From: Candidatus Limnocylindria bacterium
GTDB lineage: Bacteria > Chloroflexota > Limnocylindria > P2-11E
Direction: 5' to 3'
Assembly (NCBI GenBank): GCA_036523395.1
Contig: DATDEH010000002.1
Span: 1 to 52,531 of the forward strand
DNA length: 52,531 nt
The position numbers and the translations under genes are program-made. Shown in pieces: positions 1 to 52,531 of the stretch. The notes under the pieces are model-generated. The model searched no databases, had not been told where the DNA came from, and saw only the letters and a program-made list of their open reading frames with translations. Numbering within the stretch: the first letter of the stretch is position 1; every line of letters starts with the position of its first letter.

Positions 1-32
1 CGGAAGAGCTCGCGCCGAAGGAGGACGCGTGA
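1..32 (+). CDS. 3' end of an upstream gene (partial)
   Basis: Only the last nine codons lie in the window; they read EELAPKEDA and then TGA at 30-32. The stop overlaps the next gene's GTG start by 4 bp (GTGA), the junction style seen repeatedly in this window, which supports both ends. Too little is left to name a product. The gene's last bases also carry the AAGGAGG that serves the next gene. Confidence 0.5.
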   Translation, partial: EELAPKEDA

Positions 33-241
33 TCGATCTCTCGTTCGTGCTCGGACTCGCTCTTGGGACGATCGTCACGGGTTTCTGCGCGATCGGCTCC
101 TTCGACCGCGGTCTCGATAGCGTGCGCCGCAGATCGTGGACCACCGAGCACGCCGCGCGGAAGCGCGCGGTCGTCGCATCTCGTGCCCATGACACCGCTC
201 AGAAGAGCAGCGCCCAGAGACTCCACCGCACAGCGAGCTGA
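29..241 (+). CDS. Small single-pass membrane protein, unknown function
   Basis: A 70-residue protein. The GTG start has a strong Shine-Dalgarno (AAGGAGG at 18-24, 4-base gap) and overlaps the preceding stop by 4 bp, so I accept the ORF despite its small size. Residues about 4-24 form one hydrophobic segment; the rest is short, basic and Arg/Ala/Ser-rich, so the topology is probably N-out/C-in. I recognise no family. It is likely translationally coupled to the truncated upstream gene. The remote alternative is a chance ORF over the long, poorly conserved 5' extension of the next gene's frame. Confidence 0.55.
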   Translation: MIDLSFVLGLALGTIVTGFCAIGSFDRGLDSVRRRSWTTEHAARKRAVVASRAHDTAQKSSAQRLHRTAS

Positions 242-266
242 TCCCCGGCGCGCACGCTCACCGGCG

Positions 267-1202
267 ATGCCGAGCGAACGTCGCCGCCGATATCATTTCG
301 TCTTCAGGGGGTCCAAACCATTGCCAGAACTCGCTGCCAGCGCGCGCGCCCGCCTCCCCGACAGTGCGTTCGCGTACGTCGACTCGCAGCGGCGCCGGCG
401 GCTTCCGATCCACGACGCGTCGCACGTGCGGAACGCGCTCGCGCGATTCGACCAGACCAGGTTCGAGGACGATGTCGCGCGCGAGCGCGCTCGGCAACGG
501 CTGCTCAGGGCCGCGAAGAAGTACGGCATCGTCCCGATCGGCTTCTTCCATGGGCAGCTGCGCAAGGAGCGGCAGCAGACCGAGATCAAGGCGCGCGCAA
601 GGGATATCGCGAGCTTACCGCGCGGCACGGTGACGTTCCTGCTCACCGACATCGAGGGATCGACCGGTCTGCTTCGGCAACTCGGCGATGGGTACGCGGC
701 GCTCCTGCGCGACGTGAGAGCGCTCATCCGCAAGAACGTGCGCGACGGCGGCGGACACGAGGTCGACGCACGTGCAGACGAATTCTTCGCCGTCTTCCGT
801 CATCCGGTGCGTGCGCTCGACGCGGCTGTGGGCATACAGCGGTCGCTGCAGAAGCGCGACTGGCCCGACGGCGTCGAGGTCTGCGTGCGCATCGGCATCC
901 ATACCGGCCGCACGACGCTCACGGAGACCGGATACGTCGGCATCGCGGTCCATACCGCCGCACGCGTGTGCTCCGCGGGCCATGGTGGACAGATCCTGCT
1001 GTCGTCGGCGTCGCGCGATGCCGTCGAAGGGAGTCAGACCGCCGGCATCGTGCTGCGGACCCTGGGCAGCTACGCGCTCGCGGGCCTGCCGGAGCCCGAG
1101 ACCTTGTTCCAACTGCACGCGGCCGGTCTTCGCGTGAAGTTCCCCAAGCTGCGCTCGACGGCGGTCAGCCCTTCACGCCCCCGACGCGGATCCCCTCGAT
1201 GA
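267..1202 (+). CDS. Class III adenylate/guanylate cyclase domain protein
   Basis: A 311-residue protein predicted to make a cyclic nucleotide from ATP or GTP. The C-terminal half is a class III cyclase homology domain starting at GTVTFLLTDIEGST, where the Asp in TDIEGST is the first metal ligand. The second metal Asp is in ARADEFFAVF, and the domain continues through RIGIHTG and GGQILLSS. The N-terminal ~110 residues are basic and unassigned. The frame is open from base 63, but codons before ATG 267 look non-coding (Arg/Ser/Pro-rich, overlapping the small upstream ORF), so I chose 267; its RBS is weak. The last ~12 codons overlap the convergent permease gene by 38 bp. It is a soluble single-domain cyclase; ATP versus GTP preference cannot be told. 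Confidence 0.8.
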   Translation: MPSERRRRYHFVFRGSKPLPELAASARARLPDSAFAYVDSQRRRRLPIHDASHVRNALARFDQTRFEDDVARERARQRLLRAAKKYGIVPIGFFHGQLRKERQQTEIKARARDIASLPRGTVTFLLTDIEGSTGLLRQLGDGYAALLRDVRALIRKNVRDGGGHEVDARADEFFAVFRHPVRALDAAVGIQRSLQKRDWPDGVEVCVRIGIHTGRTTLTETGYVGIAVHTAARVCSAGHGGQILLSSASRDAVEGSQTAGIVLRTLGSYALAGLPEPETLFQLHAAGLRVKFPKLRSTAVSPSRPRRGSPR

Positions 1203-1986
1203 AGTACCGCTGGAAGGCGAAGAACACGACGATCATCGGGATCGCGGCGACGGCCGCGCCGGTCATGAGCATGCCGAAGTCGGTGTTGAACTCCCCCTGC
1301 AGCGTCGCGAGCCCGACCTGGACCGGGTATTTCGCAGGATCGCGCAGGATGACGAGCGGGAAGATGAACGCGTTCCAGTAGCGATTGAAGGTGAAGATCG
1401 CCAGCACGGCGAGCGCCGGTTTGGACAGCGGCAGGATGATCCGCGTGTAGACCTGCCACTCGGACGCGCCGTCGAGGCGGGCTGCCTGCTCGAGGTCACC
1501 CGGCAGCGTCTGGATGAACTGCTTCATGAGGAACACGCCGAAGACATCCGCGAGCCCGGGCACGATGACGCCCGGATAGGTGTCGAGCAGCCCGATCGTT
1601 CGCAGGATGAAGAACACCGGAATGAGCGTGACCTGCGCGGGGACCGTGAGCGTGCTCACGACGAGCCAGAACATCACGTTCTTTCCCGGGAAGCGCCGCT
1701 TCGCGAATGCGTAGCCGGCCATGCTGTCGAACAGCAGGTGGAACGCCGTGATGACGCCCGCGATCACAACGGTGTTCACGAGCCAACGCACGATCGGCGT
1801 CGTCTCGAAGAGGCGCTGGTAATTGCTCAGCGTGAGCTCGCGCGGCACGATCTCCGGCGGGACCTTCACCACGTACTGGGACGGACTGAGCGACGTGAGG
1901 AAGAGCCAGTAGAGCGGGAACAACGAGAGAAGCCCGGCTGCGAGCAGGACGAGATGGACAGGGAGCTTGGTCCTAATACTCGACAT
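1165..1986 (-). CDS. Sugar ABC transporter permease, MalG type
   Basis: A 273-residue inner-membrane permease of the carbohydrate-uptake type 1 (CUT1) family, with six hydrophobic segments. The EAA loop, which docks the ATPase, is visible as EQAARLDGASEWQVYTRI. The C-terminus ...GIRVGGVKG is the usual MalG ending. I chose the ATG at 1986 (MSSIRTK..., followed at once by the first TM segment); the longer frame adds a low-complexity Ser/Pro stretch. It overlaps the upstream MalF-type gene by 14 bp and so belongs to a binding protein-MalF-MalG operon. No ATPase is encoded nearby, so a shared MsmX/UgpC-like ATPase elsewhere is expected. Confidence 0.9.
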   Translation of the reverse strand: MSSIRTKLPVHLVLLAAGLLSLFPLYWLFLTSLSPSQYVVKVPPEIVPRELTLSNYQRLFETTPIVRWLVNTVVIAGVITAFHLLFDSMAGYAFAKRRFPGKNVMFWLVVSTLTVPAQVTLIPVFFILRTIGLLDTYPGVIVPGLADVFGVFLMKQFIQTLPGDLEQAARLDGASEWQVYTRIILPLSKPALAVLAIFTFNRYWNAFIFPLVILRDPAKYPVQVGLATLQGEFNTDFGMLMTGAAVAAIPMIVVFFAFQRYFIEGIRVGGVKG

Positions 1987-2851
1987 CGGACCGTAGGGAG
2001 CGGAACTGCACGACGGCGACGGCGACGGCCATGATGAAGAGGACGACGGCCATCGCGCTCGCCAGGCCATAGCGGCCGAACTGGAACGCCGTGCTGTACA
2101 CGAGCTGGACGATCGTGATCGTCGCGTTGTTCGGACCGCCCCCGTTGGTCATCACGTACACGCGCTCGAAGACCTGGAACGCGAGGATCGTGTAGACGAC
2201 GAGCAGGTAGAGCGTGGTCGGCTTCAGCAGCGGTACGGTGATGTACCACCACTTCGTGAGCGGGCCGGCGCCTTCGACCTCGGCTGCCTCATAGAGCTCT
2301 CTTGGGAGCGCGCCCATCGCCGCCGAGTAGAGGACGACGCCACCGCCGGGGATCGTGAGCACCGCGCTCAGGATCACCGCGGCCAGTGCCTGGTCCGAGC
2401 TGCCGATCCATCGGAAGGGCTCGATCCCGAGTACCCCTAGGACGGTGTTCGCGAGACCGTACGGGTTCGGATTGAAGATCCAACGCCACACCATCGCGAC
2501 GAGGATCGCGGAGTTCACCAGCGGGAGATAGAAGAGGGCGCGATAGAAGGTCTGGCTCTTGCGGCCGAGCGGCTGGATGAGGCTCGCGACGACGAGCGCG
2601 AGCGTCAGTTGCGCGGCAACGACGACGAGCGAGTACAGGACCGTGTTGCCGAGCGCCTGGCGGAACACCGGATCCTCGGCGAGCGTGACGAAGTTCGCCA
2701 TCCCGACCCACTCGCTGCTCGCGATGCGCGCGCTCTGCAGCGACAGCGCGAACGCCTGCACGACGGGCAGGAGCGTGAAGACAACGAACAGCGCGAAGGT
2801 CGGCAGGACGAAGAGATACGACCAACCGTGACGCCGCAGCGCGGCGCCCAC
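1973..2851 (-). CDS. Sugar ABC transporter permease, MalF type
   Basis: A 292-residue inner-membrane permease, partner of the MalG-type protein just downstream. The N-terminus has the typical short cytoplasmic lead and first TM (LFVLPTFALFVVFTLLPVV). The EAA loop reads ELYEAAEVEGAGPLTKWWY, and six TM segments are seen. It begins one base after the stop of the substrate-binding protein gene, so co-translation is likely. The substrate class is sugar or oligosaccharide by family; the exact sugar cannot be read from the sequence. Confidence 0.9.
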   Translation of the reverse strand: MGAALRRHGWSYLFVLPTFALFVVFTLLPVVQAFALSLQSARIASSEWVGMANFVTLAEDPVFRQALGNTVLYSLVVVAAQLTLALVVASLIQPLGRKSQTFYRALFYLPLVNSAILVAMVWRWIFNPNPYGLANTVLGVLGIEPFRWIGSSDQALAAVILSAVLTIPGGGVVLYSAAMGALPRELYEAAEVEGAGPLTKWWYITVPLLKPTTLYLLVVYTILAFQVFERVYVMTNGGGPNNATITIVQLVYSTAFQFGRYGLASAMAVVLFIMAVAVAVVQFRSLRSDVEY

Positions 2852-2852
2852 G

Positions 2853-4214
2853 CTATTTGTTCGCTTCGTCCAGCAGCTTCTGCGCGTTCGGCGCGACTTC
2901 GTCCAGCGCCTGCTTCGCCGTCTTCTTTCCCTCGAGGGCCGCGTCGCGCGCCGGACGCAGGTACTTCTGGTCGATCTCCGCCCAGGTGCTCACGTTCGGC
3001 AACACGTAGGTGAACGAGCCCATCTTCGCGACTTTCGCCTTCGCGGGGTGGTACTCGCCGTAGATCCCGGCCGCGCTCGTGCGCGCGGCGGGCGCGAGCC
3101 AGTATTCGACCGGCGGGCTCATCTTGTTCAGGTCCGGACCGATGTCGGGACCGGTGAGGTACTTCGCGAACTGGTGCGCCGCAGCCTTCTTCTCGGCATC
3201 CGCCTGCTCGCGCACGGCGATGAAGCCGACGCCACCCCACGCGGTCTGCGCGGTCTTGCCCTTCGGGAAGTTCGCGATCTCCCAGTTCGTACCGTACTTC
3301 CACTTCGGGTCCGCGTTGAGCACGTTGATCATCGCGCTCGGTCGCTGGAGGATCCCGATCTCGCCGCTGATGAAGCGCGCCTGTGAGTCGTTGGGGTTGA
3401 GCGTGAGGAAGTCGGGCGGCATGACCTTCTCTTTCGCGAGCGCGATCCACCGCTCGAGCCCGCTCACGGCCTCCGCGCTGTTGAACGTCCACGTCTTGAC
3501 GTCCCTGTCATACAGGCGGCCTCCGTCGATGAGCATGAACGCGAACTCGTCGTTCGCGTGCGCGAAGCCGTAGATCTGCTTCCCGTCGGCTCGTTTGAAG
3601 GTGAGCTTCTTGGCCGCGTCCAGGAACTGCTCGTAGGTCCAGGTGCCGTCCGTCGGCGGAGTGACACCGCGCTCCTTGAAGAGGTCGAGGTTGATGTACT
3701 CGAACCACGGCACGATCCAGAGTGGATACGCCACGACCTTGCCCTTGTACGTCGTCGCGGTGAGCGCGCTCACATTGAAGTCGCTCCGTTCGGCCGAGGT
3801 GAGCGGCGGCTCGGACAGCTGGCCCGCGGCCGCGTATTTGAGGACGTCGCCGCCGGTCGTGTGGAAGACATCTGGGCCGGCCTTCTGCTGGAGGATCGCG
3901 AGGTCGAACTTCTGGTCCGTCTCGGGACCGAACGGCCCGCCCTGGATCGAGATCGTGAAGTTCGGGTTACGTACGCGGAAACCCTTCACCGCGCCGTCCG
4001 ATGTCACGGTCTCGGCGTTCTGCGTTCCCGGGGTGTAGTTCCGGCGCCACCACTCGATGCTCACCGGCTTCGCCGCCGCTGCGGTCGGTGCCCCGGTCGC
4101 CACCGGGTTTGCCGCCTGAGGTGGCGGAGAACCGCACGCGGTGGCGACGCCGACCGCCGCAAGCGCTTGGAGGAACCGCCTGCGATCCATCTTCGGTCCG
4201 GCTTCGCGCTCCAT
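2853..4214 (-). CDS. Sugar ABC transporter substrate-binding lipoprotein
   Basis: A 453-residue extracytoplasmic solute-binding protein (family 1, MalE/UgpB-like) that would capture the sugar for the two permeases. The signal region has a twin-Arg-like DRRRFLQAL followed by a lipobox ending at Cys27 (GVATACGS), then a Pro/Ala-rich tether, so it is membrane-anchored outside. I chose the internal ATG at 4214 because GGAGGG lies 7 bases upstream of it; an in-frame ATG at 4229 lies before that site. A TATAGT -10 box (4251-4246) sits upstream and overlaps the divergent gene's promoter. It is first in the three-gene importer operon, and no regulator lies next to it. Confidence 0.9.
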   Translation of the reverse strand: MEREAGPKMDRRRFLQALAAVGVATACGSPPPQAANPVATGAPTAAAAKPVSIEWWRRNYTPGTQNAETVTSDGAVKGFRVRNPNFTISIQGGPFGPETDQKFDLAILQQKAGPDVFHTTGGDVLKYAAAGQLSEPPLTSAERSDFNVSALTATTYKGKVVAYPLWIVPWFEYINLDLFKERGVTPPTDGTWTYEQFLDAAKKLTFKRADGKQIYGFAHANDEFAFMLIDGGRLYDRDVKTWTFNSAEAVSGLERWIALAKEKVMPPDFLTLNPNDSQARFISGEIGILQRPSAMINVLNADPKWKYGTNWEIANFPKGKTAQTAWGGVGFIAVREQADAEKKAAAHQFAKYLTGPDIGPDLNKMSPPVEYWLAPAARTSAAGIYGEYHPAKAKVAKMGSFTYVLPNVSTWAEIDQKYLRPARDAALEGKKTAKQALDEVAPNAQKLLDEANK

Positions 4215-4245
4215 CCTTGCTCCCTCCATGCGGATCTCGGGCTCG

Positions 4246-4254
4246 ACTATACCT
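4246..4254. promoter_or_regulatory. Back-to-back -10 boxes of two divergent genes
   Basis: The same A/T-rich patch ACTATACC reads TATAGT on the minus strand (-10 for the importer operon) and TATACC on the plus strand, 6 bases before the GTG of the winged-helix gene. No convincing -35 box is seen on either strand. The plus-strand transcript would be leaderless. RNA polymerase could not occupy both at once, so the two genes may be expressed in competition. Confidence 0.45.
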
Positions 4255-4259
4255 GCGCG

Positions 4260-5450
4260 GTGGTCCTCAGTCGGCGCGCACTGAATCGCGCCCTCCTCGA
4301 ACGGCAGTTCCTACTTGCTCGGTCCAAGATCTCCGCGAAGGACGCCATCGAGTGGCTCGTCGGCATGCAGGCGCAGGTGCCTCTGGACCCATACATAGGA
4401 CTGTGGACCCGGCTCGAGGGCTTTCGTACCGATGAGCTCGCGAAGCTGATCACCGACCGGCGAGCGGTGCGCATCGGACTGATGCGCGGCACCGTTCATC
4501 TCGTTACCGCGCGCGACGCGCTCGCGATCCGGCCCGTCGTGCAGCCGGTCTACGAGCGCATGTTCGTGAGCGCGAGAGACGACGTTGGCGCCCCGACCTT
4601 CACGAGCCGGCTCGCCGGTCTCGACTTGGAGGCGGTGCTCGCTCTGGGCCGGAATCTCGTGGATGAGACCCCGCGCAGCGCCGCGGAGCTTCGTCCGCTC
4701 CTGAAGAAGCGCTGGCCGGAGCGGGACGCCGACGCGCTCGCCGCGGCCGTGCACTTTCACCTGCCGCTCGTGCAGGTGCCGCCACGTGGTGTCTGGGGCG
4801 CGAGTGCTCAGCCGCGACACGCGTTGCTGCAGACGTGGCTCGGCCGCGATGTGGCCGGCGACGCTTCTCCCGACAAGCTGATGCAGCGGTACCTGCGCGC
4901 CTTCGGCCCAGCGACCGTCGCCGACGCCAGGACCTGGTCGCGCCTCACTGGGCTGCGCGAGGTCTTCGAACGGCTCCGGTCGAGCCTGCGCGCGTTCCGC
5001 GACGAGAGAGGACGCGAGCTCTTCGATGTGCCGGATGGTCCGCTGCCGGATCCCGACACGCCCGCGCCGCCGCGCTTCCTGCCGGAGTACGACAACGTCT
5101 TCCTCTCGCACGACGACCGCTCCCGCATCGTCCGTGATGACGTCCGCTGGTCGCAGAGGTCGGTGATGGAGGGTCGGTTCGGGACCGTGCTCATCAACGG
5201 ATTCATCGGAGCGACATGGAAGATGAGCCGCGAGAAGGGCGACGCGCGGCTGCTCGTCGCGCCCGTCGTCCCGGTGGCGAAGCGCGACCTGGCCGCCGTG
5301 GCTGAGGAGGGCGCGCGACTGCTGGCGTTCACAGACCCCGACGCCAATTCGCGGGACGTGAGTGTCGCGCAGGCGACGAAATCCGCGCCGGGCTCGCGCC
5401 GTACTCCGAGTAAGACCACAATTTCGCGGAGGGCCAAGAAGGGGGACTGA
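4260..5450 (+). CDS. Winged-helix DNA-binding protein, AlkZ/YcaQ-like (HTH_42)
   Basis: A 396-residue protein of the HTH_42 winged-helix family, which includes the DNA glycosylases AlkZ and YcaQ that excise alkylated or crosslinked bases. Family marks are the N-terminal GMQAQVPLDPY (the QxQ catalytic motif lies here in AlkZ), LMRGTVHLV, and a late FLPEYDNVFLSHDDR. The GTG at 4260 fits the family N-terminus (VVLSRRALNRALLERQ); upstream sequence in this frame is antisense to the binding-protein gene. The last ~35 residues are basic and disordered, as in DNA-binding tails. It stands alone between divergent operons. A glycosylase role is inferred from the motif; a transcription regulator is the alternative. 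Confidence 0.8.
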   Translation: MVLSRRALNRALLERQFLLARSKISAKDAIEWLVGMQAQVPLDPYIGLWTRLEGFRTDELAKLITDRRAVRIGLMRGTVHLVTARDALAIRPVVQPVYERMFVSARDDVGAPTFTSRLAGLDLEAVLALGRNLVDETPRSAAELRPLLKKRWPERDADALAAAVHFHLPLVQVPPRGVWGASAQPRHALLQTWLGRDVAGDASPDKLMQRYLRAFGPATVADARTWSRLTGLREVFERLRSSLRAFRDERGRELFDVPDGPLPDPDTPAPPRFLPEYDNVFLSHDDRSRIVRDDVRWSQRSVMEGRFGTVLINGFIGATWKMSREKGDARLLVAPVVPVAKRDLAAVAEEGARLLAFTDPDANSRDVSVAQATKSAPGSRRTPSKTTISRRAKKGD

Positions 5451-5451
5451 G

Positions 5452-5727
5452 ATGCCAACGACAAAGGAATCGCTGTTCGAGACGTTCCACATCGACGAGG
5501 AGGGCGTTGACCGGGTCATCGAGCGGATCAAGGCGCTGATCGAGGAGGGAAACGCCCGCCGCCTGCTGGTCAAGACCCGCGACGGTGTGACGCTCATCGA
5601 AGTCCCGCTGACCCTCGGTGTCGTGGGCGCGCTGCTGCTGCCGGTCTGGGCGGCCATAGCCGCGATCGCCGCGATCGTGACCGACGCGGTCGTCACGGTG
5701 GAGAAGCGAACGGACGACAAGGCCTAG
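5452..5727 (+). CDS. DUF4342 domain protein
   Basis: A 91-residue protein. The N-terminal half is a charged helical segment resembling a UBA-like region (FETFHIDEEGVDRVIERIKALIEEG). It is followed by RRLLVKTRDGVTLIEVPLT and a hydrophobic stretch (about residues 56-78) and then a short charged tail. This is the standard architecture of DUF4342 proteins, whose biochemical role is not established. The ATG follows the previous stop by one base and has a GGGGG RBS, so it is probably co-expressed with the winged-helix gene. I expect a membrane-associated protein. Confidence 0.75.
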   Translation: MPTTKESLFETFHIDEEGVDRVIERIKALIEEGNARRLLVKTRDGVTLIEVPLTLGVVGALLLPVWAAIAAIAAIVTDAVVTVEKRTDDKA

Positions 5728-5757
5728 ACGCGATCGCGCGCTAGCGTTCTGTCTCGC

Positions 5758-7203
5758 ATGACGCGGCAGCGCATCGCGATCGGCGGGATGCACATCGAGT
5801 CGAGCGCGTTCTCGCCGCATCGCAGCGGCGCGGCGGACTTCACCGTCCTGCGCGGCGCCGAGCTGCTCGCGCGTTACGACGACCTTCCCGCTCAGGTCGA
5901 GTGGCTGCCGCTCGTGCACGCGCGCGCGCTGCCGGGCGGCGCGGTCGTGCGCGACTTCTACGAATCGGTGAAGAGCGAGCTCCTGGGCGGCCTGCGTGCC
6001 GCGCTTCCACTCGATGGGGTATTTCTCGACATCCACGGTGCGATGAGCGTGGTCGGCATGACCGACGCGGAGGGGGATCTTGCGACGGCCGTCCGCGAGG
6101 TCCTGGGCCGCGGGGCGCTGCTCTCGGCGGCGATGGATCCGCACGGCAACATGTCGCGTCGCCTGGCGTCCGCGCTCGACCTCGCGACCTCGCATCGCAT
6201 GTCGCCGCACGAGGACGCGCCGCTCACCCGCCGTCGCGCCGTCGCGAATCTCGTCGCTTGCCTCGACCGAGGTATCCGTCCGCGCAAGGCCTGGGTCCGC
6301 GTGCCCGTGCTGCTCCCGGGTGAGAAGGCGAGCACCAGGGACGAGCCCGCGCGTTCCATTTACGGCGCGCTTGCCGCGATCGAGCGGCTCGCCGGCATCA
6401 TCGATGCGGCCGTGTGGATCGGCTACGCGTGGGCCGATGAACCGCGGTGCAGCGCGGCCGTCCTGGTGACCGGGACGGACGAGGACGCGATCGCACGTGA
6501 GGCGCGCGGTCTGGCCGAGCGGTACTGGAACGCGCGCGCGGAGTTCGCGTTCAGCACCGCCGCTGGCGACGCGGACTGGTGCATCGCGACCGGTCTTGCG
6601 AGTCGCGCTCGTCCTTTCTTCATCAGCGACTCTGGGGACAATCCGACTGCGGGTGGCGCGGGCGATGTCGCCTTCATGCTCGAGCGCCTCATCGCGCAAC
6701 CCGCGCTCGCTTCCGGCCGAGCGACGGCGATCTGGGCGAGCGTCGTCGATCCGACCGCGGTCGCGCGGTGCGTCGACGCGGGCGAAGGTGCGACCGTCGA
6801 TCTGCGGGTGGGCGGCGCGTTCGGATCGACACAGGGCGCGGGCACAGCGCTGCGTGGGGATGTGCTGCGGATCGCGTTCGGCGACCCCATCGGCGGCGAC
6901 ATCGCGGTCGTCGCGACCGGCGGCGTGCGCGCGGTCCTGACCAGCCGCCGGAAGCCATTCCACTTCATCCGCGACTTCACCGAGCTCGGTCTCGATCCGG
7001 CAACGCACGACCTCACCGTCGTGAAGATCGGCTATCTCGTGCCCGATCTGTACGACGCTGCGAAGGGCTGGGTCCTAGGACTCACGCCGGGCGGCGTCGA
7101 TCAGGACATCGTCCGGCTCGGCCACCGCGGGCTCGACCGCCCGATCTATCCGCTCGACCCCCAGATGCCCGCCCCCGACCTCGCGCCGGTCATCCTGCAC
7201 TAG
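5758..7203 (+). CDS. M81 family metallopeptidase (MlrC-like)
   Basis: A 481-residue protein of the M81/MlrC family, zinc enzymes named for microcystin degradation but widespread with mostly unknown peptide or amide substrates. Putative metal-site motifs are GGMHIESSAFSP near the start (His12, Glu14), DIHGAM and DPHGN, followed by SDSGDNPTAGG. Full length for the family and no signal peptide, so it is cytoplasmic. The start ATG has no Shine-Dalgarno, but TAGCGT (5742-5747) lies 10 bases upstream, suggesting a leaderless message. In other genomes relatives often sit by ABC importers and amidohydrolases; here the sugar importer is on the opposite strand, so no pathway link is proved. Confidence 0.88.
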   Translation: MTRQRIAIGGMHIESSAFSPHRSGAADFTVLRGAELLARYDDLPAQVEWLPLVHARALPGGAVVRDFYESVKSELLGGLRAALPLDGVFLDIHGAMSVVGMTDAEGDLATAVREVLGRGALLSAAMDPHGNMSRRLASALDLATSHRMSPHEDAPLTRRRAVANLVACLDRGIRPRKAWVRVPVLLPGEKASTRDEPARSIYGALAAIERLAGIIDAAVWIGYAWADEPRCSAAVLVTGTDEDAIAREARGLAERYWNARAEFAFSTAAGDADWCIATGLASRARPFFISDSGDNPTAGGAGDVAFMLERLIAQPALASGRATAIWASVVDPTAVARCVDAGEGATVDLRVGGAFGSTQGAGTALRGDVLRIAFGDPIGGDIAVVATGGVRAVLTSRRKPFHFIRDFTELGLDPATHDLTVVKIGYLVPDLYDAAKGWVLGLTPGGVDQDIVRLGHRGLDRPIYPLDPQMPAPDLAPVILH

Positions 7204-7289
7204 CGCCGTTACAGAAAGGGACCAGTCCGCTCTCGCCATGGGCTGTTCGGGCTATCCCCGATGACAAAGCAGCCCGGTGGCGTTAGTCC

Positions 7290-8840
7290 GTGCGAGTGAA
7301 CAGCACCGAAACCACGCCCGCGCCCGCCGACGGCGGCCGCCAGGTCGGCCAGGTCCTCGCCGGCCGCTATCGCCTCGCGATGTTCAAAGGCGGCGATGAC
7401 CTCGCCGACCTGTGGCACGCGCTCGACGACTCCAGCGAGAAGGTCGTGACCCTCGAGATCCTGCGCGATCGGAGCAACGAGCCCGCCCGGCAGCGTTTCC
7501 TCGCCGAGGCTCGCCGCATGGCCGCGATCGAGCGTCCCTCGGTGATGCGCGTCGCGTCGATCCACGACGGAGCGACGGACACGTTCATCGTGTTCGACCA
7601 CCTGATCCCACTGCCCGTCGTCATGACCGAGCTTTCAGCGATCGCGAAGGACGTGAAGCCCGCGACGAAGGCCGCGGACGAGAGGACGACCGTGCTCGGT
7701 GCGATGGCGGGACCGACGCGTCCACCCGTTGCGCCGGAGCCCGTCGCAACACTGCAAGCCGCCATCGATGCGATCGAAGCGGTGGACGAGACACCAGCTT
7801 CCAATTTCGAGACCGCAGCGCCCGGGACGCCGGCTGCGTCTGCGTCGACCACCGGGCCAACGCAATCGGCGTCGGCCGTGTCCGGCGCGCTCGCCACGGC
7901 CAAGTCCGACGTCGCGGCTGTCGTGGCCGAAGTTCGCGCGCTGCTTCCGCAGGGCATCGACACGTCCGCCCTGACATCGTTCATCACGCGCGCCTCGGCG
8001 CGCATGCGTCGCGTCGCGGGAGCGGCATCGAGCGTGCGCGGCCCATCATCGAGTCCCGCGAGCGCGCCGCCTCGCGCCGCCGATGTGAAGGGCGATGCTC
8101 GTCAGACGGCTGGCACAGGCGCAGCGCAGTCGGTCGCCTCGCTCGGAACGCGCGTCGCATCGAGCGCGGCGCCCTTCATCGCGCGCGCTGCATCGAATGC
8201 GGCTCCGCTGATCGCCCGTGTCGCATCGAGCGCCGGTCCGCTGATGGCGCGTGCAGCGTCGAACGCGGGTCCGCTCGTCGCGCGGGCCGCGTCGGGCACA
8301 GGTCCGCTCATCGCGCGCATCTCGCGCGTCCACCCGGTCATCCTCGCAATCCCGATCGGTCTGCTCCTCCTTGGTATCTTCGTGCTGTCACCGCTCGACG
8401 ATGCGATCGTCGAAGTCCTTCGGGGGGCGCCGTCGCCATCCGCGACGGGTGTCCCGCGCCCGGCTCTCGCTCCCGCCCCATTCACGGTGCCGCCGCTCAG
8501 CGCGTATGGCGCCGCGTTCGAATCGCAGGGCCCCTATCCGACGACGACTCCGAACGGCACCGTCGAGTGGGTCGTCGCGCTTCGCAACACGGGCTCGGCG
8601 GGTTGGTATCGCGGCATCGAGGGCGCGCAGGCCGCACTCGCGCTGCCCAACGGCGCTGGCGTCGCCGTCCAGACGACGGAATACGTCGCGCCTGGCCAGG
8701 TGGGCTGGTTCGTCGTGAAGTTCCGCGCTCGCGCGGAGCTGGGTACGTACAACGTGCAGCTCCTGCCGCGCATCGACGGCCGCGGGCCGCTGCAGGACCT
8801 CGGCATCTACACCGTCGTCACGGTCTCACAGAACCCGTAG
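7290..8840 (+). CDS. N-lobe pseudokinase with 11-mer repeats, TM and NBR1-like outer domain
   Basis: A 516-residue protein, paralogous to the kinase at 9895-11235. Residues ~18-110 match only the N-lobe of a Ser/Thr kinase. The Gly loop is degenerate (FKGGDDLADLW), the ATP-anchoring Lys is replaced (VTLEIL versus VTVKIL in the paralogue), and the helix-C Glu is kept (AEARRM). No C-lobe, HRD or DFG follows. Then come an Ala-rich linker, five 11-residue repeats (288-342), one TM (~349-368) and a ~115-residue outer beta domain nearly matching the paralogue's. It should bind rather than phosphorylate. GTG 7290 is used, but GTG 7296 also fits. CGTTAGTCCG directly upstream is shared with the paralogue. 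Confidence 0.8.
   Translation: MRVNSTETTPAPADGGRQVGQVLAGRYRLAMFKGGDDLADLWHALDDSSEKVVTLEILRDRSNEPARQRFLAEARRMAAIERPSVMRVASIHDGATDTFIVFDHLIPLPVVMTELSAIAKDVKPATKAADERTTVLGAMAGPTRPPVAPEPVATLQAAIDAIEAVDETPASNFETAAPGTPAASASTTGPTQSASAVSGALATAKSDVAAVVAEVRALLPQGIDTSALTSFITRASARMRRVAGAASSVRGPSSSPASAPPRAADVKGDARQTAGTGAAQSVASLGTRVASSAAPFIARAASNAAPLIARVASSAGPLMARAASNAGPLVARAASGTGPLIARISRVHPVILAIPIGLLLLGIFVLSPLDDAIVEVLRGAPSPSATGVPRPALAPAPFTVPPLSAYGAAFESQGPYPTTTPNGTVEWVVALRNTGSAGWYRGIEGAQAALALPNGAGVAVQTTEYVAPGQVGWFVVKFRARAELGTYNVQLLPRIDGRGPLQDLGIYTVVTVSQNP
8151..8315 (+). repeat. Five tandem 33-bp repeats coding 11-residue units
   Basis: Five in-register units of 33 bp encode variants of R(V/A)ASxAxPxxA, e.g. 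RAASNAGPLVA and RVASSAGPLMA. They sit immediately before the TM segment of the pseudokinase, on the predicted cytoplasmic side. The units differ by scattered, mainly conservative changes, so this is an older expansion under selection rather than a recent slip. The kinase paralogue lacks them. Confidence 0.85.
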
Positions 8841-8849
8841 CGTCGCGTC

Positions 8850-9890
8850 GTGCGACGCGTCCGGACCGCCGTCACGCTCCTCCCTTACGCGCTCGTCGTG
8901 CTCCTTGCGGTCGGTCTCGCGATCGCCGGCCGCCTCTCGACTCCGGATGCGGTGAGAGTCGCGTCGTCGACGCCGACGGCGGCCGTCGCGTCGCCGACCG
9001 CTGCCGTCGCCTCGCCAACCGCGAGCGTGGTCTCATCGGAAATCGCGACTCCCGCCGCAGCGTCCGCGAGTCCGTCGGCGACCGCGTCGGCTAGCCCGAG
9101 TGCGAGCCAAACCGCGAGCCCGACGACGTCGTCGCTCGCCAACGACGCGAGCGAGATGCTGCGCGTGCACAATGCGCTTCGCGCCGCGGTCGGCGCGCCC
9201 GCGGTGCGCGCAGACGACCGTGTGACTGCCGCGGCGCAGCGCCATGCGGAGTACCTCGCTCGGAACGACGCGCTCGGTCACGACGAGGTCCCCGGTGCGC
9301 CGGGCTTCAGCGGCGTGTTCGTGCGCGATCGGCTCGCGGCGCAGGGGTACAGCGACGCGAACGCCAGCGAGGTCGCGACCTCGTTCACCTCCGGCACCGA
9401 CGGCGTCCGCTCGCTCTGGGTCCTCCCATATCACCGGCTCGGCCTCATGCATCCGGAGGCGGTCGTCGCTGGATGGGGCCATGCGGAGATCAGTGGGCGT
9501 TCCATAACCGTGGGCGTGATCGTGTACGACTTCGCTGCGCCCGCGCCCGACCGCGTGCGCGCTCCGGCACCGGACCAGCGCGTCGCCGGCGCGTACTCCG
9601 GCGAGGAGATCCCCGACGTATTGCCCGCGGGCGCCTCGCGACCGGTCGGCTATCCGATCATGGTCGTGTATTCGAGCGCGCGCGCCGTCGATCTGCGCAG
9701 CGCGCGCCTCGTACAGGTCGGCGGGCCGGACTTCGCGTACCACGTCGTGCCGCAGCTCTACGAACGCGATTACGTCGCGGTCATACCCGCGGCGCCGCTC
9801 ACTCCTGGCGCGCGCTACCGGGTGCGCCTCGAGCTGACGGTCGCGGGTGCGGATGTCGTTGAGGAATGGGAGTTCCAGGCCGAGCGCTAG
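8850..9890 (+). CDS. Membrane-anchored CAP (SCP/PR-1) domain protein
   Basis: A 346-residue protein. Residues ~9-27 form a signal anchor, ~36-98 a Ser/Thr/Ala/Pro-rich wall-spanning linker, and ~100-225 a CAP domain (LRVHNALRAAVGAPAV, ...AQRHAEYLARND, GHDE, then VGVIVYDF). After that comes a ~100-residue beta-rich C-terminal domain ending in VVEEWEFQAE. CAP proteins act outside the cell; enzymatic activity is not established for most. The GTG start lacks an RBS but has TAGCGT (8838-8843) 6 bases upstream, made from the preceding stop codon. It lies 9 bp after the pseudokinase and ends 4 bp from the convergent kinase gene, so a shared envelope-sensing role is likely but inferred. Confidence 0.82.
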   Translation: MRRVRTAVTLLPYALVVLLAVGLAIAGRLSTPDAVRVASSTPTAAVASPTAAVASPTASVVSSEIATPAAASASPSATASASPSASQTASPTTSSLANDASEMLRVHNALRAAVGAPAVRADDRVTAAAQRHAEYLARNDALGHDEVPGAPGFSGVFVRDRLAAQGYSDANASEVATSFTSGTDGVRSLWVLPYHRLGLMHPEAVVAGWGHAEISGRSITVGVIVYDFAAPAPDRVRAPAPDQRVAGAYSGEEIPDVLPAGASRPVGYPIMVVYSSARAVDLRSARLVQVGGPDFAYHVVPQLYERDYVAVIPAAPLTPGARYRVRLELTVAGADVVEEWEFQAER

Positions 9891-9894
9891 GCGA

Positions 9895-11235
9895 CTATCT
9901 GACGGTCACCACCGCGTAGATGCCGAGATCCGGGAGCGGACCGCGGCCGTTGATCGCGGGGCGCAGGCGGATCGTGTGCGGACCAAGCTCGCTCGGCGCG
10001 CGGAAGTGCGCGACGAACCAGCCCGTCTGACCGGGCCCGACGTACTGCGTCGATTGCACGGCGACGACGGTGCCGTCGTCGAGGATGAGCGAGGCCTGAG
10101 CGCCGTCCACTCCGCGATACCAGCCGGCGGAGCCTGTGTTGCGGAGCGCGAGCGTCCATTCGACCGTGCTGTTCGGCGACGCGTTCGGATAGGGTGCCTG
10201 CGACTCGAACGTCGCGCCATACGCGCCGAGCGGCGGCACGTCGAACGCGGGGCGAACGAGAGCAGGCATCGTGCCGGCGTTGGTCGCGTCGGCAGCGGGA
10301 TGCGTCTGCTGGAGCAACACGCCGGCGACGATGAGCGTTGCCGCAGCGACACGGAAGGAAAGCTCCGGGCGAGCCTTCGCGAACGCGACAGCGCGGCGTG
10401 CCCCGCCACGTGAGAGCAGGCTCGACACGGCGGCGCGCCCGCGACGCGTCACGCGACCCAGGACCGCGAGCTCTTCATCGATGACGACCGCGAGCGCGAC
10501 GCCGTACACGAACGTGCGCGGACGGCCGTAGCGGCGCGTGGGATCCGGCTCGAGACCGCGACGCAGCACGCTCGCGACGCGCGGCGACGGATGCGCACCG
10601 AGCAGCTCCTTCGCGATCGCCGCGAGCCCGTAGACGTCGCTCGCGCGGGACGCTGCGCCGCCCGCGGTCACCTCGGGAGACGCGAAGCCGGGCGTGCCGC
10701 GCACGACCTCGGGCGGATGACCGATCGGTTCGGCGATGCCGAAGTCGAGCAGCCGCGGTCGTCCGTCGGCCGCGATGAGGACGTTCGCGGGCTTGAGGTC
10801 GAGGTGCACGAAGCCGTGCGAGTGGAACGCCTCGACCGCGTCGGCGATCTGGATCAGCAGGAGCGCGATCTTGCGCGGCGGGAGCGCGGGGCCGGTCCGT
10901 GCGATCTGGTCGAGCGGCTCGCCCTCGACATGCTCGAACGCGATGAGCGTGTCGCCCAGCGCCTCGTGGATGCCGAGGACCGGGACGATCGACGGATGGT
11001 CCAGCGTTTCGAGACGGCGCGCCTCGGCCAGGAAGTGGCGCCGCGCGTCCGAGTCCTTCGGGTCGCGGAGGATCTTCACCGTGACGGGGCGGTCACGCGA
11101 CTCGTCGTAGGCGCGCCAGACGTCCGCCGTGCCACCGGTGCCGATGTGAGCGGCGAGGCGGTAGCGCCCGGCGACGACCGCGCCGATATCACGACCGGAC
11201 GGGGAAAGGATCTCGGTGACGTCTGACCGCCTCAT
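9895..11235 (-). CDS. Transmembrane Ser/Thr protein kinase with NBR1-like outer domain
   Basis: A 446-residue receptor-type kinase. Intact catalytic marks are the Gly loop IGTGGTADVW, the VTVKIL Lys, the helix-C Glu in AEARRLE, the catalytic loop HLDLKPANV (HLD instead of HRD), LLDFGIAEP and the FASPE equivalent of APE. The C-lobe is short. One TM (~315-333) leads to an outer domain with TVEWTLALRNTGSAGWYRG, resembling the Ig-like NBR1/FW fold. The ATG at 11235 gives the same lead length as the pseudokinase; GTG 11265 is an alternative and lies 9 bases after the shared CGTTAGTCCG. It ends 4 bp from the CAP gene. It probably senses an envelope ligand, with the pseudokinase as partner or competitor. 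Confidence 0.88.
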   Translation of the reverse strand: MRRSDVTEILSPSGRDIGAVVAGRYRLAAHIGTGGTADVWRAYDESRDRPVTVKILRDPKDSDARRHFLAEARRLETLDHPSIVPVLGIHEALGDTLIAFEHVEGEPLDQIARTGPALPPRKIALLLIQIADAVEAFHSHGFVHLDLKPANVLIAADGRPRLLDFGIAEPIGHPPEVVRGTPGFASPEVTAGGAASRASDVYGLAAIAKELLGAHPSPRVASVLRRGLEPDPTRRYGRPRTFVYGVALAVVIDEELAVLGRVTRRGRAAVSSLLSRGGARRAVAFAKARPELSFRVAAATLIVAGVLLQQTHPAADATNAGTMPALVRPAFDVPPLGAYGATFESQAPYPNASPNSTVEWTLALRNTGSAGWYRGVDGAQASLILDDGTVVAVQSTQYVGPGQTGWFVAHFRAPSELGPHTIRLRPAINGRGPLPDLGIYAVVTVR

Positions 11236-11302
11236 CGAAGTGATTAACGGGCCGGTCAGTCGCACGCTGCGTTTCGGACTAACGGGGCAGTACTTGTTTA
11301 TC

Positions 11303-11322
11303 GCAGGGGGAGAACCCCCTGC
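11303..11322 (-). terminator. Perfect GC hairpin after the dioxygenase gene
   Basis: GCAGGGGG-AGAA-CCCCCTGC is an 8-bp perfect stem with a 4-base loop, 18 bases beyond the dioxygenase stop. A second CCCCCCTGC (11325-11333) next to it could pair with the same arm as an alternative. There is no T tract on the minus strand after the stem, so it may be a non-classical terminator, an mRNA-stabilising end or a barrier before the kinase promoter. Confidence 0.5.
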
Positions 11323-11340
11323 AACCCCCCTGCTACCGCC

Positions 11341-12135
11341 CTAGCTCGCGAGACCGATGTCGAACGTCGCGGCGTAGGCGTCGCCGTTCTTCGTGACGTT
11401 CAGGGTCAGCTTGCCGCCGCTCTGCTGGAAGATGCCGTCGGCGGCGTTCCGCGTGACGCCCTGCGTTCCCTTCTGCGAGTACGGCGTCTGCGCGAACACC
11501 TGCGTGTTCAGCGCGTCGTCGAAGAAGAGCTGCGAAGTGAACTCGCTCGAAGACGTCGGACGGATCTTGAAGTGGATGTGCACGGCCCGGCCCTGGTACC
11601 AGCCGGGATAGACCGTGGTGAACTTCGCGCTGCCCGATGCGTCGGTGGTCCGGTAACCGCGCAGGAACTTCTGCCCTCGCGCGTTGTCCACATCGGAGTA
11701 CACGCCGAGCGCGTCGCAGTGCCAGACATCGACGACTGCGCCGCTGAGCGCGGTGCACGCGCTGCCGCTGACCCGCGAGACGAGGAAGTTGAGCGTGAGT
11801 AGGGCGCCGGGTCTCACCGAGCCGGTCCCGGGATCCGAACGGATGTCAGAGCGGTTCAGCTTCTCGTCGACGAAGTACGGACCTTCAGTGAGTGCGGGAC
11901 GCACGATGCATGAAGGCAGCACCGTGGTCGCCGCCGCAGATGCCGCGGCTGCCGCCGTCGCCCCGGCGCTCGTCTGCTGCGCCGCGGCCGTCGGCGATGC
12001 CGACGTGAGCGCACCCGGAGCGCACGCCGCGAGGAGCGCGACGCTCGATCCACCCAGGAGCGCGAGGACCTCTCTGCGGCTCAGGATGCGGCCGACCTGC
12101 GCGTCGTCGTTGTCGATCGCGTGCTGCTCTTTCAG
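11341..12135 (-). CDS. Exported intradiol ring-cleavage dioxygenase (lipoprotein), CTG start
   Basis: The frame codes 264 residues from a CTG at 12135. No ATG, GTG or TTG exists before GTG 11922, yet the codons upstream of that encode a clear Tat-like lipoprotein signal (SRREVLALLGG..., lipobox LLAAC, Cys38) and an Ala/Thr tether, so the start must be upstream. The rest is an intradiol dioxygenase fold of the protocatechuate/catechol 1,2-type: TEGPYFVDEKLNRSD, VDVWHCDALGVYSDV, FLRGYRTTD, and HIHFK with two His. These carry the Tyr/His ligands of the non-heme Fe(III). It would open aromatic diols outside the membrane. It lies 11 bp after YceI, in one transcription unit. Confidence 0.82.
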   Translation of the reverse strand: MKEQHAIDNDDAQVGRILSRREVLALLGGSSVALLAACAPGALTSASPTAAAQQTSAGATAAAAASAAATTVLPSCIVRPALTEGPYFVDEKLNRSDIRSDPGTGSVRPGALLTLNFLVSRVSGSACTALSGAVVDVWHCDALGVYSDVDNARGQKFLRGYRTTDASGSAKFTTVYPGWYQGRAVHIHFKIRPTSSSEFTSQLFFDDALNTQVFAQTPYSQKGTQGVTRNAADGIFQQSGGKLTLNVTKNGDAYAATFDIGLAS

Positions 12136-12146
12136 TTCTCTCTGAC

Positions 12147-12863
12147 CTAGACCTTCACCGTCGCAACGAGGTCGACGACAACGCGGATCTCGTCGACGAC
12201 GCTGACGACGCGGAACGGGACGGAGGGTGCGGACATCCCGAAGTCGCCGAACTTCCAGGTCGGCGCCGCTGTCGCCGTGGCTGTGAGGTCGTTCCCACTG
12301 CGCTTGGCCACCACGTCGAACGTCACTTCTTTCGTTTTGCCGTGGATCGTGATCTGACCCGTGAGCTTGAAGGTGAACTCACCGCTCGCCGGCATCGGGA
12401 GCACCAGGCCGCTCGTCTTCGTCGGAACGAACTCCGCCTTCGGGAACTGACGGACCTGCAGCGTGTCCATCTTCACGAAGTTGTCGCGGTCGCGCTGATC
12501 GCTCGCGAGCGTTGTGAGATCGAACGTGATCTTCGAGTCGGACGAGAACGTGCCGTCGTCTTTGAGGACGAACGTCCCGGTCGCGCCTGTCGCAACGAGC
12601 ACCGCATCTGATGGGAGGTTCACGCCCACCAGCTGCTCGCGCACGCGCACCGTCGCCCTCGAGGTGTCACTGATGGTCCAGGTCCCGGTCGTGACAGTGC
12701 TCACGCTCGTTGCGGTCGCTGTCGGCGTGGGTGTCGCGGTGGCCGCGACGGCCGTTGGCGCAGGGCTCGCGCTCGGCGCGACGGCTGCTCCACCGCACGC
12801 GGCGAGCAGGAGGCTCGCGGTCGCGAGCGGCATGGCAATGCGGGACATGTACCCTGAGCTCAT
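12147..12863 (-). CDS. YceI family lipoprotein
   Basis: A 238-residue protein. A lipobox (LLLAACGG, Cys23) is followed by a Pro/Thr/Ala tether and a YceI-like lipocalin domain: TGTWTISDTSRATVRVREQ, SDSKITFDLTTL, RDNFVKMDTLQV, PKAEFVPTK, LTGQITIHGKTKEVTFDV. YceI domains bind polyisoprenoids or other amphiphiles in a beta barrel. The ATG has an ideal GGAGG 5 bases upstream. The downstream intradiol dioxygenase is also an exported lipoprotein, so both probably act at the outer face of the membrane on lipophilic or aromatic compounds (inference). The spaced GCTAAG repeats upstream suggest response-regulator control. Confidence 0.88.
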   Translation of the reverse strand: MSSGYMSRIAMPLATASLLLAACGGAAVAPSASPAPTAVAATATPTPTATATSVSTVTTGTWTISDTSRATVRVREQLVGVNLPSDAVLVATGATGTFVLKDDGTFSSDSKITFDLTTLASDQRDRDNFVKMDTLQVRQFPKAEFVPTKTSGLVLPMPASGEFTFKLTGQITIHGKTKEVTFDVVAKRSGNDLTATATAAPTWKFGDFGMSAPSVPFRVVSVVDEIRVVVDLVATVKV

Positions 12864-12916
12864 CGTTTCCTCCGCGGTGTGTTCGTCCGACCTTACACGC
12901 CGGAAGGCCGCTCGGG

Positions 12917-12933
12917 GCTAAGTATTCGCTAAG
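12917..12933 (-). promoter_or_regulatory. GCTAAG direct repeats, 11-bp period, upstream of YceI
   Basis: GCTAAG-TATTC-GCTAAG (CTTAGC-GAATA-CTTAGC on the coding strand) is a perfect 6-bp direct repeat one helical turn apart, centred about 60 bp upstream of the YceI start. This geometry is typical of OmpR/PhoB-family response-regulator sites. No such regulator is in the window. Confidence 0.45.
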
Positions 12934-12944
12934 AACGCACCGCG

Positions 12945-14036
12945 TTATGCGCGCATGAATTCAGCAAGCAGGCGATGGAAATGATGCACACCGCCTTCGC
13001 GGGCGGGCGAGTATCGGCCGCGATCGTATAGTCGTGAGCGGACGCCGCGCTGGACGGCCTCGACGATCGCCTCGTCTTCGCGCTCCACCCGATCGAGCCC
13101 ACCGCCCGCGCCCTGTTCGCGCTTGCTCGCGTCCCACACGAACGGGAGGAACGACACGCGCGTCCGATCCACGGCGAGCGGGGCCACGACATTCACCGAG
13201 ACGCCCCACGGGTACACGTTGAACATCGTCGTCGGGAACAGCCAGTAGTAATACGCGCCGATGGCCTTGCCGGCGTCGGTGTGCGAGCGCGGCGCGCCCA
13301 GCGCGCTCTCGCCGGACTTCGCGATCGCGACCTGCAACACGGCGAAGCGCTCGAGCTCGACCGCATAGGCGCCGTAGTCGATGACCGCGGCGAGGCTGTT
13401 GTGCACGTACGGGATGTGGAAGCCCTCGAGGTAGTTGTCGATGTACAGCGCCCAGTTCGCGTTCACGACGTAGTCGCGCGTACCGGCCTCATCGAACACG
13501 AGTTGGTCGAACGGGAGGTGGCCGATGCGGCCTCGCATCGGCGCCACGACGTCTTCGAACGTCATCGCGGGCGCGAGGGACACCATCAGAAAGCGCTGCC
13601 AAGTCCCGAGCGCGACGTGCGGCAGGTCGTCACTCGCCGAAGGAAAGTCCGCCGTCCCTTCGAACTCGGGCATGGAGTGGAAGCGGCCGTCGAGCGTGAA
13701 GCGCCGGCCGTGATAGCGGCAGCGCAGTTGCTGCTGGTGGCCCGCTCCGTCGACGACGAGCGTGCCGCGATGCGTGCACACGTTCGACAGCGCATGCACC
13801 TGGTCCTGCGCGTCGCGCGTGAGGAGCAGCGGCTCATCGAGCGCACCGGGCAGCAGCGTGAACGGAAAGACCTGTCCGGCCACCTTCACGACATCGTCGT
13901 TCGCGGCGTATTGCCATGTGCGAGCGAACACACGCTCACGCTGAGCGCGAAAAAGTGCGTGATCTGAGTAGACACGGGCCGGGAGTGTCTTCGCGACGCG
14001 GATGTCGGGATCGATGTCGAAGTTCGCGCCACTCAC
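12945..14036 (-). CDS. Rieske non-heme iron oxygenase, alpha subunit
   Basis: A 363-residue oxygenase component. The Rieske [2Fe-2S] ligands are Cys87/His89 (VCTHRG) and Cys106/His109 (CRYHG). The mononuclear iron ligands are His207 and His212 (NYLEGFHIPYVH), with Asp321 (VEREDEAI) as the probable third. The residue three before His207, which bridges electrons between subunits, is Glu204, not the usual Asp; Glu is seen in quaternary-ammonium oxygenases such as carnitine monooxygenase CntA. No reductase or ferredoxin gene is adjacent. The GTG start has no RBS but has TAGCAT (14048-14043) 6 bases upstream. Full length for the family. Substrate unknown; carnitine/betaine-like compounds are the leading guess. 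Confidence 0.88.
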   Translation of the reverse strand: MSGANFDIDPDIRVAKTLPARVYSDHALFRAQRERVFARTWQYAANDDVVKVAGQVFPFTLLPGALDEPLLLTRDAQDQVHALSNVCTHRGTLVVDGAGHQQQLRCRYHGRRFTLDGRFHSMPEFEGTADFPSASDDLPHVALGTWQRFLMVSLAPAMTFEDVVAPMRGRIGHLPFDQLVFDEAGTRDYVVNANWALYIDNYLEGFHIPYVHNSLAAVIDYGAYAVELERFAVLQVAIAKSGESALGAPRSHTDAGKAIGAYYYWLFPTTMFNVYPWGVSVNVVAPLAVDRTRVSFLPFVWDASKREQGAGGGLDRVEREDEAIVEAVQRGVRSRLYDRGRYSPAREGGVHHFHRLLAEFMRA

Positions 14037-14042
14037 GCCGCG

Positions 14043-14048
14043 ATGCTA
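14043..14048 (-). promoter_or_regulatory. -10-like TAGCAT before the Rieske gene (leaderless)
   Basis: TAGCAT on the minus strand lies 6 bases before the GTG start, with no Shine-Dalgarno between. Transcription should begin at or next to the start codon. The rest of the 190-bp divergent gap to the GH57 gene shows no second strong element; a CACAAT lies 6 bases before the GH57 GTG. Confidence 0.4.
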
Positions 14049-14226
14049 GCGACGAAGGCGTTACGCGCGCAGCGCGGGGTGGCGCTGCGTCTTGACGAGG
14101 AGGACGAGCGCGACGAGCGCGAGCGCCGCTGGCGCGAAGGTCGGCGCTGGCTGCATGAAATCCGCCTAAGACGTGCGAATGCACCGCCTGCGAGCCTAAG
14201 CCAAGAGCGAGAGCCACAATGGGAAC

Positions 14227-15843
14227 GTGACCGAAGCGTTCGCCCTCGTTCTCCATTCACATCTGCCGTACGCGCGTGGCGCCGGCCGCTGGCCGCATGG
14301 CGAGGAGTGGGTGCACGAGGCGATCCTCGGCACGTACCTGCCGCTGCTCGGCCTGCTCCATGACCTGCGCGACGACGACGTCCCGTACCAGATCACGATC
14401 GGGCTCACACCAACGCTCATCGAGCAGCTCGCTGACCATGACATCGACGCGCGTTTCATCGAGTACTGCGACGATCAGATCCATCGCGCCGACACCGACG
14501 TTCAGCGCTTCGTCGGGGACGGCAACACGGAGCGCGGTGCGATCGCGCGCTTCTATGCGTCGCTCTATCGCGCGCATCGCGACGCCTACGTCCGTCGCTT
14601 CGGCCGCGATCTCGTCGCGGCCTTCGCCTCCCTCGCGCGGAGCGGGCATATCGAGATCCTCACGTCGGGCGCGACGCACGGGTACCTACCGCTCCTCGAT
14701 CAGGCGTCGGTGCATGCGCAGCTCGCCGTCGGAGCGCGCACGACGCGTCGTCTCCTCGGCGTCGAGCCACGCGGGATCTGGCTACCCGAGTGCGCATACG
14801 CACCGGGGCTCGAGGACATCCTCGAGTCGCACGGCCTCACGCACTTCTTCACCGACGCCGCGCTGCTCGGCGGGAAGCGCCTGGTCACCGAGGGTCACGC
14901 GTTCCAGCGCGAGCGCAGCGGCGGCGCGCTCGACGTGCCGCTCATCGCGGCGGCCGACGACACGCTGCGCCCGTACCTCGTGCGCGAGTCGAACGTCGTC
15001 GCGATCGCGCGCCACGACAAGGTCTCAGGACAGGTGTGGTCGGCGACGATGGGCTACCCCGGCGAGCCCGCATATCGCGAGTTCCATCGCAAGGACGACC
15101 GGAGCGGGCTCCGCTATTGGCGCGTCACGGATCAGAGCACGGGCCTCGGTGCGAAGGAGCCGTATTCGCCGGGCACCGCGGCGGAGCGGGTGCGCGGGCA
15201 CGCGGTCCACTTCGTCGGTCTCGTGCGCGACACGCTCGCGCGCCACCGGGCGGAGCGCGGCACCGATGCGTTGCTCACGGTCACATTCGACAGTGAGCTC
15301 TTCGGACACTGGTGGTTCGAGGGTGTCGACTGGCTAGGACACGTTCTGCGCGAGCTTGCGTCGGGCGGGCCGGCGCCGCTCAGCGTCGCTGAGTACCTGC
15401 GGCGCAGGCCGGCGACCGAGCACATCGAACTCGTCGAAGGCTCGTGGGGAAAGAACAACGACCACTCCACCTGGGCGAACGAGCGCACCGCATGGATGTG
15501 GAGCGAGCTCGCCCGCATGGCGCGGGAGATCCACGAGCTGCGCGCATCGCGACCGTCCGATCCGCTGCGCGCGCGCGCCGCGCGTCAAGCCGCGCGCGAG
15601 CTGTTGCTCGCGCAGTCCAGTGACTGGCCGTTCCTCGTGACGACGGGACAGGCCGCGGACTACGCGGTGGAACGTTTCCGGAGTCACTCGCTTCGCTTCC
15701 GCAGGTCGATGGAGCTCGCGCGCAGCGGAACGAGCGCGGACGAGATCGAGCTGCGGAGCCTCGAGCGAGCGGACAATCCGTTCCCGGACGCGAGCCCCGA
15801 CGACTTCTCGCCGGTGCGAGGCGCGCTGACCGCGCGGGTCTAG
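14227..15843 (+). CDS. GH57 1,4-alpha-glucan branching enzyme (DUF1957 type)
   Basis: A 538-residue intracellular enzyme predicted to introduce alpha-1,6 branches into glycogen. The N-terminal GH57 motif is LVLHSHLPYARG. The catalytic nucleophile is Glu188 (WLPECAYAPG) and the acid/base is Asp355 (TFDSELFGHWWFEG). The C-terminal ~200 residues are the DUF1957 helical domain (GSWGKNNDHSTWANE), which marks the branching subfamily. Length fits. The GTG start has only weak GGGAAC in front. Its TAG stop shares the palindrome CTAG with the stop of the convergent L25 gene. Together with the other GH57 enzyme 1.7 kb away it suggests bacterial glycogen turnover. Confidence 0.88.
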   Translation: MTEAFALVLHSHLPYARGAGRWPHGEEWVHEAILGTYLPLLGLLHDLRDDDVPYQITIGLTPTLIEQLADHDIDARFIEYCDDQIHRADTDVQRFVGDGNTERGAIARFYASLYRAHRDAYVRRFGRDLVAAFASLARSGHIEILTSGATHGYLPLLDQASVHAQLAVGARTTRRLLGVEPRGIWLPECAYAPGLEDILESHGLTHFFTDAALLGGKRLVTEGHAFQRERSGGALDVPLIAAADDTLRPYLVRESNVVAIARHDKVSGQVWSATMGYPGEPAYREFHRKDDRSGLRYWRVTDQSTGLGAKEPYSPGTAAERVRGHAVHFVGLVRDTLARHRAERGTDALLTVTFDSELFGHWWFEGVDWLGHVLRELASGGPAPLSVAEYLRRRPATEHIELVEGSWGKNNDHSTWANERTAWMWSELARMAREIHELRASRPSDPLRARAARQAARELLLAQSSDWPFLVTTGQAADYAVERFRSHSLRFRRSMELARSGTSADEIELRSLERADNPFPDASPDDFSPVRGALTARV

Positions 15844-16688
15844 CCCTTCTTCGGGCCCTCGCCCTTCGGCGCAGGCGCGCCCGGCTTGCCGGCGGGCCCG
15901 CCTGGTTTGCCCGCGGGAGCGCCCGGTTTCGCGGGTGCGGCGCCGGGCTTCGCGGGTGCGGCGCCGGCCTTCGCACCCGCGGGGGCTCCTGGCTTTCCGG
16001 CCGCTGCGCCCGGGACTGCGGCACCGGCGGCAGCAGGCGCGGCACCTTCGGCCGGTGCCTCTGCACCTTCGGCTGCGACCTCGCCCTCGACGGGAGCGGC
16101 AACTGCAGCGACCGGCTCGGCCTCGATGCGCACCGGGACGGCCTTGACGACGAGCTCGTCCGGGTCGTCGATGATGCGGACCGTCGTCTTGTCGAACACA
16201 AGATCGCGAACGTACAGCGCATCGTCGATCTCGATGAGCGGCGAGAGATCGACGTCGATGGAGTGCGGGATGTCCTGCGGGAACGCTTCGACGGTGATGT
16301 GGTCGCGGGCGTGGACGAGCACCGCGCCGAGCGTCTTCACCGCGGGCGACTCATGCACGAAATGCAAGGGCACCTCGGCGTGGGTCTTCTCGGTGAGACT
16401 CACGCGCTGGAAGTCGACGTGGAGGAGGCGGCCGGTCATGGTGTCGCGCGCGACGCCGTGGATCAGGGCTGGGATCGCGTCGCCGTCGAGGCCTTCGAGC
16501 GAGAGCAGGGTGGTGTTGCCCCAACGGCGGTAGGAGCGTTCAAAGGAGCGAAGGTCGGTCTGGACCGAGGTCGAGTCCTTGCGCCCGCCGAAGACGACGC
16601 CCGGCAGCACGCCGTCACGGCGGAGCTGGGCGACCTTCTTGCCCACCACCTGGCGGGGTCGGACAGCGAGCTTTTCGGCTTCAGCCAA
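15840..16688 (-). CDS. rplY: 50S ribosomal protein L25/CTC with long low-complexity tail
   Basis: A 282-residue general-stress (CTC/TL5) form of L25, which binds 5S rRNA. The N-terminal domain has the usual VGKKVAQLRRDGVLPGVVFG, and the second domain has HVDFQRVSLTEK, EVPLHFVHESPAVK and DVDLSPLIEIDDALYVRDL. From about residue 205 it turns into an Ala/Pro/Gly/Lys tail with repeats such as KPGAPAGK, longer than in most relatives. The TTG start has GGGGAG 7 bases upstream. A GATACT -10-like box follows the AMIN-like gene's stop, so it may have its own promoter. Confidence 0.92.
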   Translation of the reverse strand: MAEAEKLAVRPRQVVGKKVAQLRRDGVLPGVVFGGRKDSTSVQTDLRSFERSYRRWGNTTLLSLEGLDGDAIPALIHGVARDTMTGRLLHVDFQRVSLTEKTHAEVPLHFVHESPAVKTLGAVLVHARDHITVEAFPQDIPHSIDVDLSPLIEIDDALYVRDLVFDKTTVRIIDDPDELVVKAVPVRIEAEPVAAVAAPVEGEVAAEGAEAPAEGAAPAAAGAAVPGAAAGKPGAPAGAKAGAAPAKPGAAPAKPGAPAGKPGGPAGKPGAPAPKGEGPKKG

Positions 16689-16729
16689 GACGGAACTCCC
16701 CTACGAAAGCGTGCGAAGTCCTAAGTATC

Positions 16730-17479
16730 TCAGGGCGGCGTCGGGAAATCCAAGACGAGCCGCACCGGTCCGCTCAGCGCCAGCAGGGTCGGGCACTGGA
16801 GCCTCGACAGCCCGATGCCCCAGACCATCACGCGCTCGAAGTCCTCGACGAGGCGTACCTCTTTGACCAGCGGCGTCGTCGTCGGCTTGAGTGAGGTCGC
16901 GCCCGTGTACGTACGCGTGCCGTCGCTTGGACTGACGGTCGACGCGTTCTGGAAACGGACCCCGAACAGGGCACTGCCGTCGATCGGCACCGGTTGCCCG
17001 CTCGGCCCGGAGAGAGACGTCGCGATGGCGACCCGGTACGGCGGCATCCCGTACACACCGGGCGCCGTGCTCGGTCCGAACTCGAAGACGACCCGGTCGA
17101 AGCCGGGGTTATGGGCGATCCGGATCGCGGTGAGCTGGGCCTGGTTCGCCGTCGCCCCGCCCGTCCGCTCCGGGCAGGCCGTCGCGGGCGTGCTCCCCGG
17201 GCTCGCGGCGGAGGTCGGACTCGGTGCCGCGGCCGTCGGCGCCGCTGTCCGGGAGACTGTCGGCGACGCGGTCCTGGTGGCGGTGGGAGCGGCCGTGGGC
17301 GGCGCGGCTGTCACTATGCTGGCGCTCGGGCTGGTCCGGGGCAGGACGACCCGCTCCGGACTACAAGCGCTCACCACGAGCGCCGCAGTGACCATCAAGA
17401 GCGCGCTGCATGACAGGAGACGGCCTCTCAAGGCATCGATCGTGACGCATGGAGAGTGCTCTGTCGAGTTCGCTGACAA
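16730..17479 (-). CDS. AMIN-like domain lipoprotein
   Basis: A 249-residue exported protein. The lipobox is LVVSAC (Cys39), followed by a ~60-residue Thr/Ala/Pro tether and an AMIN-like domain: LTAIRIAHNPGFDRVVFEFG, GMPPYRVAI, then VKEVRLVEDFERVMVWGIGL and VRLVLDFPTPP. Such domains are thought to bind cell-wall glycans. The TTG at 17479 is the furthest start; TTG at 17434 or ATG at 17395 nearer the TM segment are possible. It is divergent from the GH57 glucanotransferase, with a 21-bp palindrome in the 72-bp gap, and is followed by L25 after 41 bp. Confidence 0.75.
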   Translation of the reverse strand: MSANSTEHSPCVTIDALRGRLLSCSALLMVTAALVVSACSPERVVLPRTSPSASIVTAAPPTAAPTATRTASPTVSRTAAPTAAAPSPTSAASPGSTPATACPERTGGATANQAQLTAIRIAHNPGFDRVVFEFGPSTAPGVYGMPPYRVAIATSLSGPSGQPVPIDGSALFGVRFQNASTVSPSDGTRTYTGATSLKPTTTPLVKEVRLVEDFERVMVWGIGLSRLQCPTLLALSGPVRLVLDFPTPP

Positions 17480-17491
17480 ACTGGCGAGCCC

Positions 17492-17512
17492 TTCGTACGC
17501 AGACCGTACGAA
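17492..17512. promoter_or_regulatory. Perfect palindrome TTCGTACG-N5-CGTACGAA, likely operator
   Basis: Two 8-bp arms are exact reverse complements around CAGAC. It lies 12 bp from the AMIN-like gene's start and 25 bp upstream of the -10 box of the glucanotransferase. Size and symmetry fit a dimeric repressor site (LacI, TetR or similar), able to act on both divergent genes. No regulator gene is adjacent. Confidence 0.6.
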
Positions 17513-17537
17513 ACGGGCGTAAACAAGGGTTCTACGC

Positions 17538-17543
17538 TAAAAT
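17538..17543 (+). promoter_or_regulatory. -10 box TAAAAT before the GH57 glucanotransferase (leaderless)
   Basis: TAAAAT is followed after 8 bases by the TTG start; no Shine-Dalgarno lies between, so the message is probably leaderless. No -35 consensus is seen. The nearby palindrome would place a repressor just upstream of polymerase. Confidence 0.45.
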
Positions 17544-17551
17544 GCCTCTAA

Positions 17552-19714
17552 TTGGCCGACCGGCTGCGCGTGGCGCTGGTTTTCCACCAGCACCAACCCG
17601 CGGGGAACTTCCCGTCAGTCTTCTCAGAGGTGACCGAGCGCGCGTATGCGCCGCTCGTGGCCGCCCTATACCGCCATCCCGAAGTCAAGGCGAGCCTCCA
17701 CTTCTCCGGACCGCTGCTGGACTGGCTCGAGGCCAACCGGCCCGACGTCATCGGCGACCTCTCCGACCTTGTCCGGCGTGGCCAGATCGAGCTGCTGTCT
17801 GGCGGCTATTACGAGCCCGTGCTCGTCGGAGTGCCGCGACGGGACGGCGTGGGCCAGATCCGCGCGCTCACCGACCGGGTCCACGCGATCTTCGGTCAGC
17901 GGCCGCTTGGCGCCTGGCTGACCGAGCGCGTCTGGGAGCCGCATCTTCCGTCGCTCCTGGCTGAGGCGGGCATCGCGTACACCGTGCTCGACGACGAGCA
18001 CTTCCTCCGCGCCGGACTCAGGAAGGAAGAAACGGGCGAGTCGTACATCACCGAGGACCAGGGTCTTCCGGTCATCGTGTTCCCCGGCAGCATGAAGCTG
18101 CGCTACCTCATCCCCTTCCGCGACGTGAGCGCGACGATCAAGGAGCTACGCGAGCGGCACGCCGCGGGCGCGCGCCTGGTCGTGTACGCGGACGACGGCG
18201 AGAAGTTCGGTGCGTGGCCGGGCACGTACCAGCGCGTCCACAAGGACGGCTGGCTCGAGCAGTTCTTCACCGCACTCGCGCAGGCGGATTTCATCCAGAC
18301 CGCGACGCTCGAGGACGCGTGGATCTTCCAGAAGCCGGCGCGCCGCATCTACATCCCCGGTGGCGCGTATCCGGAGATGAGCGCATGGGCCCTCGACGCC
18401 GCCGCCGCACGCCGCCTTCAGCAGGCGCGACACAAGCTCGGCGAGGATCTCGAGTCGCTGGTGACCGCGCCGCTCTGGCGCAATTTCTTCGCGAAGTACC
18501 CCGAGTCGAACGCGCTCCACAAGCGGATGCTCATCGTGTCCGAGGAGCTCGCGCGGCGCAGCATCCTCGATTCGTCGATGGAAGTACGTCAGGCGCAGCA
18601 GAATCTGTGGCGCGCCCAAGGCAACGACGTGTACTGGCACGGCGTGTTCGGCGGCATCTACTTCCCGCACCTGCGCTCCGATGCGTACGCGTCGCTGCTC
18701 AAAGCGGAGCGGATCCTGTCGGAGCGGCGCGTCGCGGCCGGCGAGTCGCGCGACTACGACGTCGACGGCTACGACGAGTACATCTTCCGCGGCAACGCCG
18801 GCGCGGTGTTCGTGCACGTGCAGGGCGGCGCGGTGATCGAGTGGGACATCTACGCGTCGGCGACGAATCTCGTCGACACGCTCGCGCGCCGTCCGGAGGG
18901 CGAGCACGACGAGCTTCGGCGGGCCGAGAAGGCCGGCAAGGTCCTGGTCGGCAAGGCCGCCGAGAAGGAAACGAAGTCGATCCACGACGCGGTGCGCGCG
19001 AAAGAGCGCGGTCTCTCGAAGATGCTCGAATACGATCCGGCGCGCCGCGCTCTCTTCCAGGACAGCTACACCCCTCGCAAAGGCGAGGAGGTGAACCTTC
19101 ACGCGGCCTATTACGCCCTCACGCCGCAGCGCGAGGCGCGCACCGTCAGCCTCACGCTCGAGCCGCCGGCGCGGACGCTCGCGGCGACGCCCGGTCTCGG
19201 GATCCGCAAGGACATCCGCATCGCGGACGAGGGACTCGCGGCCGGCGTGCGCTACCGGCTCCGCAACGACAGCGACGAGACGATCGAGCTGGCGTTCACG
19301 AGCGCATCGAACATCGGGCTCCTCGGCGAGAACGAGGCCGCCGACATCATCACCGTCGGTACGCGCAAGACGACGGCGGGAAAGCCGATCGAGGTGCGCA
19401 ATGTCGCCGAAGTCCAGATCCACTCCGAGTCCAAGCATTTCGATCTCACGCTCGCGATCGATCCACCGGCGCTGGTGAGCACGGAGCCGATCTACGCCGT
19501 GACCAACTCTGAGTCCGGCTTCGAGCGCATCTATCAACAGCTCCAGATCGCGATGACCTGGAACGTCGCGATCGAGCCGGACAGTCATGTCGACCTCGAG
19601 ATCCGCGGTACCGCGCTCGGCCAGATGGTCGAACCGGAGGCCGTGCGACCCACGGCGCGCCGCCGCAAGGCGACCACGCCCGCGGGCGAAACCCCGGCCC
19701 GTCCCCGGAGGTAG
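17552..19714 (+). CDS. GH57 4-alpha-glucanotransferase / alpha-amylase (DUF1925-DUF1926)
   Basis: A 720-residue enzyme that would transfer or trim alpha-1,4-glucans. The GH57 barrel opens with LVFHQHQPAGNFP. The nucleophile is Glu125 (LTERVWEPHL) and the acid is Asp214 or Asp215 (YADDGEKFGAWPG), matching the positions in the Thermococcus litoralis glucanotransferase. The central DUF1925 and C-terminal DUF1926 beta domain (KGEEVNLHAAYYAL, TYNPxxY-like) are typical. A stop lies directly upstream in frame, so TTG 17552 or GTG 17570 are the only starts. No signal peptide, so it is cytosolic and presumably pairs with the branching enzyme in glycogen metabolism. Confidence 0.88.
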   Translation: MADRLRVALVFHQHQPAGNFPSVFSEVTERAYAPLVAALYRHPEVKASLHFSGPLLDWLEANRPDVIGDLSDLVRRGQIELLSGGYYEPVLVGVPRRDGVGQIRALTDRVHAIFGQRPLGAWLTERVWEPHLPSLLAEAGIAYTVLDDEHFLRAGLRKEETGESYITEDQGLPVIVFPGSMKLRYLIPFRDVSATIKELRERHAAGARLVVYADDGEKFGAWPGTYQRVHKDGWLEQFFTALAQADFIQTATLEDAWIFQKPARRIYIPGGAYPEMSAWALDAAAARRLQQARHKLGEDLESLVTAPLWRNFFAKYPESNALHKRMLIVSEELARRSILDSSMEVRQAQQNLWRAQGNDVYWHGVFGGIYFPHLRSDAYASLLKAERILSERRVAAGESRDYDVDGYDEYIFRGNAGAVFVHVQGGAVIEWDIYASATNLVDTLARRPEGEHDELRRAEKAGKVLVGKAAEKETKSIHDAVRAKERGLSKMLEYDPARRALFQDSYTPRKGEEVNLHAAYYALTPQREARTVSLTLEPPARTLAATPGLGIRKDIRIADEGLAAGVRYRLRNDSDETIELAFTSASNIGLLGENEAADIITVGTRKTTAGKPIEVRNVAEVQIHSESKHFDLTLAIDPPALVSTEPIYAVTNSESGFERIYQQLQIAMTWNVAIEPDSHVDLEIRGTALGQMVEPEAVRPTARRRKATTPAGETPARPRR

Positions 19715-19725
19715 ACCCTCCGCCG

Positions 19726-20889
19726 ATGTACGAGCCCGCGCCGCCCATCACGCCCCTCAGCGCTCCACCACCACCACCACCACGTGCGTCCGGCCCGAGT
19801 GGCGCCGCGCTGCTGCTCATCGGCGTGATCCTCGGCGGCGTCGCGGGCGGGGCGACCGCGACGTTGTTGGACGGCCGCACACCAGACGAGCTGGTGCCCA
19901 CGCCGGTCCCCACCGCGCTCGCGACGACGGCACCGGTAAGCGTCCCCGCCGGCGTCGACCCGCTTGTTGAGGTCGCAAAGGAGATGCTGCCCTCTGTCGT
20001 GACGGTCGTGAACCGCAACGCGTCGGGACAGCAGCAGTCGAGCGGCTCTGGTTTCGTCGTCGACGCTCGCGGTTACGTCGTCACGAACAATCACGTCGTG
20101 GAGAACGTGCGAGGCGGCGGCGCGGGCGCGTCGTTCGACGTGATCTTCAGCGACAACAGGACGCAGAAGGCGACCCTTGTCGGCCGCGATCCCGACACCG
20201 ACATCGCCGTCTTGCAGATCCCCGCGACGGGGACGCTCAAGGTCGCGCAGCTCGCGAACAGCGACAGCGTCCCGGTCGGCGCGACGGTGATCGCCATCGG
20301 CAGTCCGCTCGGTGAATTCCAGAACACCGTCACCAGCGGTGTCGTATCCGGTAAGGGCCGGCGCGTGCAGGAATCGCAAACCGTCTTCCTCGATGACCTG
20401 ATCCAGACCGATGCCGCGATCAACCCGGGGAACTCGGGCGGGCCGCTCATCTGGGCGGCGACACGCCAGGTCGTCGGCATGAATACGCTCATCGCGGATC
20501 CGAATCAGGCGCAGGGCCTCGGCTTCGCGATCTCCGCGAACACGATCCGCACCGTGGCCGACGAGCTCATCAAGAACGGCAAGATCGAGCGTGGCTTCAT
20601 CGGGATCCAGTACTCACCGCTCTCGCCGCGCGCCGCGGTGGCGCTCGGACTTCCGCCCGCCGCGGGCATATCGATCTCAGCGGTCGTGCCCGGTTCGCCC
20701 GCGGCGCAGGCCGGCATCAAGGCCGGCGACGTGGTCACCAAGCTCAATGACCAGCAGGTCGACCAGGAGCATCCGCTGCAATCGCTCATGGTGAAGTTCC
20801 GTCCGGGCGACAAGGTGCGGCTGGCGATCATCCGCGACAGCGCGACACAGACCCTCGAAGTGACACTGGGCCGAGCGACCGCCGGGTGA
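19726..20889 (+). CDS. HtrA/DegP-type membrane-anchored serine protease with PDZ domain
   Basis: A 387-residue quality-control protease. It has a short Pro-rich cytoplasmic lead, one TM (~25-48) and an outer Ala/Pro/Thr linker. The trypsin-like domain has catalytic His123 (TNNHVVENV), Asp159 (DPDTDIAVLQI) and Ser237 (NPGNSGGPL). One PDZ domain follows (GISISAVVPGSPAAQAGIKAGDVVTKLND). It should degrade or refold misfolded proteins outside the membrane. The stop overlaps the MFS gene's GTG by 4 bp, so HtrA-MFS-ArgRS form one translationally coupled run. Confidence 0.92.
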   Translation: MYEPAPPITPLSAPPPPPPRASGPSGAALLLIGVILGGVAGGATATLLDGRTPDELVPTPVPTALATTAPVSVPAGVDPLVEVAKEMLPSVVTVVNRNASGQQQSSGSGFVVDARGYVVTNNHVVENVRGGGAGASFDVIFSDNRTQKATLVGRDPDTDIAVLQIPATGTLKVAQLANSDSVPVGATVIAIGSPLGEFQNTVTSGVVSGKGRRVQESQTVFLDDLIQTDAAINPGNSGGPLIWAATRQVVGMNTLIADPNQAQGLGFAISANTIRTVADELIKNGKIERGFIGIQYSPLSPRAAVALGLPPAAGISISAVVPGSPAAQAGIKAGDVVTKLNDQQVDQEHPLQSLMVKFRPGDKVRLAIIRDSATQTLEVTLGRATAG

Positions 20890-22118
20890 CGCTCGGAAGG
20901 CGCGATGCCTTCCTCTATCTCGCGGCCGCGACGCTCGGCAGCTTCGGTCTCGGCGTTGCGGCGTTCTACCTGAACTTCCTCTACCGCTCGCTCGGATACA
21001 ACGGCGTCGCGCTCGGCGCGCTGGTCGGTGCCTCCGCGCTCGGCGTGGTGATCGGGGCGATACCCGCCGCGACCGTCGCGCGCGGTCGCTCGCGGCGCAC
21101 CGTGATCCTCAGCGGCGGCGTCCTTGCGGGCGCGGGCCTGGCGGGTCTGGTCCTGTTCGAGGCGTTCATTCCGCTCTTCCTTGCCGCGGTGCTGTTCGGT
21201 CTCGGCGGCATCCTCGCGTCGTCATCGGGCGCGGCGCTCCTCGCTGACGCGACCGCGGCCGGCGCGCGGTCGTCGCGCTTCGGGCAGCAGATCGCGCTCG
21301 GAACGATGGCCGCGTTCTTCGCGAGCGCGCTCGCGGGCATCCTCGCCTCGCCGGTCGCGGCGCTCCTCCACGCCGATCCCAACGACACGGTCGTGTTGCG
21401 CGCCCTCGTCGGGGGTGGAGGCATGTGCGCCGCCCTTTCCGCGATCCCCGTGCTCTTCATCGGGAACGTTCCGGTCGCCGGCGCGACGCTGGACGCGCCG
21501 CACCGGTATGGCCTCCTGGCGCGGTTCCTCACGGTCGAGTTCGTGTTCGGTCTCGGCGCGGGAAGCTTCCTGCCGTTCTCGAACCTGTTCTTCGCGGAGC
21601 GCTTCGGTGTGCCGTTCGCGGCGCTCGGCATCGTCCTCGGCGTCATCGCGGTCGCGGGAAGCCTCGGCGCGCTCGCCCATGGGCGGTTCCTCGCGCGGCG
21701 GTTCGGCGCCGTTCCCTCCGTGGTCCTCGTCGTGCTCGGCTCGCTCCCGTTCGCGATCGTCGCGGCGTTCACGACGGATCTCCCCATCGTGGTCGCGGCG
21801 CTCGCGCTGCGCGCGTGGCTCATGTACGGGTCGAGCGCGACCTGGAACGCGGTGATCTTCTCGTCGTTCACGCCGCGCGAGCGAGCGGGTGTGAACGCGA
21901 TCGCCGCACTTGCGTGGAACGCCGGCTCCGGATCGGGCGCGGTGATCTCGGGAGCGCTGCGTGACGCCGTCGGACCGGGCGGGTACACGGTGAACCTGCT
22001 GACCCTGGTGGTCTTCTATGCCGCCGCCGCCGCACTGATCCTCGTGTTCTTCCGGCAGCACGTCCCGAGCGGCGACGTTGGCGCCATCGCTATGCCTGCC
22101 CCAGACTCACGCGCGTGA
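20886..22118 (+). CDS. MFS transporter
   Basis: A 410-residue membrane protein with about 12 hydrophobic segments in two halves. A cytoplasmic loop-2 signature-like ARGRSRRTVI lies after TM2 and LARRFGAVPS occupies the equivalent place in the second half. TM5 and TM11 contain Gly-rich stretches typical of major-facilitator exporters. No substrate-specific feature is recognised; drug or metabolite efflux is the default guess. The gene is joined by GTGA overlaps on both sides to HtrA and argS. Confidence 0.85.
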   Translation: MTLGRRDAFLYLAAATLGSFGLGVAAFYLNFLYRSLGYNGVALGALVGASALGVVIGAIPAATVARGRSRRTVILSGGVLAGAGLAGLVLFEAFIPLFLAAVLFGLGGILASSSGAALLADATAAGARSSRFGQQIALGTMAAFFASALAGILASPVAALLHADPNDTVVLRALVGGGGMCAALSAIPVLFIGNVPVAGATLDAPHRYGLLARFLTVEFVFGLGAGSFLPFSNLFFAERFGVPFAALGIVLGVIAVAGSLGALAHGRFLARRFGAVPSVVLVVLGSLPFAIVAAFTTDLPIVVAALALRAWLMYGSSATWNAVIFSSFTPRERAGVNAIAALAWNAGSGSGAVISGALRDAVGPGGYTVNLLTLVVFYAAAAALILVFFRQHVPSGDVGAIAMPAPDSRA

Positions 22119-23797
22119 CCACTCCCGCACGCGACCTCGTGGCCGCCGCATTTTCGGACGCGCTTGGGCGTGCCGCGCGACAGCACGGCTGGCAGGGCAC
22201 CGAGGGCGTTCCGATCGATGTCGAAGTGCCGGCGAACGTCGAGCATGGCGACTACGCAACGAGCATCCCGATGCGTCTGGCCAAGACGCTGCGGCGGCCA
22301 CCGCGTGAGATCGCGAACGCGATCAAGGACCAGCTGGATCTCCGCCCGCCACTCGCCGCGGCCGAGGTCGCGGGCGGAGGCTTCGTGAACGTGCGTCTCG
22401 ACGTCGCGTGGCTGCGCGGGCAGGTCGACGCGATCATCGCCGACGGTGCCGACTACGGCCGCTCGCAGGCGCTGCGCGGGAAGCGCATCCAGGTCGAGTT
22501 CGTGTCCGCGAACCCCACCGGTCCGCTCACGCTCGCGAACGCGCGTGGCGGACCGCTCGGCGATGTGCTCGCGTCGGTGCTGCAGTTCTCCGGCGCGAGT
22601 GTTCAGCGCGAGTACTACGTCGAGGACGGTGGCGGGCAGGTCGAGCGCTTCGGCATCTCGGTGGCCGTGCGTTACCGGCAGCTGTTCGGGGAGGACACCC
22701 CGCTACCCGCCGATGCGTATCAGGGGGACTACGTCAAGGACATCGCCGCACAGATCAAGGACCAGCACGGCGACGTCTACCGCGCGCTCTCGCTCGAGGA
22801 GCAGGGACGCGTGTTCGGACCGATGGCGATCGACTGGGTCGTCACCGATGCGCAGCGCGTGACGGCGAAGTTCGGGATCACCTACGACACGTGGTTCCGC
22901 CAGTCCTCGTTCATCCAATCGGGCTATCTCAGCAAGACGATCGACGAGCTGCGCAAGCTCGGCGTGATCGTCGAGCGCGAGGGCGTCGTGTTCTTCGAGA
23001 CGCCCGAGGCGGTCGCGCTCCGGCGCGAAGGGGAGGAGGGCTGGGTCCTCGTCCGCGCGAACGGGGAGCCCACATACCTCGGCACCGACATCGCCTATCA
23101 CCGCCAGTGCCTCGAAGAGCGCGGCGTCGGGCTGAAGCTCAACATCTGGGGCGCGAACACGCAGTACCACCTGCAGCAGATGAAGATCGCTCTGCCGGTG
23201 CTCGGCATCGCACCCGAACGGTTCGAGGTCGTGCTCTACCAGTTCGTGCGCTTCCTCCACGAAGGCGTGCTTGTGCGGATGGGCCGTCGCACCGGACAGT
23301 TCCTCCTCCTCGAGGATGTGCTCGAAGCGGTGGGCAGGGACGCGGCGCGCTTTCTCTTATTGCAGCGCGGCGCCGACAGCCAGCTCGACTTCGACTTCGA
23401 GCTCGCGGTGCAGCAGTCGAACGACAACCCCGTCTACTACGTGCAGTACGCGCACGCGCGGATCGCGAGCATCTTCCGCACCGCTGCGGAGCGTGGCATC
23501 ACGCCAGAGGACGCCGACCTGTCCGCGCTCACGACGCCGGGCGAGCTTGCGCTCATCAAGCTGTGTCTGCGCTTCCCCGAGCTCCTCGCCGACATCGTGG
23601 GCCACCGCGGCGTGCACCTACTGACCGGCTACGCGCTCGAGCTCGCCGGCGCATTCCATGGGTTCTATCGCGATCACCGGGTCGTGAGCGACGACGCCGC
23701 GGTGTCGAAGGCGCGCCTTCGTCTCGTTCGCGCGGTGCAGGTAACGCTGCGCCAGACGCTCGGCCTGCTCGGAGTCAGCGCCCCCGAGACGATGTGA
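22115..23797 (+). CDS. argS: Arginyl-tRNA synthetase with divergent signature motifs
   Basis: A 560-residue class I synthetase that charges tRNA-Arg. The N-terminal Add-1 domain (VEHGDYATSIPMRLAK), the catalytic core (QVEFVSANPTGPLTLANARGG, EYYVEDGGGQ, GTDIAYH, IWGANTQYH) and the C-terminal anticodon-binding helical domain (DNPVYYVQYAHARI...) are all present at normal length. The HIGH motif is degenerate (TLAN, 139-142) and the KMSKS loop reads MGRRTG. Since only one argS is visible and the rest is conserved, I treat it as functional with lineage-specific motif drift. The GTG start overlaps the MFS stop by 4 bp. Confidence 0.93.
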   Translation: MTTPARDLVAAAFSDALGRAARQHGWQGTEGVPIDVEVPANVEHGDYATSIPMRLAKTLRRPPREIANAIKDQLDLRPPLAAAEVAGGGFVNVRLDVAWLRGQVDAIIADGADYGRSQALRGKRIQVEFVSANPTGPLTLANARGGPLGDVLASVLQFSGASVQREYYVEDGGGQVERFGISVAVRYRQLFGEDTPLPADAYQGDYVKDIAAQIKDQHGDVYRALSLEEQGRVFGPMAIDWVVTDAQRVTAKFGITYDTWFRQSSFIQSGYLSKTIDELRKLGVIVEREGVVFFETPEAVALRREGEEGWVLVRANGEPTYLGTDIAYHRQCLEERGVGLKLNIWGANTQYHLQQMKIALPVLGIAPERFEVVLYQFVRFLHEGVLVRMGRRTGQFLLLEDVLEAVGRDAARFLLLQRGADSQLDFDFELAVQQSNDNPVYYVQYAHARIASIFRTAAERGITPEDADLSALTTPGELALIKLCLRFPELLADIVGHRGVHLLTGYALELAGAFHGFYRDHRVVSDDAAVSKARLRLVRAVQVTLRQTLGLLGVSAPETM

Positions 23798-23808
23798 CGC
23801 TTTGGCGG

Positions 23809-24363
23809 TTACGGTCGGGCGGTCGGGCTCGGACTCGGACTCGCGCCGCGACCAGCTCCGCCGGGTCCACCCTGGCCGCCGAAGAGACCCTGCAGCGCGT
23901 TGCCGCCGGCGACGATCGCGGTCGCCGAAACGTTCCCGCTGGCGTCGGTCGTGCCGACGATCGTGACCTGGTCGTTCGCCTTGAGATCCGTGAGCTTGAT
24001 ATCGCTCTCGACCGTCTTCACGATCCGCGTCGAGCTCCCGACGAGCACGATCTGCGATGTCACCGTCGGTGATGCGCCCTGCGCGCCCGGCTGCCGCACC
24101 TCGATCGTGATCGACCCGTCGTTCACCGAGAGGATCCGTCCGGCCATCGCCTGACCGCCGAACGCTCCCGATGCGCCCGCCGCGCCGCCTTGGCCGAGAC
24201 GCCCGGTGATCCCCGCGCCCCCGCGACCGGCGGCGCCGGTCGGCGACGCCGACGCGCTCGCTTCGGCGCCGCTGCCACGACCAACGGTCATGCCCGCGGC
24301 GAATCCGCCGCCCGCGAGCGCGAGCGCGATGACGACGCCGATGACGATCTGTGCTGGTTTCAT
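23809..24363 (-). CDS. DUF5666-like exported protein, last gene of the sigma/MacAB operon
   Basis: A 184-residue protein. An N-terminal signal anchor (~7-27) is followed by a Gly/Ala/Ser linker and a small beta domain (GRILSVNDGSITIEVRQ, TRIVKTVESDIKLTDLKAND, QVTIVGTTDASGNVSA) typical of DUF5666 OB-like modules. A Gly/Ser/Pro tail follows. It starts 15 bp after the MacB-type permease gene, the only non-overlapping junction of the operon. A tandem pair of such proteins with MacAB pumps is common in high-GC bacteria; the role is unknown, perhaps in the exported-substrate path. Confidence 0.75.
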   Translation of the reverse strand: MKPAQIVIGVVIALALAGGGFAAGMTVGRGSGAEASASASPTGAAGRGGAGITGRLGQGGAAGASGAFGGQAMAGRILSVNDGSITIEVRQPGAQGASPTVTSQIVLVGSSTRIVKTVESDIKLTDLKANDQVTIVGTTDASGNVSATAIVAGGNALQGLFGGQGGPGGAGRGASPSPSPTARP

Positions 24364-24378
24364 GTCTGTGCCTTCCTT

Positions 24379-25659
24379 CTATTCGTAGCGGAGTGCCTGG
24401 ATGGGGTGCAGCCGCGCGGCGCGCATCGCTGGGTAGAGCCCGAAGACGACGCCGATCGCGACGGAAACGCCGACGGCGATGATCACGGTGCCGGTCGTGA
24501 TGACGAGGACGAGCCCGCTGGCCTGCGGTATGAGTGCGACCACGAGCGTGATGGACCAGCCGAGCAGGATGCCGAGGATGCCGCCGATGCCGGTGAGAGC
24601 CATCGACTCGATGAGGAACTGGACCATGATGTCCTGCCGGCGCGCACCGACGGCCTTGCGGATCCCGATCTCACGCGTCCGCTCGTTCACGGAGACGAGC
24701 ATGATGTTCATGATCCCGATGCCGCCGACCAGCAGCGAGATGCCGCCGATCGCGCCGAGCAGGAGGGTGAACGTCCCGGTCACCGCGCCGAGCGCAGCGA
24801 GCGTGTCGTTCTGGTTCGTCACGGTGAAGTCGGCGACCGTTGGGTCGCTGATGTTGTGACGCTGCAGCAGCACGTTGGTCACGTCGGCGGTGGTCTCGGT
24901 CATCGCGTCGCTCGATGTCGCCTTCACGACGATCGTGTTCACGATGTTGAGGCGGCCGGTCAGCACGCGCTGCGCGGTCGTGATGGGCACCAGGATCTGG
25001 TCGTCACGGCTGAAGCCGAACGTGGAGCCCTTCGGCTGCAGCACGCCGACGACCTTGAAGTTCACGATACGGGCGCGCTGCTGGCCCTGGCCCTGTCCGC
25101 CGCCGCCGAAGACCTGGCGCAGCTGGAGCGTCTGGCCGACGGCGTCGCCCTCACCGAAGAGATTCGTCGCGGTCACCGAGCCGATCACCGCCATTTGCGC
25201 GTTGACCGTGAGATCCGAGCCGCTGAAGAAGTCGCCGCTCTGCAGCGGCCAGTCGCGCACGATCGGGTAGTCCTCGGTGACGCCGTTCACGTTGGTGTTC
25301 CAGTTCTGCCCGGCGGCGGTGACCTGCCACCGCCCGGCTCCCTGTTCAGCGTGGATCGCGACGATCGATGAGCCCAGCTGGGCCTGGATCGAGCGCATGT
25401 CGTCCAGCGTCAAGTTCTGCGCCTGCGCACCGGCGCCACGCAACCCTTGATCACTCTGATTGGCCGGCGAGACCGTGATGAGGTTCGAGCCGAGCGACAG
25501 GATCGTGTTCTGCACCTGCTGCGATGCGCCGTTCCCGACCGCGACCATGGCGATCACCGACGCGACTCCGATGATGACGCCCAGCATCGTCAGCGCGGAC
25601 CGCAGCTTGTTGACCACGAGCGACTGCAGTGCAGAGCGGAACGAGTCGTAGAGCTTCAC
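24379..25659 (-). CDS. MacB-type ABC transporter permease (FtsX fold)
   Basis: A 426-residue permease of the mechanotransmission (MacB/FtsX) class. TM1 follows the amphipathic start ([23 protein letters not shown]). An extracytoplasmic MacB_PCD domain of ~220 residues carries a Gln/Gly-rich insert (GGGGQGQGQ). Three C-terminal TM segments include the coupling stretch [21 protein letters not shown], and it ends [11 protein letters not shown]. The GTG at 25659 overlaps the ATPase stop by 4 bp (GTGA); longer frames run into the ATPase gene. It would use conformational strokes to extrude peptides, lipids or antibiotics via the adaptor encoded upstream. Confidence 0.92.
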
Positions 25660-26447
25660 TCGTCCCCACCGATGCCGGACACGATCTCGTCCTGGGCCCG
25701 CCGCGGCTCGAGGACCGGATCGTCGTGCGAGACGATCCCGTCGCGCATGCGCACGATGCGGCGGCAATGCGCCGCGACATCCGGTTCGTGCGTGACCATG
25801 ACCACGGTCCTTCCCAGCTCGTTGAGACGCTGGAGGATCGCGAGGATCTCGGCGCTGGAGTGCGAGTCGAGGTTCCCGGTCGGCTCGTCCGCGAGGATCA
25901 TCGACGGATCGTTGAGGAGCGCGCGCGCGATGGCGACGCGCTGCTGCTGTCCGCCGGAGAGCTCACTCGGGCGATGCTTCACGCGATCGGCGAGGCCGAC
26001 CTGGTCGAGCGCCGCGAGCGCTCGCGCGCGGCGATCGTGGCGATCGCCTCCGTAAATGAGAGGTAGCTCGACGTTCTCGACGGCGCTCAGGCGCGAGAGC
26101 AGGTTGAACGTCTGGAACACGAAGCCCAGATGCTTGTTCCGGATCGCGGCGAGCTTATCGTCCGACAGCTTGCCGACGTTCTCGCCGGCAAGCTCGTAGG
26201 TGCCGGCGTCCGGGACGTCGAGGCACCCGAGCACGTTCATGAGCGTCGACTTGCCCGAGCCCGACGGGCCCATGATCGCGACGAACTCGCCGGCGTGGAT
26301 GTCGAGGTCAACACCCGCCAGGGCGTGGACCTCGATCTCCTTGCCGATGCGGTATGTCTTCGTGATGCCACGCAGGCGCACGACGGGCCGCGAGACGGTC
26401 GGAGCGCCGTGACGGTAGGGGACCGCTGCGCGGTCGACGACGGTCAA
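25656..26447 (-). CDS. MacB/LolD-type ABC transporter ATP-binding protein
   Basis: A 263-residue ATPase driving the adjacent FtsX-fold permease. Visible motifs are Walker [11 protein letters not shown]-loop VFQTFNLL, signature [15 protein letters not shown], Walker [11 protein letters not shown]-loop NLDS and the switch His in MVTHE. The TTG start overlaps the adaptor stop by 4 bp (TTGA). The N-terminal ~20 residues precede the usual [11 protein letters not shown] start, so a later start is possible. It is cytoplasmic and would dimerise on the permease. Confidence 0.92.
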
Positions 26448-28369
26448 CGGATCACGATCCCGCCCGGACCGCCCGGGCCCTGCTGTCCACCACGGTTCGG
26501 CGCCACGGTCGCGCCAGCGCGCGCCTGCGGGAGGATGACGAGGTCGCCTTCCTTGAGGCCGCCGCCGGTGACTTCGGTGACCGTGTCGTTGGCGATGCCG
26601 AACGTCGCATCGACGTCGACCGGCTGCCCGTCCCTCAACACCTGAAGATACCGACGTGTCCCCTGGGTCTTGATCGCGAGGTTCGGGACGGTGAGCACGT
26701 CCTGGCGGCTGACGAGGATCACGCTCGCGGTGCCGCTCATGCCGGGCTTGATCGATGCGCTCGGAACGTCGATGGTCACGTCGACGCCGTACACCGGAAC
26801 GCCCTGCTGGATCGTGGCGACCGGGTCGACGCCGGTCACCTTTCCGGTCATGCGCGCCGTCGCGCCGAGCGCGTCGACGGTGATGTTCGCCACGAGACCG
26901 AGCTTGAGCTTCGAAACGTCGGACTCACCGACGGTGCCGTGTAGCTGCACGGTGCCGGTGTTCGCGAGCAGGACCACCGGGGTGGTCGTGCTCGTCGAAG
27001 CGGGCTCACCGACGGCGCCGTTGATCGCCTGGATCACGCCAGCGCTCGGGGCGCGCAGGATCGCGTAGTCGAGGTTCGTCTGCGCCGTCTGCACCGAGAT
27101 CTGCGCGGAGTCGACGCTGTTCTGCGCGCTCTGGATGTCCGCGGGTTTCGCCGCGAGCGCGCTCACAGCGCTTTGGACCGTCTGGCTGGTGCGGTCGATG
27201 GTCGCCGGCACGTTCTGCATCGCGGTGACGTAGCTGCCGTTGATCGCGTCGGTCAGCGTGTTTGAGGACGTGGTCGCCTGCGTCAGCCTGAGCTTGAGGG
27301 TCGAGACCCGCTGCTGCTCGCTGTTCACGAGGGTGTACAGCGACGCGAGGCTGGCGCGCCACTGGTCGAATGGATCGTGCAGCGATCTCGTGGACTGCGT
27401 ATTGAGGGAAGCCTGCGCGCTCGTCACGCTGGTCTGGATCGTGACGAGGACCGACGACGTCGTGTCCAGCGCGCTGTTCAGACGCGACAGTGCGATGACG
27501 TAGTTCGTCTGCGCGGTCTGATAGGTGCCGGCGAGGGTCGTGGTGTCGCTGCCGGCGGCGAGCGCAGCTTCGAAGTCGGCCATCAACGACAACGTGGCGC
27601 TTCGCGCGCTCTGATAATCCGAAAGCGCGGGCGAAAGCAGACTCACCGAGTTCGCCTGGGCGTTCTGCAGCGCGGGTGACTTCGCCGACGTGATGGAGTT
27701 GAGCGCGTTCCGCAGATCGCCGGTGTCTCCGCCGCCGACGATCTGGCTCATCTGCGCGATCAGCGCATCGATCTGCGATTGGAACGTCCCGAGGCTGGTC
27801 TGGAACGCCGCGACATCGCTGATCGATGCGGACGTCAGACTCTGATAGTTCGACTTCGCCGACGCGTAGTTCGACTGGATCTTGGCGAGGGCCGCCTGCG
27901 CGTTCGCGACGTCGGTAGCGGCGGACTTGCGAGCGTTGTCGAGGCTGCGGGCTGCGTCCGCATACGACTGGTTCTGCCGCTGCAAGTTGGACTGCGCGCT
28001 CGCGAGGCTGTTCTGCGCGTTGGCGAGGGTGTTCTCGAGGTCGGTCGCTTCGATGCGCGCGAGCTCCTGGCCCGCGGTGACCTGCTGCCCGACCGCCACC
28101 GAGATCGCCGAGATGCGGCCGTTGCTGCGGAAGTTGAGGCGCGCCTGCCCGGAGGGGTTGACCGAGCCGGAGATCGCGACCGTCTGCGCGATGCTCGCCT
28201 TCGTCGCCTCTGCCGTCCGGTACGTGACGGCCGCGGTGCCAGTGTTGCCGCGGAAGATCGTGACCGCGCCGCCGACGAGAACAGCTCCGAGCGCGATCGC
28301 GAGGATGCGACCCGGCCACGTCGAGACCATCCCTCTGACGACATTCACATTCATGCTCGCGGTGGTCAC
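26444..28369 (-). CDS. MacA/HlyD-like efflux adaptor with very long coiled coil
   Basis: A 641-residue adaptor. One TM (~14-32) precedes a split barrel-sandwich (biotinyl-lipoyl-like) domain: [20 protein letters not shown] on one side and [22 protein letters not shown] on the other. Between them lies an unusually long ~350-residue helical hairpin rich in Gln/Ser/Ala ([30 protein letters not shown]). A beta barrel and a membrane-proximal domain follow, with a Gly/Pro tail. The GTG at 28369 overlaps the upstream gene by 4 bp. In diderms such hairpins reach an outer-membrane duct; in a monoderm the length may span a thick wall. Confidence 0.88.
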
Positions 28370-29151
28370 GTGGTCACCCCTTCCCTGATGAGACGCGCGG
28401 TCACGACCGCGCCGATCGCGTACGCAACGACCGCGGCCAGCGCGATCGCGCCGACCAGCGGGATCTGCCAGAGGACGAACAGGATCGTCGCGCCGGCGAG
28501 CACGACGACCGGCGCGGGGAGCTGTGTCTGAAAGCGAGAGAGCGCGCGCGTGCGCAGCAGCGCATCGCCCAGCCGCCACGCGGTGGCGGCGAACCCGACG
28601 AGCAGCGCGAGTAACGCGAAGACGCAGATGACCGCGAACGCGGTCATGCCGACCTGCAACGCGGCCGGCGCGCCGAGAGGCGAATCACGGAGCGCGCCCG
28701 TCACGAAGTTCAGGTAGACGACCCACGCCAGCGCTGCGGTCGAGATCGCCAGACCGATGACGACGAACCCCGCCGCCAGCACCCGTGCCTGCGACCGCCA
28801 GCCGCCAAGCGATGCGCGGTACACCGCGACGACCTGCTCGTTCGCGAGGACGAGCGTCGATGCGGTCAGCAGGAGCGTGAGGAAAAGACCCGCGGCGTCG
28901 CGCGCGGTGTCGGAGATGCCGCGCTGCAGCGGGACGATCGCCTGGAGCGGGCCCCCGACGCGCAGCTGCGCATCGACGATGCTGCGCCCTGGCGGAAGGC
29001 TGTTCCGCGGGTCGAAGAACACGCGTGGCCGCGCGATGGGCTCGGAACTCGATGCCGGCGATGTCGCGGCGGCCCCGACGAACAGGATCGCGCTGAGGCC
29101 GATGGCGACAGCGAGCGTTGCGAGCACGATGACGATGTCGCGCTGCGTCAT
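28366..29151 (-). CDS. Polytopic membrane protein in the sigma/MacAB operon, unknown
   Basis: A 261-residue protein. TM1 (~6-27) leads to a ~55-residue extracytoplasmic segment (RPRVFFDPRNSLPPGRSIVD). Four further hydrophobic segments follow (AGLFLTLLLTASTLVLANE, LAAGFVVIGLAISTAALAW, GMTAFAVICVFALLALLVGF, VVVLAGATILFVLWQIP with a short partner). I recognise no family. ATGA and GTGA 4-bp overlaps tie it between the putative anti-sigma factor and the efflux adaptor, so it is probably a sensor or an accessory of the pump. Confidence 0.75.
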   Translation of the reverse strand: MTQRDIVIVLATLAVAIGLSAILFVGAAATSPASSSEPIARPRVFFDPRNSLPPGRSIVDAQLRVGGPLQAIVPLQRGISDTARDAAGLFLTLLLTASTLVLANEQVVAVYRASLGGWRSQARVLAAGFVVIGLAISTAALAWVVYLNFVTGALRDSPLGAPAALQVGMTAFAVICVFALLALLVGFAATAWRLGDALLRTRALSRFQTQLPAPVVVLAGATILFVLWQIPLVGAIALAAVVAYAIGAVVTARLIREGVTT

Positions 29152-29543
29152 CGGACCAGCCTGCGGCTGCCCGGCGTGCCCGCCATGAGCGCGTGAGCGG
29201 CGAACACGCACCCGACGCCAACGAGCGCCACGGCAAGCACGGTGAGGCCGTCGATGAAGAAGGACGCAGTCGACGTGGTGCTCGACGCCGCCGTGACGAT
29301 GTTGGTCAGCGCCGCTGCGAAGTCCTCACCGCTCTCGGCGAGCTGGCGCGCAAGATACGCGAGGCTCGGGAGAGCGAGCAGTGCGGCGACGAGCCACTCC
29401 CAGCCGACGCGCCGCTCGACGACGCGACGCATCACCGCGTCCCGGAAGCCGAACGGCGGCGCCTGCGGCGGGATCGCCGACAGCACGTACTGGATCTCGC
29501 GCTCCTCCGGCTCGAGGTCGGCCGGTCCCTGTAGTTGGTTCAT
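29148..29543 (-). CDS. Putative membrane anti-sigma factor
   Basis: A 131-residue protein starting one 4-bp overlap (ATGA) after the ECF sigma gene, the usual place for an anti-sigma factor. The ~45-residue cytoplasmic part is acidic then basic (LEPEEREIQYVLSAIPPQAPP, FRDAVMRRVVERRVG). There are two TM segments (~50-68 and ~98-120). The His-x3-Cys-x2-Cys zinc motif of ZAS anti-sigma factors is absent. The role is inferred from position and layout only; no sequence family was recognised. Confidence 0.6.
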   Translation of the reverse strand: MNQLQGPADLEPEEREIQYVLSAIPPQAPPFGFRDAVMRRVVERRVGWEWLVAALLALPSLAYLARQLAESGEDFAAALTNIVTAASSTTSTASFFIDGLTVLAVALVGVGCVFAAHALMAGTPGSRRLVR

Positions 29544-30097
29544 GCCTCTTTCTCCCTCCGCCGCGCCGCGAGGCGCGCCCTCAGCGCGGCGCGCGCCCGA
29601 TGCAGATGTGTCTTCACGGTCCCGAGCGGGATGCCCAGAGTGTCGGCCACCTCTTGATAGGACAGCTGCTGCATATGACGAAGCGTCAGGGCCGCGCGGT
29701 ACGCCGGCGGAAGCTCCGCCATCGCCGCGACCACCTCTGATAGCGCCTCGCGCCGGAGCGCCGATGCCTCGGGTCCGGAATCCTCCGGCTCGGCCGACTC
29801 GGGCAGCTCGTCGACCACGGTCTGGTGCGCGTGCCACCGCTGGACGTGATTCAGGCTCGCGTTGGTGGCGATGCGGTAGATCCAGGGGCCGAAGGACAGT
29901 GCCGGGTCGTATTGATGGAGTGCCTTGTACGCGCGGACGAACGCCTCCTGTGCGCAGTCCGAGGCGGCGTCGGGGTCCCCCGTGATGCGCAGCGCGATGT
30001 TGTACACCCGGCCTCCGTAACGTTCGACAAGCGTGGAGAAGGCGTCGGCATCGCCGGCGAGGCACCGCTGGACGACCTCTTGATCGGTGCGCGTCAG
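29540..30097 (-). CDS. ECF RNA polymerase sigma factor, CTG start
   Basis: A 185-residue sigma-70 family ECF factor. Region 2 spans VQRCLAGDADAFSTLVERYG through SFGPWIYRIATNASLNHVQR; region 4 is LPPAYRAALTLRHMQQLSYQ with EVADTLGIPLGTVKTHLHRA. The first ATG/GTG/TTG in frame is GTG 30007, which would cut off half of region 2. CTG at 30097 restores the canonical N-terminus (TRTDQEVVQRCLAGD) and has GGAGG 7 bases upstream. An in-frame TAA stands at 30142-30140. It heads a seven-gene operon with a putative anti-sigma factor and a MacAB pump, probably an envelope-stress circuit. Confidence 0.88.
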   Translation of the reverse strand: MTRTDQEVVQRCLAGDADAFSTLVERYGGRVYNIALRITGDPDAASDCAQEAFVRAYKALHQYDPALSFGPWIYRIATNASLNHVQRWHAHQTVVDELPESAEPEDSGPEASALRREALSEVVAAMAELPPAYRAALTLRHMQQLSYQEVADTLGIPLGTVKTHLHRARAALRARLAARRREKEA

Positions 30098-30142
30098 CCG
30101 GCGGCCTCCGATGGCTTCCGAGGCCCCCTCCTTACGCGGTTA

Positions 30143-30175
30143 CCCGAGGGCCTCTCGGGGTGTTTCGCGTATTGT
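30143..30175. promoter_or_regulatory. Inverted repeat CCCGAG-N5-CTCGGG and TATTGT -10 box
   Basis: The 88-bp gap between the sigma and MBL genes holds a 17-bp inverted repeat (30143-30159) where a -35 box would lie, and TATTGT (30170-30175) 10 bases before the MBL ATG. A short or leaderless plus-strand message is expected, and the repeat could be an operator. Confidence 0.4.
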
Positions 30176-30185
30176 GGTGCCCCCG

Positions 30186-30827
30186 ATGGACCTGACTTGG
30201 TTGGGACACGCTTGCTTCCGCATGCGCGGCCGCGAAGGCATCGTCCTCACCGACCCTCCCGATCCCAAGTCGGGCCACGCCATCCCGCGCACCGAGGCGA
30301 ACCTGGTGACCATTTCCCATGACCACGCGGGACATTCCAGCCTGAAGTCGGTCGCCGGCGAGCCCGTGGTGCTAAGGGGCCCCGGCGAGTACGAGGTCCG
30401 CGAGGTCCTCGTCACGGGCCTCGGCACCTTCCACGACGAGGACAAGGGTGCGACGCGCGGCCCGAACACCGTCTTTGCGATCCGCCTCGAGGAGCTCCTC
30501 ATCTGCCACCTCGGAGACCTCGGACATCCGCTTGCCTCAGCCGATCTCGAGCGCCTCGGCGATGTCGACATCGTGCTCGTGCCGATCTCGGGCGCCGACA
30601 CCAACCTCTCCGCGGCGAGAGCCGCCGAGATCGTGCACCACCTCGAGCCAAAGGTCGTCGTCCCGATGTCCTACGACCCGGATGTTCAGAAAAAAGACAG
30701 CCCCTTCGAGCGCCTCTTACACGAGCTCGGCGTGAAGGAGCTCACACCCGTCCCGAAGCTTTCGGTCACGCGCGGCTCTCTTCCTGAGAACGTCCAGGTC
30801 GTCGCGCTCGACTCGCGCGCGCGGTAG
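30186..30827 (+). CDS. MBL-fold metal-dependent hydrolase
   Basis: A 213-residue protein of the lactamase_B_3 type (UPF0173/YtnP-like Zn hydrolases). The start MDLTWLGHACFRMRG is typical of the family; the open frame upstream of ATG 30186 is non-coding. The metal motif is reduced to SHDHAGHSS, where most relatives have THxHxDH, and later ligands are seen around LICHLGDLGH and SGADTN. KVVVPMSYD is the family's C-terminal strand. The altered motif leaves metal binding plausible but not certain. Substrate unknown. Confidence 0.8.
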   Translation: MDLTWLGHACFRMRGREGIVLTDPPDPKSGHAIPRTEANLVTISHDHAGHSSLKSVAGEPVVLRGPGEYEVREVLVTGLGTFHDEDKGATRGPNTVFAIRLEELLICHLGDLGHPLASADLERLGDVDIVLVPISGADTNLSAARAAEIVHHLEPKVVVPMSYDPDVQKKDSPFERLLHELGVKELTPVPKLSVTRGSLPENVQVVALDSRAR

Positions 30828-30863
30828 GCCTAGGCTCTCGCGCCAGCAGAGGGAGGGACGATC

Positions 30864-32105
30864 ATGCGCGCACGCCCCGCGGTCTCGCAGGCATTCCAGT
30901 TCGGTCTCATCATCTTCACGCTCACGGCTCTTCTTGGGCTCCTCAACGCGTTCCAGATCTCCGGACCGCTCGATCGCGACACGCTGCTGACTCACCTTCA
31001 TTCGGGGACGCTGGGCTGGATCACGATGGGAGTCATCGGGATCTCGATCTGGATGTTCGCGCGCGACCGCGAGGATCTCGAAGCGCCTGTGATCCTGAGC
31101 GCGCTCGCCACGGCGGCGTACGTCATGGCGTTCTGGTCCGGCGTCTTCATCCTCCGCGGCGTGTTCGGCCTCGCCGAGCTCGCAGTCATCTTGTACTGGT
31201 GGTGGTTCGTCTACACGCGCGCCCAGGCTCAGGGCGGGATCGGTCGTCTCGAGATCTCGAAGCTCGCCGTCGTGTTCGGCTTGACGATCCTCGTCATCGG
31301 ATCGACGCTTGGCGTGATCGTCCAGGTCCTTCTGGCCACCGGCAACGCGATCCCGACGAGTGCGGACCTCGTTGGCGGTCACGCCTCGGCACAGATCGGT
31401 GGGTACCTCGTGCTCGTCGCTGCCGGGTTCGCCGAATGGCAGCTGACCGGTAGCGCGAAGCGCACGACGCTCGGGCTCGCGCAGGTATATCTCCTCCTCG
31501 CGGGCGGCCTGCTCCTATCGGTCAGCGTTCTGCTGACCCCCGCGCTTGGGCCTCAGCTCGCTCAGGCGCTTCCCGGCGTCGCAACTCTGTTCACCCTCGT
31601 GGGGACCGTGATCGTCATCGTGCGCGTCGGGCGCGCGGCGCTCGCGGCTCCGTGGATGGCCGCGACCGGAAAGAGACACATCGCCATCGCGGTCGCCTTC
31701 CTCCTCATCGGGGTCGTCCTCCAGGCGATCCTCGTGCAGCAGCTCATCGCCGCCCGGGGAGACTTCTCCCAGGTGTCTGCGGGTCTGGTGCATGCGTATG
31801 ACCACACGATGTTCGTCGGCCTGATGACCAACGCGATCTTCGGCGCGATCCTCATGACCCTCTCCGACCGTCCGCGGGTATGGCCATGGGCGGATCACGT
31901 CATCTTCTGGGGTCTCAACATCGGCGTCGCGGCATTTATCGCCGTGCTGCTCGTCGTCGGATCGGGCGAGGGAAAGGGTGCTTTCACACACCCGGTCGCC
32001 TTCGTCGCGCCGATCATGGGCCTTTCCGCATTGCTCGCGATCGCTACCTATCTCATGCGCCTGATGGGCGCGCCAAAGGCCGTTCCCGCGCGCGCCCGCG
32101 CCTAG
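30864..32105 (+). CDS. 12-TM heme-copper-oxidase subunit I-like membrane protein
   Basis: A 413-residue protein with 12 predicted TM segments, the layout of cytochrome oxidase/NorB subunit I. Histidines sit where heme ligands would be: LTHLHSG (His44, His46) at TM2 and LVHAYDHTMF (His310, His314) at TM10. One His with a spaced Tyr lies in TM6 (GGHASAQIGGY). The His-His pair of the CuB site in TM7 is not seen, so oxygen reduction is doubtful; a heme-binding sensor, NO-related protein or electron carrier is possible. The ATG has GGGAGGG upstream. It stands alone; a 13-bp hairpin follows the stop. Confidence 0.7.
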   Translation: MRARPAVSQAFQFGLIIFTLTALLGLLNAFQISGPLDRDTLLTHLHSGTLGWITMGVIGISIWMFARDREDLEAPVILSALATAAYVMAFWSGVFILRGVFGLAELAVILYWWWFVYTRAQAQGGIGRLEISKLAVVFGLTILVIGSTLGVIVQVLLATGNAIPTSADLVGGHASAQIGGYLVLVAAGFAEWQLTGSAKRTTLGLAQVYLLLAGGLLLSVSVLLTPALGPQLAQALPGVATLFTLVGTVIVIVRVGRAALAAPWMAATGKRHIAIAVAFLLIGVVLQAILVQQLIAARGDFSQVSAGLVHAYDHTMFVGLMTNAIFGAILMTLSDRPRVWPWADHVIFWGLNIGVAAFIAVLLVVGSGEGKGAFTHPVAFVAPIMGLSALLAIATYLMRLMGAPKAVPARARA

Positions 32106-32115
32106 TCGACACGGT

Positions 32116-32145
32116 CCGGACGGTCGGGGTGACCCGGCCGTCCGG
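32116..32145 (+). terminator. 13-bp hairpin with GTGA tetraloop, abutting the rplU promoter
   Basis: CCGGACGG-T-CGGG-GTGA-CCCG-G-CCGTCCGG forms 8 + 1 (G-U) + 4 pairs with a GNRA-class loop, starting 10 bases after the oxidase-like gene's stop. Only scattered T residues follow (TATACTTCTCAT). The last base of the stem directly precedes the TATACT -10 box. Confidence 0.65.
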
Positions 32146-32151
32146 TATACT
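32146..32151 (+). promoter_or_regulatory. rplU promoter, -10 TATACT
   Basis: A near-consensus -10 box; transcription would start near 32158-32160. The -35 region lies inside the terminator hairpin and shows no TTGACA. The leader to the rplU ATG is ~50 bases. Confidence 0.55.
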
Positions 32152-32159
32152 TCTCATAC

Positions 32160-32185
32160 GTCGCGCACGCGCGCGGCGACTTTTT
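32160..32185 (+). terminator. Hairpin plus T5 at the 5' end of the rplU leader
   Basis: GTCGC (32160-32164) pairs with GCGAC (32176-32180), with two further pairs across one bulge, and TTTTT follows at 32181-32185. It begins at about +1 of the predicted rplU transcript. It could finish termination of the upstream gene or act as a leader structure controlling L21 synthesis. Confidence 0.45.
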
Positions 32186-32209
32186 CTGTCCGGGTGGTCC
32201 GAGTTTCCG

Positions 32210-32521
32210 ATGTACGCCATCGTCCGCAGCGGCGGTAAGCAGTACCGCGTCGAAGAGGGAGCCCTCGTCAGCGTCGACACCGTCGCCGGTAAGGTCGGTG
32301 ACACCGTCACGCTCGGCGACATCCTCGTCATCGCGGACGGCGACAACGTCAAGGCCGGCCAGCCGGCGCTCGGCGGCGCGAAGGTGACGGCGGAGATCGT
32401 GGCCCACGGCAAGGGCCCGAAGATCCAGGTCCTCCGTTACAAGAACAAGACGCGCCAGCGTCGCGCGCGCGGGCACCGCCAGTCGGAGACGACCATCCGC
32501 ATCACGAAGATCGAGGCATAA
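32210..32521 (+). CDS. rplU: 50S ribosomal protein L21
   Basis: A 103-residue L21 of the large subunit. Family marks are [17 protein letters not shown] at the start, [18 protein letters not shown] in the 23S rRNA-binding part and [10 protein letters not shown] at the end. The ATG at 32210 is exact for the family; longer frames cross the leader. It heads rplU-rpmA-rpmE-tdk-DUF1385-prfA, an order found in Chloroflexota and partly in other phyla. Confidence 0.98.
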
Positions 32522-32526
32522 AGGAA

Positions 32527-32784
32527 ATGGCACACAAGAAAGGCGCAGGCTCAACACGCAACGGTCGCGACTCCGCCGGGCAGCGGCTCGGCGTGAAGGA
32601 GTTCGCCGGCTCGCAGGTCGAGGCGGGGACCGTCCTCGTGCGCCAGCGCGGCACGCGCCTTCTAGCCGGCGAGAACGTCGGCGTCGGCAAGGACCACACC
32701 CTCTTTGCGCTCGTCGCCGGTGAGGTGAAGTACACACCAGCGCGCGACGACCGGCGCAAGGTCAACGTCATCCCCGCGGCATAG
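32527..32784 (+). CDS. rpmA: 50S ribosomal protein L27
   Basis: An 85-residue L27, whose N-terminus reaches the peptidyl transferase centre. It begins [20 protein letters not shown] with no cleavable leader and has the conserved [19 protein letters not shown] and [11 protein letters not shown]. The ATG has AAGGAA 4 bases upstream and follows rplU by 5 bp. Confidence 0.98.
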
Positions 32785-32797
32785 AGAGAAGGTTTCC

Positions 32798-33043
32798 ATG
32801 AAGGAAAAGATCCACCCCAAGTACATGCAGGCCAAGGTGCAGTGCGCCTGTGGCAACACGTTCATGACCGGATCGACGAAGCCCGAGCTTCACGTCGAGG
32901 TCTGCGCGAAGTGCCACCCGTTCTTCACCGGCAAGCAGCACATCCTCGACATCCAGGGTCGCGTCGATCGCTTCAACAAGCGATACGGGACCAAGCAGGC
33001 GGAGCAGCCGGCCGCGAAGGCGGAGGCCGCTCCGGGCCGTTAG
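32798..33043 (+). CDS. rpmE: 50S ribosomal protein L31 (zinc form)
   Basis: An 81-residue L31. The four-Cys zinc ribbon is present (VQCACGNTF and [10 protein letters not shown]), so this is the C+ type that stores zinc. [10 protein letters not shown] and [19 protein letters not shown] are the conserved parts; the last ~15 residues are an Ala/Gln/Lys tail. AGAGAAGG precedes the ATG. Its TAG stop is in the same frame as tdk, which follows at once. Confidence 0.97.
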
Positions 33044-33664
33044 CTGCCGCCGATAGGATCCTCGACCACCCACGCGGGTCTCGAGGTCATCGTCGGCTCG
33101 ATGTTCAGCGGAAAGAGCGAGGAGCTCATCCGGCGTATGAAGCGCGCGGTGATCGCGCGCCGTGCCGTGCAGGTCTTCAAGCCCGCCATCGACAGTCGCT
33201 TCAACACCGAGCAGGTGCGTTCGCACGACGGCGACTCGTTCGAGGCGCGTCCGGTCTTGGTGGGCGAGGAGATCCTGCAGCTGATATCGCCGGACACGAC
33301 GGTCGTCGGTATCGACGAGGTGCAGTTCTTCGATCACGCGATCGTCGGCGTGGTGCGCAGGCTGGTGGCGAGCGGCCACCGGGTCATCTGCGCGGGACTC
33401 GACCTGGATTTCCGCGGCGAGCCCTTCGGCCCGGTGCCGACGCTGCTCGCGCTCGCGGAGAAGGTCGACAAGCTCGAAGCGATCTGCGTCGTCTGCGGCG
33501 AAGCTGCCACGCGGACACAGCGGATCGTCAACGGCGTGCCCGCGTTCTACGACGAGCCGATCATCGTCATCGGCGCGAAAGAGACCTACGAGGCGCGCTG
33601 CCGCGGCTGCCACGAAGTGCCGCGCCGCGCCGCCGCGGCGACCGAGGCGGCAAACAGGACGTGA
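33044..33664 (+). CDS. tdk: Thymidine kinase (type II, TK1-like), CTG start
   Basis: The frame codes 206 residues from CTG 33044. It phosphorylates thymidine in the salvage pathway. The P-loop [11 protein letters not shown] (18-28), the [10 protein letters not shown] Walker B/lasso start, [14 protein letters not shown], and the Cys pairs CVVCG and CRGCH of the zinc site are all present. The first ordinary start, ATG 33101, is inside the P-loop and would delete strand 1 (GLEVIVGS) and the first Gly. Between it and the L31 stop the only near-cognate codons are CTG (directly after TAG) and ATA 33053. Start by coupled reinitiation at CTG is my call; readthrough of the L31 TAG is the alternative. 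Confidence 0.9.
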
Positions 33665-34575
33665 ACCCGCCTACTGCCTACGGCGGACAGGCCGTCATCG
33701 AGGGCGTCATGATCCGCGGTTGGCGGACGATCGGCCTCGCGTGCCGTCTCCCGAGCGGCGAGATCTACCGGTATCGCGAGCCGCTGCGCTCGCTGCTGCT
33801 GCGATCGCGTCTCGCGCGCGCGCCGTTCGTGCGCGGGCTCATCGTCCTCTGGGAATCGCTCTCCTACGGCACGCGCATGCTCATGAAGTCCGCCGACCTC
33901 CAGCTGGGAGTGGCCGGTGGAGGGTCGATGAGCGGCGGCAGCAACGCGGTCGTGTTCGCGATCGCGCTCGTGGCCGCCCTGGCGTTCTTCGTCGGCATCC
34001 CGTATTTCGCGACCCAGGCGGCGCGTCAGCTCATCGAGTCGTCGCTTGCGCTGAACATCGCCGAGGGACTTCTCCGGATGATCCTGTTCCTCGGCTATCT
34101 CTTCGCCATCTCGTTCATGCCCGACATCCGCCGCGTGTTCATGTACCACGGTGCCGAGCACATGACGATCCACGCGTTCGAGCATGGGGACGAGCTCGTG
34201 CGTTCCAAGATCGAGCCCTACCCGACGGCGCACCCTCGCTGTGGCACGGCGTTCCTGCTCTTCGTCGTCGTCGTGTCGATCGCACTGTTCGCGTTCCTGC
34301 CGCGGACGAACATCTTCGTAGATCTTGTCGCGCGCCTCGCGCTCATCGTGCCGGTCGCCTCGATCTCGTACGAGGTCCTGCGCTTCGGCGCGGCGCACGA
34401 GAGTAGTCCGCTGATGCGGCTGTTCGTCGCGCCCGGACTCCTCCTGCAGGGCATCACGACGCGGCGGCCTGACCCGGGGATGATCGACGTCGCGGTCGCC
34501 TCGCTACAGGAGGCGCTCGCCGGCGACGCTGATGCGGCGGCGAGGACACCTGCCGCCGCGACGAGTCCGTCGTGA
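33661..34575 (+). CDS. DUF1385 family membrane protein
   Basis: A 304-residue protein with the DUF1385 hallmarks: an opening [41 protein letters not shown], and [14 protein letters not shown]. There are about four TM segments. Its function is unknown, but the gene typically sits between tdk or rpmE and prfA, as here. The GTG overlaps the tdk stop (GTGA) and its own stop overlaps prfA (GTGA). The conserved HG-EH-T-H set suggests a metal or lipid-head binding site in the membrane. Confidence 0.92.
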
Positions 34576-35672
34576 GCGATCCACTCACCCCCGGCCTGCG
34601 CCGGCGCCTCGCGAAGGTAGAGGCCCGGTACGACGAGCTCACGAGGCTGATGGCCGATCCCGAGACGACCGGTAGCCACGAGCGCATCCGCGAGGTCGGA
34701 CAAGAGCTCTCGCAGCTGACGCCCGTGGTCGAAACGGTCCGCGCCCTCCGCGATGCCGAGAAGCGACTGGAAGAGGCACGGCTGCTCGTCGACTCCGACG
34801 ACGGCGACCTGCGCGACATCGCGCGCGAGGATCTCGCGACCGCGTCGCGCCAGCTCGAGGAGTCGCTCGCGAAGCTCCGCAGCCAGCTCGTGCCACGCGA
34901 TCCGCTCGACGAGAAGAACGTCATCGTCGAGATCCGCGCCGGTGAGGGCGGGGAAGAGGCCGCGCTGTTCGCGGCCGACCTGTACCGGATGTTCGCGCGC
35001 TACGCCGAGCGTCATCGCTGGAAGGTCGAGGTCCTGTCGCAGAGCGATTCCGAGAAGGGCGGCTTCAAGGAGATCATCTTCCGGATCGCGGGCAATGGCG
35101 CGTACAGCAAGCTCAAGTTCGAGTCCGGCGTCCACCGCGTACAGCGCGTGCCCGCGACCGAGGCGCAGGGTCGCATCCACACGTCGACCGCGACGGTCGC
35201 CGTGCTGCCCGAGGCCGAGGAGATCGACATCCAGATCCCGGAGAGCGATCTCAAGATCGACGTGTACCGGGCCGGTGGGAAGGGCGGGCAGGGCGTGAAC
35301 ACGACGGACTCCGCCGTCCGCATCACGCACATTCCGACCGGCGAGGTCGTGACCTGCCAGGACGAGCGATCCCAGCTGAAGAACAAAGCGAAGGCGATGG
35401 CGGTCCTGCGCGCACGGCTCCTCGCGCGCGAGCAGGAGCGACGCGAGCTCGAGACCGGCACAGCGCGCCGCGCGCAGATCGGCCGCGGCGAACGCTCCGA
35501 GAAGATGCGCACCTACAACTTCCCGCAGGACCGGCTCACCGACAAGCGGCTCGGCTACAACCTGTCGAACCTCGAGCGGCGTATGGACGGTGACATCGAC
35601 GACATGATCGATGCGCTGGCTCAGCAGGACGAGGCCGAGCGACTCTCGAGCCTCGAGGAGGATACGGACTAG
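34572..35672 (+). CDS. prfA: Peptide chain release factor 1
   Basis: A 366-residue RF1 that ends translation at UAA/UAG. The codon-reading motif is PAT (RVPATEAQGRIHTS), the marker of RF1 rather than RF2, and the catalytic GGQ is in RAGGKGGQGVNTTDSAV. The acidic stretch IRAGEGGEEAALFAADL and C-terminal NLSNLERRMDGD are conserved. The GTG start overlaps DUF1385 by 4 bp. An N5-glutamine methyltransferase gene (prmC) often follows; here a hydantoinase does. Confidence 0.97.
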   Translation: MSDPLTPGLRRRLAKVEARYDELTRLMADPETTGSHERIREVGQELSQLTPVVETVRALRDAEKRLEEARLLVDSDDGDLRDIAREDLATASRQLEESLAKLRSQLVPRDPLDEKNVIVEIRAGEGGEEAALFAADLYRMFARYAERHRWKVEVLSQSDSEKGGFKEIIFRIAGNGAYSKLKFESGVHRVQRVPATEAQGRIHTSTATVAVLPEAEEIDIQIPESDLKIDVYRAGGKGGQGVNTTDSAVRITHIPTGEVVTCQDERSQLKNKAKAMAVLRARLLAREQERRELETGTARRAQIGRGERSEKMRTYNFPQDRLTDKRLGYNLSNLERRMDGDIDDMIDALAQQDEAERLSSLEEDTD

Positions 35673-35675
35673 CAG

Positions 35676-37031
35676 GTGGATCTCGCGATCCGCGGTGGCA
35701 CCCTCGTGACCGCGGGTGGCACCGGCCGCGCGGACATCGGTGTCCGGGACGGACGCATCGCCGCGATCGGCGACGTGACGCACGCCGCGCGTGAGCTCGA
35801 TGCCACGGGCATGCTCGTGCTTCCCGGCTGCGTCGACCTCCACACGCATCTCGCGAGCACGCCGACCTTCACGCCGCTCGATGACTTCGAGCACGGCACG
35901 CGCGCCGCGATCGCGGGCGGCGTGACGACGGTGTGCTCGATGGTCTATCAGGAGGGAACGCTGCGAGCGGGGATCGAGCGCGGCCTGCGGGATGCCGAGC
36001 GGTCGCTCGCGGACTTCGCGTTCCACGTCGTCGTGACCGATCCGAGCGACGCGGCCATCAGTGAGCTGCCCTCACTTGCGCGCGACGGGTACACCGGGCT
36101 CAAGCTGTTCATGGTCACACCACGCTTCGGCGACCGGATCACGGACTACGTCCGGCTCCTGCGCGCCGCTGCCGAAGCTGGGATGCTGACGGCGGTCCAC
36201 GCCGAGGATCACGAGACGGTCGTGCGGGCCACAACGCTGCTGCACGCGGCCGGCCACGACGGCGTCCGCTACTTCCCCGAGAGCCGTCCCGCCACGGCCG
36301 AGGAGGTCGCGATCCGTGCAGCCGCAGAGCTCGCCGCGAAGACCGGCGCCGACATGTACTACGTGCACCTCTCGTCGCGGGTCGCCCTCGCGGCGCTCGC
36401 GGAGGCGAAGGCGCGCGGACTCCACGTCTATGGTGAAACGCGACCGCTGTACCTCCACCTCACGCGCGAGCGATTCGAGCGTCCCGACGCCGCGCTCTGG
36501 GTGGGGCAGCCACCGCTGCGCGAGCGCGAGGACGTCGACGCCATATGGGACGCGCTCCGCGGTGGGCTGCTCGATACGGTCGGCACCGATCACTACCCAC
36601 ACCGGCGCGCGGCAAAGCTCGCGCCGGGTCTCGCGTTCGATCGCGTCCCGCCGGGCGTCGCGAATCTCGAGACGCTTCTGCCGATGCTCTATTCAGAAGG
36701 AGTGCGCCGCGGGCGGCTCACGGTCGAGCGGATGGTCGATGTGCTCGCAACGTCGCCGGCGCGCATCGCCGGACTGCGTGGCAAGGGCGAGATCGCAATC
36801 GGTCGCGATGCCGACATCGTGATCTTCGATCCGGAGCGCACGCGCACGATCAAGTCGAGCGAGATGCATTCCAGCTGCGACTACGACCCGTTCGAGGGTT
36901 GGGAGGTCACGGGATGGCCGGCGGTCACGCTGCTCCGCGGCGAGGTCGCGTACGCGGAGGGCAAGATCCTCGCGCGGCCCGGTCAGGGACGCCTGGTCGC
37001 CCGTGCCCCGTCCCACAGACCGCCCTCCTAG
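35676..37031 (+). CDS. Dihydropyrimidinase / hydantoinase family amidohydrolase
   Basis: A 451-residue TIM-barrel amidohydrolase that would open cyclic amides such as dihydrouracil or hydantoins. The binuclear metal site is complete: DLHTHL, the carbamylated Lys in GLKLFMV, AVHAED, YVHLSS and GTDHYPH. SCDYDPFEGWEVTG near the end is typical of D-hydantoinases. It lies 3 bp after prfA with a GTG start. No other pyrimidine-breakdown gene is adjacent, so pathway use is open; its stop TAG forms the -10-like box of the next gene. Confidence 0.88.
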   Translation: MDLAIRGGTLVTAGGTGRADIGVRDGRIAAIGDVTHAARELDATGMLVLPGCVDLHTHLASTPTFTPLDDFEHGTRAAIAGGVTTVCSMVYQEGTLRAGIERGLRDAERSLADFAFHVVVTDPSDAAISELPSLARDGYTGLKLFMVTPRFGDRITDYVRLLRAAAEAGMLTAVHAEDHETVVRATTLLHAAGHDGVRYFPESRPATAEEVAIRAAAELAAKTGADMYYVHLSSRVALAALAEAKARGLHVYGETRPLYLHLTRERFERPDAALWVGQPPLREREDVDAIWDALRGGLLDTVGTDHYPHRRAAKLAPGLAFDRVPPGVANLETLLPMLYSEGVRRGRLTVERMVDVLATSPARIAGLRGKGEIAIGRDADIVIFDPERTRTIKSSEMHSSCDYDPFEGWEVTGWPAVTLLRGEVAYAEGKILARPGQGRLVARAPSHRPPS

Positions 37032-37034
37032 ACT
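37029..37034 (+). promoter_or_regulatory. TAGACT -10-like box built on a stop codon
   Basis: TAGACT starts with the hydantoinase stop and lies 8 bases before the M3 peptidase ATG; no Shine-Dalgarno lies between. It is one of the recurring TANNNT boxes of this window. Confidence 0.35.
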
Positions 37035-37042
37035 CGCGATCG

Positions 37043-38980
37043 ATGACGATCACCGCGCCCGCTCCCGTCAGCGTCGAACGTCTCGAGGCCCGCAGCCGCG
37101 AGCGGCTCGCGCGTGCCGAGTCGCTGCTACGACAGCTCGAGAGCACACGCGCGCCGTTCACCAAAGCGTCCGTGATCACTCCGCTCAACGATCTCCATGT
37201 CGAGCTGCACAACCTCATGGCGGAATGTGGCATCTACATCGCGATGCATCCCGACCGCCAAGTGCAACAGCTGGCGGAGAAGCTGCAGCGGGAGGGCAAC
37301 GAGCTCGGTCAGCGGCAGCTGCAAAGCCGTGCAACGTATGACGCGCTCGGCGTGATCGAGCCTTCGTCCTTGGGCCCCGTGGAACGCCGTTTTGTCGAGA
37401 TCTCGCGCATGGACATGCGGCGGGCCGGCGCCCTGCTCGGACCCGCCGAGCGCGACCGCGCCCGCGCGCTCCGCGCCGAACTCACCAAGCTGGGGCAAGA
37501 CCACGCGCGCAACATCCGCGACGACACGCGCTACATCGCGCTCGAAGGCCCGCATGAACTCCACGGCCTGCCCGACGATTTCATCGCAACGCATAGGCAC
37601 GGAGCGGACGGCGTCATCCGCATCAGCACCAATCCGCCAGACCACCAGCCGTTCATGACCTACGCGCACAGCGACCGCGCAAGGAAGGCGCTCCAGACCG
37701 CTTATCTCGAGCGCGCGCCTCAGAACGTCGAGGTGCTCGCCGCACTGACGCGGACGCGGCACGAGCTCGCGCGGCTGCTCGGCTATCCGACGTGGGCCCA
37801 CTACAACCTCGAGGACCGGATGGTGGGGACGCCGGAAGCGCTCGAGCGCTTCTTCGCTGAGCTCGACGACGCCTCGGCGGACGCGGCGAAGGCGGAGCTC
37901 CAGGTCCTGCTCGAGGAAAAGCGCATCGACCATCCCGGCGCGACGACGATCGGCGACTGGGAGGGGGCCTATTACTTCAACCGCGTGAAGTCGAAGCGCT
38001 TCCACTTTGACGCGCAGGAGGTCCGTCCGTACCTCGAGTACGGCCGCGTCCGGCAGGCGATCCTCGACCTGAACAGCGAGCTCTTCGGCATGACCTTCTC
38101 TCCGGTCGTGGACGAGGAGCGCTGGCATCCGACCGTCGAGAGCTTCGACGTCACGATCGACGGCGAGTCCGCCGGCCGCATCTCGCTCGACATGCATCCG
38201 CGCGAGGGAAAGAACAAGTGGTTCTTCAACGCGCCGCTGCGGCTCGGCGTGGGTGGCAAGCAGTCCGGCCACGGGGTGCTCTGCTGCAATTTCCCGGACC
38301 CAACGACCCTGTCGGGTCCCGCGCTCATGGAGCACGGGCAGGTCGTGACCTACTTCCATGAGTTCGGCCACCTCGTGCACGGCCTCGCGCGCAAGAGCGT
38401 CCCGTTCGTCCGCATCTCTCGGACCGAGGGCGACTTCATGGAGGCGCCCTCCACGTTCCTCGAGGACTGGATCTTCGACTTCAAGGTGCTCACGCGGTTC
38501 GCGAAGCACGTCGACACCGGCGCTCCGATCCCGGAGGAGCTGGTGCAGCGCCTGCGCGCGGCTCGCAGCTTCGGTCGCGCGAGCCGTACGCGCCAGCTGC
38601 TCGCCCGCTCGCGGCTCTCGCTCGCGCTCCACGACGGCAAGCGGCCGGGCGCCGACCCGCGCGTCGTCGAGCGCGAGATCAACGAGCGCTACGGCCTCTT
38701 CGAGCGGATCCCCGATACGGCATCGCCGGCGAGCTGGGAGCACATGGACAGCGACGCCTATTCCGCGGCGTACTACACATACCTCTGGTCGCAGACGATC
38801 GCTGAAGACATGCACACGGCGTTCGACGGCGATCTCATGAACACCAGCGTCTCGCGCCGCTACCGCGACAAGATCCTCGCGCCGGGCGGCACCAAGCCGG
38901 CCGCGGAGCTCGTCCGCGACTTTCTCGGCCGGCCCTACGACCTACGCGCGTTCAAGGCTTGGGTCGCCGGCCGGGACTGA
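37043..38980 (+). CDS. M3 family oligoendopeptidase
   Basis: A 645-residue zinc oligopeptidase (thimet/oligopeptidase A-F group) that would cut short peptides in the cytoplasm. The active site is HEFGHLVHG, with the third ligand Glu in EGDFMEAPSTFLEDW. Later SAAYYTYLWSQTIAEDM and the C-terminal GRPYDLRAFKAWVAG are family features. The ATG at 37043 starts a natural N-terminus; the frame upstream is antisense-like read-through of the hydantoinase gene. No signal peptide. Confidence 0.92.
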   Translation: MTITAPAPVSVERLEARSRERLARAESLLRQLESTRAPFTKASVITPLNDLHVELHNLMAECGIYIAMHPDRQVQQLAEKLQREGNELGQRQLQSRATYDALGVIEPSSLGPVERRFVEISRMDMRRAGALLGPAERDRARALRAELTKLGQDHARNIRDDTRYIALEGPHELHGLPDDFIATHRHGADGVIRISTNPPDHQPFMTYAHSDRARKALQTAYLERAPQNVEVLAALTRTRHELARLLGYPTWAHYNLEDRMVGTPEALERFFAELDDASADAAKAELQVLLEEKRIDHPGATTIGDWEGAYYFNRVKSKRFHFDAQEVRPYLEYGRVRQAILDLNSELFGMTFSPVVDEERWHPTVESFDVTIDGESAGRISLDMHPREGKNKWFFNAPLRLGVGGKQSGHGVLCCNFPDPTTLSGPALMEHGQVVTYFHEFGHLVHGLARKSVPFVRISRTEGDFMEAPSTFLEDWIFDFKVLTRFAKHVDTGAPIPEELVQRLRAARSFGRASRTRQLLARSRLSLALHDGKRPGADPRVVEREINERYGLFERIPDTASPASWEHMDSDAYSAAYYTYLWSQTIAEDMHTAFDGDLMNTSVSRRYRDKILAPGGTKPAAELVRDFLGRPYDLRAFKAWVAGRD

Positions 38981-39005
38981 CCAGGTCGAGAGAGAGGGTA
39001 AGACG

Positions 39006-39473
39006 ATGGAGAAGCTCCGCTTCGATGAGGACAGGGCGTTCACACTCGCCGATGACGCCGCGACGATCGCGCGCATCGTCCGGACCGTGAGCGCCGACCG
39101 CCTGCGAGCGGTGAAGTTCGGCGACTGGACCGCGGTCGAGGTCATCGGGCACCTCGCCGACGCGTCCGAGATCTTCGCCGAGCGCGTCCGGCGCTGTGTC
39201 GACGAGGAGCGTCCCGCACTGCCTTCGTTCGACCAGGACGCGATCGCGGCCGAGCGCCGCAACGCCGAGCGCGATCCGATGGAGCTTTCGCGTCGCGTCA
39301 GCGCCGCGCACGCCCAGATCGTGCGTCTGCTCATGGATGAGCGCGCCCGCTCGCGGCCGGGGATCCACTCCGAATACGGCGAGCTCGACGCCGGCCATTT
39401 CGGCGCATACGAGGCGAACCACGCCCACGAGCACGCGACCGAGCTCGCCGCCGCGTTCCCGCCGACGAAATAG
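39006..39473 (+). CDS. DinB superfamily protein
   Basis: A 155-residue four-helix-bundle protein of the DinB/YfiT type. Marks are GDWTAVEVIGHLADASEIFAE (first metal His) and the C-terminal HAHEHATEL, giving a three-His-like metal site. Members are metal-dependent thiol (bacillithiol/mycothiol) transferases or of unknown role. AGAGAGGG precedes the ATG. It follows the M3 peptidase by 25 bp, likely in the same transcript. Confidence 0.85.
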   Translation: MEKLRFDEDRAFTLADDAATIARIVRTVSADRLRAVKFGDWTAVEVIGHLADASEIFAERVRRCVDEERPALPSFDQDAIAAERRNAERDPMELSRRVSAAHAQIVRLLMDERARSRPGIHSEYGELDAGHFGAYEANHAHEHATELAAAFPPTK

Positions 39474-39506
39474 CCATTAACTGCTAGGCATGGCGTAATA
39501 CGTGGC

Positions 39507-41015
39507 GTGACCTCTCCGCGCGAGGCCGCGCTCGCTCCGCTGTCGCGCGTCGACGCGGAGCGTCTCCTTCCAGAGCTGTCGACGGGTCGCCAGACGCTCG
39601 AGCGCCGCGTGCTCCGCGCCAGGTGCCTCAAGTACCTCGAGTCGTTCGATCTCGCCTGGGCCGAGCTGAGCGCGGTGCTACCGCTCGTCAAGGACCCGCT
39701 CCTCGAGGCTCGTGTCGCCGTCGACCTGCTCCATCTCTCCTATTACCTGGTGCGCCGTGATGACTCCGTCCGCTTCGCCGCGATGGCGGAGAGGTCGGCG
39801 GCCGGCGATCCGCTTCTTCTCGCCGAGCTTCGGCTCGGCTCGTCCATCGTGCACACGGCCTCGAACGAGGTGCGCGACGCGCTCGTCGACGCGCGCCGCG
39901 CATCGGACGCGCTCGCGGTCGCACCGCGCGGCCGCTCGCGCGATCTCGTCACGACGCGCGTGCAGCGCCAGCTCGCACATCTGCTCTCGCACAGCGCCGA
40001 CTACGTCGGCGCGGCCGCCGCGGCCGAGGCGACCGCTCGGAACGCCGCGCGCGTCGGCGATCCCGCCGAGGTCGCGTGGGCGACATACACCGCGGGCTTC
40101 GTCGACTGGTTCGCGGGTCGGCTCGATGCCGCCGTTGACGAGTTCACGCGTGCCGAGCTCGGCCTCCGTCAGTACGGCTCGTCGGTATGGCGCCACACGC
40201 TGCTCTGTCTCGCGCGCGCGAAGCTGGAGCGCGGCGAGCTAAGCGAGGGCGAGCGACTCGCTCGTCAGAGTGCGACCGGCGCCACCGAAGACCATGGGCA
40301 CATCGCGCTCCTGCGCGGTGAGGCCGAGGTCGCCGAGCTCATCCTCGGGCGCGCGCCGAAGGGCTTTCCCGAGGACGAGCAGTTCCGGGATTTCGTCCGC
40401 GCGATCGTGCGCGGACAGCGCGGCGATCCGAAGACCGCGGTGCGCATGCTCGACGACACGGCGCGCGAGTTCGAGTCGCGCGGCATGGATCACTGGGCGA
40501 TCGGCGCGGCCGTGCACGCCGCGTACTTCCGCGAGACGGTCGTGCGCGGCGGTGGGACATCGCGCGTCGGACATCTCGTGCGCGAGATCGGCACGCGTGG
40601 AGGCGAAGGCTTCGCCTACTACCTGCCCGACGTGGCGGCCTGGTTCGGCCGCGCGGCCGAACGTGACGGGCAGGCATCGTCGCTCGCGCGCACGATCCGC
40701 GCCCGCGCCGAAGCCGCGCAGAAACGCGCGAAGACGGACGCTGGTGTTGCGGTCGGGGCTTCGGCGCTCGACGAGGCGACGTTCGGGCTGCGGAGCATGG
40801 GGCTCACGTGGCGCGAGATCGGCATCCTCCGCGAGATGGAGCAGCTCTCACGCGAGGGCAGGCGCATGGATCGCGCCGCACTCGCCGCTCGGCTCAAGGT
40901 CTCGCCGAACACGCTGCGGGTGCATCTCACGCGCATCCGCGCGAAGCTCGACGTCGCGGACAAGCGCGGCGATGAGGTGCTGCTCACGGCGGCGCTTTCG
41001 CAGCGGCCGCGATAG
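39507..41015 (+). CDS. TPR-like transcription regulator with C-terminal LuxR-type HTH
   Basis: A 502-residue protein. Residues ~20-400 are Ala/Arg-rich paired helices resembling TPR repeats (RCLKYLESFDLAWAELSAVL, ATYTAGFVDWFAGRLDAAVD). The C-terminal ~70 residues form a helix-turn-helix of LuxR style (LAARLKVSPNTLRVHLTRIR followed by AKLDVADK). There is no receiver or ATPase domain, so it may bind a protein or small ligand through the repeats. The GTG has TAATAC (39496-39501) 5 bases upstream and no RBS, suggesting a leaderless message. It is followed by a broken DUF4304 gene. Confidence 0.75.
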   Translation: MTSPREAALAPLSRVDAERLLPELSTGRQTLERRVLRARCLKYLESFDLAWAELSAVLPLVKDPLLEARVAVDLLHLSYYLVRRDDSVRFAAMAERSAAGDPLLLAELRLGSSIVHTASNEVRDALVDARRASDALAVAPRGRSRDLVTTRVQRQLAHLLSHSADYVGAAAAAEATARNAARVGDPAEVAWATYTAGFVDWFAGRLDAAVDEFTRAELGLRQYGSSVWRHTLLCLARAKLERGELSEGERLARQSATGATEDHGHIALLRGEAEVAELILGRAPKGFPEDEQFRDFVRAIVRGQRGDPKTAVRMLDDTAREFESRGMDHWAIGAAVHAAYFRETVVRGGGTSRVGHLVREIGTRGGEGFAYYLPDVAAWFGRAAERDGQASSLARTIRARAEAAQKRAKTDAGVAVGASALDEATFGLRSMGLTWREIGILREMEQLSREGRRMDRAALAARLKVSPNTLRVHLTRIRAKLDVADKRGDEVLLTAALSQRPR

Positions 41016-41027
41016 GTGGAGGGCGTG

Positions 41028-41496
41028 GTGACTTCTTCGGCGAGTTCGCTCTTCACAGCGTTCATGCGTGACGCGCTGGGACCGTCGCTGCGAGATCTCG
41101 GCTTCCGCGGATCGGGTCGGCACTACTCGATTCCAAGTGAGACCCATTGGGCGCTGCTCGGCTTCCAGACATCGAAGTGGTCGACCGCGAAGTCGATCGA
41201 GTTCACCGTGAACGTGACGGTCATTGGTCGCGATGCCTGGCTGCGCTGGCGCGAACTCGAGCCGTACCACGACGAGCGGCCGTCGGCGAACGTCAGCTAC
41301 GGGCCTGGTCCGCGCGAGATGGATCCCGCTCTGCGAGCGAGGTACTGGCATCAGCGCCTCGGCATGCTGCTGCCGGAGCATCGCGCCACTGGTGGGAACT
41401 TCGGGCAGAAAAGATTCGGCCTCAGTCGCGCGGGACGTCGTGACCGCGATCCGGGATCACGCACTCCCGGAGATTCGGAAGCGGATGTCGAGCTGA
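41028..41496 (+). pseudogene. DUF4304 gene broken by frameshifts
   Basis: The first ~125 codons read a DUF4304 protein (FMRDALGPSLRDLGFRGSGR, HWALLGFQTSKW, IEFTVNVTVIG). Near 41390 the sense continues in frame +2 (HWWELRAEK), and after the AAAA run near 41411 in frame +1 (SVARDVVTAIRDHALPEIRK), ending at TGA 41494-41496. Two small indels thus split the gene. The first frame happens to stay open into the next gene and yields a false 369-residue DUF4304-GNAT fusion. The GTG at 41028 has GGAGG 5 bases upstream. Either a decayed gene or assembly errors. Confidence 0.65.
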
Positions 41497-41582
41497 CGCT
41501 CGCCGAGCGACAACTGCGAGCCCGTTACGGTCGTCGCCGCTCCAAGGAACTGCAAATCTATCTTTGGCTATTCTGCGTGGCC

Positions 41583-42125
41583 ATGTTCGGACCCGTGTTG
41601 CGCGGTGAGCACGTCACGCTGCGTCCCGCCGACGACAGCGACCCGCCGCGTATGGTCCCGTGGTTCGCCGACATGGAGGTGACGCGTTACCTCGGCCGCC
41701 GCATGGCCGTCGCGCTCTACTACGAAGTGGACATCCTGAGGAAGTTCGGCGAGGCCGAGGACACGGTGTTCTGGATGATCGAGGCGGACGGCGAGACGAT
41801 CGGCGCGACCGGGATCCACGCCATCGACTGGCTGAACGCGCACGGGACGACCGGGATCGTGATCGGCGCGAAAGAGCAGTGGGGCAAGGGGTACGCCACC
41901 GAGGCGATGCGCCTTCGCACTCGTTACGCATTCCGCGAGCTGAACCTCCACAAGATCATGACCGAGGTCTTCGTCGCGAACGAGGCGAGCCGGCGCGCGC
42001 TCGAGAAGAACGGCTACCGCACCATCGGCACGAGCCGCGATCACTTCTTCACGCGCGGAGCGTGGCACGACATCTGGCTCGGCGAAGTCCTGCGCGAGGA
42101 CTGGGAGCGTGCGCAGACGGCCTGA
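41583..42125 (+). CDS. GNAT N-acetyltransferase (RimJ/RimL type)
   Basis: A 180-residue acetyl-CoA-dependent transferase. The start MFGPVLRGEHVTLRPADDSD is typical. The CoA-binding segment is IVIGAKEQWGKGYATEAMRL, followed by ELNLHKIMTEVFVANEASRR and the RALEKNGY tail. The open frame continues upstream only because the DUF4304 gene has shifted into it. The 86-bp gap before it is A/T-richer than its surroundings and holds TATTCT near 41570, a possible -10. The acceptor may be a protein N-terminus or a small molecule. Confidence 0.85.
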   Translation: MFGPVLRGEHVTLRPADDSDPPRMVPWFADMEVTRYLGRRMAVALYYEVDILRKFGEAEDTVFWMIEADGETIGATGIHAIDWLNAHGTTGIVIGAKEQWGKGYATEAMRLRTRYAFRELNLHKIMTEVFVANEASRRALEKNGYRTIGTSRDHFFTRGAWHDIWLGEVLREDWERAQTA

Positions 42126-42192
42126 CACGTCACTGCGACCGGTCATCACAGGGATCGTCTGCTAGCCTTCCGACCGAGCGGGTGACCGGCTC

Positions 42193-43635
42193 TTGAAGCG
42201 CCTGGGATGTCTTCTCATCGTGCTGCTTCTCGTGGGAGCGGGCGTCTACCTCTCCCTGCGCCCCACCTCGAACGCGACCGCCGACAACGCCGCGACCGTC
42301 GGTGTGCTCAACATCGCCGTCGACGCCCAGAAGGGCTCGGCCGACTTCGCTCCGGCCCTCGACGGCGACATCGTCACGAGCGGCGACTTCGTTCGCTCGA
42401 GCAAGGACGGCCGCGCGGTGCTCACGTTCTTCGACGGCTCGACGCTCAGTGTCGACCCAGGCGCTCTCGTCAAGGTCCTGACCCTCAACCGCCTCCCGAG
42501 CGGCGGTATAGAGCTGCTGGTGGAGCAGACGCTGGGACGATCGTGGGCCGCGGTCGCGAAACTGAAGCCCGACTCCAAGTTCGAGATCAAGACGCCATCG
42601 TCGATCGCGTCCGTCCGCGGCACCGCGTTCGAGACGAACGTCACGCAGAACGCGGACGGCACGACGTCCGCGACGTACAAGGTCGACGACGGACAGATCC
42701 TCGTGACCGCGAACGCCGGCGGGAGCGTCACCGTCGGGCAGGGACAACAGGTCACGATCAACGTCAACCAGCCGGCACCCGCGGCAGCCACGGCGCAGGC
42801 GCCGACGATTCGTTTCGTCATCACCCCCTCCGCCGGCATCGAGTTCGCGATCGGCGCGCCGACCGGCGCGACCTGCGGGAACGGGCGTACCAAGCAGGAG
42901 GTCTTCGGCTGCTTCGTGAGCGGCGCCACCGCGGCGGTGCGCGAGCCACCCGCGGGTCACTACGCGGTCATGGTCACCAAGACCGCGGCCTCGCCGACCC
43001 CGACCCTCCTGGTCGAGGCGTTCCGGGGCGGGACGCGTGAATCTTCTCGTGCCCTACCGGTCAACCAGAACATCGGGGACATCGTGCGCTCCGGATTCAC
43101 GTACGCGGTCGGAACACCGCTGACGATCTCCGAGTTCGAGCCGGCCGAAGTGGTCACCAGCGTCTGCAGCGCGCTGTCCACGGGACGTGTCTTCGCGACC
43201 GGCGCGGTGGAGGACCGATACGCGCAGCTGCGCACCTATGCGCAGACGAACAAGAATCAGCCGGTCGCCTTCGTCGTGGTCGAATCGGACCTGACGGCCG
43301 CGGCGAACGCGGGCGCGCCGACCAACGTGCCGGCGACGACGGTGAACGATGTCCGCGCGACGATCGATTCCGCGGGTGTGCATTTCTCCGCGCAGGCGAG
43401 CGCATCGATCCTTACGTTGAGCGCCGCGACAGACATCAGCGCGGGGCCCGTCGACGGGAAGCTCGTGATCCGCATCCACAGCCTGACCGCGAGTCCGTTA
43501 CCGGCCGGCCTCCTCGACCCCATCCGCGCCCTTCTCGAGAGGAGCTTCGACGATTTCTCGAATGGATTCCCGTTCACCGTGCGTCAGGTCTCGATGCGCC
43601 AGGGCTGCCTCAGCGTGACGGGCACGACGCCCTAA
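42193..43635 (+). CDS. FecR-domain exported protein
   Basis: A 480-residue protein. One N-terminal signal anchor (~4-22) is followed by a FecR domain: DGDIVTSGDFVRSSKDGRAV, FFDGSTLSVDPGA, KTPSSIASVRGTAFE. Then come an Ala/Gln linker and a ~250-residue C-terminal region with repeated short beta strands that I do not recognise. Four Cys residues may pair. The TTG is the only start in frame before the signal. FecR domains are often sensors or wall-located scaffolds; no sigma factor is adjacent, so iron signalling is not implied. Confidence 0.8.
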   Translation: MKRLGCLLIVLLLVGAGVYLSLRPTSNATADNAATVGVLNIAVDAQKGSADFAPALDGDIVTSGDFVRSSKDGRAVLTFFDGSTLSVDPGALVKVLTLNRLPSGGIELLVEQTLGRSWAAVAKLKPDSKFEIKTPSSIASVRGTAFETNVTQNADGTTSATYKVDDGQILVTANAGGSVTVGQGQQVTINVNQPAPAAATAQAPTIRFVITPSAGIEFAIGAPTGATCGNGRTKQEVFGCFVSGATAAVREPPAGHYAVMVTKTAASPTPTLLVEAFRGGTRESSRALPVNQNIGDIVRSGFTYAVGTPLTISEFEPAEVVTSVCSALSTGRVFATGAVEDRYAQLRTYAQTNKNQPVAFVVVESDLTAAANAGAPTNVPATTVNDVRATIDSAGVHFSAQASASILTLSAATDISAGPVDGKLVIRIHSLTASPLPAGLLDPIRALLERSFDDFSNGFPFTVRQVSMRQGCLSVTGTTP

Positions 43636-43669
43636 CAGACCGCGCGCGCACGTCCTAGCATCGCGACCG

Positions 43670-45013
43670 GTGGACCCCACTCTCGACACCCTCGTCCGCG
43701 ATGCGATGGAGCGGTACCACGTGCCCGGCGTCGCGATCGGCATGCTTCGCGCCGGCGCGGTGGAGGTGGCGGGTTTCGGCGTGACGAGCGTCGAGCATCC
43801 GCTGCCGGTCGACGGCGACACGCTCTTCCAGATCGCGTCGGTGACCAAGACGATGACCGCGACGGTGATCATGCGGCTCGTCGAGCGCGGTGCGCTCGAC
43901 CTCGACGCGCCGGTGCGCCGCTACATCCCGGCGTTCCGACTCCGCGACGCGACCGCGCAGGAGGGCGCGACGGTCCGGCACCTCGTGACCCACACCGGCG
44001 GTTGGCTGGGCGATTGCTTCGCCGACTTCGGTAGCGGCGACGACGCCCTCGAGCGATACGTGGCGGCGATGGCCGAGCTCGAGCAGATCACGCCGCTGGG
44101 CGAGATATGGCACTACTCGAACTCGAGCTTCACGCTGCTCGGACGGCTGATCGAGGTCGTGACGGGCAAGACCTATGAGGACGCCACGCGCGAGCTGCTC
44201 TTCGTACCGCTGGGCATGACAAAGTCGTGCTTCTCGGCGAATGAGGCCATCACCCACCGCGTCGCGGTCGGCCACGTGATCGTCGATGAGAAGCCGACGG
44301 TCGCGCGGCCGTGGGCGTTCCCGCGCGCGACCACACCGGTCGGCGGCATCGTCTCGACCGCGAATGACCTGATGCGCTACGCGCGCTTCCACCTCGGCGA
44401 CGGGACCGCGCCCGACGGCGCGCGCCTCCTATCAAAAGCGTCGGTCGAGCTCATGCGCACGCCGCTCGCCGACGCCGATCTCGATCGCAAGGTCGGCGTC
44501 TCATGGTTCGTGCGCACGATCGGTGGCGTTCGTCTTCAGTACCACGGTGGCGTCGCGATCGGGCAGCAGGGTGTGCTGATGCTCGCCCCGGACCGCGGCG
44601 AGGCCGTGACGGTGCAGACGAACTCCGCTCGTGGCGGGCTCCTTCACCAGGACGTGACCACGTGGTGGCAGCGCCAGCGGCTCAATCTCAAGGTGCCGGA
44701 GCCCGTCTACATCGAGCTCGACCGGACGCGCTACACGGAGTACGCCGACCGATATCTCGCCGAGCTCTCCGACGCCGAGCTCGAGCTCTCGGACACCGGG
44801 CTTGTGTACCGCACGTTCTCGCACAACAAGCTCGGCGTGCAGCCGAAGCCACCGGACCCGCCGCCGTCGCGTGTCGCGTTCACGAGCGACGCGCGCTTCA
44901 CACTGCTCGACGGTCCGCTCAAGGACACCCGTGGCGAATTCCTGCGCGGACCCGACGGTCGCGTGCGATACATGCGCGTCGGCGGACGCGTTTATCGCCG
45001 AACACGGACCTAG
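43670..45013 (+). CDS. Serine hydrolase, beta-lactamase class C / PBP4 family
   Basis: A 447-residue esterase or peptidase-like enzyme. The nucleophile motif is SVTK (SxxK), the second is HYSNSS (YxN) and the third HGGVAIG (HxG). The N-terminal ~330 residues form the transpeptidase-like fold; the last ~110 are a small beta barrel (FTLLDGPLKDTRGEF), as in DUF3471-type extensions. No signal peptide, so it is probably cytosolic. The GTG has TAGCAT (43656-43661) 8 bases upstream and no RBS. The substrate cannot be inferred. Confidence 0.88.
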   Translation: MDPTLDTLVRDAMERYHVPGVAIGMLRAGAVEVAGFGVTSVEHPLPVDGDTLFQIASVTKTMTATVIMRLVERGALDLDAPVRRYIPAFRLRDATAQEGATVRHLVTHTGGWLGDCFADFGSGDDALERYVAAMAELEQITPLGEIWHYSNSSFTLLGRLIEVVTGKTYEDATRELLFVPLGMTKSCFSANEAITHRVAVGHVIVDEKPTVARPWAFPRATTPVGGIVSTANDLMRYARFHLGDGTAPDGARLLSKASVELMRTPLADADLDRKVGVSWFVRTIGGVRLQYHGGVAIGQQGVLMLAPDRGEAVTVQTNSARGGLLHQDVTTWWQRQRLNLKVPEPVYIELDRTRYTEYADRYLAELSDAELELSDTGLVYRTFSHNKLGVQPKPPDPPPSRVAFTSDARFTLLDGPLKDTRGEFLRGPDGRVRYMRVGGRVYRRTRT

Positions 45014-45016
45014 ACG

Positions 45017-45898
45017 ATGCGTCAGTACCTCGACATCCTGCGCAAGGCGATCGAGAGCGGCGTCGATCGCGACGATCGCACCGGGACCGGAACGCGCGCG
45101 ATCTTCGGCGAGGTGATGCGCTTCCGGATGAGCGACGGCTTCCCGGCGGTGACGACGAAGCGGCTCGCGTTCCGGTCTGTCCTCGCCGAGCTCCTGTGGT
45201 TCATCGCCGGAAGCTCCGACGTGAACGAGCTGCACGCGCTCGGCACGCACATCTGGGACGGGAACGCGTACGCGCCGTACTGGGTGGAGCGCGCCCGGTT
45301 CGACGGGGATGCCGGGCGGAACTACGGGCAGCAGTGGCGCGATTGGATCGTGGCCGACGGTCGGCACGTCGACCAGCTGCAGGGTGTCATCGACGCGCTG
45401 AGCACGAATCCGTCGAGCCGGCGCCACCTCGTCACGGCGTGGAACCCGGGCGAGCTCGATCAAACGAGCCTGCCCGCCTGCCACGCGTTCTTCCAGTTCT
45501 TCGTGGCCGAGGGAAAGCTGAGCGTGATGATGTATCAGCGCTCCTGCGACCTGTTCCTCGGCGTGCCGTTCAACATCGCGGAGTACGCGGTGCTGCTCCA
45601 TCTCGTCGCGCAGCTCACCGGGCTCGTGCCGGACGAGTTCATCCACGTGCTTGCGGATGCGCACGTCTACCGCGACCACCTGGACGCGGTGCGACAGCAG
45701 CTCGAGCGCGACCCCTATCCGTCGCCGCGTCTCTCACTCGACCCGAGCCTGCGGAGCCTCGATGACGTCGTCGCGCGCTATCGCGAGATCGTGGGCCGGG
45801 CCCGCGCGGGCGAGAAGCCCGGTCCGCTGCTCGACCGCATCGCGCGCCTCGAGCAGTACCAGTTCCATCCGCCGATCGAAGCGAAGATGGCGGTGTAG
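45017..45898 (+). CDS. thyA: Thymidylate synthase
   Basis: A 293-residue ThyA that methylates dUMP to dTMP using methylene-tetrahydrofolate. Catalytic Cys155 is in SLPACHAFFQF; RTGTGTRAIFG, GRNYGQQWRDW, QRSCDLFLGVPFNIAEYA and DAHVYRDHLD are conserved. A ~25-residue insert (YWVERARFDGDAG region) makes it longer than the E. coli form. The ATG lies 3 bp after the serine hydrolase. folA follows by 2 bp, so the dihydrofolate made here is recycled by the product of the same transcript. Confidence 0.97.
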   Translation: MRQYLDILRKAIESGVDRDDRTGTGTRAIFGEVMRFRMSDGFPAVTTKRLAFRSVLAELLWFIAGSSDVNELHALGTHIWDGNAYAPYWVERARFDGDAGRNYGQQWRDWIVADGRHVDQLQGVIDALSTNPSSRRHLVTAWNPGELDQTSLPACHAFFQFFVAEGKLSVMMYQRSCDLFLGVPFNIAEYAVLLHLVAQLTGLVPDEFIHVLADAHVYRDHLDAVRQQLERDPYPSPRLSLDPSLRSLDDVVARYREIVGRARAGEKPGPLLDRIARLEQYQFHPPIEAKMAV

Positions 45899-45900
45899 CG

Positions 45901-46389
45901 ATCATCTCCTTCGTCGTCGCGTACGACCGCAATCGCGCGATCGGGAAGGACAACAAGATCCCCTGGCGACTGCCCGACGACATGAAGCACGTGCGCGACC
46001 TCACGATCGGCAAACCGCTCATCATGGGGCGACGCACGTGGGAGTCGATCGGTCGGCCTCTTCCGCAGCGCACCAGCATCGTGCTGACGCGCGACCCGGG
46101 ATTCAAATGCGACGGCTGCCTCATCGCGCGCACGCCCGACGAGGCGATGGAACTGGCTGGCGCGGCGCCAGAGATCATCGTCTTCGGCGGCGCGCGCGTA
46201 TTCGAGGACTTCCTGGCGCGCGCCGATCGCATCTACCTCACCGAGGTGGACGCCGATGTCGGCGGCGACACCTTCTTCCCGCCGCTCGATCCCGGCGACT
46301 GGGAAGTGATCGAGGCGGTGGGGCACCCCGCCGATGAGCGCCACCCGTACGACTTCAGCTTTCTCACGCTCGATCGCAAGCGGAAGTGA
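45901..46389 (+). CDS. folA: Dihydrofolate reductase, ATC start
   Basis: A 162-residue enzyme that regenerates tetrahydrofolate. The frame must start at ATC 45901: ISFVVAYDRNRAIGKDNKIP aligns with the standard N-terminus (MISLIAA... in E. coli), and no ATG, GTG or TTG occurs in frame between the thyA coding region and ATG 45982, which would delete strand A, the Met20-loop region and the catalytic Asp. Other marks are WRLPDDMKH (active-site Asp), MGRRTWESIGRPLPQR and VFGGARVFEDF. It lies 2 bp after thyA, so translation is probably coupled. A sequencing error at the first codon is the alternative. Confidence 0.92.
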   Translation: MISFVVAYDRNRAIGKDNKIPWRLPDDMKHVRDLTIGKPLIMGRRTWESIGRPLPQRTSIVLTRDPGFKCDGCLIARTPDEAMELAGAAPEIIVFGGARVFEDFLARADRIYLTEVDADVGGDTFFPPLDPGDWEVIEAVGHPADERHPYDFSFLTLDRKRK

Positions 46390-47453
46390 CGGCGGCCGGC
46401 TTCCTGTGGGACCCGCGTGTCGCGACGCACGTCTATCGCGACGACCACCCGCTGAAACCGAAGCGTCTTATCGGCGTTCACGACACGCTCCAGCGCCTCG
46501 GCGCTTTCGCGCGTCCCGACGCGAAGGTGCTCACGCCGCGCGCGGCGACCCGTGCCGAGATCGAGCGCATCCACGACAGCGATTACGTCGAGGCTGTCAT
46601 GCAGGCATCGCACGACCCGGACGACGACTACGAGATGTGGGGCCTGTCCGCGTCGGGCGATACGCCGCCGTTCGCGGGAATGCATGAGGTCTCGCTCCTC
46701 ACCACCGGCGGCACGCTCACCGCGATGGAGGAGGTCCTCGCCGGGCGGTTGCGAGTCGCCTTCAACGGCTCGGGCGGTCTACACCATGCGATGCGCAGGC
46801 GGGCGTCGGGATTCTGCATCTACAACGATCCGGCCATCGTGTGCGGGCTGCTCGCGGATCGCGAGATGAAGGTCGCCTACGTCGACATCGATGCGCATCA
46901 CGGCGACGGGGTCCAAGCCGCCTTCTACGAGACCGATCAGGTGCTCACGATCTCGCTGCACGAGACCGGGCGCGCGCTCTTCCCAGGGACGGGCTTCCCC
47001 GAAGAACGCGGTCGCGGTCGCGGTGCGGGCTACAGCATCAACGTCGCGCTACCGCCGTACACCGACGGCGCCGCGTACGAGCGGGCGTTCGACGCGGTCG
47101 TCCCGCCGCTGCTCGACCGCTACCGTCCGGACGTGCTCGTGACCCAGCAGGGCATCGACTCGCACTACGACGATCCGCTGACGCACCTGATGGTCTCGTC
47201 ACAGGCGCGCGAGCACGTCGTGACGCAGTTCGCTGCGTCGAAGTGGCCGTGGATCGCGATGGGCGGCGGCGGGTACTCGATGGACGCGGTCCGCCGCGTC
47301 TGGTCGATGGAGTTCCTCATCATGCTCGGCGCGCCGATACCCGCCGATCTGCACGACACCGATCCGCCGGAGTGGAGCGGCGACCAGCGCGCTCAGGTCG
47401 ATGCGGCGGTGGACGCTGCGATCCAAGGCGCTCTCGGTGCCGCATGGACCTGA
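46386..47453 (+). CDS. Histone deacetylase-family protein (AcuC-like)
   Basis: A 355-residue zinc deacetylase of the class I arginase-deacetylase fold; bacterial AcuC removes acetyl groups from acetyl-CoA synthetase. Marks are GGLHHAMRRRASGFCIYND (paired catalytic His), AYVDIDAHHGDGVQ (zinc ligands), QQGIDSHYDDPLTHL and GGGGYSMDAV. The GTG overlaps the folA stop by 4 bp. No acetyl-CoA synthetase is in the window, so the substrate (protein or small acetyl-amide) is open. Confidence 0.92.
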   Translation: MTAAGFLWDPRVATHVYRDDHPLKPKRLIGVHDTLQRLGAFARPDAKVLTPRAATRAEIERIHDSDYVEAVMQASHDPDDDYEMWGLSASGDTPPFAGMHEVSLLTTGGTLTAMEEVLAGRLRVAFNGSGGLHHAMRRRASGFCIYNDPAIVCGLLADREMKVAYVDIDAHHGDGVQAAFYETDQVLTISLHETGRALFPGTGFPEERGRGRGAGYSINVALPPYTDGAAYERAFDAVVPPLLDRYRPDVLVTQQGIDSHYDDPLTHLMVSSQAREHVVTQFAASKWPWIAMGGGGYSMDAVRRVWSMEFLIMLGAPIPADLHDTDPPEWSGDQRAQVDAAVDAAIQGALGAAWT

Positions 47454-48130
47454 GCCAGGAGCCGATCGTCGCGCTCGCGCTCTCGCCGAGCGCGGGCGCG
47501 CCGGTCGTGCTGGCACGTGGCCGTCTGCTGTCGGCGGTGCTGCTCGTCCTCGCGGCTACGCTGATCTCCGGACTTGGCGCCGTACGCGTCTACAGCGAGA
47601 CGTTCGTCGACGACCTGTTCCTCGCCGCGACGCGCCATCCTCTCGTCACGGCGATGCTGCAGACGCTCGGCACCGAACGCACCGCGGTGGTGATCTACCT
47701 CGTGCAGCGCTCGTTCGACGCGATCATCGTCGCGACGGCGGTCACGCCGATCTTCGTCTGGCTGCTCGGATCGAGCGCGGTGCAAGCGTCCGCGCGGCTC
47801 GCCGGCATCCGCCGCCCATACCTGCCGATCCTGGTGCTCTTCGGGTATGCCGCGGCGCTCACGCTCATCCCGGCGAACGCCGCGTCACTCGCGCTCGGGA
47901 CCGGCGCGACAGTCGGCGCGCAGGTCGCTCAGCTCATCGGCCTCGCGTGCCTGGTGTGGCTTGGCGTCATCGCCTACCGCGGCGTGCGCGCCTACTACGC
48001 CGTCGATCAGTCTCACGCGACGCGCATCCTCGTCGTGGCCCTCGTGCTCTTCTATCTCGTGCCGCTCATCGTGATCGTCGGCGCGGCGGTCGCGATCATC
48101 ATCGCCGCCGTCATGCTCGGCTACTTCTAG
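47444..48130 (+). CDS. Five-TM membrane protein, Yip1-like
   Basis: A 228-residue protein starting inside the last codons of the deacetylase gene (10-bp overlap). It has an N-terminal cytoplasmic ~25 residues and five hydrophobic segments (LLSAVLLVLAATLISGLG, AIIVATAVTPIFVWLLG, YLPILVLFGYAAALTLIP, VAQLIGLACLVWLGVIAYRG, ILVVALVLFYLVPLIVIVG). GVRAYYAVDQSHA between the last two is Yip1-like. The role is unknown. Its TAG stop overlaps the next gene's GTG by one base. Confidence 0.72.
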   Translation: MDLSQEPIVALALSPSAGAPVVLARGRLLSAVLLVLAATLISGLGAVRVYSETFVDDLFLAATRHPLVTAMLQTLGTERTAVVIYLVQRSFDAIIVATAVTPIFVWLLGSSAVQASARLAGIRRPYLPILVLFGYAAALTLIPANAASLALGTGATVGAQVAQLIGLACLVWLGVIAYRGVRAYYAVDQSHATRILVVALVLFYLVPLIVIVGAAVAIIIAAVMLGYF

Positions 48131-48474
48131 TGCGCCGCCTCGCCGCGGTCCTTCTCCTGCGGTGTCCGCGTTGCCTCTCCGGCTCCATCTGGCGGGGACT
48201 CATCACGATGAACGTCGCATGTCCGGTCTGCGGCTTGGTGTTCGATCGCGAGTCCGGGTATTTCGCGGGCGCGATGGTCGTCAGCTACGCGCTGGCGGTG
48301 CCGATCCTCGCGGCGATGGTCCTCGCGCTCATCAAGATCGTCGGACTCGATACCGTCGTCGCGCTCATCATCGGCAACACCGCGTACCTCGTGCTCGTAC
48401 CCTTCATCTTCCGGTACTCCCGCGTGCTGTGGCTGCATCTCGACTGGCTGATCGATCCCGGGGAGCAGCGATAA
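48130..48474 (+). CDS. DUF983 family membrane protein
   Basis: A 114-residue protein. A zinc-ribbon-like N-terminus with two Cys pairs (LRCPRCLSGSIWRGLITMN and ACPVCGLVFDRESGY) is followed by two TM segments (AMVVSYALAVPILAAMVLAL and VVALIIGNTAYLVLVPFIF). This is the DUF983 layout; such genes are often near cytochrome oxidase assembly or respiratory genes. The GTG start is set by the one-base TAGTG junction. The role is not established. Confidence 0.82.
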   Translation: MRRLAAVLLLRCPRCLSGSIWRGLITMNVACPVCGLVFDRESGYFAGAMVVSYALAVPILAAMVLALIKIVGLDTVVALIIGNTAYLVLVPFIFRYSRVLWLHLDWLIDPGEQR

Positions 48475-48507
48475 TCGCGCAGCCTTCGCTGCGCTCATCT
48501 GCTTGGC

Positions 48508-49560
48508 GTGAGCGCTAACGCGCACGCCGCAGTAACGCGGTCCCCGGACACGGATGTCCTCATCGTGGGCGCGGGTCACGGCGGCCTGGCCGTCGCGCAC
48601 GACCTCGTCCGCGCCGGGCGCGAGGTGCTCCTGGTCGACGCGCATGGGCGGGTCGGCGACGCCTGGCGCACGCGCTGGGACTCGCTGCGCCTCTTCACGC
48701 CGCGCGACCTCGACGGCCTGCCGGGGAACCCGTTCCCTCGGGGCGACGACCCGTTCCCGAGCAAGGACGAAGTCGCCGACTACCAGGAGCGCTACGCGCA
48801 GGAGATGCGACTCCCGCTTCGCCGCGGTGCCGAGGTGCGAGCGCTGCGCCGGATGGGCGATCTCTTCGAAGCGACAGCCGGTGCCGACGCGATCCGCGCG
48901 CGCTCGGTCGTCATCGCGGGCGGCCACTTCACTGCCCCGCGCATCCCCGACTTCGCGTCGCGCCTCGATCCGGCGGTGCTTCAGCTCCACAGCAGCGACT
49001 ACCGTAGAGCCCGCGATCTTCCCGATGGCCCGGTGGTCGTCGTTGGCGCGGCGAACTCGGGGAGTGAGATCGCGGTCGAGGTGGCACGCGAGCGGCCGAC
49101 GGCGATCGCCATCGGAACGCGCAAGCCGCTGGCGCCAAAGCGTTTTCGCTCGCCGACCTGGTGGAAGCTCGCGCTCCTGCGCGACCGTGTCTTCCACGAG
49201 CGCACCGCCTACATCGCGTGGCTCCCGTGGCCGCTTCGCGCCGGTGGTTACCTTGGGGCCGATCTCGATGCGGCCGCGATCGCGCATGGACTACGGCTCG
49301 CGCCTCGCGTCGTCGATGCCGCTGCCAACAGGGTCCGCTTCGTCGATGGCAGCGATGCGCCAGCGCGCACGCTCATCTGGGCAACGGGGTACGACGTGGA
49401 TCACTCTTGGATCGAAGCTCCGAAGGAGGACGGTGTGATCCCTATCGGTGGTCATGGACGCACGCCGGTCCCAGGCCTCCACTTCGTTCGTGGCCGTTTC
49501 CTCTTCGCGATCTCACGCCACGCGCGCGATGTCGCGCGCGACGTCCGCAACTCGGGCTGA
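48508..49560 (+). CDS. FAD-dependent NAD(P)-binding oxidoreductase (flavin monooxygenase-like)
   Basis: A 350-residue protein. The FAD-binding Rossmann motif is VLIVGAGHGGLAVAHDL, and LRLFTPRDLDGLPGNPFP resembles the loop of Baeyer-Villiger/flavin monooxygenases and YpdA-type reductases. A second nucleotide-binding motif is VVVVGAANSGSEIAVEVA. It ends with TLIWATGYDVDHSWI and the LHFVRGRFLFAI closing strand. Family members oxidise small organics or export toxic compounds with NADPH. Single gene; GTG start, no partner. Substrate unknown. Confidence 0.85.
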   Translation: MSANAHAAVTRSPDTDVLIVGAGHGGLAVAHDLVRAGREVLLVDAHGRVGDAWRTRWDSLRLFTPRDLDGLPGNPFPRGDDPFPSKDEVADYQERYAQEMRLPLRRGAEVRALRRMGDLFEATAGADAIRARSVVIAGGHFTAPRIPDFASRLDPAVLQLHSSDYRRARDLPDGPVVVVGAANSGSEIAVEVARERPTAIAIGTRKPLAPKRFRSPTWWKLALLRDRVFHERTAYIAWLPWPLRAGGYLGADLDAAAIAHGLRLAPRVVDAAANRVRFVDGSDAPARTLIWATGYDVDHSWIEAPKEDGVIPIGGHGRTPVPGLHFVRGRFLFAISRHARDVARDVRNSG

Positions 49561-49579
49561 CGTCGCGCGCGACTGGCGC

Positions 49580-50005
49580 TTAGACGCGCCTCGGGTTCGT
49601 GATCGCGCGCACGAGCGCGACGATGAGGAGCGCGACGAGGAACAGGAACACGATCGAAAGCAGCGCCGCGATGTCGAGTACCGGCGGGCCCTGCGGCTCG
49701 GGGAAGATCCCCTGGAACGGTCGCACCAGCGGCTCGGTCGCGCCGTACAGCGCGCGGATGAGGGGCTGGTTCGAATTCGCTCCGGTGAGCTTGAAGACGA
49801 TGCGGAGCAGGAGCAAGACCTCGAGGACCGTGAAGATCAGCGTCACGACGTTCGTGGCGGTCCAGACAGAAGTGGCGCCGGTCGACCCGACGTTGACGTT
49901 CGACGCAGCGGGCGTCGTAGTCACCGGTCGCTCGCGCACCTGTTCGTACCGCTCGACACGCTCGACGCGTTCGGTGGGATGGTCGTCACGTTGTGTGGTC
50001 GTCAT
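49580..50005 (-). CDS. YggT family membrane protein with charged N-terminal extension
   Basis: A 141-residue protein (149 if it starts at ATG 50029). The first ~55 residues are charged and disordered (THR/GLU/ARG-rich, ERVERVERYEQVRERP). Two TM segments follow (NVVTLIFTVLEVLLLLRIVF and LSIVFLFLVALLIVALV) with the YggT core ATEPLVRPFQGIFPEPQGP between them. YggT proteins are linked to ion balance and, next to ylm/sep genes, to cell division; here no such genes are near. Neither start has a good RBS. It is convergent with the oxidoreductase and divergent from the thioesterase. Confidence 0.82.
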   Translation of the reverse strand: MTTTQRDDHPTERVERVERYEQVRERPVTTTPAASNVNVGSTGATSVWTATNVVTLIFTVLEVLLLLRIVFKLTGANSNQPLIRALYGATEPLVRPFQGIFPEPQGPPVLDIAALLSIVFLFLVALLIVALVRAITNPRRV

Positions 50006-50039
50006 GCCGCGGGAGGCAGCAGGGACCATGCCAAGCGGC

Positions 50040-50045
50040 TAACCT
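50040..50045 (+). promoter_or_regulatory. TAACCT -10-like box before the thioesterase
   Basis: TAACCT lies 7 bases before the thioesterase GTG with no Shine-Dalgarno between. The divergent YggT start is 11-35 bp away, so the two promoters are nearly back to back. Confidence 0.35.
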
Positions 50046-50052
50046 GCCGACC

Positions 50053-50490
50053 GTGGAGCCATTCCCTTTCCAGCACCGGCAGCGCGTACGGTTCGGTGAA
50101 ACGGACATGCAGAACGTCGTCTACTACGCGAACTATCTCCTCTATGCCGAGGTCGGACGTGTCGCGTACATGCGCGAGCTGGGCCTTCTGCACAGCGATA
50201 TGGCCGCGAAGGGACTCGACTTCACGATCGGTGAAGCAAGCGTGCGCTATCGCGCGCCGCTGCGATTCGATGACGAGTTCGACATCAAGGTGCGCGTTGG
50301 CGAGGTCCGTCACTCCTCGTGGGCGTTCGAGTACGCGGTCGATCGTGCAGATGGGCTGCACTGCGCGAGGATGGCGACCGTGCAGGTCATGATCGACCGC
50401 GCGACCCTACGCGCGACGCGCATCCCGGCGGAGCTTCGCCGGATGCTGGAGACGGCGCAGGACGCGGCGGCCGCGCGGCAGGCTAGGTAG
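50053..50490 (+). CDS. Hot-dog fold acyl-CoA thioesterase (YbgC/4-HBT type)
   Basis: A 145-residue thioesterase. The core motif is RVRFGETDMQNVVYYANYLL (the Asp of the 4-HBT family is in ETDMQ), followed by AEVGRVAYMRELGL and VRYRAPLRFDDEFDIKVRV. It would hydrolyse acyl-CoA esters in the cytoplasm. The GTG at 50053 fits the family start. The stop directly abuts the acyl-CoA dehydrogenase ATG (no gap), so the two probably act on the same acyl-CoA, releasing CoA or pruning dead-end intermediates. Confidence 0.9.
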   Translation: MEPFPFQHRQRVRFGETDMQNVVYYANYLLYAEVGRVAYMRELGLLHSDMAAKGLDFTIGEASVRYRAPLRFDDEFDIKVRVGEVRHSSWAFEYAVDRADGLHCARMATVQVMIDRATLRATRIPAELRRMLETAQDAAAARQAR

Positions 50491-51636
50491 ATGGACACCG
50501 CGCTCCCCGAAGATATCCGTCTCCTGCAGCGCACCGTTCGCGCCTTCGTCGATGAGGTCCTAGCGCCGTGTGCGAAGGAGATCGAAGAGAAGGACGAGAT
50601 CCCGCGCGCGCTCATCGCGAAGATGGGCGAGGCCGGGCTGTTCGGCATCGGTCACGCCGAGGAGCTGGGCGGTCAGGGATTCGGGAAGCTCGGCTACTGC
50701 GTGGCGGTCGAACAGCTCGCGCGCGTTAACGCCTCGCTGTGGAACATCGTCGGTGGATCCGCCGGTCTGTGTGGGACCGCGATCTCGGTCGGCGGACCGG
50801 ATGACGTGCGCCTCCGTTATCTTCCCGACCTCTTCAGCGGCCGAAAGGTCGGCGCCTACGCGCTGTCCGAGCCCGGCGCGGGCAGCGACGCGGGGAGCCT
50901 CAAGGCGGTCGCGCGCCGCGATGGCGACGCCTACGTCCTCGATGGCGCGAAGACCTTCATCACCAACGCGCCGATCGCCGACGTGTTCGTGATCTTCGCG
51001 AATGCGGCGCCCGCCACCGGCTCGAAGGGCATCACCGCATTCGCCGTCGAGCGCGGCGCGGAGGGTCTCGACATTGGACCGAACGACGAGAAGATGGGCC
51101 TGCATGGATCGACGACCGCGCAGCTGTACCTCAACGGCCTGCGCGTTCCCGCGTCGCAACGCGTCGGCGAGGAGGGCGACGGATTCAAGATCGCGCTGCG
51201 CACGCTCGACTTCGGCCGGCTGGGCCTCGCCGCGCATTCGGTCGGCGCCGCGCAGCGACTGCTCGAGGCCTCCGTGGACTACGCGAAGACGCGCACGCAG
51301 TTCGGAAAGCCGATCGGCGCGAACCAGGCGATCCAGTGGATGCTGGCGGACGCCGCCACCGAGATCCACGCCGCGCGGCTGATGGTGCACGACGCGGCGT
51401 CGCGGGCCGACCGCGGAGAACGCGTCAGCGACCGCGCGTCGATGGCCAAGCTCTTCGCGACCGAGATGCTCGGTCGTGTCGCGGACGCCGCGGTCCAGAT
51501 CCACGGCGGCATGGGCTACATGCGCGAGCTATGGATCGAACGCGCCTACCGCGACGCGCGCATCACCCGGATCTACGAGGGGACGAGCGAGATCCAGCGC
51601 GTCGTCATCGCTGGCGCGCTCCTGGCGGACAGCTGA
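50491..51636 (+). CDS. Acyl-CoA dehydrogenase
   Basis: A 381-residue FAD enzyme that introduces the alpha-beta double bond in acyl-CoA. Marks are YALSEPGAGSDAGSLKAVA, the DEKMGLHGSTTAQLYLN beta domain, TRTQFGKPIGANQAIQWMLA, AAVQIHGGMGYMRELWIERA and the C-terminal RITRIYEGTSEIQRVVI, which contains the catalytic Glu. Full length for short- or medium-chain or branched acyl-CoA dehydrogenases. An electron-transfer flavoprotein must be elsewhere. Its TGA overlaps the next gene's CTG by 4 bp. Confidence 0.95.
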   Translation: MDTALPEDIRLLQRTVRAFVDEVLAPCAKEIEEKDEIPRALIAKMGEAGLFGIGHAEELGGQGFGKLGYCVAVEQLARVNASLWNIVGGSAGLCGTAISVGGPDDVRLRYLPDLFSGRKVGAYALSEPGAGSDAGSLKAVARRDGDAYVLDGAKTFITNAPIADVFVIFANAAPATGSKGITAFAVERGAEGLDIGPNDEKMGLHGSTTAQLYLNGLRVPASQRVGEEGDGFKIALRTLDFGRLGLAAHSVGAAQRLLEASVDYAKTRTQFGKPIGANQAIQWMLADAATEIHAARLMVHDAASRADRGERVSDRASMAKLFATEMLGRVADAAVQIHGGMGYMRELWIERAYRDARITRIYEGTSEIQRVVIAGALLADS

Positions 51637-52496
51637 GACCGGTCACGCCGGGCGGCCACCCGCTCATCACCGCGCTCTGGCTGCTCGGTGTCGTCGCCGC
51701 GGTGCTCGCCTTCGTCGCGGCGATCGTTGGCGCGGGTGCGACCGCGGCCGTGCTCTCGCTGGCCGCCCTCGTGGCATTCGTCGCCGGTTCCATCGCTTTC
51801 CAGCAGCGACTACGGCGCTTCAGCGCGACGCTCGTCGCGGTCGAGGAGGCGCTCGACGCCGACGACGTGCGACGCGCGCGCGAGCTCATGGCGCCGCTGC
51901 TGGCGCGATTCCACACCTTCCCGATGGTCCAAGAGGTCGCAGCCGACGTGCTCTACGCGGCCGGCGATCCACTCTCCGCCGCCTCGCTCTGGGAATCGGC
52001 GATGAAGCAGCTCGGTGCGACACGCGTGGCGCCGCGCCTCGTCGCGGCCTACGCCGCGCTCAACCGGGGAGGCGACGCGCGCCGCGTCGCGGCGCTGGTG
52101 CCGAACGAGCCGCTCGCGGACCTCGCGCTCGCGTGGAGCGAGCTCGCGGCGAACGGTGGCGATCGCGAGCACGGCGCCGTCCTCGCCGGCGAGCTCATGC
52201 GCGACGTGGAGCAGTCTCCGAACGCGACGATCGCGGCCATGACCGGGGCCGTCGCGGCGATCGCGGACGCACAGCGTGGCGATCGCGCCGGGATGCAGGT
52301 GAAGCTCGAGGCGATGCGGCGCGCCACGCCGACACAGAGCGACGCCGCGTTCCTGGGTTATCTCGCCGGCGTTGCGCTGCGCGACGTTGGGGACATCGAC
52401 GAGGCGCGCCGCGAATTCGGCGCCGCGGTCGAACGGTCACCCGAGTCGATCGGCGGCGCGCTCGCGCGTCGCGAGCGCGCGAACCTCCCGACCTAG
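51633..52496 (+). CDS. TPR-like membrane-anchored protein, CTG start
   Basis: A 287-residue protein. Two hydrophobic segments (~14-34 and ~36-54) are followed by Ala/Arg-rich paired helices of TPR or Sel1 style (VEEALDADDVRRARELMAPL, EVAADVLYAAGDPLSAASLW). The only plausible start in frame is CTG 51633, which overlaps the acyl-CoA dehydrogenase stop exactly as CTGA, matching the ATGA/GTGA/TTGA junctions elsewhere here. The next ATG upstream is 105 bases back inside the dehydrogenase. No specific family; likely a scaffold at the membrane. Its TAG shares CTAG with a convergent gene. Confidence 0.7.
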   Translation: MRPVTPGGHPLITALWLLGVVAAVLAFVAAIVGAGATAAVLSLAALVAFVAGSIAFQQRLRRFSATLVAVEEALDADDVRRARELMAPLLARFHTFPMVQEVAADVLYAAGDPLSAASLWESAMKQLGATRVAPRLVAAYAALNRGGDARRVAALVPNEPLADLALAWSELAANGGDREHGAVLAGELMRDVEQSPNATIAAMTGAVAAIADAQRGDRAGMQVKLEAMRRATPTQSDAAFLGYLAGVALRDVGDIDEARREFGAAVERSPESIGGALARRERANLPT

Positions 52497-52531
52497 AGCT
52501 TCGCTTCGCGCAGCGTCGCGAGGAATCCGGC
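52493..52531 (-). CDS. 3' end of a convergent gene (partial)
   Basis: The minus strand reads AGFLATLREAKL then TAG at 52495-52493, an open frame to the window edge. Its stop shares the palindrome CTAG with the stop of the plus-strand gene, the same arrangement as at 15840-15843. Too short to identify. Confidence 0.45.
   Translation of the reverse strand, partial: AGFLATLREAKL

Follow-up and report, generated by a model that had tools for sequence, protein, structure and literature searches.

The junction at positions 51633-51636 of the window, by which we mean the whole 52,531-nt stretch of Candidatus Limnocylindria DNA analysed here, raises the question of whether a bacterial gene begins at CTG where it overlaps the stop codon of its neighbor, and whether such starts are a habit of the lineage. 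The first-pass annotation had answered yes to both and proposed a general relaxation of start selection. The elements at issue are the following.

50491..51636, plus strand: acyl-CoA dehydrogenase gene (open frame; identity from the translation)
51531..51533, plus strand: ATG within the dehydrogenase gene, in frame with the gene that follows and a conceivable but improbable start for it
51633..51635, plus strand: focal CTG, by descent an internal Leu codon, at present the most likely start codon of the gene that follows
51633..52496, plus strand: downstream gene (open frame); product hydrophobic in two stretches near the N-terminus, weak TPR match
51702..51704, plus strand: GTG, first in-frame standard codon 3' of the focal CTG, within the first hydrophobic stretch

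The geometry is as described: the dehydrogenase stop (TGA, 51634-51636) shares bases with a CTG (51633-51635) in the open frame that follows. No standard codon lies close upstream in this frame, the nearest being ATG 51531, 102 nt away and inside the dehydrogenase gene. The protein encoded by 51633-52496 matches Pfam TPR_2 below the cut-off, and the GTG at 51702 is an unlikely start. At its 3' end the gene overlaps a tRNA-Ala (cgc) predicted by ARAGORN on the minus strand (window 52431-52502). It is very improbable that translation begins at ATG 51531, which is the sole standard in-frame codon near the gene but would add a 34-residue extension running across the dehydrogenase frame. This extension is a shifted frame of a conserved dehydrogenase, its region matches many unrelated dehydrogenases and, in relatives, stops or a spacer part it from the gene.

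The junction was compared with that of relatives, all of them draft metagenome assemblies of Chloroflexi/Chloroflexota, mostly from soil, in which single-codon errors are possible but the same error in many genomes is not expected. Seven (G001, G002, G004, G005, G006, G007, and G012) carry a spacer of ~100-140 nt between the two genes with, in every case, three DnaA-box-like motifs (TGTGGATAA and its variants); no such three-box spacer is present at this junction in the window. In these relatives the downstream gene has in-frame GTG codons within the spacer, and a pair of GTG codons adjoining the CTG is near-universal. In G002 the frame reads GTG GAT AAA AGG GCT GTG CTG AGA GCG GTC, and the other spacer-bearing genomes differ little from it; G005 has GTA CTA where G002 has its second GTG and the CTG, so that relatives have either GTG CTG AGA GCG or GTA CTA AGA CCG at the position of the window CTG. 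The spacer of G009 is also short; its ATG lies three codons (9 nt) past the place that aligns with the CTG. Since the window lacks the spacer, it has lost both GTG codons that could serve as starts, and its CTG derives from what was a Leu codon within the gene; the focal case is therefore no evidence for CTG as an inherited start. Orthologue alignment at 51633, which the first-pass annotation had itself suggested, places ordinary in-frame starts elsewhere, namely at GTG codons in the spacer lost from the window, contrary to an inherited CTG start. The 51633 junction is the weakest of the CTG cases put forward, and the focal CTG, provided that the sequence is right, is a makeshift start.

The ancestral gene would have been preceded by GTG codons in its own frame, including one within a DnaA box of the spacer that follows the dehydrogenase. 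Loss of ~110 nt of this spacer between two GCTGA copies, in the window genome or in its assembly, would then have brought the internal Leu codon to the stop of the dehydrogenase gene; the junction sequence is compatible with such a deletion. If the sequence is right, ribosomes that have just terminated at the overlapping TGA probably start at the focal CTG. We consider it rather unlikely that the spacer is missing through an assembly or strain-mixture error and that the true start is GTG as in the relatives. The three-box spacer kept in seven of them, the two GTG codons adjoining the CTG in nearly all spacer-bearing relatives and the draft nature of the contig, which ends ~900 nt beyond the junction, would all fit such an error, but the breakpoint repeat, of only ~5 nt, is too short for assembly collapse and G009 is likewise short-spaced, its ATG lying 9 nt downstream. 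A search of the window genome for a second copy of the spacer, by means of the DnaA-box pair pattern, matched only the dnaA-dnaN region, which also speaks against an artefact. The DnaA-box pair between dnaA and dnaN (G000:C93:6618-6647) marks a region that is likely the replication origin of the window genome. The three-box cluster conserved in the seven relatives lies away from dnaA-dnaN and is absent at window position 51636; it might serve titration or reloading of DnaA.

The first-pass annotation had also read CTGA as completing a series of stop-start overlaps with ATGA, GTGA, and TTGA. Within 656 kb of the window genome, 4-nt overlap junctions amount to 49 GTGA, 44 ATGA, 14 TTGA, and 20 CTGA. 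CTGA junctions do exist, but ~11 of the 20 are really TGATG, with an ATG immediately after, and the CTG-only ones are a handful (51633, C5:30855, C10:36465, and C109:8864), one or two of them doubtful. The bare CTGA count was dropped as evidence for CTG starts because the majority are TGATG.

Four further starts in the window had been named as non-standard, and they were compared with those of orthologues at the aligned column.

29540..30097, minus strand: ECF sigma factor gene, CTG start at 30097-30095 (Pfam Sigma70_r2 and r4_2; orthologue column)
30105..30109, minus strand: GGAGG Shine-Dalgarno (SD) motif, 7 nt upstream of the sigma CTG, kept in nearly all CTG members
29148..29543, minus strand: small gene in ATGA overlap with the sigma stop, candidate anti-sigma by position only
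33044..33664, plus strand: thymidine kinase gene (tdk), CTG start right after the rpmE TAG (Pfam TK; orthologue column)
11341..12135, minus strand: intradiol-dioxygenase-like gene, CTG start (Pfam Dioxygenase_C; orthologue column)
45895..46389, plus strand: folA (Pfam DHFR_1; column comparison), with GTA 45895, ATC 45901, and ATC 45904 as candidate starts

The CTG start of the sigma gene (30097) is strongly supported. CTG occupies this column, which precedes a conserved TDQE/SDQD motif, in 14 of ~19 family genomes, and nearly all 14 have GGAGG 7-8 nt before the codon; the remaining genomes have ATG, GTG, or TTG, some at neighboring columns, and G003 reads CTG ATG. The small gene at 29148..29543 on the minus strand gave no Pfam match. 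For tdk, CTG follows the rpmE TAG in four congeners (G000, G004, G003, and G001) and in G022 and G023 this position is GTG, which supports the CTG start at 33044. Similarly, the dioxygenase start (12135) aligns with ATG in G002 and with CTG preceded by AGGAG in G008, and is supported as well. In the case of folA, relatives use a GTG or TTG that overlaps the thyA stop, and the window codon there is GTA (45895); no standard codon occurs in the start region of G003, as in the window. Because the aligned ancestral start codon is GTA in the window, folA is a doubtful case, with ATC 45901 and ATC 45904 as the other candidate starts.

A codon-usage gene finder, run on the 656 kb of the window genome, flagged further genes without a standard codon near the coding boundary, and comparison bears out several of them. 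The start column of a B12-binding mutase subunit, directly before an invariant KRPIR, is NTG in 25 of 25 genomes (ATG 9, TTG 7, GTG 6, CTG 3), whereas internal Leu, Val, and Met codons here are NTG in only 41% of cases; outside the family the gene has ATG in 12 of 12 genomes. A DnaQ-like exonuclease gene has CTG in most genomes, ATA in two, and GTG or ATG in a few. Start switches between CTG and ATG or GTG were observed between the window genome and G002 or G001, as at C25:8787 (ATG in G002) and C109:28912 (GTG in G002), both CTG in the window genome. The infC start is ATA in all 19 family genomes compared.

The most telling start is that of alaS, which among 25 genomes is CTG in 6, ATG in 6, ATA in 5, ATC in 4, ACG in 2, and GTC and GTA in one each, the last two being poor start candidates by pairing. 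It is therefore non-standard in 19 of the 25, while the residues that follow are conserved as protein. The alaS tree requires at least 13 start-codon changes and at least 3 crossings of the line between standard and non-standard codons, and GTG or TTG was never seen as the alaS start in the 25 family genomes; the distant alaS genes, those that could be read, all start at ATG, GTG, or TTG. An SD-like motif precedes 17 of the 19 non-standard starts. The ATG members lack this motif and most non-standard members have it, an association with p = 1.6e-4 by simple count that is confounded by clade, with only 2-3 independent contrasts, and for that reason it was not taken as proof.

Near-cognate starts thus appear to recur in the lineage, as the first-pass annotation had claimed, although the gene that prompted the claim has no inherited one. 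The column alternates with standard codons in the sigma, tdk, dioxygenase, mutase subunit, alaS, and exonuclease genes, and infC, with ATA throughout, is a further case; at 51633 there is no such alternation, the CTG column being an internal Leu codon. A strong SD motif at normal spacing accompanies the sigma start, most alaS starts and, in part, infC, and is not evident for tdk, the mutase subunit, or the exonuclease gene. As a class, the near-cognate start is kept in infC (ATA in 19 of 19), in alaS (19 of 25, with few crossings), and in sigma (mostly CTG).

As a proportion of such genes, the five of about 53 first proposed is high. Comparison with G001 or G002 was possible for 182 genes. A standard start column is shared in 135 of them; the other 47 were read by eye, and this unblinded review left ~10 likely non-standard starts in the window genome. 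An automated caller gave 7 of 182, against 2 of 223 in a control pair of Sinorhizobium (alphaproteobacterial) megaplasmids, which belong to another phylum and have diverged less (p = 0.085). The standard start column was shared by 77% of gene pairs as compared to 90% in the control, where no clear switches between standard and non-standard starts were found. A genome-wide excess of near-cognate starts over the control is suggestive only. When SD enrichment was measured codon by codon across all genes, ATG, GTG, and TTG were recovered but CTG was not, since SD use is sparse in the window genome. In G001 the simple gene finder followed shadow frames, and the intrinsic counts of this genome were therefore left out. 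A start-codon substitution spectrum based on automatic column choice was noisy, some CTG calls being internal Leu codons or poor alignments, and was discarded.

From orthologue columns and ribosome-binding sites we infer that the near-cognate positions are starts, and several conserved genes of this family of uncultured Chloroflexota, essential ones included, seem to begin at weak codons: CTG, ATA, ATC, ACG, and seldom GTC or GTA. One group (sigma, alaS, and infC) has a strong GGAGG at the usual distance, and another (tdk, the mutase subunit, and LysE) lies at the stop of the upstream gene. The initiator tRNA would still pair at the near-cognate codon and IF3 would disfavor the mismatch, so that protein output may be held low and sensitive to IF3 or to the state of the ribosome, as analogy with infC and Streptomyces sigR, for which this has been shown, suggests. 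The weak starts thus probably serve to limit protein amount, and IF3-limited initiation would be the best model for these genes. Taken as a whole, we regard as probable an explanation in two layers, that is, a deletion at the focal site and, apart from it, near-cognate starts across the family that are limited through IF3. More tentatively, alaS, the ECF sigma gene, and others could form an IF3-sensitive regulon of the family, in which the weakness of the start is selected while the codon itself drifts.

Generally relaxed start selection, as first proposed, would instead make CTG, ATA, ATC, and ACG ordinary, drifting starts through changes in IF3, the initiator tRNA, or the ribosome. Free drift of the mutase column across all four NTG codons, the several unrelated genes affected and the lower sharing of standard columns than in the control (77% versus 90%) would be expected from it, yet we judge it improbable. 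Turnover of the alaS codon without GTG or TTG, and with few crossings of the line, suggests that the start is kept weak; were near-cognate codons equal to standard ones, GTG and TTG would be expected there, and none occurs. With at least 13 codon changes in a start that stays non-standard, the alaS pattern suggests selection for a weak start rather than relaxed selection. The majority of genes still use ATG, GTG, or TTG, and infC, whose inspection had been recommended, is fixed at ATA and encodes an IF3 that keeps both domains and aligns along its length with solved IF3 structures. The initiator tRNA of the congener G002, read from the sequence, is likewise typical: C1-A72 is unpaired, as is usual, and the anticodon stem has its three G-C pairs. 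The IF3 protein (L001, 1201-2004, minus strand) also has an Ala/Pro-rich C-terminal tail that runs ~95 residues past the usual end.

It is doubtful, too, that near-cognate starts are equally common in many high-GC bacteria and escape annotation everywhere, which would leave nothing special in this lineage. Gene callers do exclude CTG, the GTC start of sigR is misannotated in all Streptomyces genomes (PMC5472188), and the difference from our control pair is not significant. Against this, the alaS and mutase genes have standard starts outside the family, the control pair gave no clear switches, and the published rate of switches to CUG, itself dependent on annotation, is ~3e-5 to 4e-4 per start (PMC5622118). 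The combination of a focal deletion with family-wide, IF3-limited weak starts remains our preferred reading.

Start-site prediction presumes ATG, GTG, or TTG. If several conserved genes across a whole family, the essential alaS among them, begin otherwise, their N-termini are annotated wrongly and a level of translational regulation goes unseen. The alaS column, in which weakness is kept and the codon is not, makes selection on start strength directly testable. Among the open-licence papers searched we found no report of a family-wide near-cognate set that includes alaS with a drifting start codon.

Near-cognate starts are known in single conserved genes, and infC is autoregulated through a non-AUG start, AUU in E. 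coli. Evolutionary reconstruction of ~69,000 starts revealed few switches to CUG (PMC5622118). The infC gene of S. aureus starts at AUA (PMC13009471), and that of the family, with ATA throughout, is an ordinary member of this known pattern. Streptomyces sigR, which starts at GTC and is repressed by IF3 (PMC5472188), resembles the sigma gene of the window in being a sigma gene whose near-cognate start is conserved across many species and closely preceded by a strong SD motif, and whose stop is coupled to a small gene; it differs in that the family gene uses CTG in a Chloroflexota host, its downstream partner is a candidate anti-sigma by position, and control by IF3 is proposed by analogy. At the focal site, the mutase subunit, and LysE, the 4-nt overlap has the geometry of NTGA termination-reinitiation coupling, with CTG in place of ATG, GTG, or TTG. 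For S. aureus ccpN (AUA) and cvfC1 (AUU), which have an extended SD motif, IF3-limited initiation has been proposed (PMC13009471). They share with alaS of the family a conserved weak start plus a strong SD motif, whereas alaS stays non-standard while its codon varies among CTG, ATA, ATC, ACG, GTC, and GTA.
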